Below are positions 1 through 64,000 of a stretch of DNA of 64,000 nt, piece after piece. The notes under the pieces were generated by a model. That model was not told where the DNA came from and made no database searches. It saw only the letters and a list, made by a program, of their open reading frames with translations. A program made the translations under genes and the position numbers. This stretch comes from Natronorubrum thiooxidans. GTDB taxonomy: Archaea > Halobacteriota > Halobacteria > Halobacteriales > Natrialbaceae. The stretch covers positions 372,001-436,000 of the forward strand of contig NZ_FTNR01000001.1 in assembly GCF_900156475.1 (NCBI RefSeq). The letters are read 5' to 3'. Position 1 is the stretch's first letter. Each line of letters opens with the position of its first letter.

Positions 1-414
1 CGCCTGATCGAACACCTCGCGTGGAACGTCGTCGTTGCCACCGAAGCCGGAAAGGAGTCGTTTCTGGAGTTTGAGCGAGGCGTCGACGACAGCTTCGGGG
101 TCGTCCCACTCGACGTCGTCCATCTCGTAGGAGTGACCCTGATGGTCGCGCCAGCAGAAGACACAGCGCTCGTTACACCGCACGACGGGCGTCATCTGGA
201 TACAGCGATGGGACTCGATTCCATAATAGATGTTCTTGTAGCATTTTCCCTCGCCACGGATGGCGTTTGCCGTCCACCCACACGTTTGGGCGGCGGTGTG
301 GTTCTCGCTGTGATAATCTGGACTCGAGACCTGCATCGCACCGCCGTCGCCGTCGCCCTCGTTCTGTTCGGCGTCGGATCCGGCGTCGACGCCTGTCTCG
401 GCGGAATTGCTCAT
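1..414 (-). CDS. taw1: tRNA 4-demethylwyosine synthase Taw1 (TYW1), N-terminal part
   Basis: The gene runs off the left edge, so only the first 138 residues are present. A radical SAM cluster motif C-x3-C-x2-C is seen at Cys80, Cys84 and Cys87 (CNERCVFCW). It is preceded by a cysteine-containing N-terminal segment (TCGWTANAIRGEGKCYKN) typical of archaeal TYW1. The family uses SAM and pyruvate to build the tricyclic imidazopurine of wyosine at G37 of tRNA-Phe. The start is the ATG at 412-414, followed by a short acidic Asp/Gly-rich tail common in haloarchaeal proteins. Family assignment rests on the motif and its flanks; the C-terminal half cannot be checked. Confidence 0.85.
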   Translation of the reverse strand, partial: MSNSAETGVDAGSDAEQNEGDGDGGAMQVSSPDYHSENHTAAQTCGWTANAIRGEGKCYKNIYYGIESHRCIQMTPVVRCNERCVFCWRDHQGHSYEMDDVEWDDPEAVVDASLKLQKRLLSGFGGNDDVPREVFDQA

Positions 415-466
415 GTTGCCCCCGATTGGGTGGGCGCGGACAAAAGCCGTGTGGTGTGGGTTTGGG

Positions 467-769
467 TTACTCGCCGTTCGATTTGTGCGGGAGCTCGCCC
501 GGTTCGGCGGGCTCGTCGTCCTCGGTCGTCACCTCGCGCTCGAAGCCGTACAGGACCAGCCCCGTGTTGGCGGTCAGGAGAACGCCGGTCATCGGGGCTG
601 TCGGGACGAACAGATACAGCCCGACGCCAACTGCGAAGGTCCCCGCCACGAGCACGGCCCACAACAGCGGCCGCGAGACGTCGACTCGCATCGCATCCCA
701 GTAGGTCACGCCAAAGAGACCGACCGTCGCCACGAGTCCGAAGACGGCGACGAGGACAGCAGCTACCAT
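467..769 (-). CDS. small haloarchaeal membrane protein, function unknown
   Basis: This is a 100-residue protein with three likely membrane segments (about residues 2-22, 35-54 and 57-75) and a short acidic cytoplasmic tail. It is transcribed in the same direction as taw1, with 52 bp between them. I recognise no catalytic motif. The hydrophobic pattern, the acidic tail and its position support a real gene rather than a chance ORF; the overlapping frame on the same strand (411-773) gives an arginine-rich product and was discarded. Function is unknown. Confidence 0.65.
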   Translation of the reverse strand: MVAAVLVAVFGLVATVGLFGVTYWDAMRVDVSRPLLWAVLVAGTFAVGVGLYLFVPTAPMTGVLLTANTGLVLYGFEREVTTEDDEPAEPGELPHKSNGE

Positions 770-840
770 ACACGGTGGTTAGCCGGCGAAAAGAAAAGCG
801 TTCTGCGTCTCACACGGATTCGATCGAGTCCTCCCACCGC

Positions 841-1524
841 CTACGCCGTTCCGCGGACCTGCTCAAGCACGGCCAACGTTCCATCCGCGTGGGTCGCCTC
901 GAGCACTTCGTCGGCCGCGGTTTTGGCCATCTCGTCGGCGTTCGCGACGGCAAAGCTCCGGCCGACGGCGTCGAACGACGAGACGTCATTGATCGAGTCG
1001 CCGACGGCGACGGCTGCCTCGAGGTCGAACGAGACGTGGTCGGCGATCGTTTCGAGGCCGTCGCCTTTCGTCGGGGTCGTATCCTTGACGTGGTAGGCGT
1101 AGCCGGTGTCGATCACCTCGAGGCCGTGTTTCGCAGCGATCTCGCGCAATGGCTCGATGGGCTGCTCGAGATTGATGGCGATCTCGGTTTCCCGCCAGCG
1201 ATTAACAGTGTCTTCTGTGCCCCAGCCGAGCGTGTAGCCGGCGGCGCGGTACTCCTCGGTGACGGCCTGGGCGGCCTCGCGATCGGCGGTAAAGAAGACG
1301 TCGTCGCCGGTGTAGACGACGCCGCCGTTTTCGGCGACGACGAGTTCCGGAATCCCGGTGAAATGACAGAGTGCGACGGGGTAGGGAAACGCCTTCCCGG
1401 TCGCGATCACGACGGGTGCCTCCCACTCGCGGATGGGGTCGAAGATGCGCGGGTCGATACCCCACCCGTCGGGCCGGGTCAGCGTGCCGTCGATGTCGAG
1501 CACGAGCGGCGGATCGGCAGTCAT
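841..1524 (-). CDS. phosphoglycolate phosphatase, HAD superfamily (archaeal type)
   Basis: A 227-residue HAD phosphatase. The nucleophile motif LDIDGTLT has Asp10 and Asp12; a conserved Lys follows in PTKGDGL, and the C-terminal motif GDSINDVSSF supplies Mg-binding acids. The C2-type cap insertion sits between. Archaeal enzymes of this type hydrolyse 2-phosphoglycolate. A GTG nine bases upstream could also start translation, but the ATG at 1522-1524 is closer to the family N-terminus. It is followed downstream by the small membrane protein. The HAD fold is certain; the exact substrate is by family analogy. Confidence 0.85.
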   Translation of the reverse strand: MTADPPLVLDIDGTLTRPDGWGIDPRIFDPIREWEAPVVIATGKAFPYPVALCHFTGIPELVVAENGGVVYTGDDVFFTADREAAQAVTEEYRAAGYTLGWGTEDTVNRWRETEIAINLEQPIEPLREIAAKHGLEVIDTGYAYHVKDTTPTKGDGLETIADHVSFDLEAAVAVGDSINDVSSFDAVGRSFAVANADEMAKTAADEVLEATHADGTLAVLEQVRGTA

Positions 1525-1597
1525 AGCCGTCACTCGAGCGTTCCGTCACCTAAAGGAGTCGGTTCACGGAAAGTGGCGGTGGCTCCTCGAGGCTCGT

Positions 1598-2671
1598 TCA
1601 GAGCGCGAGGTAGCCCGCGTTGGGGAGGAGCCCGAGCAGATAGAGGATGCCGAGGAGGAACATGAAGATCGCGATCGCCATCGCCGGCGGGTCGACGTGG
1701 GTCCCGGAGTGGGAGTAGAACATGCGCTGGGTCACTTCGGCGAACAGGCCACTGATCGCGCCGAACGCGCCGGCGGCGAGTAACGCGACCGGCTCGCTCC
1801 CGATGACGGGCATCGCGAGAATCGCCCCCACCGCGCCGAGCAGCGTGATGTGGTGTGTGACAGGGATCTTCTCGACGCCGAGGTTGAGAAACAGCAGGCT
1901 GATCGCGGAGATCGCATAGCCCATGAAGATGCTTCCCGTCTCGAGCCAGATGTAGCCGCCGAGGACGCCACCGATGAGGCCGATGGTGACGATGCCGGAC
2001 CACTTGTACTGGTGGGGCAGCCACGGTTCGGTCGCCAGTCGGTTGGTCTCGGTGCCGCCATCTGTTGCCATGCGTTTCTCACCGCGCTCGAACGGCGACA
2101 TGTCGAGAATGCCTTCGCCGGCGATCGTGCCGACGAGCGGATACCCGAACGCGATTCGGGCTAGAAACGCCGTCGCGACGACCGACAGCGCGATGTTGTC
2201 TGTCGGGAAGCCGACGCCGTTCATGACCTGGGTGATGAGCATCCCGGCTGCGCCGAAGACCGCACCGACGGCAAGGATGTCGGGTTTGGTCCCGAACGCA
2301 TAGAGGATGTTCTTCCCGAAGTGGTAGTCCCAGCCGGCGGGCTCCATCTCAGGGTATTTTCGGCCGGCGTAGGCCGTCGCGGCGACACCGCCGGCGAAGG
2401 CGACGTGCGGACCGGTCACCATCCCGAATCCGATTACGCCGGTGATATCTGCGGCGAGTCCACCGGTTTCGACGGCCTCGAGCGTGCCGAGTTCTCGCTG
2501 GAGGATCGCGACGCCTTCGCCGAGGAAAACGACAAAGCCCGTAAAGATGAACGCGGGCAGCGCACCGATCGCCGCGCCGAACGCGCCACCGGCGAGGGCG
2601 GCGATCAACAGGAGCAGGAACTGTTCGACCTCCAGCCCGATGACCGGGAGCTGCAGGAGTGCCTGAAACAT
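1598..2671 (-). CDS. polytopic membrane protein of the glycerol operon, putative glycerol transport protein
   Basis: A 357-residue protein with about eight to ten hydrophobic, glycine-rich membrane segments and one central hydrophilic loop (about residues 193-220). It starts 3 bp after the glpK stop codon on the same strand, so it is almost certainly co-transcribed with glpK. In Haloferax a membrane protein encoded next to glpK has been discussed as a putative glycerol facilitator, and this protein looks like its counterpart. It shows no NPA box of the MIP/aquaporin GlpF family, so if it moves glycerol it belongs to a different fold. Transport is inferred from position only. Confidence 0.7.
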   Translation of the reverse strand: MFQALLQLPVIGLEVEQFLLLLIAALAGGAFGAAIGALPAFIFTGFVVFLGEGVAILQRELGTLEAVETGGLAADITGVIGFGMVTGPHVAFAGGVAATAYAGRKYPEMEPAGWDYHFGKNILYAFGTKPDILAVGAVFGAAGMLITQVMNGVGFPTDNIALSVVATAFLARIAFGYPLVGTIAGEGILDMSPFERGEKRMATDGGTETNRLATEPWLPHQYKWSGIVTIGLIGGVLGGYIWLETGSIFMGYAISAISLLFLNLGVEKIPVTHHITLLGAVGAILAMPVIGSEPVALLAAGAFGAISGLFAEVTQRMFYSHSGTHVDPPAMAIAIFMFLLGILYLLGLLPNAGYLAL

Positions 2672-2674
2672 CGG

Positions 2675-4210
2675 TTACTCCTCCGTCGCCCAGTTCAGTG
2701 AGCGCTCGACGGCCTCGCTCCAGCGATCGTATCGCTTGTCAGCCGTTTCTCTGCCCATCTCCGGCTCGAACTCGCGGTCGATCTGCCAGTTGTCGCGCAG
2801 GCTGTCGACGTCATCCCAGTAGCCGACGGCGAGGCCGGCCGCGTAGGCCGACCCCAGTGCCGTCGTCTCGTCGACGACCGGGCGGACGATCTCCGAGTCG
2901 ATGATGTCCGACTGGAGCTGACAGAGGTAGTTGTTCTTGACCGCGCCGCCGTCGACTTTCAGGCTCGTCATCTCGATGCCCGAATCGGCCTCCATCGCCT
3001 CCGCGACGTCACGCGTCTGGAAGGCAATCGACTCGAGGGTCGCCCGAACGACGTGTTCTTTCCGGGTGCCGCGAGTCATCCCGACGATGGTGCCGCGTGC
3101 GCGCTGATCCCAGTGGGGCGCGCCGAGGCCAGTAAAGGCCGGGACGACGTAGACGCCGTCGGTCGAATCGACGCTACGGGCGAGTTCCGCGGTCTCGGAG
3201 GGGTCGTCGATCAACGACATGTCCTCGAGCCACTCGATCGCCGCGCCGGTGATGAAGATCGAGCCCTCGAGGGCGTACTGGACGTCTTCACCCGAGCGCT
3301 GGAAGCCGATCGTCGTCAGGAGGCCGTGGTCGCTCTCGACGGCCTCGTTGCCGGTATTCATGAGGAAAAACGACCCCGTGCCGTAGGTGTTCTTGGCGTC
3401 CCCAGCGTCGAAACAGGTCTGGCCGAACAGAGCTGCCTGCTGATCGCCGAGTGCGCCGGCGACGGGCACTTCGGCCTCGAGGAATCCTTCGGTATCGGTC
3501 GTCCCGTAGGTGTCTTCGTCACTCGAGGGTCGCACCTCGGGCAACATCGCCTCGGGGATCGAGAACTCCGCGAGGAGTTCGTCGTCCCACTCGAGGTCGT
3601 GGATGTTGTAGAGCATCGTCCGCGAGGCGTTCGTCACCTCGGTGATGTGGTTGCCCGTGAGGTTGTAGATCAGCCAGGTGTCGATCGTCCCAAAGAGCAC
3701 CTCGCCTTTCTCCGCGCGGTCACGGATATCGTCCGGCCGCGATCGCTCGAGTTTGATCGGGTCGGCGTTGTCGAGCAGCCACTCCGCTTTCGTCGCCGAA
3801 AAGTAGGCGTCGGCCTCGAGGCCGGTCTTCTCGCGGATGGTGTCGACCATGCCGTCGGCCTCGAGGGCCTCGACGCGGTCGGTCGTGCGCCGGTCCTGCC
3901 AGACGATCGCGTTGTGGACCGGCCGACCCGTGTCAGCGTCCCACAGCAGCGTCGTTTCGCGCTGGTTGGTCACGCCAATCGCCTCGAGCTGGTCGGGACC
4001 GATCCCCGCCTGCCCGAGTGCCTGCGTGATGACGGCTTTGGTGTTTTCCCAGATCTCCCGCGGATCGTGTTCGACCCAGCCGGGTTCTGGATATACCTGT
4101 TCGTGTTTTTCGTATGCGTTCGCGACGACTTGCCCGCCGTGGTCGAATACGATAAAGCGTGTGCCAGTCGTCCCCTGGTCTACCGCACCGACGTATGTCT
4201 GTGCTGTCAT
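2675..4210 (-). CDS. glpK: glycerol kinase
   Basis: A full-length 511-residue FGGY-family kinase that phosphorylates glycerol to sn-glycerol 3-phosphate with ATP. The N-terminal phosphate-binding motif DQGTTGTRF (residues about 11-19) and the family regions GVTNQRETTLLWD, NAIVWQDRR and KVDGGAVKNNYL are visible. It is divergent from glpABC, with the promoter region 4211-4519 between them, and is followed at once by a membrane protein. Haloarchaea take up glycerol released by Dunaliella and use GlpK plus the GlpABC dehydrogenase as the main catabolic route. Confidence 0.97.
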   Translation of the reverse strand: MTAQTYVGAVDQGTTGTRFIVFDHGGQVVANAYEKHEQVYPEPGWVEHDPREIWENTKAVITQALGQAGIGPDQLEAIGVTNQRETTLLWDADTGRPVHNAIVWQDRRTTDRVEALEADGMVDTIREKTGLEADAYFSATKAEWLLDNADPIKLERSRPDDIRDRAEKGEVLFGTIDTWLIYNLTGNHITEVTNASRTMLYNIHDLEWDDELLAEFSIPEAMLPEVRPSSDEDTYGTTDTEGFLEAEVPVAGALGDQQAALFGQTCFDAGDAKNTYGTGSFFLMNTGNEAVESDHGLLTTIGFQRSGEDVQYALEGSIFITGAAIEWLEDMSLIDDPSETAELARSVDSTDGVYVVPAFTGLGAPHWDQRARGTIVGMTRGTRKEHVVRATLESIAFQTRDVAEAMEADSGIEMTSLKVDGGAVKNNYLCQLQSDIIDSEIVRPVVDETTALGSAYAAGLAVGYWDDVDSLRDNWQIDREFEPEMGRETADKRYDRWSEAVERSLNWATEE

Positions 4211-4519
4211 TAGTGGTCACCCGTGTGTTACTGCTCACGCGACGTCTTTATCGACGGTCGCATGCTACTGGTAAACAATTTTGACGATCATTATAAATGT
4301 TCCTGTAAGTGTAATAGCCCCATTATATTGCTCTAACAATATTACGGCTATCTCTTCAAAACAGCCGAGTGGTTCACCCGGAAATCGTCGTTTCATCGGA
4401 AATAGGGGCCGAACTGTCGTCAGAGAATGTGTGATGTTCTCACTCATGTTCATTTGTTATGGGCGTTGATGGAGCGTCGATAAAATAAAGAGCAGGGAGA
4501 ACGAGGTACGAACCAAGGG
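4211..4519. promoter_or_regulatory. divergent promoter region between glpK and glpA
   Basis: A 309-bp gene-free, AT-rich stretch. The same core element CGTCGATAAA occurs facing each gene: on the plus strand at 4475-4484 before glpA, and on the minus strand at 4247-4256 before glpK. Each copy lies about 36-46 bp upstream of its start codon. This matches archaeal TATA/BRE placement and suggests matched promoters for the two arms of glycerol catabolism. The central part (about 4262-4440) is AT-rich and may hold regulator sites; the short ORFs there have no coding support. Confidence 0.6.
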
Positions 4520-6223
4520 ATGACAACCCACACTGACGTCCTCGTTCTCGGCGGCGGGTCGACCGGCTGTGGCATCGCCAGGGATCTGGCGATGCGCGGC
4601 CTCGAGGTGACCCTCGTCGAACGGGGCAATCTGACGGAGGGGACGACGGGCCGGATGCACGGGCTCTTACACAGCGGGGGCCGATACGCCGTCTCCGATC
4701 AGGCGAGCGCGAGAGAGTGTATCGAGGAAAACGAAATCCTCCGGGAGATCGCCGGCCACTGCGTCGAAGCGACCGGCGGCCTGTTCGTCCAGCGACCCGA
4801 GGACTCGGACGACTACTTCCAGGAGAAACTCGAGGGCTGTCGCGAGTGTGGCATTCCCGCGCGCGTTCTCTCGGGACGGGAAGCGCGCGAGATCGAACCC
4901 TATCTCGCAGACGACGTCAAACGCGCGATCGAGGTTCCCGACGCCGCGGTCGATCCGTTCCGACTCTGCGTGGCGAACGCGATCGACGCCGAAACCCACG
5001 GTGCACGCATCGAGACCCACGCCGAGGTGATCGACCTCCTGCGTGATGGCGACGACATCCACGGCGTGGAAGTGCGCCACGAGTCTGGGCCAGGCAAACG
5101 AACCCACACCGTCGCCGGCACGACTGAGGAGATCACGGCCGACTACGTCGTCAACGCGACGGGCGCGTGGGCCGGCCAGATTGGAAACATGGCCGACCTC
5201 GAGATCGAAGTCCGCCCGTCGAAGGGTGTCATGACGATCATGAACGTCCGGCAGGTCGACACCGTCATCAACCGCTGTCGGCCGAAAGGCGACGCCGACA
5301 TCATCGTCCCCCACGAGACGACGGCGATCCTCGGCACCACCGACGAGGAGGTCGACGATCCGGACGACTACCCCGAAGAGCAGTGGGAAGTCGACCAGAT
5401 GATCGACACCCTCTCGGAACTCGTCCCGATCCTCTCGGAGGCGCGGACGATCCGCTCCTTTTGGGGTGTTCGCCCGCTGTACGAGCCGCCGGGAACTGGC
5501 ACCACGGACCCGACGGACATCACGCGGGAGTTCTTTTTGCTCGATCACGCCGAGCGCGACGGCGTCTCCGGCATGTCCACCATCGTCGGCGGGAAGCTGA
5601 CGACCTACCGCGCGATGGCCGAAGAGATCGCCGACCACGTCTGTGACAAACTCGGCGTGCGTGCCTCGTGTGCCACCGCGGACGAACCGCTTCCCGGCAG
5701 CGAGACTATCGAGACCCTCGAGGCCGGCATGGACGACTTCGGGCTGCGCTCGCCGGTCGCCCGCCGGAGCAAACAGCGCCTCGGCAGTCGCGCAAGCGAG
5801 GTGCTCGACACCGACGCGGCGAATCCGGTCGTCTGCCAGTGTGAGGGTGTTACGCGCGCGGAGATTCAGGACGCAATCACCCAGTCGGGAACGGATCTGA
5901 ACGCGGTCCGCATCCGTACCCGCGCCTCGATGGGCAACTGTCAGGGCGGCTTCTGCTGTCAGAATATGGCGAACGAGCTTCACCCCGAGTACGACGAGGA
6001 GACCGTCCGGGCAGCGCTCGACGAACTGTTTCAGGAGCGCTGGAAGGGCGAACGCCACGCCCTGTGGGGTGAACAGCTCTCGCAGGCGATGCTCAACTAC
6101 GCCCTGCACGCGACGACGATGAACCGCGACCGCGACCCCGCAAGCGAGTCGGGTGACCTCGAGTACGCGGCGTTCGACAGCGGTCGGCAGACGCCCCAGC
6201 GGCGTGCCGACGGGGGGAACTGA
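4520..6223 (+). CDS. glpA: anaerobic-type glycerol-3-phosphate dehydrogenase subunit A
   Basis: A 567-residue FAD-dependent catalytic subunit oxidising sn-glycerol 3-phosphate to dihydroxyacetone phosphate. The FAD-binding motif GGGSTGCG is at residues about 10-17. After the DAO domain comes a BFD-like iron-sulfur region with Cys439-x-Cys441 (VCQCEG) and Cys474-x4-Cys479-Cys480 (NCQGGFCCQ). The start ATG at 4520 lies about 36 bp after a TATA-like box. One base separates its stop from the glpB start, so glpA-glpB-glpC form an operon. It corresponds to GpdA1 of Haloferax, the route required there for growth on glycerol. Confidence 0.96.
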
Positions 6224-6224
6224 G

Positions 6225-7514
6225 ATGGCCATCGAAGACGACGTCCTCGTTCTCGGCGGCGGGCTCGCCGGGACGACGGCGGCCCTCGCCGCGGCGGACC
6301 AAGACGTGCAGGTTCGACTCGTGACGCACAAACAGAGCACGCTGCGCCACGCCAGCGGGCTGATCGACGTGCTCGGCTACACGCCCGCGGGGGACGGCCC
6401 GCTCGTCGACCCCTTCGACGCCCTCTCCGATCTCCCTGACGGCCACCCCTACGAGCGCGTCGGAGTCGAGGCCGTCCGCGAGGCGCTCTCGTTTTTCGAC
6501 GACGTTGCGGGCGAGGCGTACGCCGGCGCACACACGGGCGCGAACGCACTCGTCCCGACCCACGGTGGCACGGTCAAACCGACCGCGCGCTACCCGGCTT
6601 CGACGGCCGCCGGGCTGGCGAGCGACGACCGAGACACGCTGCTGGTCGGCTTCGAGACCCTCCCGGATTTCGAGGCCCCACTGGCTGCAGCCCACCTCGA
6701 GGCCGCCGGCGTGCCGTTTACGGCTCGAGGCGTCACGCTGTCGTTCCCCGGTATCGTCCGCGACGACGCGAAGGTGACGCGGTATGCCCACCTGCTCGAC
6801 CAGAACGAATCCGTCTCGACGGGCGCGGGCGAAACCGGCGCGCGCGAGGCGCTCGCTGCGGCCGTCGAGGCCCACGTAGAGGACGAGTCTCGAGTCGGCT
6901 TCCCCGCAATCTTGGGCGACGAGCACGCCGCCGAAGTGCGTGCCGACCTCGCGGACGCCCTCGGCGTCGACGTCTTCGAAGTCCCAATGGGGCCGCCCAG
7001 CCTGCCGGGACTGCGACTCGAGGATTTACTCTACGATGCACTCGAGGATGCGGGCGTGCGGGTGACCTCGGGCGTGCCGGTGGTCGAGTACGAGACGGGC
7101 ACGGACGGCGACCGAATCGATCACGTCGTCGTCGACCGCACCGGCTCGAAACTCCCCCACCGCGCCGACCAGTACGTCCTCGCGACGGGCGGACTCGTCG
7201 GCAAGGGCGTCCGTTCGGAACGCGAGCGGGTGTACGAACCGCTCTTCGACTGTCACGTTCCCCACGCCGCCGACCGCTACGACTGGTTCGTCGACGACGT
7301 CTTCGGCGACCAGCCCTACGCGCGCTTCGGCCTGCGCGTCGACCGTGAGTTGCGACCGCTGACCGCCGACGACGAGCCGGAGTTTTCGAACCTGCGCGCG
7401 GCTGGGGCGGTTCTGAGCGGCTACGACTTCGCGGCGGAGAAATCCGGCGGCGGCGTCTCGCTCGCGACGGGCTACGTCGCCGGGACACGCGCCGGCGAGG
7501 AGGGCGGCGAATGA
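6225..7514 (+). CDS. glpB: glycerol-3-phosphate dehydrogenase subunit B
   Basis: A 429-residue flavoprotein. The N-terminal Rossmann motif LVLGGGLAGTTAAL is visible, and a long FAD/NAD-binding-like fold follows, ending in an ATGYVAGTRAG segment. GlpB binds FMN/FAD and links GlpA to the membrane-anchored GlpC. I chose the ATG at 6225 because it follows the glpA stop by one base and gives the family N-terminus [13 protein letters not shown]; the longer reading frame starting at 6153 would overlap glpA heavily. It is co-transcribed with glpA and glpC. Confidence 0.94.
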   Translation: MAIEDDVLVLGGGLAGTTAALAAADQDVQVRLVTHKQSTLRHASGLIDVLGYTPAGDGPLVDPFDALSDLPDGHPYERVGVEAVREALSFFDDVAGEAYAGAHTGANALVPTHGGTVKPTARYPASTAAGLASDDRDTLLVGFETLPDFEAPLAAAHLEAAGVPFTARGVTLSFPGIVRDDAKVTRYAHLLDQNESVSTGAGETGAREALAAAVEAHVEDESRVGFPAILGDEHAAEVRADLADALGVDVFEVPMGPPSLPGLRLEDLLYDALEDAGVRVTSGVPVVEYETGTDGDRIDHVVVDRTGSKLPHRADQYVLATGGLVGKGVRSERERVYEPLFDCHVPHAADRYDWFVDDVFGDQPYARFGLRVDRELRPLTADDEPEFSNLRAAGAVLSGYDFAAEKSGGGVSLATGYVAGTRAGEEGGE

Positions 7515-7589
7515 CCGCTGATCGACACAGTGTGCGATCGAGCGACTCGAGCAATAAATCGAGTGCGAGCGGCCGAAACAGGTGATTTC

Positions 7590-9017
7590 ATGAGCGACGC
7601 AGAACACCCGACCGACGACGGTGCACCGGGCGACTACCCAATCGACGACAGCGTATCGAGCGACGACGAGTTCGAACCGATTCAGGTCTTCCCCGAGGCC
7701 GAGGAGATGGATCTCCGGCCGGGAGCCGACAACTGTTATAAGTGTTCGACCTGCGACACCAACTGTCCCGTCGCCGAGGTCGACGACGAGTTCCCCGGCC
7801 CGAAGTTCCAGGGGCCCGAACAGTGGCGACTCAAGCGCCAAGAGGATCACGACATCGACGACTCCGTGATGAAGTGTTCGAATTGCATGCGCTGTGATAG
7901 CGCCTGCCCCTCCGAGGTCCCGCTCTCGCAGATGCACAACACGGCCCGGGGGGAGTACGTCGACGAGCACATGAACAAACTCTCTCGAGAGTACATCCGC
8001 AACCGAATCCTGGCGAACTACCGGCGACTCGCGCCGCTGGCCGCAGCCTTCCCCCGGACGGCGAACTTCGTGATGGGGTTGTCGGTCACCCAGTGGATCG
8101 GCGAGAAGACGCTGGGAATCACGAGCGAGCGGGAGTTCCCCGAGTTCGCGACCGAGACGTTCCGGGAGTGGTGGACGAAACGAGGTGGCAACGCCACCTC
8201 GAAACAGCGAGCGCAGGACGCGCGAGCACAGCGAGGTGATGCGAAGAGCCAGAGCGAGGACAAACGCATCGCCTACTTCCACGGCTGTTACTCGAACTAC
8301 AACACGCCCGAAGTCGCCAAGGCGCTCGTCCGCGTCTACGAACACTTCGGTTACGAGGTCATGGTCCCCGAGCAATCCTGTTCGGGAACGCCGATGTTCG
8401 CAAACGGCATGCTCGAGGACGCCCGTCGGGCCGCCGAGACGAACGTTCGCGAACTCGCAGCCGCAATCGAAGACGGGGCAGATATCATCGCCTCCTGTAG
8501 CTCCTGTTCGATGTCGATCCGCCAAGAGTACCCCGAACTGTTCGACTTCGAAGGGACCGACGACGTCGCCGCGAACACCTGGGACGCCGTCGAATACCTC
8601 CGCGTCCACGAAGATCTCGAGGGCGAACTCGAGGGCACCTCCCTCGAGGACGAGTCTTTTGCCTATCACGCACCGTGTCATTCACGTAACCAGGGCCTCG
8701 ATGGACAGACGATCGAAGTGCTAGGCGCAATCGATGGCATCGACGCACACGACGTCGGTGATTCCTGTTCGGGGATCTCCGGCACGTACGGCTGGAAGGA
8801 GGAGAACTACGAAACGTCGATGAAAATCGGCGAGGAAATGTTCGAGCACATGGACGACGCGCCCGCCGAGACTGGCCTGACGGAGTGTCCGACCTGCTCG
8901 ATGCAGATGGAACACGGCACCGGCTACGAGATCAAACACACTCTCGAGATCCTCGCGGCGGCGCTCGTGGGAACGGACCACGACGTGGACCAGCGCCGGG
9001 GCCAGGAGACGAGGTAG
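7590..9017 (+). CDS. glpC: glycerol-3-phosphate dehydrogenase subunit C (Fe-S, membrane-associated)
   Basis: A 475-residue protein with two ferredoxin-type cysteine clusters near the N-terminus (CYKCSTCDTNCP and CSNCMRCDSACP, residues about 50-110). Two CCG domains follow (QSCSGTPMF, then CHSRNQGL with DSCSGISGTYG). It passes electrons from GlpAB to the quinone pool. The ATG at 7590 is preceded by a GGTGA ribosome-binding site, unlike most leaderless genes here, which supports it as an internal operon gene and decides the start. The acidic N-terminal extension of about 35 residues is typical of haloarchaea. Confidence 0.94.
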   Translation: MSDAEHPTDDGAPGDYPIDDSVSSDDEFEPIQVFPEAEEMDLRPGADNCYKCSTCDTNCPVAEVDDEFPGPKFQGPEQWRLKRQEDHDIDDSVMKCSNCMRCDSACPSEVPLSQMHNTARGEYVDEHMNKLSREYIRNRILANYRRLAPLAAAFPRTANFVMGLSVTQWIGEKTLGITSEREFPEFATETFREWWTKRGGNATSKQRAQDARAQRGDAKSQSEDKRIAYFHGCYSNYNTPEVAKALVRVYEHFGYEVMVPEQSCSGTPMFANGMLEDARRAAETNVRELAAAIEDGADIIASCSSCSMSIRQEYPELFDFEGTDDVAANTWDAVEYLRVHEDLEGELEGTSLEDESFAYHAPCHSRNQGLDGQTIEVLGAIDGIDAHDVGDSCSGISGTYGWKEENYETSMKIGEEMFEHMDDAPAETGLTECPTCSMQMEHGTGYEIKHTLEILAAALVGTDHDVDQRRGQETR

Positions 9018-10181
9018 ATGGAGTTACAAGAGCGTATCGCCCGACGGCGATCCTCACGAACGGGACGGCAGATCATCGTCGAACGCGACCACCTCAGCCC
9101 GGTCGTCCATCGTCCGGAGCCAGTGGGCCGTGGCCCAGTCTTAGAGCAGTTGCTCGACGCCCTCGAGTCGGTGTTCGACGGCGAGTTACCGCCGCCGGTT
9201 TCGGTCGTCGGACCCGCCGGCTCCGGAACGTCGGCGATCGTCACCGCCCTGTTCGACGCGTTGAACGAGCGACTGAGCGAGCCAACCCGAACGATCGGCA
9301 CGACCACCCGTGCTGGCAGCACCGGTCCAGTGACGTGGTTCGTCTACGTCGATGGACGACGCGTCGAGAGCGCCTTTGCCTTCTACCGGGCCGTACTGTC
9401 GGTCCTCGCGTCCGATCCTGTCCCCAAAAGCGGCGTCGGTACTGACGAACTGTGCGAGCGGCTTTATGAGCGACTCGACCGGCCGAACCATCGGGCAGTG
9501 ATTGGGATCGACCACCACGACGAGCCCGAAGCCCTCGCGTACGATCGGATTCACGAGCTGCTCGAGCCAGTCGCGGACAGCGTCTCGACCGTCGCCGTCG
9601 GCCAGACCGTCCCCGACGACTGGGGCGACGAGCAGCCGACCGTCCCAGTGCCAGCCTACCGCCACCACGAACTCGTCGATGTCGTAACCGACCGCACCTC
9701 GAGTGGCCTCGCGGCAGGTGCCATCGATCACGAGTCGATTCGCGACGTCGCGACGTGGGCCGACGGCAACGCACACGACGCGCTCGCCGCCCTGTTCGGC
9801 GCTGGCGTGCTCGCAACCGACGACGGCAGCGATCGGATCGAATCACAGCACCTCGAGACCGCGTGGGCCGACGTCCCCGAAGACGGTGTCCACCTCGATC
9901 GGGTGCTTTCGCTCTCGGAGACGCGCCAGCGGGTGCTGTCCGATCTCGTCGCCGTCGGGTCAGTCGAGAGGCCCATCCGCGAGGTCGCCGCGGAGATCGC
10001 CGATCGGTCCTCGCTGACTGCCGGGACCGTCAAACGGTTTCTGTACGAACTGGCGGATCGAGGCATCATCGAACGCGTTCCGCTGCCCGCAGACGGAAGC
10101 GGCCGTCGACCGAGCGCCGTTGTCCCGCGGTTTCCAACGATCGCCTTCCAAGCACTGGGACCGACTACGAACGGCGACTGA
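9018..10181 (+). CDS. Orc1/Cdc6-like AAA protein with degenerate Walker A
   Basis: A 387-residue protein with the layout of archaeal Orc1/Cdc6: an N-terminal segment ending in a P-loop region, an AAA core, and a C-terminal winged-helix region (about residues 300-380, with EVAAEIADRSSLTAGTVKRFLYEL). The P-loop reads GPAGSGTS at 65-72, so the catalytic Lys is replaced by Thr71. A Walker B-like IGIDHHDE lies at 162-169. ATP hydrolysis is therefore doubtful, and a role as replication initiator is unlikely. The start codon directly follows the glpC stop codon, so it is read with the glycerol operon. Its function is unknown. Confidence 0.8.
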   Translation: MELQERIARRRSSRTGRQIIVERDHLSPVVHRPEPVGRGPVLEQLLDALESVFDGELPPPVSVVGPAGSGTSAIVTALFDALNERLSEPTRTIGTTTRAGSTGPVTWFVYVDGRRVESAFAFYRAVLSVLASDPVPKSGVGTDELCERLYERLDRPNHRAVIGIDHHDEPEALAYDRIHELLEPVADSVSTVAVGQTVPDDWGDEQPTVPVPAYRHHELVDVVTDRTSSGLAAGAIDHESIRDVATWADGNAHDALAALFGAGVLATDDGSDRIESQHLETAWADVPEDGVHLDRVLSLSETRQRVLSDLVAVGSVERPIREVAAEIADRSSLTAGTVKRFLYELADRGIIERVPLPADGSGRRPSAVVPRFPTIAFQALGPTTNGD

Positions 10182-10204
10182 GACGGTCTGTTGTGATACG
10201 GTCC

Positions 10205-10236
10205 CGGTGATCGCCCGATCGGGGCGGCGATCACCG
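10205..10236. terminator. perfect inverted repeat between convergent genes, possible terminator
   Basis: Arms CGGTGATCGCC and GGCGATCACCG (11 bp, perfect) are separated by a 10-nt loop. The element sits between the convergent Orc-like and DUF368 genes and is followed on the plus strand by an A-rich stretch rather than a T tract. A bidirectional transcription end is plausible but untested. Confidence 0.45.
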
Positions 10237-10322
10237 ACAAAACGGTACAACGATCCGTATGAAACGGAACCAACCCGAAAGAGAAGCCACCAGCGACGGC
10301 GCTGATCTGCCCTTCGCGTACG

Positions 10323-11249
10323 TTAGTACTCGAGGTCGTCGGTGTATCGATCGACGAGCAAGACCGCACCCGCGCCGACGAGACTCGCGACGAGAGCCAC
10401 GGCGGGCGTTCCGGCGGGCGAACCGCCGAGATTATCCCAGACTTCGACGACGGGCAGTCGCAACGATCCGACCATCAGGCTCACCAGAAACGCGAGCGTC
10501 GCGGCTCGATAGCGCTCTAAGGCATAGCCCACCACGTGGGCCATCGTGAACAGCCCGAGAACCGCGCCGACACCGAAGACGGAGACGACCGTTCCGGACT
10601 CGATTACGGGCGCGATCGCGTCACCCTCGAGGAGGCCGATCAGCCCGTCGACGAACGTGCTCAACGTGCCGGTCATGTACTCGTACTGGCCGAGGATCAA
10701 GAGAAAAAAGGCTCCCGAAACCCCCGGCAAAACCATCGCACAGATGGCAACTGCGCCAGCGACGAAGACTACCAGGGAGCTGTGGGAGACGCCATCTGCG
10801 GTCACGCCCGTCACGAGGAACGCAAGCACGATCGCGACCGCCGAAACCAGCAGCCGTCCCCCCGTCCACGTCTGGATCTCACCGTAGAGAACGATCGCCG
10901 ATGCCGCGATCAACCCGAAAAAAAAGCCGTAGGTCGGCACCGGATACGTCGTCGCTGCTCCGTGCATCACCCGCGAGAGGATCACGATCGCCGTGGCGAT
11001 CCCCAGCCCGAGCGTGAGCAGAAACTGAATATCTATCCGCTCGAGTTCCGCCCAGAGTGCTGCTCGTGCCTCGGGCTCGTGGGGGCGAAGTGCCGGTCGA
11101 AAGGCTCGCGGGTCAATAGCCGTGATCGCCCGGATTAACCGATTGTAGATCCCGACGATCAACGCGATCGTCGCGCCCGATACACCGGGGACGACGTCGG
11201 CTGCCCCCATCGAGAACCCTTTCAGGTAGACGGCGAGAAACTCCCGCAT
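10323..11249 (-). CDS. DUF368 family polytopic membrane protein
   Basis: A 308-residue membrane protein with about eight or nine hydrophobic segments. The N-terminal signature KGFSMGAADVVPGVSGAT (residues about 10-27) is diagnostic of the DUF368 family, and a second related PGVSGAF motif occurs near the middle, as usual for this family with internal symmetry. In bacteria, members have been linked to recycling of C55 lipid carriers (PopT/DUF368 proteins). A lipid-carrier role is attractive here because the protein lies beside the N-glycosylation locus, which uses dolichol phosphates. That link is inference. Confidence 0.85.
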   Translation of the reverse strand: MREFLAVYLKGFSMGAADVVPGVSGATIALIVGIYNRLIRAITAIDPRAFRPALRPHEPEARAALWAELERIDIQFLLTLGLGIATAIVILSRVMHGAATTYPVPTYGFFFGLIAASAIVLYGEIQTWTGGRLLVSAVAIVLAFLVTGVTADGVSHSSLVVFVAGAVAICAMVLPGVSGAFFLLILGQYEYMTGTLSTFVDGLIGLLEGDAIAPVIESGTVVSVFGVGAVLGLFTMAHVVGYALERYRAATLAFLVSLMVGSLRLPVVEVWDNLGGSPAGTPAVALVASLVGAGAVLLVDRYTDDLEY

Positions 11250-11337
11250 TGCTCGAGGGTATTCCGGACGACGGGAAAAGGCTTCTTACTCTCCGAGCGG
11301 GCCGCGAAGATCGCTCACCTCGAGCCCTCGAGACGGA

Positions 11338-14286
11338 TCAGGGTTCAGCCGTGTCGTTGTCTTCCGAACCGCCGTCTTCGACCGTATCGTCGTCTACAGC
11401 TACATCGTCAGGTTGGGCTTCCGTCTCCTCGGTGTCCTCGAGTTCGACCTGCTCGAACGCGATCTCATCGATCGTCTCACCCTGAACCACTGCCGTTTCG
11501 GGGACCGCCGTCTCTGCTTCGTACCCCTGTTCGCCGGGCTCGCCGACGGTCAGCGTGTAGTCGCCGACTGCCTCGACGCTGCTGTTCGTGTAGCCGTCCT
11601 CGACACCGAGTTCGTCGTTTGTCGCGTACGGGACCGTCAGTTCGAAGGACCCGTCCTCGGCGAGGTCGGCTTCCTGCGTGTAGTTGAACGACCGTCCGGC
11701 GTTCGTCTCGAGTTCGACTTCTGCGGTGACCGTGTCGTTCGCCTCGAGGAGGTCGCCGTCGTCCTCGACGGTCCCCGTGAGCGTCGCCCCCTCGACGCGT
11801 TCGAACGTCTTCACCGCGGCGGCGCTCCGGGCGTCGAAGAGCTCCGTGGTCGGGCCCTGCTCGAGTTGGAACAGCTGTTCCTGTCCGACTCGCTGGTTGA
11901 CCTGTATCGCGAGTTGACCCTCACCGGGTGGGGCGAGCTCGCCGTCTTGCACGTAGAGCACGTCGCCGTCCTCGTACCCCCATGCTTCTAACTGTTGGAC
12001 GGTCTGTTCCGGGAATGCCTCCGCGGCGAACACCTGTGCGTAACTAGCGAAGATCGCCATCCCAGCGCCTTCGTTCTCGTGAACGACGCGGTAGTGTTCC
12101 ATGCCCGCCGCGTCGTCGAAGTACAGCTGGGAGAGCATCGTGTCGTGATACGGCACGTCGCCGAATGTCTCCGCGAGTTCGTCCGAAGCGAGCGGCTGTC
12201 CCGGCTGATAATCCGCTGGTGTCATGTAATGGGTGTAGCCCGGCCCCGTCCACTGGGTGATCGCGGGGAACTTCCCACCGGCCATCGAGTGGTCGATCAT
12301 CACGTACCGCAGCTCCTCGTGGGTAGCGTCTTCAGCCATCGCCTCGAGGTCCTCGTTCGTGTGAACGTCGGTCCCACGCGGCGACTCGCCCGCAGCGATG
12401 GCATCGAGGACCAGTTCGCCGCGTGTTTCGGACTCGGCAGTCAGGAACGCCGACGACGACCGGGCGTTCTGCTGGAACGGGTTCGAGTGGGGAATCCGCT
12501 CGCCCTGGGTCGTTATCAGGTGGCCGTAGTCCCACCACGACATCACACCGTACGTTCCTTCGGGGTAGTCGTAATCCCCGCCATCGGGGTAGGCGTAAGT
12601 GCCGTCATACTCGAGTTTATCAGCGTTGTCCGCACCGCCCCAGTTACCCGGCTCGGGTGTGTTGTCTGCGAGCCAGTGATTCGATTCCTCCCAGACCATC
12701 GCTTCGTTGTGCGGGCCGACGTTTTCGCTCCGATTCCACGCTGTGTCAGTGTCGGCCGCGATCGGTGGGAGCAGTGGAGCAAACAGGAGCAAGACGACCA
12801 TCAGCAAGACGATGATCTGGTAGGTCTCGACCTGCCGAAGCGAGTCGATTCCCCCGCTGATATCGAGGTTGAAGATGCGGACGACATCAGCGACGAAGAC
12901 GGCGTTGACGACTGCGACTGCCAGCACGAGGTAGTACGCAAAGCGAAGCTGTGTCGCAGCCATACTGATCAGGAACGCAGACCAGACGATTATTAACGTA
13001 TATTCGGCGCGGTATTCACGGCCGAACAGCGGACGAGCGACGAGGAGTGCAAGGCCCGCGAGCATCGTGTAAAAGGCCGCGCCGAACTCGTTGAAGACGT
13101 GGCTGGTGAAGTCCGCCGGTGACTGGGCCTCGGAGACGGTGAGTGCCGTGTCGCTCGGGTCAAGCGGCAGAAGGCGACTCGTGAGGTTCCCGACCAGCGT
13201 ACTGTAGAGGTCAGGGAGAACCAGCCACATGACCCCGAACGCCGCGACGATGAGGCCAGCGATTGCGGCCGGGTAGTAGCGGCGGTCGACATTGCGATTG
13301 TTCCACTCCCGTGCGAGCCAGGCCATGAATACACAGCCGATGGCGACGAGAAGCGCAGCGGTCGGCTGGAGGAGTCCGAAGCTGGTAGTGCTGCTCAACG
13401 CGACTTCCTCTATCATCACCAACATGAAGACGGCCGGAACAGCCATGCTGATCGCGCCGACGAAGGCGACGTGATCGGGAGAGACCCCGCGAACGTAGTC
13501 GAGACAGAGTTGGATAGCGAAGAAGACACCGAAGATACCGATCAGCACGACTCCCGGTGGCCAGACCCAGAGATACAGAGAGAGGGCAACACCGGCCAGC
13601 GCGCTGTACTTGGCAGGTTCGCGGAGCGTCTCCCAGTCCTTGTCGACGACGAGTTCGTAGATTGGCTGTTCGCGTTCGGCGACTCGCAAGGCGACCATCA
13701 TCGACAGAACGGCGATGGCCATGAACAGCACCTCGGCGACGTGGTGTTGGAGTTGGCCAACGGTCGTTCGGTAGAGGAACGATCCCGGAACAAGCGCGAG
13801 GATGACGACCGAAACGAGGCCGCCGACAGTGCCGCCGAGGCGGCGACCGATATAGAAGACCGGGATCGCAACGAGTGCTGCCATTGCTGGAACAGTGAGC
13901 AACGCGACGGTGTAGAGCGTGCTCGTGGATGGATCACCGAGTCCCACGATCATCGCAATCGTGACGATGATCTGGTCGAACAGCGTCCCGAACTGGCCGA
14001 CGTAGTTGCCGGTCGGGAACCCCGTCCATATCTCGTAGGGCATCGTGTTTGGATAGTTTTCAGCTGTCCACTCGATCGTCCGCCAGTGATACCACGAGTC
14101 GACGCCACCCAGCGCGGGCGTTCCATCCTCGGTGACGAATCTCCCGTACGACTGGGTCCGCACCCAAAACATAAACAGCATCACGGCCCCGATTACGGGG
14201 ATGTGATACCAGTCAGCCCACGTCTCGAGGAACGACGGCGCTGTTTCAGCACCCTCGTCTTCGACGTGTTCAGTGTCCGTACTCAT
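11338..14286 (-). CDS. aglB: dolichyl-glycan oligosaccharyltransferase AglB
   Basis: A 982-residue STT3-family enzyme that moves lipid-linked glycans onto Asn of N-X-S/T sequons on the outer cell face. There are about a dozen membrane segments up to residue 520, an early acidic loop motif GGVDSWYHWRT, and the signature WWDYG at about residues 584-588. The C-terminal soluble domain is followed by a Thr/Glu/Asp-rich tail ending in EDNDTAEP. I chose the ATG at 14284-14286; eight further residues upstream are possible but odd (WW-rich). It is divergent from the AglG-like gene, anchoring the glycosylation locus. Confidence 0.96.
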   Translation of the reverse strand: MSTDTEHVEDEGAETAPSFLETWADWYHIPVIGAVMLFMFWVRTQSYGRFVTEDGTPALGGVDSWYHWRTIEWTAENYPNTMPYEIWTGFPTGNYVGQFGTLFDQIIVTIAMIVGLGDPSTSTLYTVALLTVPAMAALVAIPVFYIGRRLGGTVGGLVSVVILALVPGSFLYRTTVGQLQHHVAEVLFMAIAVLSMMVALRVAEREQPIYELVVDKDWETLREPAKYSALAGVALSLYLWVWPPGVVLIGIFGVFFAIQLCLDYVRGVSPDHVAFVGAISMAVPAVFMLVMIEEVALSSTTSFGLLQPTAALLVAIGCVFMAWLAREWNNRNVDRRYYPAAIAGLIVAAFGVMWLVLPDLYSTLVGNLTSRLLPLDPSDTALTVSEAQSPADFTSHVFNEFGAAFYTMLAGLALLVARPLFGREYRAEYTLIIVWSAFLISMAATQLRFAYYLVLAVAVVNAVFVADVVRIFNLDISGGIDSLRQVETYQIIVLLMVVLLLFAPLLPPIAADTDTAWNRSENVGPHNEAMVWEESNHWLADNTPEPGNWGGADNADKLEYDGTYAYPDGGDYDYPEGTYGVMSWWDYGHLITTQGERIPHSNPFQQNARSSSAFLTAESETRGELVLDAIAAGESPRGTDVHTNEDLEAMAEDATHEELRYVMIDHSMAGGKFPAITQWTGPGYTHYMTPADYQPGQPLASDELAETFGDVPYHDTMLSQLYFDDAAGMEHYRVVHENEGAGMAIFASYAQVFAAEAFPEQTVQQLEAWGYEDGDVLYVQDGELAPPGEGQLAIQVNQRVGQEQLFQLEQGPTTELFDARSAAAVKTFERVEGATLTGTVEDDGDLLEANDTVTAEVELETNAGRSFNYTQEADLAEDGSFELTVPYATNDELGVEDGYTNSSVEAVGDYTLTVGEPGEQGYEAETAVPETAVVQGETIDEIAFEQVELEDTEETEAQPDDVAVDDDTVEDGGSEDNDTAEP

Positions 14287-14451
14287 TAGGTTCCACCAGA
14301 CACAACCCAAGAATAAGCCTTGTCATCTATCTGTCGCTCTTTGATATGTTAGTGTCGGCTGTGACGAGTCCAAGTAACCACGGATATCAACGGCGATCCC
14401 GACTCATCTGAAGGAAAACACTTATTCACCGCTCACAGCAACCGATTCTCG
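14287..14451. promoter_or_regulatory. divergent promoter region, aglB / aglG-like gene
   Basis: A 165-bp spacer. A TTATT box at 14421-14425 lies about 27 bp before the plus-strand ATG at 14452, which fits a leaderless transcript. On the minus strand, a similar CTTATTC lies about 25 bp upstream of aglB. Boxes are called by eye. Confidence 0.45.
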
Positions 14452-15369
14452 ATGAAGGTCTCTGTCGTCATCTGTACCTACGCGATGGACCGCTACGACG
14501 TCTTCTCGGAGTGTGTCGACAGCGTGCTCGACCAGACGTACGAGCCACTCGAGGTCGTCATCGTCGTCGACGGGAACGACGCCGTCTTCGATCGCGTCTG
14601 TGACGACTACGGGGACCTCGGGGATGTCGTCCTCCACTGCAACGACGAAAACAGCGGCGTGTCCGCTAGTCGAACGAAGGGTGCCACGTTAGCTACGGGG
14701 GACGTCGTCGCCTTCATCGACGACGATGCGGTCGCGTCGCCGAATTGGGTCGAAGAACTGGCACGTGTGTACAAACAAACCGATGCGATCGCCGCGGGTG
14801 GAAAGATGACCGCCGACTGGGTCGCCGGGAAACCGGCCGCTTTGCCGGCGGAGTTCTACTGGTTGATCGGCGTCACCTATCCAGGGTTTGCCGACTCCGG
14901 CGACGAAGTGCGAAACACCTTCGAGTCCAACATCTCGTTTCGACGTGACGTCTTCCTGAATCTCGGCGGGTTCGATCCGGACCTTGGCCCGGACGCGGAT
15001 TCGTACAGCCACTCGGAGGGGGCCGAAATCGGAACTCGGTTACGGGCCAGATACGGCCGTGGTGTCGTCTACAATCCCGACGCCGTCGTCGCACACAAGG
15101 TGTTCGACCACCGAACGCAACTCCGCTGGTTGCTCGCACGTGCGTTCGAACAGGGACGATCGAAGCGACGACTCGAGCGTCGGGAGACGGCCTCGAAGAG
15201 CGAAGAAACGACGTATCTCCAGCAGTTGCTCTTCGAATCCGTCCCCCAACGATTGCGAACGCTCAGCAGATCGCCGTCAGTTGCCACCGCGCTACAACTC
15301 GTCATGTTGTTTGTTTTGACCGGTGCCGTCGGATGTGGCTACCTCTACGAAACGGCGGCCGGCGACTGA
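14452..15369 (+). CDS. GT2 glycosyltransferase, AglG-like (glucuronosyltransferase of the N-glycan)
   Basis: A 305-residue family 2 glycosyltransferase. It has a GT-A fold start (KVSVVICTYAMDRYDVFSE), a VVDGND sugar-nucleotide region, and the metal-binding acids FIDDDA at about residues 84-89. Later segments EFYWLIGVTYPGFADSG and NTFESNISFRRDVF match my recollection of Haloferax AglG, which adds glucuronate to glucosyl-dolichol phosphate. A hydrophobic stretch near the C-terminus (about 285-300) may anchor it. It is divergent from aglB. The sugar specificity is inferred from resemblance alone. Confidence 0.85.
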   Translation: MKVSVVICTYAMDRYDVFSECVDSVLDQTYEPLEVVIVVDGNDAVFDRVCDDYGDLGDVVLHCNDENSGVSASRTKGATLATGDVVAFIDDDAVASPNWVEELARVYKQTDAIAAGGKMTADWVAGKPAALPAEFYWLIGVTYPGFADSGDEVRNTFESNISFRRDVFLNLGGFDPDLGPDADSYSHSEGAEIGTRLRARYGRGVVYNPDAVVAHKVFDHRTQLRWLLARAFEQGRSKRRLERRETASKSEETTYLQQLLFESVPQRLRTLSRSPSVATALQLVMLFVLTGAVGCGYLYETAAGD

Positions 15370-15432
15370 ACATGGTCGGCTTCCGTACCAGTTCATATTT
15401 ATTTCTGATCCGAGAACTGGGACTTGTCCCGA

Positions 15433-16575
15433 ATGTCGAACGATGACGTCCTTGTCGTTACCCATCCTCTCGCACCGGCGAGCGAAAACCACGTCCGAGC
15501 GCTGCTTGAGATCCTCTCTGCCATCACGTCAGTTGCGCTCGTGACGACGAATCTGTCCGCAGAGTCGTCGATCCGGGACGAACACGAGGTGCTCGAAATT
15601 TCGGAGTACGGCGTCGGTGAGTCGATTCCGGTCGCTGCGGCTCGGTTCGTCCGGAATCAGATCCGAATGTGTCGGACCATCGCCAGGCGAGACGAGGGCG
15701 TCGTGTTGTTTTTCGGGGCGACGTCGTATCTGTTACCGATCGTCGTCGCCCGATTGCTCGGGCGAACTGTCGTGCTCGAACCGCGCGGAAACGTTCCGCT
15801 GACGTTACGCCTCAACTGGGAACAACACGTTCCATCCCCAATCGCTCGAGGTCTGGCCGGTCTGGTGTGGGGACTCGAGCAGTCGGGGTACTGGCTGTCC
15901 GATGCAATCGTCACATATACGCCTTCGATGGCCGAGGGACTCGGACTCAAACGATATGAGCACAAACTCTACCCGAACGGGGCACGGTACGTCGACACCG
16001 ACCGGTTTCATCCATGGACGCCGTTCGAGGACCGAGAAAACGTCGTGGGATTCCTGGGTCGACTCGACGAGGAAAAAAACGTCAGGGCGCTCGCGGCTGC
16101 GGCGCGAGAACTGCCTGCAGACGTGACGTTCCGGTTTATCGGGGACGGCGAGTTGCGAGCGGAACTCGAGCGGGAACTGGCCGACGAGGTCGATTCGGGT
16201 GCGGTGGAGTTTGCGGGCTGGGTCGACCACGAGGACGTGCCTCGAGAGTTGAACGAACTTCGGCTGTTGGTGTTGCCGTCGCAACCGACCGAGGGCCTGC
16301 CGACCGTGATTCTGGAGTCACTGGCCTGTGGAACGCCTGTACTCGCGACACCGGTCTCGGGAGTACCGGACGTCGTACGTGAGGGAGAGACTGGGTTTTT
16401 GTTGGACGACGTCGAACCTACGGCGCTCGCGGCGTTGATCGAGGAGATTCTCGAGCGGCCGGATCTCGAAGCGATCAGCGAGGAGGGCCGGGAGTTGGTC
16501 GCGACGACGTACAGTCTCGAGGGGGCCGTAAATCGGTACGAGAAGATTTTTCGATCGATAATCTCCGACGAATAG
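15433..16575 (+). CDS. GT4 family glycosyltransferase
   Basis: A 380-residue GT-B enzyme. The acceptor domain is followed by the donor-binding domain with GFLGRLDEEKNVRALA (about residue 197) and the GT4 E-x7-E region with LPSQPTEGLPTVILESLACGTPVLA (about 280-300). I chose the ATG at 15433 over a TTG nine bases upstream. It lies 63 bp after the AglG-like gene on the same strand and is probably co-transcribed. It likely adds one sugar to the dolichol-linked glycan; donor and acceptor are unknown. Confidence 0.88.
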   Translation: MSNDDVLVVTHPLAPASENHVRALLEILSAITSVALVTTNLSAESSIRDEHEVLEISEYGVGESIPVAAARFVRNQIRMCRTIARRDEGVVLFFGATSYLLPIVVARLLGRTVVLEPRGNVPLTLRLNWEQHVPSPIARGLAGLVWGLEQSGYWLSDAIVTYTPSMAEGLGLKRYEHKLYPNGARYVDTDRFHPWTPFEDRENVVGFLGRLDEEKNVRALAAAARELPADVTFRFIGDGELRAELERELADEVDSGAVEFAGWVDHEDVPRELNELRLLVLPSQPTEGLPTVILESLACGTPVLATPVSGVPDVVREGETGFLLDDVEPTALAALIEEILERPDLEAISEEGRELVATTYSLEGAVNRYEKIFRSIISDE

Positions 16576-16596
16576 GCGTCCGACACGGGCCAACAT

Positions 16597-17492
16597 TCAC
16601 TTGCTCGGTAGACGTTGTGCGAAGATGACCTCGAGGTCTGGATGATCGAGACCGCAGGAAACGTCCTCAAGGTCGTCGCCGAGTGTCTCTTCGACGTACT
16701 CGCGGACGTCTTCCGGCGGCAGGCCTGCTTCGAGGGCCTCGTCGATCGTTCGGGCAACGTCGTCCCGAAGCGATTGCCACTGTGTGTGACGAACGACGAT
16801 CCGAACGGGAACCTCCTCGAGGCCGGCGAGGAGCGCGAGCGCGAGTCTATGACGGCCATCTTTGCGAAGCAGCGTTCCGTTTCGACCGATATTGACGGAG
16901 ATTTCGTGCCGGAGTAGCGTGTGGTCGGTCAGTGAGGGAAATAGCGCACGACCACCGTCTCCAGCATGTTATAACTCCTTCTTCGACGAGTTCCGACTGC
17001 AGGCGGTACGTTCCTGCGTTGAATTTCTCGTATAGATCCTCGTACTGTCGGAATTTCTCGTATAATTCCTCGAGGGTGGCATATCGAGGATGTGTCCCGC
17101 CACGAATCGATTCAGCGAGTCGCCGGTAGTTCTCCGTCTCCACCCACGGGATCCCTTCACGAAACCGTTGATAGAATCGGTTGTGAGCCGGACTCTCCTC
17201 GAGTGGTACGGAATCACGGTCCCAGTCACCCTTAGTCGTCTTGGCTGTCTCTGTAAAGGAGTCGAACGAAGACTCAGTCATCCGCTTTGCGCTACCGGGA
17301 TCGATCCAGTGAATCCGATAGGGGGTCGATCTGTGCGACTCGGTCCTCGCTTCGGAGTTGTCGGCGAACGTAGTACGTAAACTTGAGATGCTCGTAGGTG
17401 TTCCAGAGACGAGTAACCGGCCGTCTGAACCCGGGCAGCTGACCGATTCGTTTCGTCAATAGCCGAACGGATTTCGTGATATCAGTCACCAT
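16597..17492 (-). pseudogene. ParB-like glycosylation-locus protein, broken by two single-base frameshifts
   Basis: Three reading frames join into one roughly 297-residue protein. Frame 1 begins at the ATG 17490-17492 (MVTDITKSVRLLTKRIGQ) and reads QIDP. A 1-nt insertion in the five-base homopolymer at 17321-17325 shifts it; continuing as YRIHWIDPGSAKRMTESS restores the sequence. A second extra base at about 16966 must be removed to pass from ELVEEGVIT into AGDGGRALF and the C-terminal half, which contains the ParB-like NIGRNGTLLRKDGRHRLA box and VPVRIVVRH. Total length is 896 nt, two more than a multiple of three, as expected for two +1 insertions. Similar proteins occur beside haloarchaeal glycosyltransferases. 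It may be a decayed gene or carry sequencing errors. Confidence 0.75.
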
Positions 17493-17623
17493 TCGAGTGG
17501 TATCGCAATCTGTCGTTCGCGAACGCAACCGGACGCAATGTTGACCCGTTCGGAGAGTGGTCATCTGCTCTCTTCGAGTCAGTTCGAAGTTACAGTGTCC
17601 GAGATTGTTTCGTTTTGATCCAC

Positions 17624-18706
17624 CTACCGTTTACGTTCTTCGGCGCGTGCTCGTCGATACACGTCCTCGAGTTCCGCTACGAGCCAGTCCCACGATCGAT
17701 CTTCCTGCATCTTCACACGGGCTGTTGTTCCCATCTGCTCACGTTTTACTGGATCAGTTACCAACTCCGTGATGCTGTTCTCGAGCGCCTCTGCATCTCG
17801 CATCGGGACGATATACCCCGTCGTCCCGTCGTCGATCACCGTCGGCAATCCACCGCTTTCGGTTGCGACGACGGGCAACCCCCATGCCATCGCTTCGAGA
17901 ACGACGTTGGGCATCCCTTCGCCCTCGATCGACGGGAGGACGAACACTGCTGCATCACGGTAGAACTCGTCAACCTCGTTGGGAGGGACTTCACCGATGA
18001 ACGTCACGTCCGCGCTGGTTTCGGCGGCGCGGGCCTCAAGCCGATCACGTTCTGAACCGTCACCGACGACGGTAAGATGCGCGTCTACATCGGCTATCGC
18101 GTCGATTAGGTACCCAAGGCCTTTCTTTGGCGCGAGCCGGCCGACGTAGAGGACGCCGTTACCGTCGGCCGTTTTGTCGGGGATCGACACTGCGTTCCCG
18201 AGTACGTCAATGTCACAGTCGATATCGTCGAAGTCGGTGCGAACGTCCTCGCGTATTTCCGCGGATTGTGCGAGTACGAGTGTGTCCTCGAGGACGCGAC
18301 GCATCATCCAGCGTTTCCACCACACATCGTTCATCAGGTAGTAGTCGCCGCCACGGATCCATGCGAAGTACGGTAGGCTAGTGAGTTTGTTAACGACGTA
18401 TCCGAGAAAGCCGGTCGGATAGATCATCATGCATTGGAGAATATCAAACTCATCGTGTCGACGAAGGAGTGTGTGTAGTGCGAAAATAAGGAATGTGAGA
18501 TCACTGATGAAGGGGGTGAGTTGCCAATTACGGACTCGGACTACATCGTAAGGAACGTCACTATCAGTATGTTCACCGTAGCGTTTAGTGAAGACCGTGA
18601 CGTCATGGCCCGCTTTGGATAGTTCTGTGCCCATCCGCTTGGTCTGGGTTTCCATCCCGCCGATGACGTCTGGGGGGAAGGTTTTGAGAATGATGGCTGT
18701 CCGCAT
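17624..18706 (-). CDS. GT4 family glycosyltransferase
   Basis: A 360-residue GT-B glycosyltransferase. The N-terminal PPDVIGGMETQTKRMGTEL segment is the glycine-rich acceptor-side loop. VLYVGRLAPKKGLGYLIDAI (about residue 185) and PSIEGEGMPNVVLEAMAWGLPVVA (about 265-288) form the nucleotide-sugar domain with the E-x7-E pair. GC content is close to the chromosomal average, unlike its two right-hand neighbours. It is likely part of N-glycan or surface polysaccharide assembly; sugar unknown. Confidence 0.87.
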   Translation of the reverse strand: MRTAIILKTFPPDVIGGMETQTKRMGTELSKAGHDVTVFTKRYGEHTDSDVPYDVVRVRNWQLTPFISDLTFLIFALHTLLRRHDEFDILQCMMIYPTGFLGYVVNKLTSLPYFAWIRGGDYYLMNDVWWKRWMMRRVLEDTLVLAQSAEIREDVRTDFDDIDCDIDVLGNAVSIPDKTADGNGVLYVGRLAPKKGLGYLIDAIADVDAHLTVVGDGSERDRLEARAAETSADVTFIGEVPPNEVDEFYRDAAVFVLPSIEGEGMPNVVLEAMAWGLPVVATESGGLPTVIDDGTTGYIVPMRDAEALENSITELVTDPVKREQMGTTARVKMQEDRSWDWLVAELEDVYRRARAEERKR

Positions 18707-18801
18707 TACTGACTTAATTTAATTTCTGCAAATAAATCCTTCCGATTATAGATGAGAAAATGAACTGTCTATAGGCATTTATATTTTAATTATACATCAG
18801 T

Positions 18802-19920
18802 CTAAACACTATTCAGCAAATCGATTAATTTGGAACACTGATTTCTTGCGAAAAATGTTCTTGCACGCTCCATCTGTGCATCCGGGTCGTGGTAATCTAA
18901 TGCACGTCGAATCGCAACTTCCCAGTGATCGATGGACTCCACCTCGTCTACTACTTCTCCGGTTCTTCCGACGACTTCTGGTAATCCCCCTCGGTCGCTG
19001 ACGACACAGGGAATACCGCTCACCATCGCTTCGGCAGGGATGCGACCGAATGACTCCTCAACGCGGGATGGAACTATTACTAGCTTTGTTTTAGAATATG
19101 CGTCCCGCATGTCCTCACACCATCCCCAGTGAGTTACGTTTCCCATCTGCTGCGCCCGCTCTTTGATCGTTGACGACGAGATTGGCCCCACGAGTAGAAA
19201 TTCCTCGCTTTGAAACACGCTGGCAATATCAAGGAAGATGTCGGCGCCCTTGTATTCCGCACGGGGGTTCACCATTGTGATGTAACCGGTGCTATCGTAC
19301 TTGACTCTATACTGGTCGGGTTTGATTGGCGGATAGATGATAGTCGAATCAGTATCAAAAAGTTCGTTTATCTTATTTGCTGTAAATTTACTATTGGCTA
19401 TCGTGTGTGTCGCGTTTTTCGTAGCGTGCTTGTAATCGTGGAAGTTCTTGTGAAGAAATGGGTACTGTATTTGACCTCCAATATCAGTCTGTGATATGTT
19501 TTTTACGTGTCCGAAACTGGGAAAGTACTTCTCGTAGCCCGTCAGTGCCATGCTGCGAACAAAGAAAAAAGACGGAACTCCCTTTTTTTCGGCAACTTTG
19601 ATCGAAACAGGTGCAAGTTCATTCTGCGTAATTAGTATGTCGTGATCTGGACTAATTTCGTCGGAGAGATAACGCTGCCATTGTAACCTCCGAATCACCT
19701 GATTCATCCAGGTTAGTTTCGGAATTCCAATCATATCATTTTCATATATTTCATATCCAAATTGAGTTTTTGGAGGATCATCAACGGGCGGTGTTTGATA
19801 TACATCAACGGAAATATCGAGATGTTCTGCAACCCCATCAAGTAAGGTAAGTAATGATTCCCGCGCTCCCCCTGATTTCGATGTAGCGAACTTGTCGTAC
19901 GAGACTGCGAGATTTATCAT
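18802..19920 (-). CDS. GT4 family glycosyltransferase (paralogue A)
   Basis: A 372-residue GT-B enzyme in AT-richer DNA. Donor-domain signature VNPRAEYKGADIFLDIA (about residue 237), then IPAEAMVSGIPCVVSDRGG. It shares with its upstream neighbour the order of motifs NxxSLFFIR/FFFVR, QYPF, TANSKF/ANSEY, IIYPPI, and a nearly identical tail EVVGxTGEVV. The two coding regions overlap by 4 bp, so they are a tandem duplicate read as one transcript. Low GC and more AT-rich codons suggest horizontal acquisition of the pair. Confidence 0.86.
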   Translation of the reverse strand: MINLAVSYDKFATSKSGGARESLLTLLDGVAEHLDISVDVYQTPPVDDPPKTQFGYEIYENDMIGIPKLTWMNQVIRRLQWQRYLSDEISPDHDILITQNELAPVSIKVAEKKGVPSFFFVRSMALTGYEKYFPSFGHVKNISQTDIGGQIQYPFLHKNFHDYKHATKNATHTIANSKFTANKINELFDTDSTIIYPPIKPDQYRVKYDSTGYITMVNPRAEYKGADIFLDIASVFQSEEFLLVGPISSSTIKERAQQMGNVTHWGWCEDMRDAYSKTKLVIVPSRVEESFGRIPAEAMVSGIPCVVSDRGGLPEVVGRTGEVVDEVESIDHWEVAIRRALDYHDPDAQMERARTFFARNQCSKLIDLLNSV

Positions 19921-21023
19921 AAGATTTCTTCAACAACTTCATTCAATTTCGAACCCTGTTTCTCCGCAGAGAATTTTTTAGCGCGTTGCATCTGCGCTTC
20001 AGGTTCGTGGTCGGTCAATGCCTGCTGGATCGCATCTTTCCATGCATCTATTGACTCGATCTCGTGAACGATCTCTCCAGTATTTCCGACGACCTCCGGT
20101 AATCCTCCACGGTTGCTGACAACACATGGGATACCGCTGACCATTGCTTCAGCAGCTACACGTCCAAACGCTTCATTACATTGTGTAGGTACTAAAAGCA
20201 TTCGTGTTTGTTTATAAAAATTTCTCATATTATCACACCATCCAACGTGTGTTAAATTATCCAAAGAGTTGGCTCGTCTCTCAAGTTCCCGATCGCGGAA
20301 GACACCTACAGCAAGAAACTCTTCAGATGGCATATCTTCTACAATATTCATAAATATATCCCCTCCTTTTTCTTTATTCCGTGGATTCACCATGCCTATG
20401 TAGCCGTCTTCATCGTTTTCAACCTTGTATTGGTCGAGTTCTATTGGAGGATAAATAATCTCTGAATCGACATTGAAATCGTTTTTCAAGCGTTTTGAAA
20501 CGTATTCACTGTTTGCAATGACTTCATCTGCCATCTTCATACCTCTCTTATAGGATCTGAAGTTCTCGACGAAAAATGGGTATTGAATTTTGGCTCCGAA
20601 ATCAGCAGATCTAAAATTTTTAATATGCCCCCTCTCGGGGTTATACATCTCCTGACCGGATGTTTCTAGATTTCGGATAAAGAATAAGGAGGGTATGTCG
20701 TACGTGTCCGCAACTTCGACAGCTGGCGTTGCTAATTCGTTCATGCCAATAACTATATCAAAACTACGGTCTAAATTTTCACGCAAGAATTCATGCCACT
20801 TTTTTCGTAGACGGCGTTGTGTTAACCAGAGTGCAGTTTGTCCGTTGATTTTGACGTCCTCAACAGTATAGGACCGGTGCTCATGGGTAAGATTGAGCAA
20901 CTTAATCTTGTCGGCACTACCCTTAAACATAGTAAGTTCAATATCCCTATATTTATTTAATAAATTCAATAACACTGGTTGAGACATACTTTGACCGGTG
21001 TAGACTGTGGCGACCTTCATCAT
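19917..21023 (-). CDS. GT4 family glycosyltransferase (paralogue B)
   Basis: A 368-residue GT-B enzyme, clearly paralogous to the next gene (shared motifs RVAAEAMVSGIPCVVSNRG and LPEVVGNTGEIV near the C-terminus). In-frame ATGs exist at 21044, 21023 and 21020. A TATA-like TTATAAAT on the minus strand at 21043-21050 lies about 26 bp from 21020-21023 and overlaps the 21044 ATG, so I chose 21023 as a leaderless start giving MMKVATVYTG. It is the first gene of the two-gene unit. Its sugar donor is unknown. Confidence 0.85.
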   Translation of the reverse strand: MMKVATVYTGQSMSQPVLLNLLNKYRDIELTMFKGSADKIKLLNLTHEHRSYTVEDVKINGQTALWLTQRRLRKKWHEFLRENLDRSFDIVIGMNELATPAVEVADTYDIPSLFFIRNLETSGQEMYNPERGHIKNFRSADFGAKIQYPFFVENFRSYKRGMKMADEVIANSEYVSKRLKNDFNVDSEIIYPPIELDQYKVENDEDGYIGMVNPRNKEKGGDIFMNIVEDMPSEEFLAVGVFRDRELERRANSLDNLTHVGWCDNMRNFYKQTRMLLVPTQCNEAFGRVAAEAMVSGIPCVVSNRGGLPEVVGNTGEIVHEIESIDAWKDAIQQALTDHEPEAQMQRAKKFSAEKQGSKLNEVVEEIL

Positions 21024-21040
21024 TCTATTCTCCTCATCGG

Positions 21041-21052
21041 GCATTTATAAGT
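21041..21052 (-). promoter_or_regulatory. TATA-like box for the GT4 paralogue pair
   Basis: On the minus strand the sequence reads ACTTATAAATGC. Its spacing to the ATGs at 21023/21020 is about 24-26 bp, fitting a leaderless transcript, and it argues against the ATG at 21044 that lies inside it. Confidence 0.5.
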
Positions 21053-21191
21053 CCAGTTATACCATCACATGGTAAAATATATGCACAACGATTATAAAAA
21101 CCAGAATGCTTGGTATCGAACACTCTCAGGAATTATCCACAAAAATATTAATTGATCGACTTTTCATTCCGATATTGATTTAAAACAGTTC

Positions 21192-22655
21192 ATGAAAATC
21201 GGACAAGCATCCCTCGTTGTTTTCCTCTCTAAACTTCTGGCTTCAGCCCTTGGTTTCATTGGTACACTCTATTTTGCCCGCGAACTTGGCGCAGAAGTCC
21301 TCGGTCTGTACGCGTTAGTCATGACAGTTGTCGGTTGGCTGATCCTCGCCGGCGAACTTGGCGTTGGACAAGCAACGACGAAACGTATCAGCGAAGGTGA
21401 TGAACAGGGTGCCTATCTCTCGGCCGCCCTCGTCTGGGTAGCGGGCTTTGCAATCGTCCTCTCGAGCGCGGTCATCGTCGGTCAGCCCCTCCTCGAGTCC
21501 TACATCACCGAATTCGACCAGTACGTCGCACTGTCGGTCGTCTGGTTCGTGGTCGTCATCCTCTTCGTCAAACTATTCTACAAGATGGTGTTCCGGACGC
21601 TGAAAGGCGAACGAAAGGTCCACATCGCCGGGCTCCTCGATCCGGTGAAGATCGGCGGACAGAGCCTCTTCCAGATCGGGCTTGTGGTCGCGGGCTACGG
21701 CCTATTAGGGATGCTCGTCGGCTACGCGATCGGCGGAATCCTCGTCGGCCTCGTCGGTCTGTACTGGGTCACCGTCCGCCCGGCGCTCCCGAGCAAGCGA
21801 CACTTCCGGAGCCTCTTCGACTACGCGAAGTTCTCGTGGCTCGGGTCGCTCAAGTCCCGGACGTTCAACGAGGTCGATATTCTCCTGCTTGGCGTCTTCG
21901 TCCAGTCGGCGCTGGTCGGCGTCTACGCGATCGCCTGGTCGCTCGCGAAGTTCCTCGAGCTCTTCGGCGGCGCGATCAGTTCGACGATGTTTCCCGAGAT
22001 CAGCCATACTTCCTCGCAGGAATCGAAGCAAGCGACGGCCGGACTGATCGAGGATTCACTCGCTTTCACAGGTCTGATCGCCATTCCGGGCTTCGTCGGC
22101 GGGACGATTCTCGCCGAGCGACTCCTGCGGATCTACGGGCCGGAGTTCGTCCAGGGAGCGGCCGTGCTTGCGCTGCTCATTTTCGCGACGCTTCTGTACT
22201 CCTACCAGAAGCAACTGATGAACGGCCTCAACGGCATCGATCGGCCGGATCTGGCGTTCCGCATCAACGCGGTGTTCATCGTCCTCAACGCGGGCCTGAA
22301 CGTCGTCCTCATTCCGCAGTTCGGAATCGAAGGGGCTGCGTTCGCCAGCGTCGTTTCGGTTACCGTCGCTCTCGCGTTCGCGTACGTGACGCTCAGACAG
22401 TTGATCGAGTTCCACACTCCGCTCGGCGAAATCGGCCGTCAGGTGGCCGCCGCCCTCGTTATGGGTGCAGTGGTCTTCGGACTCCTCGAGACCATCGAAA
22501 CGACCGCGGTCGTCCAGCACAACGTCGCCATCGTTCTGTTTCTTGCCGGTGCCGGTGCTGGGCTCTACTTTCTCGCGCTGTTTGCAATTTCGTCGCAGTT
22601 CCGAACGACCGTCGAACGGAATCTCCCCGTTGATATCCCCTTCGTTCTCCGCTGA
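21192..22655 (+). CDS. polysaccharide/oligosaccharide flippase (MOP superfamily, Wzx/AglR-like)
   Basis: A 487-residue protein with about 14 hydrophobic segments and an N-terminal pattern of polysaccharide biosynthesis flippases (GFIGTLYFARELGAEVLGLYALV). NQLMNGLNGIDRP-like residues occur before the last membrane segments. In this position between GT4 genes and aglF it most likely flips the dolichol-phosphate-linked sugar or glycan across the membrane, as proposed for AglR of Haloferax. The 146-bp upstream spacer is AT-rich. The first 150 bp of the gene are also AT-richer than the rest. Confidence 0.86.
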   Translation: MKIGQASLVVFLSKLLASALGFIGTLYFARELGAEVLGLYALVMTVVGWLILAGELGVGQATTKRISEGDEQGAYLSAALVWVAGFAIVLSSAVIVGQPLLESYITEFDQYVALSVVWFVVVILFVKLFYKMVFRTLKGERKVHIAGLLDPVKIGGQSLFQIGLVVAGYGLLGMLVGYAIGGILVGLVGLYWVTVRPALPSKRHFRSLFDYAKFSWLGSLKSRTFNEVDILLLGVFVQSALVGVYAIAWSLAKFLELFGGAISSTMFPEISHTSSQESKQATAGLIEDSLAFTGLIAIPGFVGGTILAERLLRIYGPEFVQGAAVLALLIFATLLYSYQKQLMNGLNGIDRPDLAFRINAVFIVLNAGLNVVLIPQFGIEGAAFASVVSVTVALAFAYVTLRQLIEFHTPLGEIGRQVAAALVMGAVVFGLLETIETTAVVQHNVAIVLFLAGAGAGLYFLALFAISSQFRTTVERNLPVDIPFVLR

Positions 22656-22672
22656 CGAACCTATCGCTCACA

Positions 22673-22682
22673 AAGTATATAT
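22673..22682 (+). promoter_or_regulatory. TATA box of aglF
   Basis: The sequence AAGTATATAT is centred about 29 bp before the aglF ATG at 22707, the spacing expected for a leaderless or near-leaderless haloarchaeal mRNA. It indicates that aglF has its own promoter despite following the flippase by only 51 bp. Confidence 0.6.
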
Positions 22683-22706
22683 CGCCCCACCAGAACCATT
22701 GCAACC

Positions 22707-23441
22707 ATGCAAGCAGTCGTGCTGGCCGCGGGCAAGGGCACTCGCCTCCGGCCACTCACCGAAGAGAAGCCGAAAGTCCTCGTCGAAGTCGACGGCACAC
22801 CCCTCATCGAGGACGTCTTCGACAACCTCCTCGAGATCGGCGTCACCGAACTCGTCGTGGTCGTCGGCTACAGGAAGGAGAAGATCATCGAGCGCTACGG
22901 CGACGAGTACGAGGGCGTCCCGATCACCTATGCCCACCAGCGCGAGCAGCTGGGCCTTGCCCACGCGATCTTGCAGGCCGAACCACACATCGACGACGAG
23001 TTCGTGTTGATGCTCGGTGACAACATCTTCCGGGGGAACCTCGGCGACGTAATTAATCGCCAGCAGGAAGATCGTGCCGACGCTGCCTTCCTCGTCGAAG
23101 AAGTACCCTACGAGGAGGCTTCTCGCTACGGCGTGCTCGACACGAACGAGTACGGCGAGATCGTCGAGGTGGTTGAGAAACCGGACGATCCGCCGTCGAA
23201 TCTCGTCATGACCGGCTTCTACACCTTTACCCCTGCCATTTTCCACGCCTGCCATCTCGTCCAGCCCAGCGACCGCGGCGAGTACGAACTGCCCGACGCG
23301 ATCGATCTGCTGATTCAGTCGGGCCGAACCATCGACGCGATCCGAATGGACGGCTGGCGCATCGACGTCGGCTACCCCGAGGATCGAGAGACTGCAGAGG
23401 CGCGGATTCGAAACGAGCAGGAAGCAGCGCCCGAACAGTAG
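22707..23441 (+). CDS. aglF: sugar-1-phosphate nucleotidylyltransferase, AglF-like (UTP--glucose-1-phosphate uridylyltransferase)
   Basis: A 244-residue nucleotidyltransferase with the signature LAAGKGTRLRPLTEEKPK (residues 6-23) and the catalytic region MLGDNIFRGNLGD. The segment SNLVMTGFYTFTPAIFHACH followed by DGWRIDVGYPEDRETAE closely resembles Haloferax AglF, which makes UDP-glucose for the N-glycosylation pathway. It closes the glycosylation locus. Glucose-1-phosphate as substrate is inferred from that resemblance; a dTDP-glucose type is the alternative. Confidence 0.87.
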   Translation: MQAVVLAAGKGTRLRPLTEEKPKVLVEVDGTPLIEDVFDNLLEIGVTELVVVVGYRKEKIIERYGDEYEGVPITYAHQREQLGLAHAILQAEPHIDDEFVLMLGDNIFRGNLGDVINRQQEDRADAAFLVEEVPYEEASRYGVLDTNEYGEIVEVVEKPDDPPSNLVMTGFYTFTPAIFHACHLVQPSDRGEYELPDAIDLLIQSGRTIDAIRMDGWRIDVGYPEDRETAEARIRNEQEAAPEQ

Positions 23442-23445
23442 CCGT

Positions 23446-23583
23446 CTCGAGTCACGTCGTTAGTTGTCGACTCCGCGACCGAGCGCCGACTCGAGTCACG
23501 TCGTTAGTTGTCGACTCCGCGACCGAGCGCCGACTCGAGTCACGTCGTTAGTTGTCGACTCCGCGACCGAGCGCCGACTCGAG
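23446..23583. repeat. 44-bp direct tandem repeat, three full copies
   Basis: Three contiguous, identical or near-identical 44-bp units begin at 23446, 23490 and 23534, and a partial fourth ends at 23583. Each unit starts with CTCGAGTCACGTCG and contains TAGTTGTCGACTCCGCGACC. The junctions form the perfect palindrome GACTCGAGTC. There are no spacers between units, so it is not a CRISPR array. It lies between the convergent aglF and carS genes. Confidence 0.9.
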
Positions 23584-23602
23584 GTCGACTCACCAAACCC
23601 GG

Positions 23603-24148
23603 CTACCAGGGCTCGTTTTTCAGGCCGAGTTTGTAGGCGATCATGTTCGTCGTGACGTGGAGAAGCGGCGTCACGATCACGACGACGGCGATAACCTCCC
23701 ACGTGAACACGTCGACGAACCACTCACTCGCCAGCAGCGCCGTCAGGGGCAAGGAGACGACGACGAAATCGAGCTGATCGAGCCCGGGGAACATCGCGCC
23801 GCGCTGGCGGCCCGACCGGCGTTTCAGAAACGAGGCGAGGATGTCGCCGAGCATGGCCCCGGCAGCCAGTCCCAGTGCGGCAAGCGGCGTGAACTCGGGG
23901 ACATCGACACCGGTGGCTGCGCTGACATCGGCCGCGAACAGCGTGAGAAAGCCGGCAAGCGCGAGCCCAGCGACGATCCCCGCAGCAGTGCCACGCCACG
24001 TCTTTCCGTCGCCAAGAACACGTTTGTCACCCCACGTCCGACCGCCGTCGATCGGCCGCCCGCCGCCGGCCAACACTGCGGCGTTGTTCGGAACGTAGGC
24101 GGGCAACATCGCCCAGAACGCGATCACAATCGTCTCGAGGAGTGTCAT
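23603..24148 (-). CDS. carS: CDP-archaeol synthase
   Basis: A 181-residue membrane protein of the CarS family, which activates digeranylgeranylglyceryl phosphate with CTP to give CDP-archaeol in polar lipid synthesis. Visible family features are PAYVPNNAAVLAGGGRPID (residues about 16-34), LGDGKTWRGTAAG, GDILASFLKRRSGRQRG, and PGLDQLDFV. About five membrane segments. Length matches the family. It is convergent with aglF across the tandem repeat. Confidence 0.93.
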   Translation of the reverse strand: MTLLETIVIAFWAMLPAYVPNNAAVLAGGGRPIDGGRTWGDKRVLGDGKTWRGTAAGIVAGLALAGFLTLFAADVSAATGVDVPEFTPLAALGLAAGAMLGDILASFLKRRSGRQRGAMFPGLDQLDFVVVSLPLTALLASEWFVDVFTWEVIAVVVIVTPLLHVTTNMIAYKLGLKNEPW

Positions 24149-24244
24149 ATCCGGCCGAACGAACCGGTGTGTCTTAATCGGCGGTGGTTCGCAGACGAGC
24201 GAGCCGACGTGTTCGATCAGCAGCCCACGAACCAGCGCCCTCGA

Positions 24245-24265
24245 GTCAAGCTAGTTGGTAGCTTG
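24245..24265. promoter_or_regulatory. 8-bp inverted repeat upstream of the ectoine hydrolase gene
   Basis: Arms TCAAGCTA and TAGCTTGA are perfect and separated by GTTGG. The element lies in the 210-bp spacer between divergent carS and doeA, about 94 bp before the doeA start. It could be an operator or a small hairpin; no partner was found at other island promoters. Confidence 0.35.
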
Positions 24266-24302
24266 AGGACACCAGAATCGTAAACAATATCTGTAATAGA
24301 CA

Positions 24303-24319
24303 TACACGAAAAACTTTTA
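24303..24319. promoter_or_regulatory. putative island operator, copy 1 (doeA)
   Basis: The 17-mer TACACGAAAAACTTTTA resembles the element found before other genes of the catabolic island (shared TACAC at the left and TTTA at the right). It lies 40-56 bp before the GTG start of doeA. It is the weakest of the five copies. Confidence 0.35.
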
Positions 24320-24358
24320 GCGCTGCTGATCGATTCCCTTTGTAGAGGCCCTGTTACC

Positions 24359-25537
24359 GTGTCACGAAATGTTTTCGACGAAGCCGAGTACGAACGGCGG
24401 GTCGAGCGGACGAAAGAACGGTTGCGCGAGGAGGATCTCGACGCGATCGTCGTCTCCGATCCGGCCAATATGAACTACCTCACCGGCTATGACGGCTGGT
24501 CGTTTTATGTCCACCAGGCCGTCGTCGTCACGCCGGACCACGAAGAGCCGGTCTGGGTCGGCCGCGAGATGGACAGGGGCGGCGCGCGGGCGACAACCAC
24601 TCTGTCAGAATCGAACATCCTCACCTACAGCGACGATCACGTCCACTCGCCACACGACCTCCATCCGATGGACTACATCGCGGGCGTGCTCGAGGATCTC
24701 GAGGTCGCGGACGGCCGGATCGGCCTCGAGATGGACGCGGCCTACTTCACCGCGAAGTCCTACACGCGTCTGCAACAGAACCTGCCCGACGCCGAGTTCG
24801 AAGACGCCACGCTGCTGGTCGGCTGGGTACGGATCAAAAAGTCGGAGCAGGAACTCGAGTACATGCGCGAGGCAGCCCGCATTTCGGAAACCGCCATGCA
24901 GGCGGGCCTCGACGCGATCGAGGAAGGCGTCCCGGAGTACGAGGCCGCGGCGGCGATCTACGAGGCGCTGATTACCGGCACCGAAGCGTACGGCGGCGAC
25001 TACCCCTCGATCGTCCCGTTGATGCCTTCTGGCGACCACACCGGTACCCCACACCTCACGTGGACTGACCGTCCGTTCGAAGACGGCGACCCGGTTATCA
25101 TCGAACTTTCGGGCTGTCGCCACCGGTATCACTCTCCACTTGCGCGCACGACGTTCGTCGGTGATCCACCCGCAGAACTCGAGGAAACCGCCGAGATCGT
25201 CGTCGAAGGGATCGAGGCGGCCCTCGATGTCGTCGAACCGGGCGTGACCTGCGAGGCCGTCGAGAAGGCCTGGCGCGAGACGATCGCCCAGTACGGCCTC
25301 GAGAAGGAGGATCGGATCGGCTACTCGATGGGACTGGGCTACCCGCCGGACTGGGGCGAACACACCGCGAGCATCCGGCCGGGCGACGAGACGGTCCTCG
25401 AGGAGAACATGACCTTCCATATGATCCCCGGTATCTGGACGGACGAAATCGGCATGGAGATCAGCGAGACGTTCCGCGTCACTAACAGCGGAGCCGAGAC
25501 ACTGGCTGAGTTCCCGCGAGAGCTGTTTACGACCTAA
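24359..25537 (+). CDS. doeA: ectoine hydrolase, DoeA/EutD type (M24 family)
   Basis: A 392-residue pita-bread-fold M24 protein. Compared with general Xaa-Pro peptidases it keeps stretches I associate with bacterial ectoine hydrolase: [17 protein letters not shown] (residues about 41-57), [45 protein letters not shown], and FHMIPGIW. Several metal ligands of true M24 peptidases appear altered, as in that family. It opens the ectoine ring to N-acetyl-2,4-diaminobutyrate. The start is GTG; no closer ATG exists. Glutamate dehydrogenase follows after 11 bp. Activity is inferred; another cyclic amidine or peptide substrate is possible. Confidence 0.82.
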
Positions 25538-25548
25538 TACGCTCGACA

Positions 25549-26832
25549 ATGGCGACGACACCACCTCAACACGAGACGGAGACGGACGACCTCGATTCGG
25601 CGCTCGTCACCGCCCGCCGCCAACTCGAGCGAGCGGCGGCCCACATCGACGTCGATCCGGGCGTGATCGAGCGACTGAAACACCCAACCAAGGTCCAGCA
25701 GGTCTCGGTCCCGCTCGAGCGCGATGACGGGAGCGTCGAAGTCTTCACCGGCTACCGCGCCCAGCACGACGACGTCCGCGGCCCGTACAAGGGTGGGCTC
25801 CGGTACCACCCCGAGGTAACCGCCGCGGAGTGTACCGGGCTGTCGATGTGGATGACCTGGAAATGCGCCGTGATGGATCTCCCCTTCGGCGGCGGAAAAG
25901 GTGGTATCGCCGTCGATCCCAAATCACTGAGCAGCGACGAGACCGAACGGCTCACGCGCCGGTTCGCCGAGGAACTGCGCGACGTCGTCGGTCCGACGAA
26001 AGACGTCCCCGCACCCGACATGGGGACCGACGCGCAGACAATGGCCTGGTTCATGGACGCCTACTCGATGCAACAGGGTGAGACCGTTCCCGGCGTCGTC
26101 ACCGGCAAGCCGCCCGTCATCGGCGGCTCCTACGGCCGCGAGGAGGCACCCGGTCGCTCGACTGCGATCATCACGCGCGAGGTCATCGAGTACGACGGCC
26201 GCGACCTCTCGGAGACGACCGTCGCCGTCCAGGGCTTCGGCAGCGTCGGTGCCAATGCCGCCCGACTGCTCGAGGACTGGGGCGCGACGATCGTCGCCGT
26301 CAGCGACGTCAACGGCGCGATTTACGACCCCGACGGCCTCTCGACGCATGACGTTCCAACTCACGAGGAAGAACCTGAAGCCGTCCTCGAGCAGGACGCC
26401 CCCGAAACGATCTCCAACGAGGACGTCCTCGAACTCGATGTCGACGTGTTGATCCCGGCCGCCGTCGGCAACGTCATTACCGCGGACAACGCGGACGCCA
26501 TCGCGGCCGACATCGTCGTCGAGGGAGCAAACGGTCCCACGACGTTCGCTGCCGACGCGATCTTAGCGGAGCGCGACGTACAGGTAATTCCGGACATTCT
26601 CGCCAACGCCGGCGGGGTGACCGTGAGCTACTTCGAGTGGCTTCAGGACATCAATCGCCGCCAGTGGAGTCTCGAGCGCGTCAATGACGAACTCGAGGAA
26701 CACATGCTCGAGGCCTGGAACGACGTCCGTGCGGAGGTCGAAGCAAAAGACCTCACCTGGCGCGACGCCGCCTACGTCGTGGCGCTCTCCCGAATCGCCG
26801 AGGCGAAGGCGACGCGCGGGCTCTGGCCGTAG
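25549..26832 (+). CDS. gdhB: glutamate dehydrogenase
   Basis: A 427-residue Glu/Leu/Phe/Val dehydrogenase. The substrate region [17 protein letters not shown] and the catalytic lysine region [10 protein letters not shown] are visible, as is the nucleotide-binding [14 protein letters not shown]. It interconverts glutamate with 2-oxoglutarate and ammonium. Its start is 11 bp after doeA, so the two are probably co-transcribed. In this setting it would regenerate 2-oxoglutarate for the island's transaminases and release ammonium from the amino groups of ectoine. NAD versus NADP preference cannot be told by eye. Confidence 0.95.
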
Positions 26833-26918
26833 CCGGCCACGACTCGGTTTCGTTCGCGTATCCGAGTCGGGTCCACGACGAGACACTCGAGTCCCAACGT
26901 GATCGAAAAACCGGGCCG

Positions 26919-29900
26919 TTACGTCCCCGACAGCGCTTCGGCGACCTTCTCGATCGGATGCGGTGGATCGTCACAGCCGTCGTACTCCGAGAGCTGGGTG
27001 CGACAGGAGGCCCCGGGCGCGACGACGGTTTCGCCGTCGCTTGTGTCGACCTGGTTGAACAGGATTTCGCCGATCTTCCGACTGAGCGAGTAGTGTTCGG
27101 CCTCGTAGCCAAAGGAGCCAGCCATCCCACAACAGCCCGAATCCAGCGCGTCGACCTCGTAGCCGACCGTCTCGAGCACCGTCGCCGCGTGGCCGTCCTT
27201 TTTTGTCGCCTTCTGGTGGCAGTGACCGTGGTAGGTCAGCCGCTCGCCGGGCGCTGCGGTCGGCAGTTTCGTTGCGAGATCGAACCGCTCGAGATACTCC
27301 ATGACACCGTAGGTGTTCACGGCGACGCGTTCGACGTCACGGCCGGTGAGCAGATCCAGGTAGTCGGACTGAAACATCACCGCGTCGGAGGGCTCGACGA
27401 GGACGACCTCCCAGCCGTCTTCGACGGCAGGAGCCAGCGCGTCGACGTTCGTCCGCGCTCGCTCGCGCGAGACGTCGAGAAAGCCTTTCGAGTGGGCCGG
27501 ACGGCCAGTCGATCCGACATTCTCGGGAATCCGAACGTGGACACCCGCCGTCTCGAGGACCTGTACGGCTGCCTTCCCCGCCCGCGGATGGTTGTAGTTG
27601 GTGTACGTATCGGGGACGAGCATGACCGTTCGGTCGGCCTCCTCGAGCGAGATCCGCGGCCCACGGCTCTCGAACCAGTCCTCGAAGCTCTGGCTCGCGA
27701 ACGTCGGCAGGTCGCGCTCGCGGGCGATGCCGACCGTCTTTTCCGCAACGGTTCCAGCGCCGGGCAGCGATGTCGCCCAGTTCGACACGGGGGCGAGTGC
27801 GGAGCCGACGGCGTTCAGTCGGTCGATGTTCGCGAACAGCTTCGAACGGAGGCTCGCGCCGTTTTGCTGGTGATTTGCGTGTTCGACTTCGGCTTTGAGT
27901 TTGGCCATATCGACCTCGCTCGGACAGTCCCGCGCACAGCCCTTACAGCCGATACAGAGGTCCATCACCTCCGCCAAGAACTCCTCGTCGGTCGCGTCGG
28001 TCTCGAGTTCGCCGTTCATCGCGCTTCGAAGCATGTTCGCCCGGCCGCGGGTGCTGAGACTCTCCTCTTCGGCGGCCCGGTAGGTCGGACACATCACGCC
28101 GCCGGTGGTTTCCTGGTCGCCGCGACAGCCAGCACAGCCGTGGCAGAGTTCGACCATGCCCTGCATGCCGTTGTCGATGTCCCACTCGAGGGCGGGCTCG
28201 AAGCCAGCCTCGAACTCGTAGTCGGGGGAGAACCGCAAGTGCTCGGTCATGTCGTGGTCGCCACACACGTTACCCGGGTTGAGCAGCCAGTCGGGGTCGA
28301 ACGCCGTCTTCAGCTCCCGGAAGAGGTTCCAGACGTCCTCGCCGTACAGTTTGCGGTTCCACTGGGTTCTGGCGCGGCCGTCGCCGTGTTCGCCCGAGAC
28401 GCTGCCGCCGTACTCGACGACGAGGTCAGTGACGGCGTCGGAAATCGCCTCGAACTGATTGAGACCGGCCGGGCTCTTGGTGTCGACCAGCGGTCGCATA
28501 TGCATACAGCCCGGTCCCGCGTGTGCGTAGAAGCTCGCAAAGGTGTCGTTGTCCTTGAGCACCTGTTGAAAGTCCGCCACGTACTCCGCGAGGTTCTCCG
28601 TCGGGACGGCCGTATCCTCAATGAAGGAGATGTGTTTCGCGTCGGAGGTTCGCGAGAGCAAGATTGGCGCGGCGCTCTTGCGGAGCTTCCAGAGTTCGGC
28701 GATTCCCTCCGGGTCGTGGGCCTCGAGGGCGTCGAACGCGCGGACGGGATCAGTGTCAGCCTCGCTCGCGGCGTCCGTCGCCACGTTCGCACCCCCATCG
28801 GCGGTCGGGTCCGGGACCGTCTCGTCGGGGAGTCGATCGGCCAGCAGGTCGGCGACCTGTTCGCGGCCGTCGTCGTCGCTGTCGGCGTAGAACTCGACGA
28901 GCAGCGCGGTTTCAGTCCCTGAAGAGAGTCTGTCGACCAGGTCGGCGAACTCTTCGGTATCGCGGGCGAGCTCGAGCAAGACGTCGTCGATCGCCTCGAT
29001 CGCCGCCGGGTCGTGGTTGCGGACGATGGTGTCGACGTCGGCCATCGCTGGGAGCTGCTTGCGGTAGGTCAACAGCGCGACAGACGTCGTCTCGGGGACG
29101 GGCTCGAGCGAGACCGTGGCTGCCGTCACGACACCGAGAGTTCCCTCACTGCCAGCGAAGACGCGAGCGAGGTTGACCGTCGCGTCGGGGTCGGGCTCGC
29201 CGTCGATCGCAACGGTTTCCTCGGTGTTCTCGTCGAACGCCGCCGGCTCGCCGTAGGCCTCCGCGACCAGCCGATCGAGGTTGTAGCCCGAGACGTTGCG
29301 TTTCAGCTGTGGGAAGACGTCTCGGATCGCGTCGGCTTCCTCGTCGATGACGCGGCGTAGGGCCTCGTGAATTCGCTCGAGCAGGCTTCCGTCGGGATTG
29401 GCTCGCTCGCGCAGTTCGGCGACCGTCACCTCGCCGAAGCGCTCGACGGAGCCGTCGGCGAGGACGACCTCGCAGGCCTCGACGTAGGCGTCGGTCTTGC
29501 CATACTGTAGCGAGTGGGCCCCCGTCGAGTTGTTCCCGATCGCGCCGCCGATCGTGCTTCGATTTCCGGCGGCGGGGTCCGGTGCGAACTTCAGGCCGTG
29601 GGACGCGAGTTCGTTGTTGAGGTCGGCGAGCACCGCCCCCGCCTGCACCGTCGCTCGTCGCTCGTCGGGGTTGATCTCGCGTACCTCGCCCATGTGCGCA
29701 GAGAGATCGAGGACGACGGCTTCGTTGACCGCCTGTCCGGCGAGGCTGGTGCCGCCGCCTCGTGGGAGCACCGGAACCCCGTTGTCGGCGCAGTAGGTGA
29801 CGACGCTCGCGATATCCGCCGCCGACTCCGGCAGGACGACGCCGACGGGCGTCATCTCGTAGGCGCTCGCGTCGGTCGCGTACAGTCGACGGCTGTACTC

Positions 29901-30110
29901 GTCGAAGCGGACCTCGCCGTCGATTCGCTCGCGCAGTGCCGAGACGAGGTCGGGACGATCGATGTCGCCACCGACGTAGTCGTAGTCGGCTCGCGGGTCC
30001 GCTGCAGGGTCACCCGCCCGCGGGTCCGACGGCGGTCCGAGCTCGGTCTCGTCCGGCGTCGACGTCTGGTCGCTGTGGTCAGTCGTCGAACGCGAGTTAT
30101 CGGTTGCCAT
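26919..30110 (-). CDS. FAD-linked oxidase fused to Fe-S CCG domains (D-2-hydroxyacid/D-lactate dehydrogenase type)
   Basis: A 1063-residue two-part protein. The N-terminal half is a GlcD-type FAD-binding domain (PRGGGTSLAGQAVNEAVVLDLS at about residue 95; AAGNRSTIGGAIGNNSTGAHS). The C-terminal half carries a cysteine cluster HGCAGC, then CIGCKGCARDCPSEVD, and two CCG domains ending in DSGCCGMAGSFGYE. Such fusions oxidise D-lactate, D-2-hydroxyglutarate or glycolate and feed electrons to quinone. I chose the ATG at 30108-30110, three codons inside a TTG start. It lies 5 bp after a D-2-hydroxyacid dehydrogenase gene, with which it likely forms an operon. Confidence 0.88.
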   Translation of the reverse strand: MATDNSRSTTDHSDQTSTPDETELGPPSDPRAGDPAADPRADYDYVGGDIDRPDLVSALRERIDGEVRFDEYSRRLYATDASAYEMTPVGVVLPESAADIASVVTYCADNGVPVLPRGGGTSLAGQAVNEAVVLDLSAHMGEVREINPDERRATVQAGAVLADLNNELASHGLKFAPDPAAGNRSTIGGAIGNNSTGAHSLQYGKTDAYVEACEVVLADGSVERFGEVTVAELRERANPDGSLLERIHEALRRVIDEEADAIRDVFPQLKRNVSGYNLDRLVAEAYGEPAAFDENTEETVAIDGEPDPDATVNLARVFAGSEGTLGVVTAATVSLEPVPETTSVALLTYRKQLPAMADVDTIVRNHDPAAIEAIDDVLLELARDTEEFADLVDRLSSGTETALLVEFYADSDDDGREQVADLLADRLPDETVPDPTADGGANVATDAASEADTDPVRAFDALEAHDPEGIAELWKLRKSAAPILLSRTSDAKHISFIEDTAVPTENLAEYVADFQQVLKDNDTFASFYAHAGPGCMHMRPLVDTKSPAGLNQFEAISDAVTDLVVEYGGSVSGEHGDGRARTQWNRKLYGEDVWNLFRELKTAFDPDWLLNPGNVCGDHDMTEHLRFSPDYEFEAGFEPALEWDIDNGMQGMVELCHGCAGCRGDQETTGGVMCPTYRAAEEESLSTRGRANMLRSAMNGELETDATDEEFLAEVMDLCIGCKGCARDCPSEVDMAKLKAEVEHANHQQNGASLRSKLFANIDRLNAVGSALAPVSNWATSLPGAGTVAEKTVGIARERDLPTFASQSFEDWFESRGPRISLEEADRTVMLVPDTYTNYNHPRAGKAAVQVLETAGVHVRIPENVGSTGRPAHSKGFLDVSRERARTNVDALAPAVEDGWEVVLVEPSDAVMFQSDYLDLLTGRDVERVAVNTYGVMEYLERFDLATKLPTAAPGERLTYHGHCHQKATKKDGHAATVLETVGYEVDALDSGCCGMAGSFGYEAEHYSLSRKIGEILFNQVDTSDGETVVAPGASCRTQLSEYDGCDDPPHPIEKVAEALSGT

Positions 30111-30115
30111 CGAAC

Positions 30116-31087
30116 TCAATTCGATCCCGGCTGATAGACGACGTTCGCGAAGTCACCGTCGCCCTCGAGCGCGCTCACGTTGGTGGCGACGATGTCGGCG
30201 AGTCGATCCCAGTGTTTCGGCGTGTGACCGCCCGTGTGGGGCGTGATGAGGCAGTTCTCGAGGTCCCAGAGCTCGTGATCGTTCGGCAGCGGCTCGGGGT
30301 CGGTGACGTCGAGGGCAGCCCCGCGGATGCCGTTGAACTGCAGCGCCGAAACGAGCGCGTCGGTATCGATGATGCCGCCGCGGGCCGCGTTGACGATCAC
30401 GGCGTTCGGCGGCAGCGTCGCCAGCGCGTCCTCGTCGACGAGGTTGCGGGTCAGGTCGTTGAGTGGACAGGCGAGGACGACATACTCACTGCGCGAAAAG
30501 GCTTCGTGGATGTCTTCGTCCTCGAAGCCGAGCACTTCCTCGGTCGGGCCACCTTTCGAGGGCGTGTACCGGATGCCGATCGTCTCGACGTCGAACCCCT
30601 CGAGGCGTTTGACGATTTCCTGACCGATCGAACCGAGGCCGACGACCGTGACGGTGCTGTCGGTGAACTCGTGGGACTGGAAGTGACGCCACTCGCCGTT
30701 TTGCTTGCGTCGCCACCCCTCGTGGAGGTTCCGTGCGAAAACGAGCATGTTCGCGATCGACTGCTCGGCGATGCCGGGCGCGTGGATCCCGCCCGCGTTC
30801 GTCACGGCGACGCCGTGGTCGGACAGCGCGTCCATCGGGACGTGGTCGGTCCCGGCGAACGTACAGGCGAACAACTCGAGTCGGTCGGCTTCCTCGAGGA
30901 GGTCCTCCTCGATGGTGATGCCGGTCACGATCTTCGCCTGCGGAACGAGTTCGCGCTCTTCGTTGGGCGTCCGCGCGAGCGCGACGGTGTGGTCGGGCAA
31001 CCGTTCACGCAGCCGTTCGGCGTAGGATTCCATCGACAGTCCTTCGGTCCCCTCTCTCAGAACGACGATATCTGGATTCGTGCTCAT
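30116..31087 (-). CDS. D-isomer-specific 2-hydroxyacid dehydrogenase
   Basis: A 323-residue NAD(P)-dependent dehydrogenase. The Rossmann motif VVGLGSIGQEIVKRL is at about residue 146, and the catalytic signature VNAARGGIIDTDALVSAL (about 238) and the His in TPHTGGHTPKHW (about 287) are present. Members reduce 2-oxoacids (phosphoglycerate, glyoxylate, hydroxypyruvate). It is divergent from the M20 amidohydrolase gene. Together with the downstream FAD oxidase it could shuttle a D-2-hydroxyacid made during island metabolism. Substrate unknown. Confidence 0.88.
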   Translation of the reverse strand: MSTNPDIVVLREGTEGLSMESYAERLRERLPDHTVALARTPNEERELVPQAKIVTGITIEEDLLEEADRLELFACTFAGTDHVPMDALSDHGVAVTNAGGIHAPGIAEQSIANMLVFARNLHEGWRRKQNGEWRHFQSHEFTDSTVTVVGLGSIGQEIVKRLEGFDVETIGIRYTPSKGGPTEEVLGFEDEDIHEAFSRSEYVVLACPLNDLTRNLVDEDALATLPPNAVIVNAARGGIIDTDALVSALQFNGIRGAALDVTDPEPLPNDHELWDLENCLITPHTGGHTPKHWDRLADIVATNVSALEGDGDFANVVYQPGSN

Positions 31088-31185
31088 AGTGGTATGTGTG
31101 GGCGCAACGGCGGTTTGGTCCCACCGAAACGCAGCTCTACCCTACGATTGTCATCCTCTCTCTTATCCTTTTTGTGTATCCATCG

Positions 31186-31202
31186 TAAACACTGATTGTG
31201 TA
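31186..31202. promoter_or_regulatory. putative island operator, copy 2 (M20 amidohydrolase)
   Basis: The 17-mer TAAACACTGATTGTGTA ends 33 bp before the ATG at 31236. Its reverse complement begins TACACA like the other copies. It overlaps the expected TATA/BRE position, so a bound protein could block transcription. Confidence 0.5.
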
Positions 31203-31235
31203 CAATTAAGTCAGTGGGGCGCGTCAGTGACTCGC

Positions 31236-32537
31236 ATGAACGAACCGATCCGGGACCGCCTCGTGACGCTCCGACGGAGCCTGCACCGCCACCCCGAGCC
31301 GGCGTGGCGAGAGTTCGCCACGACAGCCCGACTCGTCGAGGAGATTCGGGCTATCGGCGTCGACGAACTCGCCGTCGGCCCGGACGCCTACGACCCCGCC
31401 GACCGGATGGCCGTCCCCGACGCTGACCTCGAGCCCTGGGTCGAACGCGCCCGCGAGCGCGGCGTCGACGACGCCCTGCTCGAGCGAATGACCGGCGGCA
31501 ACACCGGCGCAGTCGCCGTGCTCGAGCGCGGCGAGGGGCCGGCGATCGGGCTGCGCGTCGACATCGACGGGCTGTTCATCGAGGAGTCGGACGCCGACGG
31601 CCACGACCCCGCAACCGAAGGCTTTCGCTCGGAGATCGACGGCACGATGCACGCTTGCGGCCACGACGCCCACATGACGTGGGGGCTGGCCGTCCTCGAG
31701 GCGATCAAACAGAGCGACTTTTCGGGACGGCTGGTCGTCTTCTTCCAGCCCGCAGAGGAGACCGGCGGCGGCGGCTGCCCGATGGCCAAAAGCGAGTTCG
31801 CCGACGATCTGGACTACCTGCTCGCGATCCACGTCGGCCTCGATCACCCGACGGGCGAGGTGGTCGCCGGGATCGAAAAGCCACTGGCGATGTGCCACGT
31901 CGACGCGACGATCGAGGGCACCTCCGCCCACGCGGGCAAGGCTCCCAACGAAGGCGACAACGCCATGCACGCGATGGGGGCAGCGATCGAGAACGCCTAC
32001 GGCATCCCGCGCCACGCCGACGGGATGACCCGCGTCAACATCGGCTACGCGGAAGCAGGCTCGGCGAGCAACGTCATCGCCGAACGCGCCCACATGGAGG
32101 CCGAAGCCCGCGGCGAGACGACCGAGCTGATGGAGTACATGAAAGACCGCCTCGAGCGCACGGTCAAATCCGCGGCCAGAATGCACGGCTGTCGGGCCGA
32201 CGTCGAGGTCGTCAGCGAGTCGCCGCGCGCCGACAGCGACCCCGAACTGCAGGCACTCGTCAGCGGGGTTGCAAGCGAGGTCGACGGCATCGACCACGTG
32301 CTGCCGGCCGCCGACTTCGGCGCGAGCGAAGACGCAACCTTCCTGATGGAGCGCGTCCAGCGAGATGGTGGCCTCGCGACGTACATGATTGTCGGCACCG
32401 ACCACCCGACGAGCCACCACACGCCGACGTTCGACGTCGACGAGGACAGCCTCGCCCACGGCGTCGACGTCTTAGTCGAGACGATTCGGACACTCGAGCA
32501 CCAGCATCCGGTGGCACGGAACGAGGGTGAGAGATGA
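31236..32537 (+). CDS. M20 family amidohydrolase, candidate N-acetyl-diaminobutyrate deacetylase
   Basis: A 433-residue M20D metallohydrolase. It has the metal-binding motif HACGHDAHM, a catalytic Glu pair in FQPAEETGGGG, and terminal HHTPTFDVDEDSL. A dimerisation domain sits in the middle (SAHAGKAPNEGDNAM). The classic bacterial deacetylase of ectoine breakdown, DoeB/EutE, is an M14-like AstE/AspA protein; none is seen here, so this M20 enzyme is the best candidate for removing the acetyl group of N-acetyl-2,4-diaminobutyrate. Its stop overlaps the start of the EutB-like gene (ATGA). General aminoacylase activity is the alternative. Confidence 0.8.
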   Translation: MNEPIRDRLVTLRRSLHRHPEPAWREFATTARLVEEIRAIGVDELAVGPDAYDPADRMAVPDADLEPWVERARERGVDDALLERMTGGNTGAVAVLERGEGPAIGLRVDIDGLFIEESDADGHDPATEGFRSEIDGTMHACGHDAHMTWGLAVLEAIKQSDFSGRLVVFFQPAEETGGGGCPMAKSEFADDLDYLLAIHVGLDHPTGEVVAGIEKPLAMCHVDATIEGTSAHAGKAPNEGDNAMHAMGAAIENAYGIPRHADGMTRVNIGYAEAGSASNVIAERAHMEAEARGETTELMEYMKDRLERTVKSAARMHGCRADVEVVSESPRADSDPELQALVSGVASEVDGIDHVLPAADFGASEDATFLMERVQRDGGLATYMIVGTDHPTSHHTPTFDVDEDSLAHGVDVLVETIRTLEHQHPVARNEGER

Positions 32538-33784
32538 ACGAGGTCGAAGAGATGAATGGCCCGCTCGTCACCGTCGACGACGTCGAGGCCGCCCGCGAGC
32601 GCATCGCCGACGTCGTCCACCGCACGCCGCTTGACACCTCGCGGACGTTCGCCGAGCTGAGCGGGGCCGACGCCGTCGGCCTCAAACTCGAGAACGTCCA
32701 GCGGACGGGCTCGTTCAAGATCCGCGGCGCGTACAATCGGATGGCCAAGCTCACCCCCGAGGAACGCGAGGCGGGCGTCATCGCCTCGAGTGCGGGCAAC
32801 CACGCCCAGGGTGTGGCGCTGGCCGGCCAACTGCTCGACATCGAGACGACCATCGTCGTGCCCGCGGTCACGCCCGCGGCGAAGATCGAGGCCACACGGG
32901 GCTATGGGGCCGAGGTCGTCGTCGAGGGCGAGATCTACGAACGCTCCTACGAGTACGCCCTCGAGCGCGCTGCTGAAACCGGCGAGACGTTCGTCCACCC
33001 CTTCGACGACGAAGCGATCATCGCCGGACAGGGGACGGTCGGCCTCGAGATACTCGAGCAGTATCCCGACCTCGACACCGTCCTCGTCGCCATCGGTGGC
33101 GGCGGCCTCATCTCGGGGATCGGGACCGTACTGCAGGCACACGACCCGGATATTCGCGTGATCGGGGTCCAGCCCGACGGGGCTGCCCACGCGAAGCCGT
33201 CGCTCGAGGGCGACGAAATTCACGAACTCGCGGACGTCGACACCGTCGCCGAGGGGATCGCCGACACCCGCATGCTCACCAAGACGTACACCGTCGCCAG
33301 CGACGTTGTCGACGACGTGGTCAGCGTCAGCGATACGGAAATCGCGACCGCGGTGACGCTGCTGGCCGAGCGCGCGAAAACCGTCGCCGAAAGCGCTGGA
33401 GCAGCACCCTTGGCGGCTGCCTTTTCGGACGAGCTGGATCTCGAGGGTGAGAACGTCGTCGTCGTCATCTCGGGCGGGAACGTCAACCTCACCGAACACG
33501 CCGAACTGACCCGAACCGGCCTCCACGACCTCGAGCGCTACGTCGACGCCCGACTGGCCGTTTCGGGCTGGCCGACGACCGTCGGCGACGTGGTCGACAC
33601 CGTCGAATCACAGCGGGCGGAACTGGACGGTCTCGAGCGCACGCGTCGAACCGCAGGCGATCATCCGAACCGAACCCCCGTGACCGTCGGCCTCGAGGGC
33701 AGTGGCCCCGAGCATCTTTGTGGGGTGCTCGAGGCACTAGACGGGCTCGAGGACGTGTCGGTGGTCGAGCACTCGCTCGAGTGA
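32534..33784 (+). CDS. threonine dehydratase-like PLP enzyme (EutB type) with C-terminal ACT-like domain
   Basis: A 416-residue fold type II PLP enzyme. The PLP lysine lies in GSFKIRGAYNRM (about residue 57-68), substrate loop SSAGNHAQG follows, and the phosphate-binding glycine loop IGGGGLISG is at about residue 190. Residues from about 330 form an ACT-like tail. Standard activity is threonine to 2-oxobutyrate plus ammonium. Translational coupling to the M20 gene by a 4-bp overlap and the nearby doeA recall EutB of bacterial hydroxyectoine clusters, so hydroxylated diaminobutyrate derivatives are a plausible substrate. Biosynthetic or catabolic threonine deaminase remains possible. Confidence 0.87.
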   Translation: MNEVEEMNGPLVTVDDVEAARERIADVVHRTPLDTSRTFAELSGADAVGLKLENVQRTGSFKIRGAYNRMAKLTPEEREAGVIASSAGNHAQGVALAGQLLDIETTIVVPAVTPAAKIEATRGYGAEVVVEGEIYERSYEYALERAAETGETFVHPFDDEAIIAGQGTVGLEILEQYPDLDTVLVAIGGGGLISGIGTVLQAHDPDIRVIGVQPDGAAHAKPSLEGDEIHELADVDTVAEGIADTRMLTKTYTVASDVVDDVVSVSDTEIATAVTLLAERAKTVAESAGAAPLAAAFSDELDLEGENVVVVISGGNVNLTEHAELTRTGLHDLERYVDARLAVSGWPTTVGDVVDTVESQRAELDGLERTRRTAGDHPNRTPVTVGLEGSGPEHLCGVLEALDGLEDVSVVEHSLE

Positions 33785-33886
33785 AGCGTTCCACACCGAC
33801 CCGGGGTCGTCGTGCGATCGACTGTACACTGATGGTCAGTAGCTACTATAGTTTCCGCCGCCTACTTCGCTACCAGTACAATCTCG

Positions 33887-34126
33887 ATGATCGAGCTATA
33901 CAGACTCCGTGGCTGTCCGTACTGTCGAACGGTCGAACAGAAACTCGACGAACTCGAGTTAGAATACAAGAGTCACAACGTCTCTCTGTTTCGCTTTCGC
34001 CGTTCGGCTGTCAAAGCCGTGAGCGGCCAATCAGGCGTCCCAGTGCTCGTCGACCCCGAACACGATGTCTCAGGGATGGTCGAGAGCGAGGATATCGTCG
34101 CGTATCTCGAGCAAACGTACGGCTGA
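33887..34126 (+). CDS. glutaredoxin
   Basis: A 79-residue thioredoxin-fold protein with the active site CPYC at residues 10-13 and the cis-proline segment GVPVLVD at about 50-56. It follows the dehydratase gene by 102 bp on the same strand, with its own possible promoter (TACTATAG near 33843). Such small haloarchaeal glutaredoxins act in thiol redox chemistry with gamma-glutamylcysteine. No specific link to the catabolic genes is evident. Confidence 0.88.
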   Translation: MIELYRLRGCPYCRTVEQKLDELELEYKSHNVSLFRFRRSAVKAVSGQSGVPVLVDPEHDVSGMVESEDIVAYLEQTYG

Positions 34127-34160
34127 TAACGGTCCAGACGAGTCGTCTCACTGACCGATA

Positions 34161-34172
34161 GCCACTAGTGGC
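34161..34172. repeat. 12-bp perfect palindrome
   Basis: GCCACTAGTGGC reads identically on both strands. It sits between the convergent glutaredoxin and aminotransferase genes, 15 bp left of a longer dyad. Function unknown. Confidence 0.4.
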
Positions 34173-34186
34173 GGGCCCAGCCTGAA

Positions 34187-34230
34187 CTGATGGGTGAAAT
34201 CGATGGCTGTCACCCGATTTCACTCATCAG
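34187..34230. terminator. long dyad symmetry between convergent genes
   Basis: Left arm CTGATGGGTGAAATCG and right arm CGATTTCACTCATCAG pair at 15 of 16 positions with a 12-nt loop. The rest of the 200-bp spacer between the glutaredoxin stop (34126) and the aminotransferase stop (34327) has no gene. It could fold in either transcript and serve as a bidirectional terminator, or be the remnant of a small mobile inverted-repeat element. Confidence 0.5.
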
Positions 34231-34326
34231 TCGACGCTGGGGACGGAACTAGTCTCACAGTCACAAGCGAGCACGTGCCCACAGTGGCGGCGATGCGTAC
34301 CGCGTCCGCCAGCGCTGGGCTCGCGG

Positions 34327-35688
34327 TTACGCCGCTTTCGCGCTCGCGCCGACGGCCTCGATCGCCTCGAGAAAGATGCCGATCCCCAGTTCGATTTCGC
34401 GTTCGCTCGAGTCAAGCGGCGGGAGCAGGCGGATCGTCTTTTTGCCACAGCCAAGCGTGAGCAGGCCGCGCTCGAGCGATTCCTGAACGACGGCGCTTCG
34501 TCGCTCGGGCGTGTCGAACTCGACGGCGAGCATCAGCCCCTTGCCGCGGACGTCCTCGACGTACTCCGGCGAGTCGTCGCGCAGGAGTTCTTTGGCCTGC
34601 GTGCCGCGTTCGGTGGCGTTGTCGAGCAGATCGTACTCGTCGATGGCCTCGAGGGTGAACGTTCCCATCATCGAACCGAGCAGGTCGCCGCCGCCGAAGG
34701 TCGAGCCCAGTCGGTTCTTCTCGCTGGGGAAGATCTCCGAGCGTGAGATCGTCGCGCCGACGCGCAGGGCTTTTGCGCTGGCGATGACGTCAGGTTCGAT
34801 CGGGTAGTGATCTGCGGCCCAGATCTCGCCGGTGCGGCCGACGCCCGACTGAATCTCGTCGACGACCAGCGGGATGTCGTACTCGTCGGTGACGTCCGCG
34901 ATCTCCTGCATGAACTCGGTGCTCGGGAAGCGGTAGCCGCCGACGCCCTGAATCGGCTCGAGGGTGAGGAAGGCGATCTCGTCGGGGTCGATGTGCCCGC
35001 CTTCGGGCGCAAGCGAGTTGCGAAGCTGTGAGCCCGCGCCGGTAAAGAACCCACAGTCACAGGTGTCGGCCGAACAGCCCCGGTCGGCACAGAACGGAAT
35101 CGTCTCGATCCCGCTAATTTCGGGGTAGTGGCGCGTGTAGACATCTTTGGATTTCGTGATCGACAGCGTGCCGAACGTCCGGCCGTGGAAACTTCCTGAG
35201 AACGCCACGCCGTACTTCGAGGGCGCGCGGTAGTCGTTCGTGATCTTCATCGCGTTCTCCATGGCCTCGGCCCCGGAGTTCGAGAGGAAGACGGTGTCCA
35301 TTCCGTACTGACTCGAGACGTCAGTCAGTTTCTCCATCAAGTGACTCGAGCCCGGCACGGCCGACTCGTCGGGGGATGGGCCAGCGCCGAAGTACATATC
35401 TTGGCCAGCGATCTTCATCGGCTCGACGAGGTCGAACTCCCGGAGCTTGTCGGTGACTTTCTCGTTGTTGTAGCCAAGCGGCGCCGCGCCGATATGACAC
35501 GTAAAGTCGAGAAGGACGTTCCCGTCGACGTCGGTGACGAAGGGGCCGTCTGCCTCGCGGGTAATATCCCAGACGAACTCGTGTGAGTACTCGCTCGGTG
35601 CCGCGTTCTTTCCGTGGAACTCGACCCATTCGCGGCCGTTGGGTCCGGGGAAGGCGTCCACGTCCGGTTGCGCTGTATCCCTATCCAT
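34327..35688 (-). CDS. class III aminotransferase with a four-cysteine insert
   Basis: A 453-residue PLP fold type I enzyme. Motifs SNSGAEAMENAMKI, SFHGRTFGTLS, VVDEIQSGVGRTG and the lysine region SAKALRVGATISRSE are visible. An insert holds four cysteines, Cys200-x4-Cys205-x4-Cys210-x-Cys212, which I do not recognise from standard family members and which could bind metal. Such enzymes transaminate terminal amines such as 2,4-diaminobutyrate or 4-aminobutyrate. The start ATG overlaps a copy of the island operator, so expression is likely controlled with it. Substrate inferred from context. Confidence 0.85.
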   Translation of the reverse strand: MDRDTAQPDVDAFPGPNGREWVEFHGKNAAPSEYSHEFVWDITREADGPFVTDVDGNVLLDFTCHIGAAPLGYNNEKVTDKLREFDLVEPMKIAGQDMYFGAGPSPDESAVPGSSHLMEKLTDVSSQYGMDTVFLSNSGAEAMENAMKITNDYRAPSKYGVAFSGSFHGRTFGTLSITKSKDVYTRHYPEISGIETIPFCADRGCSADTCDCGFFTGAGSQLRNSLAPEGGHIDPDEIAFLTLEPIQGVGGYRFPSTEFMQEIADVTDEYDIPLVVDEIQSGVGRTGEIWAADHYPIEPDVIASAKALRVGATISRSEIFPSEKNRLGSTFGGGDLLGSMMGTFTLEAIDEYDLLDNATERGTQAKELLRDDSPEYVEDVRGKGLMLAVEFDTPERRSAVVQESLERGLLTLGCGKKTIRLLPPLDSSEREIELGIGIFLEAIEAVGASAKAA

Positions 35689-35704
35689 ACACAGATTATG
35701 TGTA
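35688..35704. promoter_or_regulatory. putative island operator, copy 3 (aminotransferase 1)
   Basis: The 17-mer TACACAGATTATGTGTA has perfect TACACA/TGTGTA arms around GATTA and is the best-formed copy. It abuts and overlaps the aminotransferase start codon (35686-35688), a position suited to repression of a leaderless transcript. Confidence 0.6.
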
Positions 35705-35812
35705 CGTCATCATTAAATCTTGTTATAGATCGGAACGATGGTCGCGGGAATCGAACTGACTTACGGGCCACTGCTGAAACGAGCGGCGAAAACGGAACGC
35801 AGTAGTCGACAG

Positions 35813-37447
35813 TTAGTCGTCGCTCGGCTCGGCGCTTGCGGCTGGTTCGTCGTCGGACTGGTCCGGCGTCGAGCCGACGAGCACTGTCGTATCCTGCAGC
35901 AACACTCGCCCCTCGGTCGCGCTGAAGTTCTTGATCAGCGAGAGCATGGCGAGGAAGCAGACGAACGCAAACGGCGCGCCGGTGATGACGACCGCCTGCT
36001 GGAGCGCATCAGCCCCAGCTCCATCGCCGAGGATCATGAGGATCGCTGCGGTCAGCCCGAGGACGATACCCCAGAAGACCCGGTTGATGGTCGAGGGACG
36101 CTCCTTGCCGCCGGTCGTCATCATCGAGACGGCGAGCGTCGAGGAGTCAGCCGATGTAATGAAGAACGTGGTGACGATGATCATAAAGGCGATCATGAGC
36201 ACCGAACCGAACGGGAACGCCTCGAACAGTGCGAAGCCAGCGACTGGCGCGCCGTGTTCCCCCACGGGGCCGAGGATATCCGCGACGCCGTTGTGCTGGG
36301 CCCAGACGGCCGAGCCACCGACGAACGTAAACCACGGAATGGTCGCCGCCGAAGTTGCAACGATACCGGTAAATGCGACCTCACGAACGGTCCGACCTTT
36401 AGCGATCCGCGCGATGAACAGGCCGGCGAACGGAGACCACGAGAGCGCCCACGCCCAGTAGAAGACGGTCCAGGCTTCGACCCAGGCGGTTCCGCCGTCG
36501 GTTCCGGTTCCGGTGTAGAGGCTCATCGACACGAAGTCGCTGATCATCCCGCCCATGGCCTGTGAGCCAAGCAACAACAGGAACATCGTCGGCCCCAGGA
36601 TGAACGTCGCGAGCATGATCACGACGAACAACCCCATATTGAAGTTCGAGAGCCGCCGGATCCCCTTGTCGACCCCGAGCACCATCGAGACGGTAAACAG
36701 AATCGTCATCGTCGTCACGATCAGGAGAATACCCCAGTCACCCATGCTGATTCCCCACTGGTAGTCCAGCCCGGTGATGAACTGGCTGCCGATGAAGCCA
36801 AGCGAGGTCGCGACGCCACCGATCGTCGCGAAAACGGCCAGAATGTCGACGACCTTGGCGACCGGTCCGTCGAGGTTTTCTTTGCCGATGACCGGCGTGA
36901 GCGCCGAGGAAACGCGCAGTGGGACGTTCTCGTAGTTGTACGCGAAGTAACCGATCGCGATCCCCATAATCGTAAACACCGCGAGCTGTGGCAGCGCCCA
37001 GTGGAACAGTGTCTGCTGGACGGCGACCGAGATTGCCGCACTCGAGCCTCCCTCGACGCCGAACAGCGGCGAGGGACTGTCGTAGTAGAACAGTGCCTCG
37101 GTCGGGCCCCAGAAGACGACACCGGCAGCGAATCCGGCCGAGTACAGCATCGAGAAAAACGACAGGAAGCTGTACTCCGGATCCTCATCGCCCAGCGTGG
37201 CCTTGCCCCACGGGCCGACGATCAAGAACAGCAAGAACAGCACGATGAGGAAGACGATCACCAGCAACGCCCAGCTGAGGTAGCTGAGCATTTCGGCGTT
37301 TACAGTCGCAATACCGTTCGAAACGGCGTCTCGATCGATGAAGAAGGCCCCGATCACCCCCAGTGTAATCAACGCCCCGAACACGAAGACGACGGGATCG
37401 AGTTCGTCGGTAAACCGTTCGACCATCCCCATCTCGGAGTCGCTCAT
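35813..37447 (-). CDS. BCCT family compatible-solute transporter
   Basis: A 544-residue sodium- or proton-coupled transporter of the betaine/choline/carnitine family, with 12 predicted membrane segments. The family core in TM8 is visible as WVEAWTVFYWAWALSWSP followed by FIARIAKGRTVREV (around residue 315-345), and GFAAGVVFWGPTEALFYY marks an earlier conserved helix. It has an acidic tail (SDDEPAASAEPSDD). BCCT members take up betaine, choline, ectoine or hydroxyectoine. Here, with ectoine-type enzymes and the island operator upstream, ectoine uptake for catabolism is the favoured role. Confidence 0.92.
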   Translation of the reverse strand: MSDSEMGMVERFTDELDPVVFVFGALITLGVIGAFFIDRDAVSNGIATVNAEMLSYLSWALLVIVFLIVLFLLFLIVGPWGKATLGDEDPEYSFLSFFSMLYSAGFAAGVVFWGPTEALFYYDSPSPLFGVEGGSSAAISVAVQQTLFHWALPQLAVFTIMGIAIGYFAYNYENVPLRVSSALTPVIGKENLDGPVAKVVDILAVFATIGGVATSLGFIGSQFITGLDYQWGISMGDWGILLIVTTMTILFTVSMVLGVDKGIRRLSNFNMGLFVVIMLATFILGPTMFLLLLGSQAMGGMISDFVSMSLYTGTGTDGGTAWVEAWTVFYWAWALSWSPFAGLFIARIAKGRTVREVAFTGIVATSAATIPWFTFVGGSAVWAQHNGVADILGPVGEHGAPVAGFALFEAFPFGSVLMIAFMIIVTTFFITSADSSTLAVSMMTTGGKERPSTINRVFWGIVLGLTAAILMILGDGAGADALQQAVVITGAPFAFVCFLAMLSLIKNFSATEGRVLLQDTTVLVGSTPDQSDDEPAASAEPSDD

Positions 37448-38002
37448 GCGCTCACCCCCGTCGAGTGCAGGTCCGATTGTTTGGTCCCCAATCCGTGCGT
37501 TCGTCTACCACTCGCCATGCGCTGCGATGGCATACCGAACCAATTGTCAGTATCTCGTATAAACATTTCTTTTCTGTACCCGACATACACAGATTGCGTT
37601 TATTGAACGATCTTATAGAGCACAGCCTCAACGATATACATAACCAAACGGTCGTATGATTATTTTACAGAGTTTGTCTATATCATACAGATGTTGGGAT
37701 TATACGCAGCAGAACGTAGTTGGCGACTCGAGCAGTCCCCACGATCCGAAGAGTGTGTCGACGAGAGGCGAAATCATATACTGTATACTGTTATGACTCG
37801 AGTCCCAGTCGGGGGACGCTACAGCACGTCGATGCGCCTTGGGGCGAACACTACCCCCGACCGGTCTCGAGGCCGGGTAATCGATGCCCAACTGCTACGC
37901 CGCGAGTGACCTGCTCGTTCGACTCAGTCGCGAAAAAACACCGTCGAAAACGCATGACACAGTCAGCCAGCACGTCGCTATCACCCGATCACTCCAGTAG
38001 CC
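37448..38002. other. intergenic region with BCCT promoter; no gene seen
   Basis: A 555-bp stretch without a convincing gene. On the minus strand a TTTATACGA box near 37556-37565 may be the TATA element of the BCCT gene, leaving a leader of roughly 85 nt. A putative operator lies at 37586-37602. The part 37600-37700 is AT-rich and ambiguous. A 72-codon ORF at 37691-37909 has no recognisable features and is not called. Confidence 0.5.
37586..37602. promoter_or_regulatory. putative island operator, copy 4 (BCCT transporter)
   Basis: The 17-mer TACACAGATTGCGTTTA shares the exact left half CATACACAGAT with the copies before both aminotransferase genes. It lies just upstream of the TATA-like box of the BCCT gene, a position that would suit an activator as well as a repressor. 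Confidence 0.5.
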
Positions 38003-38650
38003 TCAGTTCGTCAGATCCTCGAGGTTCTGCTCGCGCGTCTCGGCACTTTCGGTGAGCTGCTGGCTGAACTCGTCGACGCGGTCCTGGATGTTCTCGCGGG
38101 CCGCCTCGGGTGAGAAGCTCTCGGACATCGTCAGCAGTCGGACGAACGCGCGGAGTTCCTCGTCGGTGAGTTGGGCGAACTCCTCGTTCTCGAGTTTGTC
38201 GATGACCTCGTCGACGTCGATCTGGCCGACCGGTTCGACGTTGAACTCGACGTTGACCATCCGGTAATTCGAGCCAGCGAGTTGCTGTTCGGCCTTGCCG
38301 ACGCCTTCCGAGAGCATGTCCTTGAACGGGGTGTAGTAGCCCATCGTCCCGAGATGGAGGAAGGCGAGCATGTCGGTAATCCCCTGCGTGTAGGCGTCCC
38401 GATCCTCGTCGTCGGGGTCGAACACCGTCTGTCGGTCGCGTTCCTCGAGATACTCGAAGAGGATACTGAAATCGAGCACGGCGTTGCGAACCCGGCGTCG
38501 GATCCGGTTTCGCTTCTGTTTTTTCGAGTGATCCGTGTAATCCGTCTTTCGGCCAAGCAAGAAATCGCGGTCGGAGGGCGTCAGAATACCGCGCGGGCGA
38601 TCCGAGTCCGCCGCCGTTCGCAGCGAGTCCGGCACGTCGTCTTGGCTCAT
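38003..38650 (-). CDS. haloarchaeal conserved protein of unknown function
   Basis: A 215-residue soluble acidic protein. It opens with GILTPSDRDFLLGRKTDYTD followed by a basic segment KKQKRNRIRRRVRNAVLDFSILFEYL, a pattern I have seen in many haloarchaeal hypothetical proteins. The middle (ITDMLAFLHLGTMGYYTPFKDMLSEGV) is hydrophobic but too irregular to be a membrane helix, and the C-terminus is Glu/Gln-rich, possibly coiled coil. I chose the ATG at 38648-38650. The basic stretch could contact nucleic acid. No link to the catabolic genes is visible. Confidence 0.75.
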   Translation of the reverse strand: MSQDDVPDSLRTAADSDRPRGILTPSDRDFLLGRKTDYTDHSKKQKRNRIRRRVRNAVLDFSILFEYLEERDRQTVFDPDDEDRDAYTQGITDMLAFLHLGTMGYYTPFKDMLSEGVGKAEQQLAGSNYRMVNVEFNVEPVGQIDVDEVIDKLENEEFAQLTDEELRAFVRLLTMSESFSPEAARENIQDRVDEFSQQLTESAETREQNLEDLTN

Positions 38651-38735
38651 ACAGAGTACACGGACAGCCCGCGAATTAATGGTTCTGATCCCACAGACAT
38701 GATAGCACTCATAGATGTTTGCAGATCGACCAGTG

Positions 38736-40016
38736 TCACGGTCGCCGTCGCGAGAGATCGATCGCAGTGTTTGCAAGCACCGAAACCCCGATCTCGAGGC
38801 TATCCTCGTCGATGTCGAACGTCGGCGTATGGTGGTTCGTCGGATGGTCCGTGCCCACGAGCACGTACGACGCCAGCCCGTTGTTCGCCTGCACGCGCTC
38901 CATCAGGTAGGTGACGTCCTCGCTCACGCCGAGATCCGTTTTCGGGACGACGGAATCGACGCCCGGGACCTCCCAGGCGACGTCGCCGACGAGCGAGCGA
39001 AGCGCCGGATGGCTGTCGACGCGGGGCGACTCGCCGAGCACGCGCGGTGTGACGTCACAGTCGTGCATCTCGGCGGCGGCGTACAGCACGCGCTCGAGTT
39101 CCGTTCGAGTGTACTCCATCAGCGCCGTGGTCTCGCCGCGGACTTCGGCTTCGATCGACACCTCCTCGGCGATGACGTTGCTCGCGGTGCCGCCTTCGAT
39201 CTGGCCGACGTTGACGCGGGTCATCCCATCGGCGTGGCGCGGGATGCCGTAGGCGTTCTGGATTGCGGTCGCCGCTGCCTGCATCGCGTTTGCGCCCTGA
39301 TTCGGCGCTTTGCCGGCGTGAGCGCTTGCGCCCTTGAACGTCGCCGTCAGGTGTGCCATCGCCAGCGGCTTTTCGACACCGGCGACGATCTCGCCGGTCG
39401 GATGATCGAGGCCGATGTGGACCGCGAGCAGGTAATCGACGTCGTCGAGGTAGCCGCTGGCGGCCATCGCCTTCCCGCCGCCGGAGATCTCCTCTGCGGG
39501 CTGGAAAAAGACCTTCAGCGTCCCCTCGAACTCGCTCGCTTTGACCGCCTCGAGCGTTCCCAGCCCCATCGCGATGTGGCCGTCGTGGCCACAGGCGTGC
39601 ATGTAGCCGTCATGATTCGAGCGAAATCCTTCGGCAGCCGGTCGATGCTCGTCGGCCGTCGACTCCGCCATCGAGATCGCGTCGAGGTCGACGCGCAAGC
39701 CCACCGTCGGTCCTGCTCCCTGCTCGAGGACCGCCACGACGCCAGTGTGACCATCTGCCGTCCGCTCGAGGATGTCCTCGCGAACCCCCGCGTCGCGGGC
39801 CCGCTCGAGCCACGGCTCGAGATCAGCGTCGGAGGGGACAGCCATGCGTTCGTCGGTCGCCAGCGCCTCGCGGCCGACGGCGATCCCGTCGACGCCGATC
39901 GACTCGAGTTCGCGGACGACGCGGGCCGTCGTCTGGAACTCCCGCCAGCCAGGTTCGGGATGGCGGTGGAACGCCCGCCGGAGGTCTCGCAGTCGAGTGG
40001 GGGTGTCGTAGGCCAT
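38736..40016 (-). CDS. M20 family amidohydrolase, paralogue of the deacetylase candidate
   Basis: A 426-residue M20D enzyme, clearly paralogous to the one at 31236-32537: HRHPEPGWREFQTTAR, HACGHDGHIAMG, FQPAEEISGGG, GLDHPTGEIVAGVEKPLAMAH, SAHAGKAPNQGANAM and HHTPTFDIDEDSL all correspond. The ATG at 40014-40016 is preferred over a GTG three codons upstream. It follows ridA by about 110 bp on the same strand. The duplicate may deacetylate a second intermediate, for example the hydroxylated acetyl-diaminobutyrate from 5-hydroxyectoine. That assignment is speculative. Confidence 0.82.
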   Translation of the reverse strand: MAYDTPTRLRDLRRAFHRHPEPGWREFQTTARVVRELESIGVDGIAVGREALATDERMAVPSDADLEPWLERARDAGVREDILERTADGHTGVVAVLEQGAGPTVGLRVDLDAISMAESTADEHRPAAEGFRSNHDGYMHACGHDGHIAMGLGTLEAVKASEFEGTLKVFFQPAEEISGGGKAMAASGYLDDVDYLLAVHIGLDHPTGEIVAGVEKPLAMAHLTATFKGASAHAGKAPNQGANAMQAAATAIQNAYGIPRHADGMTRVNVGQIEGGTASNVIAEEVSIEAEVRGETTALMEYTRTELERVLYAAAEMHDCDVTPRVLGESPRVDSHPALRSLVGDVAWEVPGVDSVVPKTDLGVSEDVTYLMERVQANNGLASYVLVGTDHPTNHHTPTFDIDEDSLEIGVSVLANTAIDLSRRRP

Positions 40017-40127
40017 GCTTGGCACTGCTAGAGAGCAGAACTACTTAATCGTGCTCACTGATCGCATACTGAGCGGGAACCGAAAACCGCTATTGTCACT
40101 CGAAAAAGCGTCGGGCAGCAGCCTATC

Positions 40128-40517
40128 TCAACCGAGGTACGCCGTCGCGTCCATCTCGACGCGGACGTCCTCGGGGAGCCGCGAGACTTCGACACAGACG
40201 CGGGCCGGCGGTTCGTCGCCGAACTGCGCGCCGTAGGCCTCGTTGACCCGCTCGTAGTCCTCGAGATCGGTCAGATAGACCGTCACCTTGACGACGTCCG
40301 CGAGGCTGTCGCCGCCAGCCTCGGAGACCACGGCAGCGATGTTCTCGAGGACACGTTCTGTCTGGGCCTCGATACCGCCGTCGACGACCTCGCCAGTGTC
40401 AGGATCGACGGGACCGTAGCCGGAGACGTGGAGGGTGTCGCCAGCGCGGACGCCCTGTGAGTAGGGGTTGTCGGTGCTCGGCGCGCCGTCGGTTTCGATG
40501 GGAGTGGGGTCGGACAT
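40128..40517 (-). CDS. ridA: RidA family enamine/imine deaminase
   Basis: A 129-residue trimeric RidA/YjgF protein. The family pattern PYSQGVRAGDTLHVSGYG, the NIAAVVSEAGG helix and the Arg-containing end PPARVCVEVSRLPEDVRVEMDA are present. RidA hydrolyses reactive enamines made by PLP dehydratases. It lies 18 bp after the second aminotransferase gene, so they form an operon, and the island also encodes a dehydratase that would make its substrate. An acidic N-terminus is typical of haloarchaea. Confidence 0.92.
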   Translation of the reverse strand: MSDPTPIETDGAPSTDNPYSQGVRAGDTLHVSGYGPVDPDTGEVVDGGIEAQTERVLENIAAVVSEAGGDSLADVVKVTVYLTDLEDYERVNEAYGAQFGDEPPARVCVEVSRLPEDVRVEMDATAYLG

Positions 40518-40535
40518 CGTGACTCGAGTGACTGT

Positions 40536-41918
40536 TCAGGCAGTCTGTGCCGTCGCTTTCGTCGCGTGCTCGATGGCGTCGACGACGACGTCCAGTGCCG
40601 TTTCGGCCAGTTCGTGCGTGAGCACAAGCGGCGGGAGGAATCGCAAGACGTTGCCGTGGCGACCGGCCGTCCAGATCAGGACACCGTGTTCGAAACAGTA
40701 CTGCTGGATCTCGTCGACGGCGTCGCCGTCGGGCTTGCCGTCCTCGTCGACGAACTCGGCCCCGATGAACAGGCCCTTGCCGCGGATGTCTGCGAGGCGG
40801 TCCGTCTCAGCGGCGGCCTCGCGGAGTCGACCCTGGATGTACTCACCCAGCTCGCGGGCGTGGGCGAGCAGGTCGTGTTCTTGAATGTACTCGATAGCGC
40901 GGGTACCGGCGCGCATGCCGACGACGTGGCCGCGGTAGGTGCCAGCGTGGTCGCCCGAGCCCCACGTGTCGAGATCCTCGTGATACATCGTCGCCGACAG
41001 CGGGAAGCCCGCGCCGCCAAGTGCCTTCGCGGAGGTCATCGCGTCCGGCGTGACGCCCTCCCAGTCGCTGGCCCACCACTGGCCGGTGCGGCCGAGGCCG
41101 GACTGGATCTCGTCGAAGACGAGCGTAACGTCGTTGTCGGTGGCTATGTCGCGCAGCCCCTGCAGGAATCCTTCCGGTGGCGTAATGATCCCGCCCTCGC
41201 CCTGAATCGGCTCGACGATGATTCCCGCAGGATTCGCGAGGCCGCCGTAGGGGTCCTCGACGATCGCCTGCACTTCCTCGAGTGCGTGATCGACCGCTTC
41301 CTGTGGCGCTTTGTCCTGTCGGAACGGATGCGGGTACGGCGCGTGGACGACGTCCGAGAGCAGCGGCGTGTAGTGCTCTTTGAACTTTTTGTTCGAGGTG
41401 ACGCTCATCGCGCCGGTGGTCGCGCCGTGGTAGGCCCCGCGGAAGGCGATGAGGCCGTCGCCCCCAGTGTTGTACTTGGACAGTTTGATCGACGCTTCGA
41501 CCGCGTCGCTGCCGGTCGGGCCGCCGAAGACGACCCGGTTGTTGCCCTGCAGGCCGGCGGGAGCGATCTCGTCGAGTTTCTCGATCAACTCGAGGCGCGC
41601 GTCGGTCGGGAAGTCGACCGTGTGGACGAACTTGTCGGCCTGTTCGTGGACGGCCTCCAAGACGTACGGGTTCGAGTGGCCGACGTTGAGCACGCCGATC
41701 CCCGCAAAGAGGTCGATGTAGGTGTTGCCGTCGGCGTCACGAACCGTCGCGCCCTTGCCCTCTTCGAAGGCGATCGGAATGTCGTTCGGATACGCGACCG
41801 CGCTGCTGTCGATTTTCTCCTGTTTCTCGAGCAGCGCCCGGGTGTTCGGCCCGGGAACGGTGTCGACGTTCGGTGCGTCATCGTAGTGAAGTTCCTCGAT
41901 CGGTGGTCCTGCTGTCAT
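40536..41918 (-). CDS. class III aminotransferase, candidate diaminobutyrate transaminase (DoeD type)
   Basis: A 460-residue PLP fold type I transaminase. [63 protein letters not shown] and the lysine region [14 protein letters not shown] are in order. The overall style resembles 2,4-diaminobutyrate:2-oxoglutarate 4-aminotransferases. In ectoine breakdown, DoeD makes aspartate 4-semialdehyde and glutamate, which would suit the GDH of the island. It is followed by ridA and preceded by an island operator. A GABA or ornithine substrate is the alternative. Confidence 0.86.
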
Positions 41919-41975
41919 ACGTCACCCCAGGTGAAACAGGTATTAATATCTTGTCCACAGAATTCATACAGACCA

Positions 41976-41992
41976 TACACAGATATCGACTA
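41976..41992. promoter_or_regulatory. putative island operator, copy 5 (aminotransferase 2 / ridA)
   Basis: The 17-mer TACACAGATATCGACTA begins with the same TACACAGAT as copies 3 and 4. A further TGTGTA lies at 41997-42002, giving a wider dyad of 27 bp. The TATA-like TATTAATAT for the aminotransferase is at 41941-41949, between this site and the ATG at 41916-41918. Confidence 0.5.
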
Positions 41993-42090
41993 TCGATGTG
42001 TAATCGAGTCCTCGGCTCCGGTGGGCCGACAGGAGACGGGTGTCATCACTGTCGGACGAACACATCATCTCGAGAGACGGACAAACTCCC

Positions 42091-42096
42091 TTATTA
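42091..42096 (+). promoter_or_regulatory. TATA-like box of the proline dehydrogenase gene
   Basis: TTATTA begins 27 bp before the ATG at 42118, in line with a leaderless transcript, and supports that ATG rather than the in-frame start at 42040. Confidence 0.45.
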
Positions 42097-42117
42097 CTGG
42101 CGAACGAACGGTTCGGT

Positions 42118-42966
42118 ATGATCCCGCCGGTCGCGAATCGCTTTGTCGCCGGGGAATCCCCGGCACAGGCACTCGATCACGTTCGACAGCTCAACGGGCG
42201 ACACGTCAAAGCGATCGTCAATCTGCTCGGCGAACACTACGAGGATCGATCGTCGGTTCGCTCCGACGCTGCGGAGTACCGGGCGCTGGCCGGCGACATC
42301 TCGAAATCGAGGCTCGAAGCCTGCCTCTCGGTCAAACCCTCCCAACTCGGCCTCAATCTCGGCAAGGACGTGTTCCGCGAGGAACTCACCGCAGTCGTCG
42401 ACGCGGCGGCCGACCACGACGTCTTCGTCTGGATCGATATGGAAGACCACACGACGACGGATGCGACCCTCGACGCCTTCGAGGACCTCGCCCGCGAGTA
42501 CGGCGACGATGACCAGTATCGGGTCGGTGTCTGCGTGCAGGCGAATCTCAGACGAACCCGCGACGATGTCGAGCGGCTCGCAGACGTTCCCGGCAAAGTC
42601 CGGTTCGTCAAGGGGGCCTACGACGAACCGGCTGCCGTCGCCTATCGAGAGTCGCCTCGCGTCGACCAGGAGTACAAGACGCTCCTCGAGTACGCGTTCG
42701 AACGATTCGACGGCGGCATCGGCGTCGGCAGTCACGATCCGGCGATGATCGATCACGCGATTGAACTCCACGATGAGTACGGCACCGACTTCGAGTTCCA
42801 GCTGCTCATGGGTGTTCGCGAATCCGCCCAGTTCGACCTCGCTGCGGAGTACCCGGTCTATCAGTACGTCCCCTACGGCGACCGCTGGAAATCGTACTTC
42901 TATCGTCGGATGACAGAGCGAAACACAAACCTCCGATTCGCCCTCGAGGCGATCCTCGACCGGTGA
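42118..42966 (+). CDS. proline dehydrogenase
   Basis: A 282-residue FAD-dependent PRODH TIM-barrel protein oxidising L-proline to pyrroline-5-carboxylate. Typical segments are SRLEACLSVKPSQLGL (about residue 60-75), VWIDMEDHTTTDAT, VQANLRRTRDDVERL, RFVKGAYDEP, GSHDP and the C-terminal PYGDRWKSYFYRRMTER, which binds substrate and FAD. The start codon follows a TATA-like box. It lies next to the aminotransferase operon, divergently, and may extend the island's use of osmolytes as nutrients. No P5C dehydrogenase is in the window. Confidence 0.93.
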   Translation: MIPPVANRFVAGESPAQALDHVRQLNGRHVKAIVNLLGEHYEDRSSVRSDAAEYRALAGDISKSRLEACLSVKPSQLGLNLGKDVFREELTAVVDAAADHDVFVWIDMEDHTTTDATLDAFEDLAREYGDDDQYRVGVCVQANLRRTRDDVERLADVPGKVRFVKGAYDEPAAVAYRESPRVDQEYKTLLEYAFERFDGGIGVGSHDPAMIDHAIELHDEYGTDFEFQLLMGVRESAQFDLAAEYPVYQYVPYGDRWKSYFYRRMTERNTNLRFALEAILDR

Positions 42967-43005
42967 AGGGAAGGGCTCATTAGCCTTTAGTGTGAGTTTC
43001 TGTAC

Positions 43006-43722
43006 ATGGCTTCGTGGAAGCGGGATTTCGCGAGTGGGCTGATCGTCCTCGGCCCGATTCTCGTCACGCTCTACGTTATCTATTGGCTCTATGGACTCAT
43101 CGCCGGGATGACACCCGGACTCATTCTCGAGGCCGAAGCCCTCGAGTCGCTCATCCCCGGCGACAGCCAACAGGCCCAGCAGACTCGCGAACAGCTCGCA
43201 CAGTTTCTCCGCGTCGTGGTCGCACTGACCGTCTTCGTTATTCTCACCTTTTCCGTCGGCTATCTCATGCGGACGACCGTCGGCGGCCTCGTCGAACGAC
43301 TCGTCGACAACATCGCAAACCGTGTCCCCGTTATGCGGGTCGTCTACAACGCCTCGAAGATGGCCGCCGAAACAGCCTTCGGCGAACAGGAATCGCTCCA
43401 GAAACCCGTCAAACTCGAGACCTGGAACGGGTTGCGGATGACGGCGTTTAAAACCGGAAAGACGACCGAAGATGGCCGTGAAGTGTTGTTTTTGCCGACG
43501 TCGCCGAACATCACGACGGGGTTTGTTGTTGAGGTCGAATCCGATCGAATCACCGAACTCGACGAGGACGTCGAAGACGCCCTGACTCGGGTCCTCAGCG
43601 CCGGATTCGGTGACGCAAACCGAAACCGTGGCATGGATGCCGGCGTCTCGATCGACGTCGTCGACGAGGCGAGCGCTGGGACACTCGACGAGCAAAACGC
43701 CGAGACGGCCGACGACGACTGA
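43006..43722 (+). CDS. DUF502 family membrane protein
   Basis: A 238-residue protein with two membrane helices (about residues 8-30 and 70-92) and a C-terminal soluble domain. The family pattern GLIVLGPILVTLYVIYWLY, VGGLVERLVDNIANRVPVMRVVYNASKMAAE and VLFLPTSPNITTGFVVEV is clear. Function is unknown; a role in membrane-associated processes is assumed in the literature without a defined activity. It has its own promoter (CTTTAG about 25 bp upstream) and a long acidic tail. Confidence 0.88.
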   Translation: MASWKRDFASGLIVLGPILVTLYVIYWLYGLIAGMTPGLILEAEALESLIPGDSQQAQQTREQLAQFLRVVVALTVFVILTFSVGYLMRTTVGGLVERLVDNIANRVPVMRVVYNASKMAAETAFGEQESLQKPVKLETWNGLRMTAFKTGKTTEDGREVLFLPTSPNITTGFVVEVESDRITELDEDVEDALTRVLSAGFGDANRNRGMDAGVSIDVVDEASAGTLDEQNAETADDD

Positions 43723-43780
43723 GACTGTCGGACAGACGTCAGTATACGAATTGACACCCGCAAAGACCCGGCTGGAGCGT

Positions 43781-45211
43781 TCACCCGGTATCCGAGGTGG
43801 GACGGTACCGCCGACTCACGGCCTTCCAGCGGCCGCGTCGGAACAGCCAGTAGGTGATCCCGCCGGGGACGGCCGTCTCGAGCAGCAAGGCGAGATAGAG
43901 GCCGCCGATTCCAAGCGGCGTGACAAGCCCCAGTGCGGCCGCCGGGAGCGCGAAGGCGTACCGGCCGACGAGCGAGGCGACGAAGGGCAGGCGCGTATCG
44001 CCGGCTCCGAGCAACGCACCCGCGGCAGCGCCGTCGATCCCGAAGCCGATCGAACTGACTGCGCCGACGGCGACGAACGTGGCCGCCAGCGCGACCTCGT
44101 CCGGGCCCGAAACGAACACCCCGGCGATCGGCTCCGCGAAGACGACGACGCCGACGGCCAGTCCGGTGTAACACACGGCTGAAAGTCGGATAATCGCTGC
44201 GCCGTACGCGCCGGCTTCGTCCTCGTCGTTCGCCCCGAGGTGTTGGCCCACGAGCGAACTCGAGGCCAACGAGAGCCCCCAGTTGATGCCGTTGATCAGA
44301 CTTCGGACGCGGCGGCCGACCTCGAGTGCGGTGACGACCACCGGGCCGAAGGTGGCGGCGATCCACAACAGCGGGAAGACGACGATCCCCTGTGCGAGGC
44401 GGCGGCCGATCTCCGGCGTCGAGATTTCGATCACCTGCCACAGGAGCGTCGGCTCGAGCCACGGCCCAGAGAGCGCCACCGGAACCGGACTGGGTTCCAT
44501 GCCGAGGACGCCGTAAGAACGCCCCAGCATGCCCCACGCGAGAACGAGCGTGACAAAACCCGTCGAGACGGAGGTACCGATCGCCGCGCCGGCGACGCCG
44601 AGTCCGAACCCGAAGATGAGGGCCGCGCTGAGAACGACGTTGAGCACGGCCCCGCCAGCGCGGGCGACCATCTCGGTGAACGTGTCGCCAACGCCCGTGT
44701 AGGTTCGACTGGCGATCAGATTCAGCAGTTCGAACAGGACGGCCGGCGCGACGAAGACGAGGTAGGTGCTCCCGTGAGCGAGCGATTCGTCCCCGGCACC
44801 GAACAGGCCGATCAGCGACTCGGCAAAGAGGAGAAAGACAGCCACGATCGGCACCGCGAGTGCCACGGTGAGCAGGATGCTCTGCTTGACGACGAGCGTG
44901 GCCCGATCGGTCTGCTTGCCGCCGTAGTTCTGTGAGACGAGGCTGACGGTCCCGCCCGCCAGTCCGAGTCCCAGCATCGTCACGATCTCCCAGAACGCGA
45001 GCGCGAAGGCAAGCCCCGCCGTGCCGGCCGTCCCGACGGCGATGCCGACCATCGCGAGGTCGGCCGTCTGCTTGGACATGATCGCAAAGCCGGTGACGAT
45101 CCGGGGCCACGCGAGGTCGACCGTCGGCCGAAACCGCTCGGCGTCGATGATGCCGAGTCGCTCGAGTGTCTCGGCGAGGAACGCGACGGCTGCCGTCTGC
45201 CAGCCTGTCAT
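43781..45211 (-). CDS. MATE family efflux transporter
   Basis: A 476-residue protein with 12 membrane segments in two similar halves (ISKQTADLAMVG near residue 45 and EIGRRLAQGIVVFPLLW near 270). The N-terminal half carries the LVSQNYGGKQTDRA loop and the C-terminal half the LVGQHLGANDEDEAGAYG loop, the paired motif of MATE/DinF exporters. Such proteins export organic cations or drugs using Na or H gradients. Substrate unknown. It is convergent with the DUF502 gene. Confidence 0.93.
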   Translation of the reverse strand: MTGWQTAAVAFLAETLERLGIIDAERFRPTVDLAWPRIVTGFAIMSKQTADLAMVGIAVGTAGTAGLAFALAFWEIVTMLGLGLAGGTVSLVSQNYGGKQTDRATLVVKQSILLTVALAVPIVAVFLLFAESLIGLFGAGDESLAHGSTYLVFVAPAVLFELLNLIASRTYTGVGDTFTEMVARAGGAVLNVVLSAALIFGFGLGVAGAAIGTSVSTGFVTLVLAWGMLGRSYGVLGMEPSPVPVALSGPWLEPTLLWQVIEISTPEIGRRLAQGIVVFPLLWIAATFGPVVVTALEVGRRVRSLINGINWGLSLASSSLVGQHLGANDEDEAGAYGAAIIRLSAVCYTGLAVGVVVFAEPIAGVFVSGPDEVALAATFVAVGAVSSIGFGIDGAAAGALLGAGDTRLPFVASLVGRYAFALPAAALGLVTPLGIGGLYLALLLETAVPGGITYWLFRRGRWKAVSRRYRPTSDTG

Positions 45212-45316
45212 CGACTGGTCGTTTTGGGAGCGACGGCTTCGGTCTGTCGGCTGTCGGCTGCCGACTCGCGTCGTGTCGCCTCGTTGCTCTCGCTCGAGCG
45301 ATGTGTCGTTCTCGAG

Positions 45317-46408
45317 TTAGGGCCGCAGCCTCGAGAGCATCGCCTTGAGATGCGTCGGCGAGACGAGCGAGGTCGGCCGGTCCATGTGGACGCCGATCTC
45401 GCCCGAGAGCGCGTTGAGGCCGAGCCGCTGGACGGGCTCTGGGAACGAGTAGGCTCGGCGCAGGACGTGGCCGAGTGACTGCTCACGCTCGAGATCGTCG
45501 CGCCAGGCGCGTTCGTAGGCCGCAAGCGTTGCGGGCCGATCGGGATCGATCTCGCGGGCAGCGTGGTCAGCACAGGTCATCCCATACAGAATGCCGCCGC
45601 CGGTGAACGGTTTGGTCTGGGCGGCCGCGTCGCCGACGAGAAAGCCGCGGCGACTCGTGACACGACTGGGTGGCCCGATCGGAATCGCCCCCGAGCAGCG
45701 GTGGGCAACGTCGATCTCGTAGCCGTCGATCAGTTCTTCGAAGTGTTTGTTCACCTGGACGCCCGGCGGGGCCGCGAGTCCGTACTCGACGCCAGCCTCG
45801 CCACGGGGGATCCGCCACGCGAAGAACGTCGGCGCGGTCAGGTGGACGTCGACGAAGTTCTGGTGGTCGACCTCGTCGGAGAAGGCCAACACACCGTGGA
45901 GGAGTTCGTTGGGTTCGGGCAGCGACAGCGCGTCGCGGACGCGCGACCGAGGCCCATCACAGCCGGCGACGAGCTTCGTTTCGAACTCGAGGGTACCATT
46001 GGGGCCGTTGGCGACGACGGTGACATGATCGTCGTGTTCGGTCACCTCCGTAACGGTGTGTTCCTCGCGGACGTCCGCGCCCGCCTCCCGCGCGAGGTCG
46101 GCGAGGTGGCGGTCTAAGCCGACGCGGTCGATGACGTTCGAGGCAACCTCGTCCTTGTAGAAGGGGTAGGCGTCGCTGTGTGGCCCGCCGACGTGAAAGC
46201 GCGCGCCGTAGATCTCGTTCTGAAAGAGCGCCTCGCGTGCCCTCTCGCCAGTAAACTCCCAGATGTCCGTACTCACGTGCCCCGAACAGGCCAGTGGCGT
46301 CCCCACTGTCCCCTTCTCGAGGGCGAGCACGTCGTAGCCCTGTTCGGCGGCCCGTCGCGAGAAGCGCGCCCCGGCCGGGCCGACGCCCACGACGACGAAA
46401 TCGTACAT
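45317..46408 (-). CDS. geranylgeranyl reductase family FAD protein
   Basis: A 363-residue flavoprotein. The FAD-binding VVGVGPAGARFSRRAAEQG starts at about residue 6; CSGHVS follows at about 40, and FFAWRIPRGEAGVEYG in the middle corresponds to the PxxYxWxFP-like substrate motif of digeranylgeranylglycerophospholipid reductases. RGFLVGDAAAQTKPFTGGGILYG binds FAD pyrophosphate. These enzymes saturate isoprenoid chains of archaeal lipids or quinones. The ATG at 46406-46408 is preferred over upstream ATG-like codons because it gives the canonical N-terminus and has a TATA box at the right distance. Confidence 0.9.
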   Translation of the reverse strand: MYDFVVVGVGPAGARFSRRAAEQGYDVLALEKGTVGTPLACSGHVSTDIWEFTGERAREALFQNEIYGARFHVGGPHSDAYPFYKDEVASNVIDRVGLDRHLADLAREAGADVREEHTVTEVTEHDDHVTVVANGPNGTLEFETKLVAGCDGPRSRVRDALSLPEPNELLHGVLAFSDEVDHQNFVDVHLTAPTFFAWRIPRGEAGVEYGLAAPPGVQVNKHFEELIDGYEIDVAHRCSGAIPIGPPSRVTSRRGFLVGDAAAQTKPFTGGGILYGMTCADHAAREIDPDRPATLAAYERAWRDDLEREQSLGHVLRRAYSFPEPVQRLGLNALSGEIGVHMDRPTSLVSPTHLKAMLSRLRP

Positions 46409-46739
46409 ATCAACCACGTACTCGGCGAGCAGTAAATATACTGTCGGAGGACCGATCCGACGGTCGGCAATCGCGTGTGAACGCCGTCTCACCGACTCTG
46501 CCCGGGAATATCGTTCCCGAACCACTCGCCGAGGTCACGGGAGCGCCACGCCGAGACGGATCGCTCCCTCGGGCCAATCGACGGCGTCGTATAAAACCGA
46601 CGACGCTGTGAACAGGTATTATTTTGTGAATTGTCCGTCCTCAGTGCAGTGTGAACGCGAGATCAGGAGCGTCCATGCTGGATAGCCGGATCGGACTGGT
46701 GGGACCAACACCCGATACCACCCCGCAGCAGGGCCTCCG
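46409..46739. promoter_or_regulatory. divergent promoter region between reductase and SLC13 genes
   Basis: A 331-bp stretch with no gene. AGTATATTTACT on the minus strand at 46431-46442 lies about 27 bp from the reductase ATG. On the plus strand a TATTATTTTG box at 46616-46625 is about 115 bp before the SLC13 ATG, which would give a leader of roughly 90 nt unless another promoter is used. Confidence 0.45.
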
Positions 46740-48749
46740 ATGATCGCCGGCGTTTCGGCGGGTGCACTGGTCGTCTTCGGGCTTATCGCCGCCGCTCTCG
46801 TGTTGTTCGTCACCGAAGCGATTCCAACCGACGTGACAGCGATCGGGATTATCGTCTCACTGGCCGCACTCGAGCCACTGACAGGTGTCGGCTATCAGAC
46901 GGCAATTTCGGGCTTTGCGAGCACCGCGACGATCACGATCGTCGCCATGTACATGCTGAGCGCGGGTATCCAGCGGACAGGCGTGGTCCAGCGACTCGGA
47001 CTCTATCTCGCCCGGTTCACTCGCGGCAGTGAGACACGAGCACTGGCGGCGACGATTGCCACGACGGGGCCGCTCGCGGGCATTATCAACAACACGCCTG
47101 TCGTGGCGGTCTTCATCCCGATGATCTCCGAACTCGCCGAGAAGACCGGTGTCTCGCCGTCGAAGCTGCTCTTGCCGCTGTCGTACGCGGCGATCCTCGG
47201 TGGAACCTTGACGGTCATCGGCACGTCGACGAACCTGCTGGCCAGCGAGTTCGCCGTCGACTTGCTCGGTCGCGATCCCATCGGAATGTTCGAGTTCACG
47301 CTGCTCGGACTCGTCATCCTGCTCGTCGGACTGACGTATCTCATGACCGTCGGCCGGTGGCTGACGCCCGCTCGAATCCCTGCCAATGCGGATCTCGTCG
47401 AGGAGTTCGACCTCGAGGACCACCTCACGCACGTTCGCGTCGGCTCGAACTCGGCGGCGGTCGGCCGCACGGTCGGCGACCTCGAGGACCGTGCCGAGGC
47501 GAACGTCCGAATCCTCCAGCTCCGCCGAGAAGCCGACCTCGAGACACCACCCGAGAGAGACGGACCAGTCCTCGAGTACGACGACACGGACGACGACGCC
47601 GTCGCGAGCAGTCGAGAGCAACAGCTACAGGAAGTCGAGGGCCTCGAGTCCGAGCCCGCCGTGACCGACACGCCCGAGAGCGACCAGCGCGACGCCACGG
47701 ACGAATCGTACGTCGCGGTTAGAACCGACCAGCGAATTCGGGCGGACGACGTTCTCACCGTCCACGGCACCCTGCAGGCAGTCAACCAGTTCGTCGCGAG
47801 TCAGGGGCTCCACCAGCAGGTTCGAACACCGGTGACCGACGAGACGTTCGACGAGTCGACCAGCGAAGACCTGCTCGCGAAGGCGATCGTTCCCGAGAAA
47901 TCGTCGTACGTCGGCGAAACCGTCGCCGAGACCCATCTCCGTGACCTCTACGGGACGACCGTGCTCGCGGTCCGCCACGACGGCGAGTTGCTCCGAACCG
48001 ACCTCGGCGACCATCGGCTCGCCGTCGGCGACGTCCTCTTGGTCCAGACGATCCCCAGTTCGATCAGACACTTCACCGACTCGAGCGATCTCGTTGTCGT
48101 CGAAGAGGACGCCTTCGACCGGCTGCTCGAGGACGATATCGACGACCTCGCGCCGCTGTCGCCGAAGACCCCAATCACGATCGCGATCATGGCGGGAGTG
48201 ATCGGCGCAGCCGCGTTCGACATCGTTCCCATCGTCATCGGGGCGCTCGCCGGCGTCTTCCTCATGGTCGTCACCGGCTGTCTCCCGATGGGCGACGCCT
48301 ACGATGCCGTCTCCTGGAACGTTATCTTTCTGCTCGCTGGTGTGATCCCGCTCGGTGTCGCCCTCGAGGCAACCGGCGGCTCACAGCTCATCGCTGCCGG
48401 ACTGGTGTCGACGGCGAGCTATCTCCCGCTCGTCCTCGTCCTGTTGTTGTTTTCGATCGTGACGGGGCTGCTCGCCAACGTCATCACGCCAGTCGCGACG
48501 GTGGTGTTGATGAGCCCGGTCGCGATCAACGCCGCGACGAGTCTGGACGCCTCGGCGTTTTCGTTCCTGCTCGCGGTGATGTTCGCCTCCGCAACGTCGT
48601 TTATGACGCCCGTGGGCTACCAGACGAATCTGATGGTCTACGGCCCCGGGGGCTACGAGTTTACCGACTTCCTGAAAGTCGGTGGCCCGCTCCAGTTCCT
48701 GCTGGCAGGTGTCACGACAGCCGGGATCGTCCTCATCTGGGGGCTGTAG
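46740..48749 (+). CDS. SLC13 (DASS) family permease with two RCK_C (TrkA-C) domains
   Basis: A 669-residue membrane transporter. The family core is NNTPVVAVFIPMISELA (about residue 118) with a GTSTNLLAS loop (about 160), and a second half with SFMTPVGYQTNLMVYGPGGY near the C-terminus. Between the two membrane blocks sit two soluble RCK_C domains (about residues 210-370 and 375-450), the second with LRTDLGDHRLAVGDVLLV. Prokaryotic members carry sulfate, phosphate or dicarboxylates. The acidic stretch at about 265-330 is a haloarchaeal insertion between the RCK_C domains. Substrate unknown. Confidence 0.9.
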   Translation: MIAGVSAGALVVFGLIAAALVLFVTEAIPTDVTAIGIIVSLAALEPLTGVGYQTAISGFASTATITIVAMYMLSAGIQRTGVVQRLGLYLARFTRGSETRALAATIATTGPLAGIINNTPVVAVFIPMISELAEKTGVSPSKLLLPLSYAAILGGTLTVIGTSTNLLASEFAVDLLGRDPIGMFEFTLLGLVILLVGLTYLMTVGRWLTPARIPANADLVEEFDLEDHLTHVRVGSNSAAVGRTVGDLEDRAEANVRILQLRREADLETPPERDGPVLEYDDTDDDAVASSREQQLQEVEGLESEPAVTDTPESDQRDATDESYVAVRTDQRIRADDVLTVHGTLQAVNQFVASQGLHQQVRTPVTDETFDESTSEDLLAKAIVPEKSSYVGETVAETHLRDLYGTTVLAVRHDGELLRTDLGDHRLAVGDVLLVQTIPSSIRHFTDSSDLVVVEEDAFDRLLEDDIDDLAPLSPKTPITIAIMAGVIGAAAFDIVPIVIGALAGVFLMVVTGCLPMGDAYDAVSWNVIFLLAGVIPLGVALEATGGSQLIAAGLVSTASYLPLVLVLLLFSIVTGLLANVITPVATVVLMSPVAINAATSLDASAFSFLLAVMFASATSFMTPVGYQTNLMVYGPGGYEFTDFLKVGGPLQFLLAGVTTAGIVLIWGL

Positions 48750-48821
48750 CGACGACCGCCTGATTTCGGCCACCAGTGCCGGTACTCGAGGGATTTAGCT
48801 GCCACAGCCGCTAGCTCCGCT

Positions 48822-50213
48822 ATGATCCTGTTCTGGCATCGCCGCGACCGACGGACCACGGACAACCGCGGGCTAGCCGCGGCGGTCGACGCCGACGAGG
48901 GGCCGGTCGTCCCCGTCTACATTTTCGACCCCGCTGTCACCGAGCAGATGGGTGAGCGGAAACGGGCGTTCGTCGAATGCACCGTCGACGCGCTCAGACG
49001 TCGCTACCACGAACTGGGGCGCGAGCTGGTCGTCCGGACCGGCCCCGCAGCAGACGTCCTCACTGATCTCAGTGACCAGTACGATGTCGATCGAATCGTC
49101 TCCAACGACTGCACCGACGCTGCTCGCCAAGCACAGACCGACGCCGTCGAGGCCGCCCTCGAGGTCCCACTCGAGTCCCACGTCGATTCGGTGCTCGTCG
49201 ATCCCGCCAGCCTCGAGCCGTCGTATCCGACGTATTCGCAGTTCGCCGCCGATTGGAAGACACACACAAAAGCACCGCCGGCATCCGAACCCACCCCCGA
49301 CGCGCTCGCCGACATCACGGACACCGAGTCGATCCCGACGACCGCGACCGACATCGAGCTTCCGGCGGCGGGCTATGACGCTGCCAGCGACCGACTCGAG
49401 TCATTCTGTGCGTCGGGAATTGCTCACTACCGCGAGACGCGGGACGACCTCGCGCGGGCCGTCGCCGAGCCGACACAGGCCGTCTCTCGGCTCTCGCCGT
49501 ATCTGGCCGTCGGCGCGATCGGCATTCGGGAGGTCTGGCAGCGGGTCATAGACGTCCTCGAGACGGTCGACGGAGCCGAGCGGCGAAACGTCGAGAAGTA
49601 CGCCGACGAACTCACCTGGCGCGAACACAACTATCATCTGCTCTCCTACACGCCCACCCTCGAGACCGAAAACTACGACGACCCGCCGAACGAGATTGCC
49701 TGGCGAACCGACGCCGACGACTTTGCGGCCTGGAAACGCGGCGAGACGGGGTATCCACTCGTCGATGCCGGCATGCGACAACTCGAGCGCGAGGGGTACA
49801 TTCACAACCGGCCGCGGCAGGTCGTCGCGAGTTTCCTGACCAAACACCTCCTGATCGACTGGCGACGCGGCGCGGCCCACTTCCGGGAGCGTCTCGTCGA
49901 CCACGATCCAGCGGTCAACGCCGGGAACTGGCAGTGGATCGCGTCGACGGGCACCGACTCCGTCGACGTACGGATCTTCGACCCGGTCGCACAACTCGCA
50001 AAATACGACGCCGACGCCACGTTCGTCCGCGAGTACGTCCCCGAACTTGCCGATCCGTCGATTCCGGCCGAACGGATCGTCGAGTGGCCGACGCTCTCGA
50101 GTGAGCGTCGACAGCATCTCGCCCCCGAGTACCCGGCCCCGATCGTCGATCGAAACGGGGCCTACGAGCGGGCCCAGCGGGTCTTCGAGCGAGCGCTCGG
50201 AAAACGAAATTGA
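48822..50213 (+). CDS. phr: deoxyribodipyrimidine photolyase (class I)
   Basis: A 463-residue light-driven DNA repair enzyme that splits cyclobutane pyrimidine dimers. The N-terminal alpha/beta domain starts LFWHRRDRRTTDNRGL. The FAD-binding region contains RLSPYLAVGAIGIREVW, EKYADELTWREHNYHLL, GYPLVDAGMRQLEREGYIHN and the C-terminal NAGNWQWIASTGTDS. Length is usual for the family. It matters for organisms in sunlit brines. Overall style is CPD photolyase rather than cryptochrome. Confidence 0.95.
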   Translation: MILFWHRRDRRTTDNRGLAAAVDADEGPVVPVYIFDPAVTEQMGERKRAFVECTVDALRRRYHELGRELVVRTGPAADVLTDLSDQYDVDRIVSNDCTDAARQAQTDAVEAALEVPLESHVDSVLVDPASLEPSYPTYSQFAADWKTHTKAPPASEPTPDALADITDTESIPTTATDIELPAAGYDAASDRLESFCASGIAHYRETRDDLARAVAEPTQAVSRLSPYLAVGAIGIREVWQRVIDVLETVDGAERRNVEKYADELTWREHNYHLLSYTPTLETENYDDPPNEIAWRTDADDFAAWKRGETGYPLVDAGMRQLEREGYIHNRPRQVVASFLTKHLLIDWRRGAAHFRERLVDHDPAVNAGNWQWIASTGTDSVDVRIFDPVAQLAKYDADATFVREYVPELADPSIPAERIVEWPTLSSERRQHLAPEYPAPIVDRNGAYERAQRVFERALGKRN

Positions 50214-50232
50214 CGAGCCGCGGCCTCGATGA

Positions 50233-50808
50233 TTAGTGCTGCTCGAGCAAGTCCCAGAACCGCTCGGTGTCGCCCTCGAATCGCTCGAGCAGGGCACGCA
50301 TCTCCGCGCGGTGCTCATCGGTCACTGTCACGTGGACCATCCCCTCGTCGGGTTGGCCGTAGACGACGCTTGCACCCTCGGGTGCGGCGGCGATCGCCGG
50401 CAGCGCGACCAGATCCTCCTCGCCGTCGACCAGAATCGTCGTCGGCTCCTCGCGGTCGAGGGCCTCGCGGAGTGTCTCGACCATCTCCGCAGAGAGCGCT
50501 GCGGGCGGGTTTGTGGCCTCGAGAGGTGTCGACTCGGTGACAGTCTCGCGGATCTCCTCGTCGACCGTCTCCCGTTTGGTCCGTTCGTCGACGACCGCGA
50601 CGTCCGGCGCGCGGCCGGCTTGCAGGAAGTGGTAGGTGACGACGTCGCCGACGGCGATCAGCGGGCCGTCGACGGCCTCGAGCAGCCGCTCAGCGTCGGT
50701 TTCGATCGGTCCCATGGGCTCCTTGAGTTCGTGTCGGAGCGCATCCGGAAGAACCAGCAGCTGCTCGTCGCCGTCGGCTGACGCCGCGTGATCGTCGTCG
50801 CAAGTCAC
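50233..50808 (-). CDS. GTP-dependent dephospho-CoA kinase (DUF359)
   Basis: A 191-residue protein of the archaeal DUF359 family, shown in Thermococcus to phosphorylate dephospho-CoA with GTP as the last step of CoA synthesis. The conserved segments GPLIAVGDVVTYHFLQ, PDVAVVDERTKRE, ILVDGEEDLVALPA and VVYGQPDEGMVHV are present. Start is GTG at 50806-50808, 2 bp after the spt4 stop. It is the last gene of a five-gene leftward cluster with aIF2-gamma, PIN, rpo7 and spt4, an arrangement common in haloarchaea. Confidence 0.93.
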   Translation of the reverse strand: MTCDDDHAASADGDEQLLVLPDALRHELKEPMGPIETDAERLLEAVDGPLIAVGDVVTYHFLQAGRAPDVAVVDERTKRETVDEEIRETVTESTPLEATNPPAALSAEMVETLREALDREEPTTILVDGEEDLVALPAIAAAPEGASVVYGQPDEGMVHVTVTDEHRAEMRALLERFEGDTERFWDLLEQH

Positions 50809-50810
50809 TG

Positions 50811-51008
50811 CTATCGGACCTTCAGTGCGTACGCGCCGGGTTCGGTCACCTGCATCTCGGTCGCGATCTCGCTGTCCTCGGGGTGGGCGATGACGACGTA
50901 GCCGGCCCAGTCCTCGGTCAGCGACGAGGAGTTACAGGCATCACAGGTCTCGTTGTCCGGGTCGTTGACCCGGTGACACTCACGACAGACGAGACGGTCA
51001 GCAGCCAT
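50811..51008 (-). CDS. spt4: transcription elongation factor Spt4
   Basis: A 65-residue zinc protein with Cys8-x2-Cys11 and Cys22-x2-Cys25 (VCREC and TCDAC). It pairs with Spt5 (NusG) to increase RNA polymerase processivity. It lies 2 bp after rpo7 on the same strand, the usual archaeal neighbourhood. Confidence 0.95.
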   Translation of the reverse strand: MAADRLVCRECHRVNDPDNETCDACNSSSLTEDWAGYVVIAHPEDSEIATEMQVTEPGAYALKVR

Positions 51009-51010
51009 CG

Positions 51011-51580
51011 TTATTCACCTGCTGTCGCTTCCTGTTTCTCGTGGTCTTCCTCGAGCCAGCCGTGTTTGCCGAGGCCGGGCTGTTTCGCCGTCAAGCCGAT
51101 CTTGGAGTCACGTGGATTCCGCTCGTCGATGCTTTTCGTGACGATACGGGCGCGGACGGCGTCGTCGACGCCCAGGGTGCGGTTGGACTCGTTCGAGGCG
51201 AGTTGCTGGTTCTCGCCGTCGAAGGCGAGATACTCGTCGCTGATCTGCGAGACGTGCAACAGGCCGTCGACGGGGCCGATGCCGACGAAAGCACCGAACT
51301 CGACGACTTCGACGACGGTGCCGTCGACGACTTCCTGCATCTGCGGATCGAATGTGACGGCGTCGAAATCGGCTTTGTAATAGACGCCCGGATGGTTCGG
51401 CAACACCGTCCCTTCACCGATATCGTGGACGTCGGTGATCGAGACGACGCTGCCGACCTCTTCGTCCATGCGTCCTTCGAGTTTGTCTTGCAGCAGTCGC
51501 TTCACGAGGTCCGGTGAGACGTCACCGAGCTCCTCCGGCGGTACTTCGACCGTATCCTTCAGTCTGACCCGTTTGTACAT
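51011..51580 (-). CDS. rpo7: DNA-directed RNA polymerase subunit Rpo7 (E')
   Basis: A 189-residue subunit that forms the RNA polymerase stalk with Rpo4. The N-terminal RNP-like domain (YKRVRLKDTVEVPPEEL) is followed by an S1 OB-fold starting at about residue 82 (GTVVEVVEFGAFVGIGPVDGLLHVSQ). It may help transcript binding and promoter melting. It sits between the PIN gene and spt4 with almost no spacing, so they are co-transcribed. Formerly named rpoE1. Confidence 0.96.
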   Translation of the reverse strand: MYKRVRLKDTVEVPPEELGDVSPDLVKRLLQDKLEGRMDEEVGSVVSITDVHDIGEGTVLPNHPGVYYKADFDAVTFDPQMQEVVDGTVVEVVEFGAFVGIGPVDGLLHVSQISDEYLAFDGENQQLASNESNRTLGVDDAVRARIVTKSIDERNPRDSKIGLTAKQPGLGKHGWLEEDHEKQEATAGE

Positions 51581-51973
51581 CTATGGTTGAGTGATCGCTA
51601 ACTTGTTTCTCCCGCGTAATGCAATTACCGGTACACGCGCCTCGAGTACCCGCTCGCCCAGCGGGCGGTCGTTCGTGACGACGTAGTCGACGACGCCCTC
51701 GCGAGCGAGTTCGACCAGCGCGTCGTCGGCGTACGACGCCTCCGTGTCGACGACGAGACAGCGTTCGGTCGCCAGATCGTGACCGACGTTTGCGGCTGTC
51801 CCCTCGCGGCCGCCCTTCTCCGAGAGCCGACGGAGCTCTTCGATGACAGCCTGTGGGGCCGTCAGTTCGTACCCGTCGAGCACTCGATCGAGTTCGTCGA
51901 ACAACCGAACGTCGAGTTCGACCGGCATCATGAGCGCGCTCGTGTCGAGGGCGACCTGCGTCGGGGATGTCAT
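51581..51973 (-). CDS. PIN domain protein (Fcf1/Utp24-like)
   Basis: A 130-residue PIN-fold protein with acidic residues VALDTSALMMP (residues about 7-17), EEL at about 45 and the C-terminal VTNDRPLGER (about 97-106). PIN domains are Mg-dependent RNases. In archaea this gene is regularly fused to or next to aIF2-gamma and RNA polymerase subunits, and its closest eukaryotic relatives act in rRNA processing. It is directly adjacent to rpo7 (no gap) and 16 bp after aIF2-gamma. A toxin role is unlikely because no antitoxin is present. Confidence 0.88.
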   Translation of the reverse strand: MTSPTQVALDTSALMMPVELDVRLFDELDRVLDGYELTAPQAVIEELRRLSEKGGREGTAANVGHDLATERCLVVDTEASYADDALVELAREGVVDYVVTNDRPLGERVLEARVPVIALRGRNKLAITQP

Positions 51974-51989
51974 ACTCGTCGTCGCGTCG

Positions 51990-53222
51990 TTATTCTTTGA
52001 GCGTTCCGAGTCCGATCAGCCGCCAGCGGGCACCGATACGGCGGTTGATCGCGATCTTTGCGCCTGGCTCGGCAGCGACGGGCCGTTTGAGATTGACCTC
52101 ACACTCGCCCTTCCGAGCGCTGGTCACGGCACCGACGGTCGTCGCGGTTCCGACGGTCATCATCAGCGGTTCGCCGGTGCTGATCTCGTCGACGGTCTCG
52201 CCCTGATCGGCTCCGACGATACGATCGAGCAGATCGACGCTCATGGTGAACTCCTGCCAGGTCGGTGGCAGCGAGCCCGGTGGGCCCGCCAGCCGACCGG
52301 CGAGGGCGTCACCTTTCGTCAGTGCGGGGTCGAGTCCAGTGCCGACGCCGAGGAGCCCCCCCGGCGTGACGGTGTCGACCGTTTCGCCGCCGGCTTGCAG
52401 CGAGCGAATCGACGTCTCGATCGGGACGTACTCGGTCTGGCCGCCTTCCTCGACTTCGCGGCCGGGACGGATCTCGATCTCGTCGTCGACCTCGAGTTCG
52501 CCCTGGACGAGACTGCCGCCGAGAACGCCGCCGGCGAGGTTTTCGTGGGTCGTTCCCGGTTTGTTGATGTCGAAACTGCGGGCGACGTGCATCCGTGGGT
52601 CGGCGTCGGGATCCCGGTCAGGAGTTGGGATCTCCTCTTCGATCGCCTGCATCAGCAGGTCCATGTTGACTTCCTGACCGGCCGAGACCGGGACGACGGG
52701 TGCGTCTTCGGCGACGGTCCCTTCGACGAATTCCTGGATCTCCTCGTAGTTCTGTCGGGCCTGGTCGCCGCTGACGAGGTCGACCTTGTTCTGAGCGATG
52801 ACGATGTTGTCGATGCCGATGATGTCGAGTGCCATCAGGTGCTCTTCGGTCTGGGGCTGTGGGACGGGTTCGCTGGCACTGATGACCAACACGGCACCGT
52901 CCATCAGCGATGCGCCAGAGAGCATCGTCGCCATCAGGGTCTCGTGACCCGGGGCGTCGACGAACGAAACGGTCCGCAGCGGCTCACTCGGCGAGCCATC
53001 CGGACACTCCTCTTCGACGGTGTAACACTCGGGTTCGTCCACGCCCGCACAGTGGCGGAACGTGGCGTCGGCGTAGCCAAGCCTGATGGAGATTCCGCGT
53101 TTCATCTCCTCTGAGTGCTGGTCAGTCCACGAGCCGCTGAGGGCCTGTACCAGCGTGGTCTTGCCGTGGTCGACGTGACCGACGAGCCCGATGTTCACCT
53201 CCGGTTGTTGATTTCCTGCCAT
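51990..53222 (-). CDS. eif2g: translation initiation factor aIF2 subunit gamma
   Basis: A 410-residue GTPase core of aIF2, which brings Met-tRNAi to the small ribosomal subunit. G-domain motifs: [13 protein letters not shown] (residues about 12-24), DAPGHE and NKVD. Switch I ([14 protein letters not shown]) and the two following beta-barrel domains are intact. The zinc knuckle between G-domain strands shows Cys residues in [19 protein letters not shown]. It is the first gene of the leftward cluster, with its own upstream spacer of 148 bp. Confidence 0.97.
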
Positions 53223-53370
53223 AAGACGGTGAGTAATCTTGGATAAGAGTTCCGTCGTGCGCTTGATAAACCTACTGTTCTCGGGGCGGTTCGGTCCCGC
53301 TATTCGCCATCGTTTCGGCGACTGTCACGTACAGTCTTCCCATTTGCGGACGGATCTGCCCCGGCCTTGA

Positions 53371-53826
53371 TCAGTCGTCCGGATTGACGACGAACATGGT
53401 GCCGATAACCTCCTCGACGTCCGGTTCGGTGTAGCCGATCTCGTATTTTCCTTTGAACGGGAACTGCCAGGAGTGACTGGTTCCGCCGTTGCTGCCGGAC
53501 CACTGACACGGACTGGGGATCTCGGCTGGATAAATCTCGCCGCTGCTATCGCTCCATCGCCAGGTGATATTCGTCATTTCATCGACCTTGATTGGGTCAG
53601 GATCGAACGCGGGATCACGGTTCGGCGACACCTCGACTGTGACCTCCGACTCACCAGTGTAATCGAGCAGTTCGTAGTCATCCATTTCGTCGAGTCGCGT
53701 CTCGTAGCTCCCCGCGCCTTCATCGTCCGCTTCATCATCATCGTCGCCGTTATCGTCCCCGAGACAGCCCGCTACCAGCGTCGCTGTGCAAGCAGCAGTT
53801 CCGACGAACGTCCGTCGCGTCCACAT
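53371..53826 (-). CDS. Tat-type lipoprotein, cupredoxin-like
   Basis: A 151-residue secreted protein. The N-terminus has a twin-arginine motif (TRRTFVG) and a lipobox ending at Cys21 (LVAGC), so it should be anchored outside the membrane. An Asp/Glu-rich linker (residues about 23-45) leads to a beta-rich domain (KVDEMTNITWRWSDSSG, HSWQFPFKGKYEIGYTEPD) resembling halocyanin-type cupredoxins. The usual C-terminal Cys-x4-His-x4-Met copper site is missing, so copper binding is doubtful. Function unknown. Confidence 0.7.
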   Translation of the reverse strand: MWTRRTFVGTAACTATLVAGCLGDDNGDDDDEADDEGAGSYETRLDEMDDYELLDYTGESEVTVEVSPNRDPAFDPDPIKVDEMTNITWRWSDSSGEIYPAEIPSPCQWSGSNGGTSHSWQFPFKGKYEIGYTEPDVEEVIGTMFVVNPDD

Positions 53827-53936
53827 TATATACCGCCCTATGGAGTCGTCAGACATAACAGTTCGTCCGTATTCGACTGCCGTACCACGGTTGCAGTCTC
53901 TCGGCGCACGGTTCGGCACACCGCGAGGCGAGGCGC

Positions 53937-54164
53937 TCACCGAGCGTCGTCGAGGTCGACGACTGCCGCCAGATCGGCCGACAGCCAGTTGGTCAACTGT
54001 TCGTTCTCCGTACACTCGCGTGGGGCGATCGTACATCGATCCGGTCGATCCCGATACCGGACGACGATGCACTCGAGTGCGGGTGCGTGCTCCGTATTTG
54101 CCGCCGCTGTGGCCAATCGATCGCTGACGCTCCGATTGTCGTGGCCGGTTGCAGAACCGCTCAT
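53937..54164 (-). CDS. small haloarchaeal protein, function unknown
   Basis: A 75-residue protein ending in LECIVVRYRDRPDRCTIAP followed by LTNWLSADLAAVVDL, a pattern I associate with a family of very small haloarchaeal proteins (possibly DUF7511; the name is from memory). It has no membrane segment. Two Cys residues are present. It is divergent from the long helical protein gene on the right. Confidence 0.65.
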   Translation of the reverse strand: MSGSATGHDNRSVSDRLATAAANTEHAPALECIVVRYRDRPDRCTIAPRECTENEQLTNWLSADLAAVVDLDDAR

Positions 54165-54416
54165 GGGTTGGTAACCTCGAACACGGTACGTCCCTCTCGG
54201 TCGGAAACCAACAAAACCGCTGCTAATTGCCGTATTGAGGACTCCGTACTCGCTCGAGTCGATCAGTAGCGTCCGGTAGTGGCTGACACGGCGCGATGGG
54301 AGTGAATTCCCGGTGTGACGGCCGTGATTTGTCCGTCCTCGATCGCCTGCCCGTAGCAGTACGTTCCACTCAGTACCGGCACGGTCGTCGCTAGAGCGCT
54401 ATTAGCGTGATTTACC

Positions 54417-55226
54417 GTGTTGCGGGCCCCCACTCCGGCTGTGTCCGCACCTCGAACGGCCGTTCTCGAGTCGGCAGCGGCGGTACTCGACTGCGAACAC
54501 ACGCAGTTGACCGCCGAACGACGCGCGTTCGAACGGTTTCGCACACGTGTCACACGACTCGAGACGGCTGCACCCACCACGGCCGCCGTAGCATCACACA
54601 CGGCCGGATCGCCGATAGCCGTCCAAACGCACTCGACGCCCCGAACGGGCAGTCTCGAGTCGCTCGTCAACGCCTATCGCGACACCGTCTGTTCGGTCTC
54701 CCACTACGACGACGTGTACGACGAACCCTGTCACGAGCATCTCGCCGGCGAACTCGGCGTGGAGCTGGCCGCGGCGGTCGAACACGGCTCACAGCTCACC
54801 CCGCAGCTGAAACAGTCGATGGTCGCGGCGGCCGGCCATGCCGTGACCGCTCGAGCCGACCTGCTCGAGGCGATCGAAACCGAGCAGGACGCACTCGAGA
54901 CGGCCACACAGACCCTCGCGACACTCCGAGCGGAGCTCGAGTCGCTCCGCGCCCAGCCGCTGGCACGACTCGAGTTCAACGCACTCCGACTCACGAGAGC
55001 GCGCCTCGTCCGTCTTCGATCCCAGTGTGACGACCTCGTTGCATCGCGACAGGCCCTGATCTGGCGACGGCGACAGCTCACGATCGCCGACATCGGTGTC
55101 TTCGAGCGCTACTGCTACGGCGAGTGCGAACGGACGTACCCGGTGCTCGCCGCGCTCGCGACGTATGGCGATCACCTCGAGCAGACGCTGTCGCGCGTCG
55201 ACGGCTACTTGACAACAGCCAGATAG
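54417..55226 (+). CDS. haloarchaeal helical protein, function unknown
   Basis: A 269-residue protein that is almost all alpha-helical, with long coiled-coil-like stretches (residues about 150-215, rich in Leu, Glu, Ala and Arg). It resembles proteins of the haloarchaeal DUF7260 type, a name recalled from memory. A central conserved-looking patch reads SVSHYDDVYDEPCHEHLAGELG. The start is ambiguous: GTG at 54417 or TTG at 54420. No signal peptide or membrane helix is seen. Codon use fits the chromosome. Confidence 0.65.
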   Translation: MLRAPTPAVSAPRTAVLESAAAVLDCEHTQLTAERRAFERFRTRVTRLETAAPTTAAVASHTAGSPIAVQTHSTPRTGSLESLVNAYRDTVCSVSHYDDVYDEPCHEHLAGELGVELAAAVEHGSQLTPQLKQSMVAAAGHAVTARADLLEAIETEQDALETATQTLATLRAELESLRAQPLARLEFNALRLTRARLVRLRSQCDDLVASRQALIWRRRQLTIADIGVFERYCYGECERTYPVLAALATYGDHLEQTLSRVDGYLTTAR

Positions 55227-55337
55227 CAACGGCAGCGCGGCTGGGTGTATAAACGACCGAGTCGACACGGTAGCAACGCTCGATGGTTGTGTACCGACAA
55301 AAGAAGAGGATCCGAAGCGTGTCGGTTCCGCCGGCGC

Positions 55338-55493
55338 TCAGCGCTGTCGGGAGCGAGACTGGTGCTCGAGCAACCGGGTGCTGATCGCGCTTTTTCGGTG
55401 ACTGGTCTGCAGGTGGGTGTACACGTCGGTGGCGGTCTCGCCGGTGTACGCACACAGCGGACAGGTCTCGGTCTGGGTGGGCATGGATGGCAT
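55338..55493 (-). CDS. small C2H2-type zinc finger protein
   Basis: A 51-residue protein with one zinc finger: Cys-x2-Cys (CPLC) followed, after an 11-residue gap, by His-x4-His (HLQTSH). ATGs at 55493 and 55484 both work. Such single-finger proteins (like HVO_2753-type small zinc proteins) are common and abundant in haloarchaea. A basic C-terminus could bind nucleic acid. Confidence 0.6.
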   Translation of the reverse strand: MPSMPTQTETCPLCAYTGETATDVYTHLQTSHRKSAISTRLLEHQSRSRQR

Positions 55494-55754
55494 GTGGGGT
55501 GTGGAACTGCGGGATGGCACTGGTCGTCGTCGCGCGATGCTCGCTCGCATCGGTTGGGGGTCGCGTTCGGGATGACTGCTGGCTCCGCCGCCGGTTCTCG
55601 ACGGCGCGGTCGTCATCCAGTTTCGACCACAACCGAGCCGTACAAGGCCGTTTCTAGGAGCCGTCCGGACTACCGTTGGGTGTCTCGTAGGACTATTGAG
55701 ACGCCGCCGGAGATAATCGATTGGCGATATCGAATCGCAACGACCGCGAGCGGC
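55494..55754. other. spacer without a recognised gene
   Basis: Two hundred and sixty-one bases between the zinc finger gene and the 3' end of the polyphosphate kinase gene. Upstream arginine-rich codons in the zinc finger frame extend into it but have no coding character. No clear repeat or hairpin was seen. Confidence 0.4.
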
Positions 55755-58629
55755 TCACTCCTGGTTTGGCTCGCGCGCCGCCTGCATAAACGTCTCGTGG
55801 GCGTCCAGACTCGAGTCAGTCGACTGCACCCGTTCGTAGCTCCCGTCCGAGCGCATCGTCCACCGGTTTTCCGTATCGGCTAACAGCGTCTCGAGGGTCT
55901 CCTCGAGGCGCGCTTGCAGCGGCGGCGATTCGATCGGCGCGACCGCCTCGACGCGGCTGTCGAGGTTGCGCGCCATCCAGTCGGCTGAGCCAATGTAGTA
56001 GCGCTCGTCGCCGCCGGCGTGGAAGTAGAAGATCCGGGAGTGCTCGAGGAAGCGACCGACGATGCTGTGAACCGTGATCGTCGCGCTGACGTCCTCGAGG
56101 CCCGGACGGAGCCGACAGATGTCCCGCACGATGAGGTCAATCTCGACGCCGGCCATCGACGCTCGGTAGAGCTCCCGGACGATCTCGGGGTCCTCGAGTC
56201 GGTTCATTTTGGCGACGATCCGAGCGTCCTCGCCCGCTCTCGCCTGCTCGGCTTCGGCCCGAATCAGGTCGGTAACGCGCGCGCATGTTCCCCGGCGCGA
56301 TGAGGAGTTTCCGGTACTCCCGGTGCATCGAGTGGCCGGTAAAGTAGTTGAACAGCCTGACGAGATCCTGCCCGATATCTCGATCGGCCGTCAGCAGGCC
56401 GAGATCCTCGTAGTGTTTTGCGGTCTCGGAGTGGTAGTTGCCGGTCCCAATGTGCGAGTAGAGTCGAACACCATCGTCCTCTCTGCGGACGACCAGCGAC
56501 GTCTTCGTGTGGGTCTTGTAGCCCACCGTGCCGTAGGCGACGTGGATGCCCTCCTCCTCGAGTTTCTTCGCCCACTCGAGGTTGTTCTGCTCGTCGAAGC
56601 GGGCTTTGAGTTCGACCATGACGGCGACCTGTTTCCCGTTCCGGGCGGCCTCGATCAGACTCTCGATGATCCGGGAATCGCTCGCCGTGCGGTAGATCGC
56701 CGCCTTGATCGCCAACACGTCGGGATCGTTCGCTGCCGTCTCGAGAAAGCGCTGGACGGTTCCTTCGAACGCGTGATAGGGGTGGTGGACGAGCACGTCC
56801 CGCTCACGAACGCTGTCGAAGATGTTCGTCCCGTCCTCGCGCGCGCCGAGTCGCGGGTGGGGCTGTGGCGTCCACTCGGGAACCTGTAACGCTGGCCGAT
56901 CCAGCGCCGTCAGTTCGGTGAAATCCCGATAATCCAGCGGTCCCTCGAGTTCGACCACTTCCCGATCGTCGAGGTCGAGTTCCCGCGTGAGCACGTCGCG
57001 AATCGCGTCCGGCGCGTCACGTTCGATCTCAAGTCGGACGACGGTCCCAAAGCGCCGTTCCTCGAGTACCTCTTCGATCAGCTCGATTAAGTCCTCGGCG
57101 ACGTCCTCGTCGCGTCGCACCTCGGCGTTTCGCGTCACCCGGAACAGCGCCGTCTCGACGAGTTCGACGTCCGGAAACAGTAACTCGAGGTTCGATCGGA
57201 CCACGTCCTCGAGCAGGACGTATCGCGTCTCGTCGCCAACCTGGATGAACCGCCGCTGGTTGCGGGGGATCTTCACCCGCGAGAACGTGACCTCGGCGTC
57301 GGGGTGTTCTCGGGTCAGGACGGCAAGCGAGAGGCTCTGATTCGAAATGAACGGGAACGGATGGGCCGGGTCGAACGTCAGCGGAGTCAGCGTTGGCAGG
57401 ATCGAACGCTCGAACTGCGTCCGCAGTTGCGCTTGCTCGGCTTCCGAGAGCTCGTCGTGGTCGACGACCTGAATCCCGGCGTCCGAAAGCGCGGGTCGGA
57501 TCTCGTCTCGATAGCACCGGCTCTGTCGGTCGAACAGCGCCCGAGCTTCCTCGAGGGCGGCTTCCCACTGCTCGGCCGGCGTTCGCCCGTCGGGCGTCTT
57601 CTCGGTGATCCCCGCGGCGATCTGTTGTTTCAGTCCACCGATACGCTTGCGGACGAACTCGTCCATGTTCGTCGTGAAGATGGCCAAAAACTTCACTCGC
57701 TCTAACAGCGGGTTCGTGTCGTCGATGGCCTCGTGGAGGACGCGCCGTTGAAAAGCGAGTTCGCTGAGCTCGCGGTTGAGGTAGTACTCCGGATCGTCGA
57801 GGTCGAGAGCCGACACGTCGACGCTGGCCGGCTCTTCGCTGTCGGACGGTCCCCTGTCGATTTCGGACGCCGACGCACCACCCTCGTCAGGTTCGGACGC
57901 CGATGCATCACCTTCGTCAGTGTCGGACACCGACTCGGTCCCGTTCGGTGGGGTGACGATTTTCTCATCCGACCGCGCTTTGTGACCGCTCGTAGAGACA
58001 CGTATGAACCTGTCTCTGCGGATGTCGTACGCTGTGAGGCTGCCGCCGTACACACAGCCCGTATCGAGCCCGACCGCCCACTCGCTCTCGAGCGGATCCT
58101 CGAGGACGGTGTGGCCGAAAAAGACTCGCGGCGGCCCCTGATACTCGTCGAACCAGAACGGGCCGTCATAGCCGTCGCCGTCGGGTGCTCGCATCGAGAT
58201 AACGTCCGCATCCGAGTGTGCCGCCAGCGGTCGATTCGGATCGACGCCGCCGTGGACGACGAGACCACCGTCCCAGGCGATTGCGGTCGGCAACGACTCG
58301 AGATACGCATGGTCGCGGTCGTCGAGCGACTCGAGTGTGGTATCCCCGTCGAGGACCTTCTGTTCGTTGTTTCCCCGCACGGACAGCAGCTGTGGGGTCG
58401 TTCGAACGCGCTCGAGGACGGCGTCGCTTGCCGGCCCCTTCCGAACCAGGTCGCCGACGAAAACGCCGAGATCGTTCGGGCCGAGGTCGAGCCTCGAGAG
58501 CAACGTCTCGAGGGTCTCGAGACAGCCGTGGACGTCACCGATGACGTAGACGTCGTCGTAGGCGTCGAGCTCGAGGTGCCGAGTGTCGAACGAGAGTCCG
58601 TCGTCGAACGGAGTGCTGGTTGTGGTCAC
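55755..58629 (-). pseudogene. ppk1: PPP-type phosphatase / polyphosphate kinase 1 fusion, split by a frameshift
   Basis: Two overlapping reading frames (58629-56137 and 56283-55755) rebuild one protein of about 958 residues. Residues 27-215 form a calcineurin-like phosphoesterase (GDVHG at 31-35, GDLVRKGP, GNNE). After an acidic Ser/Glu linker (about 235-275), PPK1 begins with YLNRELSELAFQRRVL. His707 (KTHTK) is the likely phosphorylated histidine; PPK's second catalytic His lies in RFLEHSRIFYF, beyond the shift. The frame breaks in a (GC)4 tract at 56277-56284: adding two bases gives NMRARVTDLIRAE and restores the frame. Start is GTG. Without the second part the kinase should be inactive. 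Confidence 0.85.
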
Positions 58630-58866
58630 GGGTTACTCAGCGGAGTTTCGAAGAGGCTCAGATAAGCCGTTTATATGAGTCCCGTAGTCTGATATATAGC
58701 ACTCAGTACTGACCGACGTTCGTTAAGGGTCGACACACCACTATCGGACAGCGACGCGCGCTATTGAGACAATACCGACGGAAAACGTAGACAGCGCGTC
58801 TCGAGGGTGGTTGGACGGTCGACGATCGATGGCGAATCGTTGGGGCTCGAGACGCGGGTTGCAGTG

Positions 58867-60579
58867 TCAGCTGTTTCGCTGGTACTTGTTCCGAAGCACG
58901 ATTGCGCTCGCGTTCATCATCAGCATGACGATGAGCAGCGTCAACACGCCGGCTGCGAGGACGCCGTACCGGAAGTCAGTGGCGATGAGCCGCGACCAGG
59001 AGTAGATCTGGCGCGGCATCGCGCTGAACAGGCCGAAAAACGAGTTCGGCGGGATCCGAACGACGGCGGCGACGCCGACCATCAACAGCGGGGCCGTCTC
59101 CCCGATCGCGCGACCGAGCGCGAGGATCGTCCCTGTCAGGATCCCCGGCATCGCACGTGGGAGGACGACGCTTCGGACAGTCTGCCACTTCGTCGCACCC
59201 ATCCCGTACGACGCCTGTCGCAGCGAATCAGGCACGCCGCGGATCGCCTCCTGTGCGGAGACGATGATGATCGGGAGGATGAGCAACGCAATGGTAAACC
59301 CGCCGACGACGACGATCCCGCTCTGGAGGCCGGCCGTCCGAACGAACAGCGCGAGGCCGAGCACACCGTAGACGACCGACGGCACGCCGGCGAGGTTGGC
59401 GATGTTGATCTCGAGGAACTCGACAAGCTGTCCGGGACGCCCCTGGTTGGGCGCGTACTCCTCTAAGTAGACCGCCGCGCCGACGCCGATCGGGAACGCC
59501 GAAATCGCGACGACAGTGAGCATCATCACCGAACCGACCAGCGCGGGATAGATCCCGGCATCCGCCGGTGTCGTACTGTGGGAACTGTTCAGGAACTGCC
59601 AGTCGAGCCAGAGCTCGGGACCGGCGAACCCGAGTGCGTTGACGAGGACGGCTGCGAGGACCGCACCGCCACCGATCACGACGGGGAAGGCGAGTCCAGC
59701 CATCCCTTCACCGCGTCGCTGGACGGACTCGACGTACAGGCCAACCGGCATGCCGATAACAGTCGCCGCAATCACGCCCGTCTCCGGAGCGACGCCGGCG
59801 ATCGGTGCCGCGACCATGCCAGCACCGGCGGCGACGAACGTTGCAACGCCCCCGATCACGCCGGCACGGTCAGATTCGCGGACGCGCCGAACGTGCATAG
59901 CAGCTACCGCGGCGATTGGCAGCGTAAACGACGCCAACAGCGACAGCGCCGCCGTCGGCAGGATCGGCAGTGAGACGATCAGGCCCCGCAGACTCGGTAT
60001 CAGCGTCGGGACCGACATCGTCAGGTCGAACAGTTCCTGTCCCAAAAACGGCGTTGTGACCGTGTAATCGACGCTGAAGCCGGGAATGCCGATCAGGGCG
60101 AACCACGGCACGACGACGACGACGGCGAGTCGCTCGAGTGCGCTCCCGGTTCGAGTTCGTGCATGAGCCTCGAGGACGGCAGCCGCGACCACGCCGGCGA
60201 TGGCGAGTGCGAGCCATCCATGTGGTGAGATGACATGCCTGAAGACGATGACCACGCCGCCGGCGAGCAACGTTGCGGCGATCGGCAGGCCGAACGAGAT
60301 GTATGCGACAGACCCCGACGGCTCCGAGTCGCGATAGTAGTAGGCAGCGAGCGCGAGTGCCGGCAGCACGACCGTTGCCGCGACGGTAGCGAGCCACCCC
60401 GAATCAGCCGTAAACGGCTGAATCGCGTCGTTGGCGACGTAGAGTAAGAACACCAACACGAGGAGCAACGCGAGGAGCGTCGCGCCCAGACAGCTCAGTT
60501 TGAATAGCAGTCCGCGCCGCTGGCTGACCTTGCCGTCCGCGCCGAACCAGCTCCCGCTGGACTCGTCTGCGGTCGTCAT
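58867..60579 (-). CDS. pstA: phosphate ABC transporter permease PstA, long form
   Basis: A 570-residue permease, about twice the length of bacterial PstA. The C-terminal 290 residues are the classic permease with six membrane helices and the EAA-like loop SLRQASYGMGATKWQTVRSVVLPRAMPG (split here as SLRQASYGMGATKWQ plus TVRSVVLPRAMPG). The N-terminal half adds eight or so extra hydrophobic segments of unknown role. It is the last gene of pstS-pstC-pstA. The start is the ATG at 60577-60579. Confidence 0.92.
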   Translation of the reverse strand: MTTADESSGSWFGADGKVSQRRGLLFKLSCLGATLLALLLVLVFLLYVANDAIQPFTADSGWLATVAATVVLPALALAAYYYRDSEPSGSVAYISFGLPIAATLLAGGVVIVFRHVISPHGWLALAIAGVVAAAVLEAHARTRTGSALERLAVVVVVPWFALIGIPGFSVDYTVTTPFLGQELFDLTMSVPTLIPSLRGLIVSLPILPTAALSLLASFTLPIAAVAAMHVRRVRESDRAGVIGGVATFVAAGAGMVAAPIAGVAPETGVIAATVIGMPVGLYVESVQRRGEGMAGLAFPVVIGGGAVLAAVLVNALGFAGPELWLDWQFLNSSHSTTPADAGIYPALVGSVMMLTVVAISAFPIGVGAAVYLEEYAPNQGRPGQLVEFLEINIANLAGVPSVVYGVLGLALFVRTAGLQSGIVVVGGFTIALLILPIIIVSAQEAIRGVPDSLRQASYGMGATKWQTVRSVVLPRAMPGILTGTILALGRAIGETAPLLMVGVAAVVRIPPNSFFGLFSAMPRQIYSWSRLIATDFRYGVLAAGVLTLLIVMLMMNASAIVLRNKYQRNS

Positions 60580-60718
60580 CAGGCTAGCACCTCCGATAGC
60601 AGGTGTCCGTGGTCGAGATGTCGGTGCGATCGATGATCGATTCGACTCGCGAGAAACCGAGGCGGTCGCCCGAGATCGGCCGCTCGCTCGCTCGTGGCTG
60701 CGTTCGTCGTGTCGTGTC
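60580..60718. other. spacer between pstC and pstA
   Basis: One hundred and thirty-nine bases within the otherwise tight pst operon. It has no TATA-like box close to pstA and no gene. Its length is unusual for genes in one operon. Confidence 0.35.
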
Positions 60719-61654
60719 TCATTGGTACTCCTCCCGGTAGCGCATAGCGATCCGATTGCTCAGCAGGTTCATCGCGAAGGTGATGAAAAACAGCGTTAGC
60801 CCGATCGCGAACATCGAGTAGAACTCTGGCGTCCCACCCGTGGCGTCGCTCGTCACGGCGTGGACCATCGCGGCCGTCATCGTCTGGCCGGAGTTAAACA
60901 GATTCGCGAACGGATTGGTGATGTCGAACATCCGTGCCTGCATTCCGCCAGCCATCACGACGATCATGGTCTCGCCGATCGCTCGCGACAGTGCTAGAAT
61001 GTACGACGAGAAGATCCCCGAAATCGATGCCGGGATGACGATCCCCGTCGACACTTCGTACTTCGTCGCGCCGAGGCCGTAGCCGGCCTGTCGCAACGAG
61101 TCAGGGACTGCACTCATCGCGTCTTCGCTGATCGACGACACCATCGGGATGATCATGATCCCGACCATGATCGACGCCGAAAGCAGGTTGAACAGGTTCA
61201 ACTCGAGGCCGGCCGTGCGGAGCCACGGCGTGAGGTAGACGAGCGCGAGATAGCCGTAGACGACCGTGGGAATGCCTGCGAGGATCTCGAGCGACGGCTT
61301 CAACACCGAGCGCATGCGGTCGCTTGCGTACTCGCTCAGGTAAACCGCGGCTGCAGTGCCAATCGGAATCGCGACCATCGCCGAGACGATCGTCACGATG
61401 AGCGTCGCACTGACGAGCGGGAGCACGCCGAACGTGTCCCGGCTCGATTCCCACGTCGTGCCGGTGAGAAATCCGAGCGCGTTGACCTGTCTAAAGAACG
61501 TCACTGCATCGGCTGCCAATGTCACAACGATGCTGACTGTGACAAATATAGTCAAGGCTGCACAGCCAAACAGCAGCCAGTGATACAGCCGCTCTTTTGC
61601 GATACGTCCGTCGACTGACCGGGTGAGGTCAGCGTCTATTGGATCAGTACTCAT
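60719..61654 (-). CDS. pstC: phosphate ABC transporter permease PstC
   Basis: A 311-residue permease with six membrane helices. The periplasmic and loop regions VNALGFLTGTTWE, YASDRMRSVLKPSLEILAGIP and the coupling loop SLRQAGYGLGATKYEVS are those of PstC. It forms the channel with PstA. It starts 51 bp after pstS on the same strand. Length is normal for the family. Confidence 0.94.
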   Translation of the reverse strand: MSTDPIDADLTRSVDGRIAKERLYHWLLFGCAALTIFVTVSIVVTLAADAVTFFRQVNALGFLTGTTWESSRDTFGVLPLVSATLIVTIVSAMVAIPIGTAAAVYLSEYASDRMRSVLKPSLEILAGIPTVVYGYLALVYLTPWLRTAGLELNLFNLLSASIMVGIMIIPMVSSISEDAMSAVPDSLRQAGYGLGATKYEVSTGIVIPASISGIFSSYILALSRAIGETMIVVMAGGMQARMFDITNPFANLFNSGQTMTAAMVHAVTSDATGGTPEFYSMFAIGLTLFFITFAMNLLSNRIAMRYREEYQ

Positions 61655-61705
61655 GTGTAGAAATGGGTGATTACGAGCGTCTGGCGGCGATGCTCCCCGA
61701 TAGCG

Positions 61706-62689
61706 TTAGTTGCCCGCCGCGTCTTCGAGCGCGCTCAGGTTCGCGTCGGCATCTTCCTGGCTCGACGGAACGTAGCCGATCTCGTCCGCGATCCACTCGG
61801 CGCTCGAGTTCTCGAGGAAGAATTTCATGAACTCGTAGACCTCTTCCCGTTGGACGGCCTCCTCGGAGGGGTAGATAAACAGCGGTCGGGCCATCGGATA
61901 CTCGCCCGCCTGGGCTGCCTGCAGGCTGGGTTCGCCGCAGTCGTCGCCCTCGCTCTCTTTGACGTCGAGTGCTTTCACGCGGTCGCTGTTTTCCTCGTAG
62001 TAGGCGTAGCCGAAGTAGCCGATCGCGTACGGGTCGTCCTGAAGCCCTTCGACGATGATGTTGTCGTCTTCCGTCGGCTCGTAGTCGGTACGGTGGTTGC
62101 CGCCTTCGCCGACGACGTTTTCGGTGAACCAGTCGAACGTCCCTGAGGTCGTGTCGGGACCGTAGAGCGTAAACTCCTCGTCGGGCCACTCGGAGTTGAC
62201 GTCGGCCCACGTCTCGGCGCCGTCTTCCTGCCAGATCTGGGCCATCTCGTCGAAGCTCATGCAGTCGACCCAGTCGTTTTCGGGGCTGACTGCCATCGTG
62301 AGTGCGTCACCCGCGATCTGCATCTCCATCGGCGTGACGTCGTTTTCTGCACAGAGGCTCTCCTCTTCGGATTTGATCGGTCGGGAGGCACCGTTGATGT
62401 CGGAGTCACCGGGACAGAAGTGGTTCTCGAAGCCGCCACCACTACCAGTCGAGTCGACCGTGACGTTTACAGCCTCATGTTCCTCCATGAACCGCTCGGC
62501 CATCGCGTCCGAAACCGGGAATACCGTGCTGGATCCCTTGATGACGACCTCGCCGGAGAGCCCATCTTCGTCACTCGCCTCGTTCTCGGTACAGCCGGCA
62601 ACCGCAAGTGCACCCGTTGCACCGGCCGTCGCGATAAACTTTCGTCGTGAGAGCGCATCGACCGTCCGTCCGAGCTGGTTATCTGCCAT
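61706..62689 (-). CDS. pstS: phosphate-binding lipoprotein PstS
   Basis: A 327-residue substrate-binding protein. It has a Tat motif (SRRKFIATAG at residues 14-23) and lipobox with Cys33 (AVAGC). The phosphate-binding loops KGSSTVFPVSDAMAE (about residue 52) and STGSGGGFENHFCPGDSDI (about 80-98), plus TTSGTFDWFTENV, are clear. I took the ATG at 62687-62689, one codon inside a possible TTG. It is first in the pstSCA unit, downstream of an AT-rich promoter region. Confidence 0.95.
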   Translation of the reverse strand: MADNQLGRTVDALSRRKFIATAGATGALAVAGCTENEASDEDGLSGEVVIKGSSTVFPVSDAMAERFMEEHEAVNVTVDSTGSGGGFENHFCPGDSDINGASRPIKSEEESLCAENDVTPMEMQIAGDALTMAVSPENDWVDCMSFDEMAQIWQEDGAETWADVNSEWPDEEFTLYGPDTTSGTFDWFTENVVGEGGNHRTDYEPTEDDNIIVEGLQDDPYAIGYFGYAYYEENSDRVKALDVKESEGDDCGEPSLQAAQAGEYPMARPLFIYPSEEAVQREEVYEFMKFFLENSSAEWIADEIGYVPSSQEDADANLSALEDAAGN

Positions 62690-62993
62690 CAACAGAAGGA
62701 TACCACAGATTATAGAAAAGCGATGCTATGACTAATATATATTTGTATGTAGCTATATATTCAAGTACGTCTCGACAAAGCATAACCGAGCCGTGTGTCT
62801 GCAGAGCCCCCGATAACGCCCAAATACACCGGTTTGAAAATCCTAGCCGATCCAGGGATTAATATATAGTGACGCCTGTTATGCGCACCGGCTGAGTAGC
62901 CATCTTTTCGAACGCGAGACGGTTTCGGTGGCGGTGTCAGCTCCCTATTCGTTTGATGAGCACGATTCTCACTTGGAGTTCCCGGTGCTGATC
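62690..62993. promoter_or_regulatory. promoter region of pstS
   Basis: A 304-bp gap between phoU and pstS. The part nearest pstS is very AT-rich: on the minus strand TTCTATAATCTG at about 62709-62720 fits a leaderless TATA box for pstS, and ATATATAG/TATATATTAG clusters lie at 62730-62762. The cluster GGATTAATATATAG at 62855-62868 may belong to another promoter or a PhoU-type control site. No gene or hairpin was seen. Confidence 0.5.
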
Positions 62994-63671
62994 TCAATAG
63001 ATCAGTTCGTCGTCGTGGTCGACCATGTACAGCGTCCGCGCCGCGATGTTGACCGCGTGATCGCCGACGCGCTCAAGGTCGCGGATCGTCAACAGCATCC
63101 GCGAGACGTCCTCGAGGAGCGTATCGGTGTTCTCCGTGAGTTCGACACCCGTCTCGATCTCGAGGAGATCCCGAACGACGAGTTCACTTGCGCCTTCACA
63201 CAGCGTGTCGATATCGTCATCTGCAGCCGCGATTTCGCGTGCCGACGTCACGTCACTGCGTTTGTAGGCAGCCATCGCCCGCTCGACCATGTCGATCGTC
63301 TGCTCGCCGATGTAGGCGATGTCGATGTCCGAATAGCGGCGGTACTCGGTCTGGCGCGTGTACTCGCCCAGATTGACCGCGAGATCGCCGATTCGCTCTA
63401 GATCCGTGAGGATCTTGAACGAGGATGCGACGAACCGCAAGTCGCCTGCGACGGGCTGTTGGAGTGCGAACAGCTCGACGCAGTCCTGTTCCAACTCGAG
63501 ATACCGCTCGTTGATCTCCCCGTCGCCCGTAATGACGTCAGCCGCGAGAGAATCGTCGTTCGTTTCGAACGCCTCGAGTGCCTGTCGAAGCCGCTGACAG
63601 ACGAGCGTTCCCATCTCGTAGACGTCGCGTCGCAGTTGCTCGAGTTGCTGTTGAAATTCGGTTCGCGACAT
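62994..63671 (-). CDS. phoU: phosphate signalling protein PhoU
   Basis: A 225-residue all-helical protein with two PhoU repeats (about residues 10-100 and 115-205), each with an E/DxxxD-type metal motif (LERIGDLAVNLGEY and LERVGDHAVNIAAR). PhoU tells the Pst transporter and downstream regulators the phosphate state. It begins 5 bp after pstB on the same strand, so they are co-transcribed. The N-terminal MSRTEFQQQLEQLRRDVYEM is typical. Confidence 0.95.
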   Translation of the reverse strand: MSRTEFQQQLEQLRRDVYEMGTLVCQRLRQALEAFETNDDSLAADVITGDGEINERYLELEQDCVELFALQQPVAGDLRFVASSFKILTDLERIGDLAVNLGEYTRQTEYRRYSDIDIAYIGEQTIDMVERAMAAYKRSDVTSAREIAAADDDIDTLCEGASELVVRDLLEIETGVELTENTDTLLEDVSRMLLTIRDLERVGDHAVNIAARTLYMVDHDDELIY

Positions 63672-63676
63672 GGGAG

Positions 63677-64000
63677 TTACCCGAACTTGCCGGTGATGTA
63701 GTCTTCGACGCGGTCGTGTTCGGGGTTCTCGAAGATCTTGTTCGTGTCGTCGAACTCGACGAGTTCGCCGCCGGTCAGGAAGACGGCTGTCTTGTCGGAG
63801 ATGCGGGCGGCCTGTTGCATGTTGTGGGTGACGATGACGACCGTATACTCCTTCGAGAGGTCTTCGATCAGGTCCTCAATCTTCGAGGTCGCAACCGGGT
63901 CCAGCGCCGAGGCCGGTTCGTCCATCAGAATGACTTCCGGGTCGGGCGCGATTGCGCGAGCGATACAGAGTCGCTGCTGTTGCCCGCCGGAGAGATCCAG
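63677..64000 (-). CDS. pstB: phosphate ABC transporter ATP-binding protein PstB, C-terminal part
   Basis: Only the last 107 residues are inside the window. The ABC signature [19 protein letters not shown], the Walker [14 protein letters not shown] and the H-loop [15 protein letters not shown] are seen, followed by the PstB-specific tail [17 protein letters not shown]. It precedes phoU and lies upstream of pstS in transcription order, so pstB-phoU is not at the usual 3' end of the neighbouring pstSCA genes. Confidence 0.94.

Follow-up and report, generated by a model that had tools for sequence, protein, structure and literature searches.

An Orc1/Cdc6-derived protein as a probable regulator of glycerol catabolism in haloarchaea, with a candidate operator at the glp promoters

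The window analysed here, a 64,000-nucleotide stretch of the Natronorubrum thiooxidans genome (contig NZ_FTNR01000001.1, forward-strand positions 372,001 to 436,000), carries a glycerol catabolism (glp) locus, in which the final gene of the glpABC cluster encodes a protein of the Orc1/Cdc6 type. The genes of the locus are:

1598–2671, minus strand: membrane protein, the usual neighbour of glpK, without a significant Pfam family
2675–4210, minus strand: glpK, glycerol kinase, divergent from glpA (TIGR01311)
4520–6223, plus strand: glpA, glycerol-3-phosphate dehydrogenase subunit A (TIGR03377)
6225–7514, plus strand: glpB (start estimated from the family match)
7590–9017, plus strand: glpC (start estimated; the open reading frame opens at 7530)
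9018–10181, plus strand: Orc1/Cdc6-derived putative regulator gene, 387 aa (open reading frame, Pfam, AlphaFold model, structure matches)

An earlier, sequence-only reading of this DNA had placed the start codon of the orc-like gene against the glpC stop codon, and this is exact: the ATG at 9018 lies immediately 3′ of the glpC TAG at 9015–9017. The same reading proposed to look for the glpC link in other Natrialbaceae, where it holds, the gap between the two genes being mostly −4 to +5 nt. At the other end of the locus, the membrane protein of 1598–2671 adjoins glpK in most haloarchaea and is a candidate glycerol transporter or facilitator.

The orc-like protein matches the Pfam domains AAA_16 and Cdc6_lid, and its AlphaFold model, built on 89 orthologues and paralogues, has a pLDDT of 92.7. 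In this model an AAA+ domain, a Cdc6 lid and a winged helix are united in one fold, as in the archaeal Orc1/Cdc6 initiators, and the closest solved structures are indeed archaeal Orc1/Cdc6 proteins (2qby, Z 23.3; 2v1u, Z 22.9). Against the haloarchaeal initiator family TIGR02928, however, the protein scores 75.6 bits, far below the curated cut-off of 181.3. The winged helix, which the sequence-only reading had described as kept, is present:

9909–10133, plus strand: C-terminal winged helix-turn-helix, approximately residues 298–372 (invariant T337, R340, Y343, E344, R353)

The kind of winged helix is another matter. It matches IclR/MarR domains weakly (E 2e-4) and has no match to Cdc6_C (PF09079) at E<=1, whereas that domain is recognised in two canonical Orc proteins of the same genome, at E 1e-19 to 1e-22; judged by these profiles, it is of a type other than Cdc6_C. 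Over the 89 aligned sequences 27 columns are invariant, including residues of the winged helix and the N-terminal arginines R6, R9 and R10, and T95, T97 and R98 of a TTTRA loop are invariant as well. Some Natrialba orthologues (L024, L025 and L097) are about 507 aa long, with an insertion in mid-protein near residue 205.

The sequence-only reading was also correct in seeing a threonine, Thr71, at the position of the Walker A lysine. Two regions of the nucleotide site are of interest:

9210–9233, plus strand: Walker A, GPAGSGTS (residues 65–72), Thr71 at the Lys position (sequence and orthologue alignment)
9498–9524, plus strand: Walker B region, Asp165-His166, with the catalytic Glu replaced by a His that is invariant in the family (alignment)

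Thr71, whose conservation in other Natrialbaceae that reading proposed to check, is conserved: it is found in 102/103 Natrialbaceae-type orthologues (a class with which three Thr sequences of borderline identity were grouped for these counts), with a single origin at the root of the Natrialbaceae clade and one reversion to lysine (L099). The lysine is retained in 50/50 of the other glp-linked orthologues and in 7/7 paralogues. Alignment with canonical Orc proteins of the same genome reveals more extensive damage that is common to the whole family: Walker B has gone from DE to DH, with D165 and H166 invariant; the sensor-1 SN is absent; the LSxKVxSSL segment bearing the arginine finger is deleted; and the sensor-2 motif GDARxA has become GxAHDA, with loss of the sensor-2 arginine. 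Since these motifs are gone family-wide and the lysine is kept outside the Natrialbaceae clade, loss of the catalytic motifs preceded loss of the lysine. The ATPase is, as far as motifs can tell, disabled across the entire family and not by way of Thr71. Hence the earlier suggestion of a lost ATPase stands, but Thr71 as its cause does not, and Thr71 as the cause of a functional switch is rejected too, because Lys-bearing orthologues share the locus and the operator described below.

Orthologues were found in 107/125 genomes of the family and 275/392 of the order. Their presence follows that of the glycerol-3-phosphate dehydrogenase: among genomes with a strong GlpA, 270/311 have the gene and 41 lack it, and among those with weak or no GlpA, 1/68 has the gene and 67 lack it (Fisher p 2e-44, relatedness not accounted for; 13 genomes with intermediate GlpA are omitted from the cross-tabulation). 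In the 41 genomes that have glp but lack the gene, a profile search returned just Orc-type matches of lower score, the best at 98 bits; as these genomes run glp without it, the gene is dispensable in some lineages. Every orthologue inspected is at a glp locus, and the arrangement varies: the gene may close the glpABC cluster, follow glpK and the membrane protein, stand divergent from glpA or lie between glpK and glpA. In one genus (g87) the gene is kept beside glpK and glpABC is elsewhere. The sequence-only reading had held that orthologues with a normal Walker A lying next to origins of replication would refute it; the normal lysine is found outside the Natrialbaceae, but proximity to origins is not found among the inspected orthologues. 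Genomes of another genus, g70 (e.g. G319, G235 and G369), have two family members each, one possibly away from glp.

New here is an inverted repeat, TTTAY-N19-RTAAA, that was found to be common to both glp promoters when the regions upstream of glpA and glpK were compared. The promoter features are:

4247–4275, minus strand: proposed glpK operator, TTTAC-N19-ATAAA, covering the predicted start of transcription
4289–4299, minus strand: glpK TATA-like box, TTTATAAT on the minus strand, at a fixed distance from the operator
4457–4484, plus strand: proposed operator of the glpA promoter, TTAT-N19-ATAAA, its right half overlapping the TATA-like ATAAAATAAAG

In the whole window the motif occurs solely at the glpK (4247–4275, both strands) and glpA (4457–4484) promoters, against a chance expectation of 0.11. 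The spacing is equally distinctive: with a spacer of 19 the repeat is found 181 times in glpA/glpK promoters (150 bp each, 114 loci) and 17 times outside them in 1.9 Mb of sequence, every other spacing tested gives <=12 promoter sites, and no spacer-19 site was found in 19 loci without the gene. In the form TTAY-N-RTAAA, with spacers of 16–22, the repeat is present at the glpA promoters of 56/60 Natrialbaceae and 29/39 other gene-bearing genomes, and at the glpK promoters of 57/59 and 35/48, respectively. In gene-lacking genomes it is present at 0/18 glpA and 1/17 glpK promoters, and in the sole exception (L200) the locus sequence stops inside glpC, so that absence of the gene is itself uncertain. 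The TATA-to-operator distance at glpK is 23 bp in 60/61 and 25/30 promoters. Two gene-bearing loci of one family (f10; L139 and L165) have glp promoters of a different sequence, perhaps with a variant operator that co-evolved. A wider regulon in the organism's own genome was considered and rejected, the strict pattern occurring at 4 places, with no excess over a reversed control pattern; of two non-glp matches inspected, one lies at the end of an open reading frame and the other overlaps the TATA box belonging to a TFB gene. Within this genome, glp would be the only credible target.

The motif was defined on the glpA and glpK promoters that were compared first, and the out-of-sample evidence comes from three sets alone: the remote glpA promoters, the paralogue loci and the gene-lacking genomes added later. 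Where the gene is lost, so is the motif: both are present at 95 loci, neither at 33, the gene without the motif at 7 and the motif without the gene at 0, or, counted from the gene, the motif is found at 95 of the 102 gene-bearing glp loci and at none of the 33 gene-lacking ones. Some of the 7 gene-bearing loci without the strict motif have near matches. In 21 further gene-lacking genomes none of the readable promoters has the motif. A tree of GlpA shows 13 changes between presence and absence of the gene, and there are 8 independent pairs on supported branches, of which 7.6 on average are concordant (median p ~0.008); the number of independent losses is thus modest. The site also persists where glpA lies apart from the gene. 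In 4/4 genomes of one genus the remote glpA promoter retains it, with the orc-glpK pair 0.8–1.7 Mb from glpABC or on a separate contig. Paralogues at 36–39% identity lie behind a gene for a UgpC/MalK-type ABC ATPase at the 2 loci inspected for it (L093 and L095), and at L092, L094 and L095 the same repeat sits about 90 bp upstream of the solute-binding-protein gene that heads the ABC operon, downstream of a TATA-like box. Across L092–L095 the paralogous orc lies at approximately 7990–9180, and the repeat is at the operon promoter in 3/4 loci. At another locus, L089, the paralogue adjoins prolyl-tRNA synthetase.

Locus conservation, co-occurrence with GlpA and an operator that co-evolves with the gene lend strong support to the notion, put forward in the sequence-only reading, of a former initiator turned transcription factor of the glycerol operon. 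Taken with the fold and the loss of ATPase motifs, these observations make it, in our judgement, very probable that an ATPase-dead protein derived from Orc1/Cdc6 controls glycerol catabolism through the operator at the glp promoters. An ex-initiator would no longer start replication or hydrolyse ATP and would instead control the glycerol genes, binding TTTAY-N19-RTAAA at the divergent glpK and glpA promoters, probably as a dimer by means of its winged helices. Occupancy of the operator would repress glpK and glpA, and a glycerol-derived signal would relieve it; the sensor might be the TTTRA loop (T95, T97 and R98) or the pocket that once held the nucleotide. The sign of control follows from the geometry. 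With transcription starts predicted from the position of the TATA box, the glpK operator covers the predicted start because the TATA box begins 23 bp before it, and since at glpA the right half of the operator lies over the TATA-like element, a repressor is the most likely. Activation from the same repeat is the alternative, and an unlikely though serious one: the near-invariant TATA spacing at glpK would suit contacts with TBP/TFB, and glycerol induces glp about twofold in Haloferax (PMC11962113), but a site downstream of the glpK TATA box and over the start, and one overlapping the TATA-like element of glpA, suit blocking. We favour repression over activation, and with the gene last in glpABC, autoregulation is to be expected.

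Binding of the repeat by the orc-like protein is, of course, deduced, and the protein could act on other partners; the repeat might then be the operator of another regulator, with a different role for the Orc-like protein in the glp cluster. The repeated joint loss of gene and motif, and the recurrence of the same repeat at the promoter of the ABC operons that carry paralogues, make this improbable. More improbable still is that the protein initiates replication to this day, or is dormant in that role, from an origin that lies in the glp locus by coincidence. The Orc1/Cdc6 fold, the abundance of orc genes in haloarchaea and the existence of dormant origins (PMC4595724) speak for it. Against it are the missing Walker B Glu, sensor 1, arginine-finger segment and sensor-2 Arg, the lack of a Cdc6_C match and the low TIGR02928 score, in a genome where 19 other loci exceed that cut-off. 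Nor does the gene have ORB-like inverted repeats in its surroundings, where a single short inverted repeat lies 3′ of it, and the conserved sites track the glp promoters even at 0.8–1.7 Mb from the gene. The lost motifs, the conserved locus and the remote operators are our grounds for rejecting the origin hypothesis. Least credible of all is a decaying pseudo-initiator that came to lie behind glpC by chance, with the threonine as neutral decay: the active-site motifs are degenerate, but 27 columns are invariant across 89 sequences, those of the winged helix and R6, R9 and R10 among them, the gene is retained in 107/125 genomes of the family, and it stays with glp through rearrangements.

Among haloarchaeal regulators of carbon metabolism there are likewise GlpR (of the DeoR family), GfcR, TrmB and TbsP of Haloferax; GlpR controls sugar genes, and to our knowledge none of the four is of Orc type. 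The Haloferax volcanii counterpart is presumably HVO_1537 (orc15), which by locus numbering probably adjoins glpABCK (HVO_1538 onward) and which is probably an orthologue. HVO_1537 figures among the listed Orc homologues to which no origin is assigned (PMC2841640), and our literature search met with no published function for it. In 2025 the way in which haloarchaea control their glycerol genes was described as incompletely understood (PMC12853182), and our literature search found no paper tying an Orc protein to them. With the canonical haloarchaeal Orc1/Cdc6 proteins of TIGR02928 the protein shares the succession of AAA+ core, Cdc6 lid and C-terminal winged helix; unlike them, it scores below the cut-off, is not at origins, lacks the Walker B Glu, the sensors, the arginine finger and a Cdc6_C match, and has extra conserved N-terminal arginines and the TTTRA loop. 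A close parallel is Orc1-2 of Saccharolobus islandicus, which regulates the DNA damage response, is no initiator and is switched through ATP (PMC9738581). Here, too, an Orc1/Cdc6-fold protein would serve as a transcription regulator rather than an initiator. Unlike the global Orc1-2, however, ours is proposed to act locally, on metabolism, through a 29-bp inverted repeat as its own operator and with its ATPase site dismantled, and switching by ATP binding and hydrolysis would not be expected of it, the catalytic motifs being absent.

A broader reading, tentative and in our view falling somewhat short of probable, is that haloarchaea have a family of Orc1/Cdc6-derived, ATPase-dead, one-operon regulators sharing the operator TTTAY-N19-RTAAA just after the TATA box, with the initiator's nucleotide pocket turned metabolite sensor and with glp and, for the paralogues, UgpC/MalK-type ABC transporters as targets. 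Origins are predicted for about two thirds of haloarchaeal orc genes, which leaves roughly one third without, and Haloarcula hispanica fragments with ORB-less cdc6 genes failed to replicate (PMC3528665); our analysis offers a probable function for some of that third. Glycerol is a main carbon source in brines, and a candidate regulator and operator of its use can now be named. If true, a replication initiator would have lost its ATPase and become a transcription factor of metabolism.
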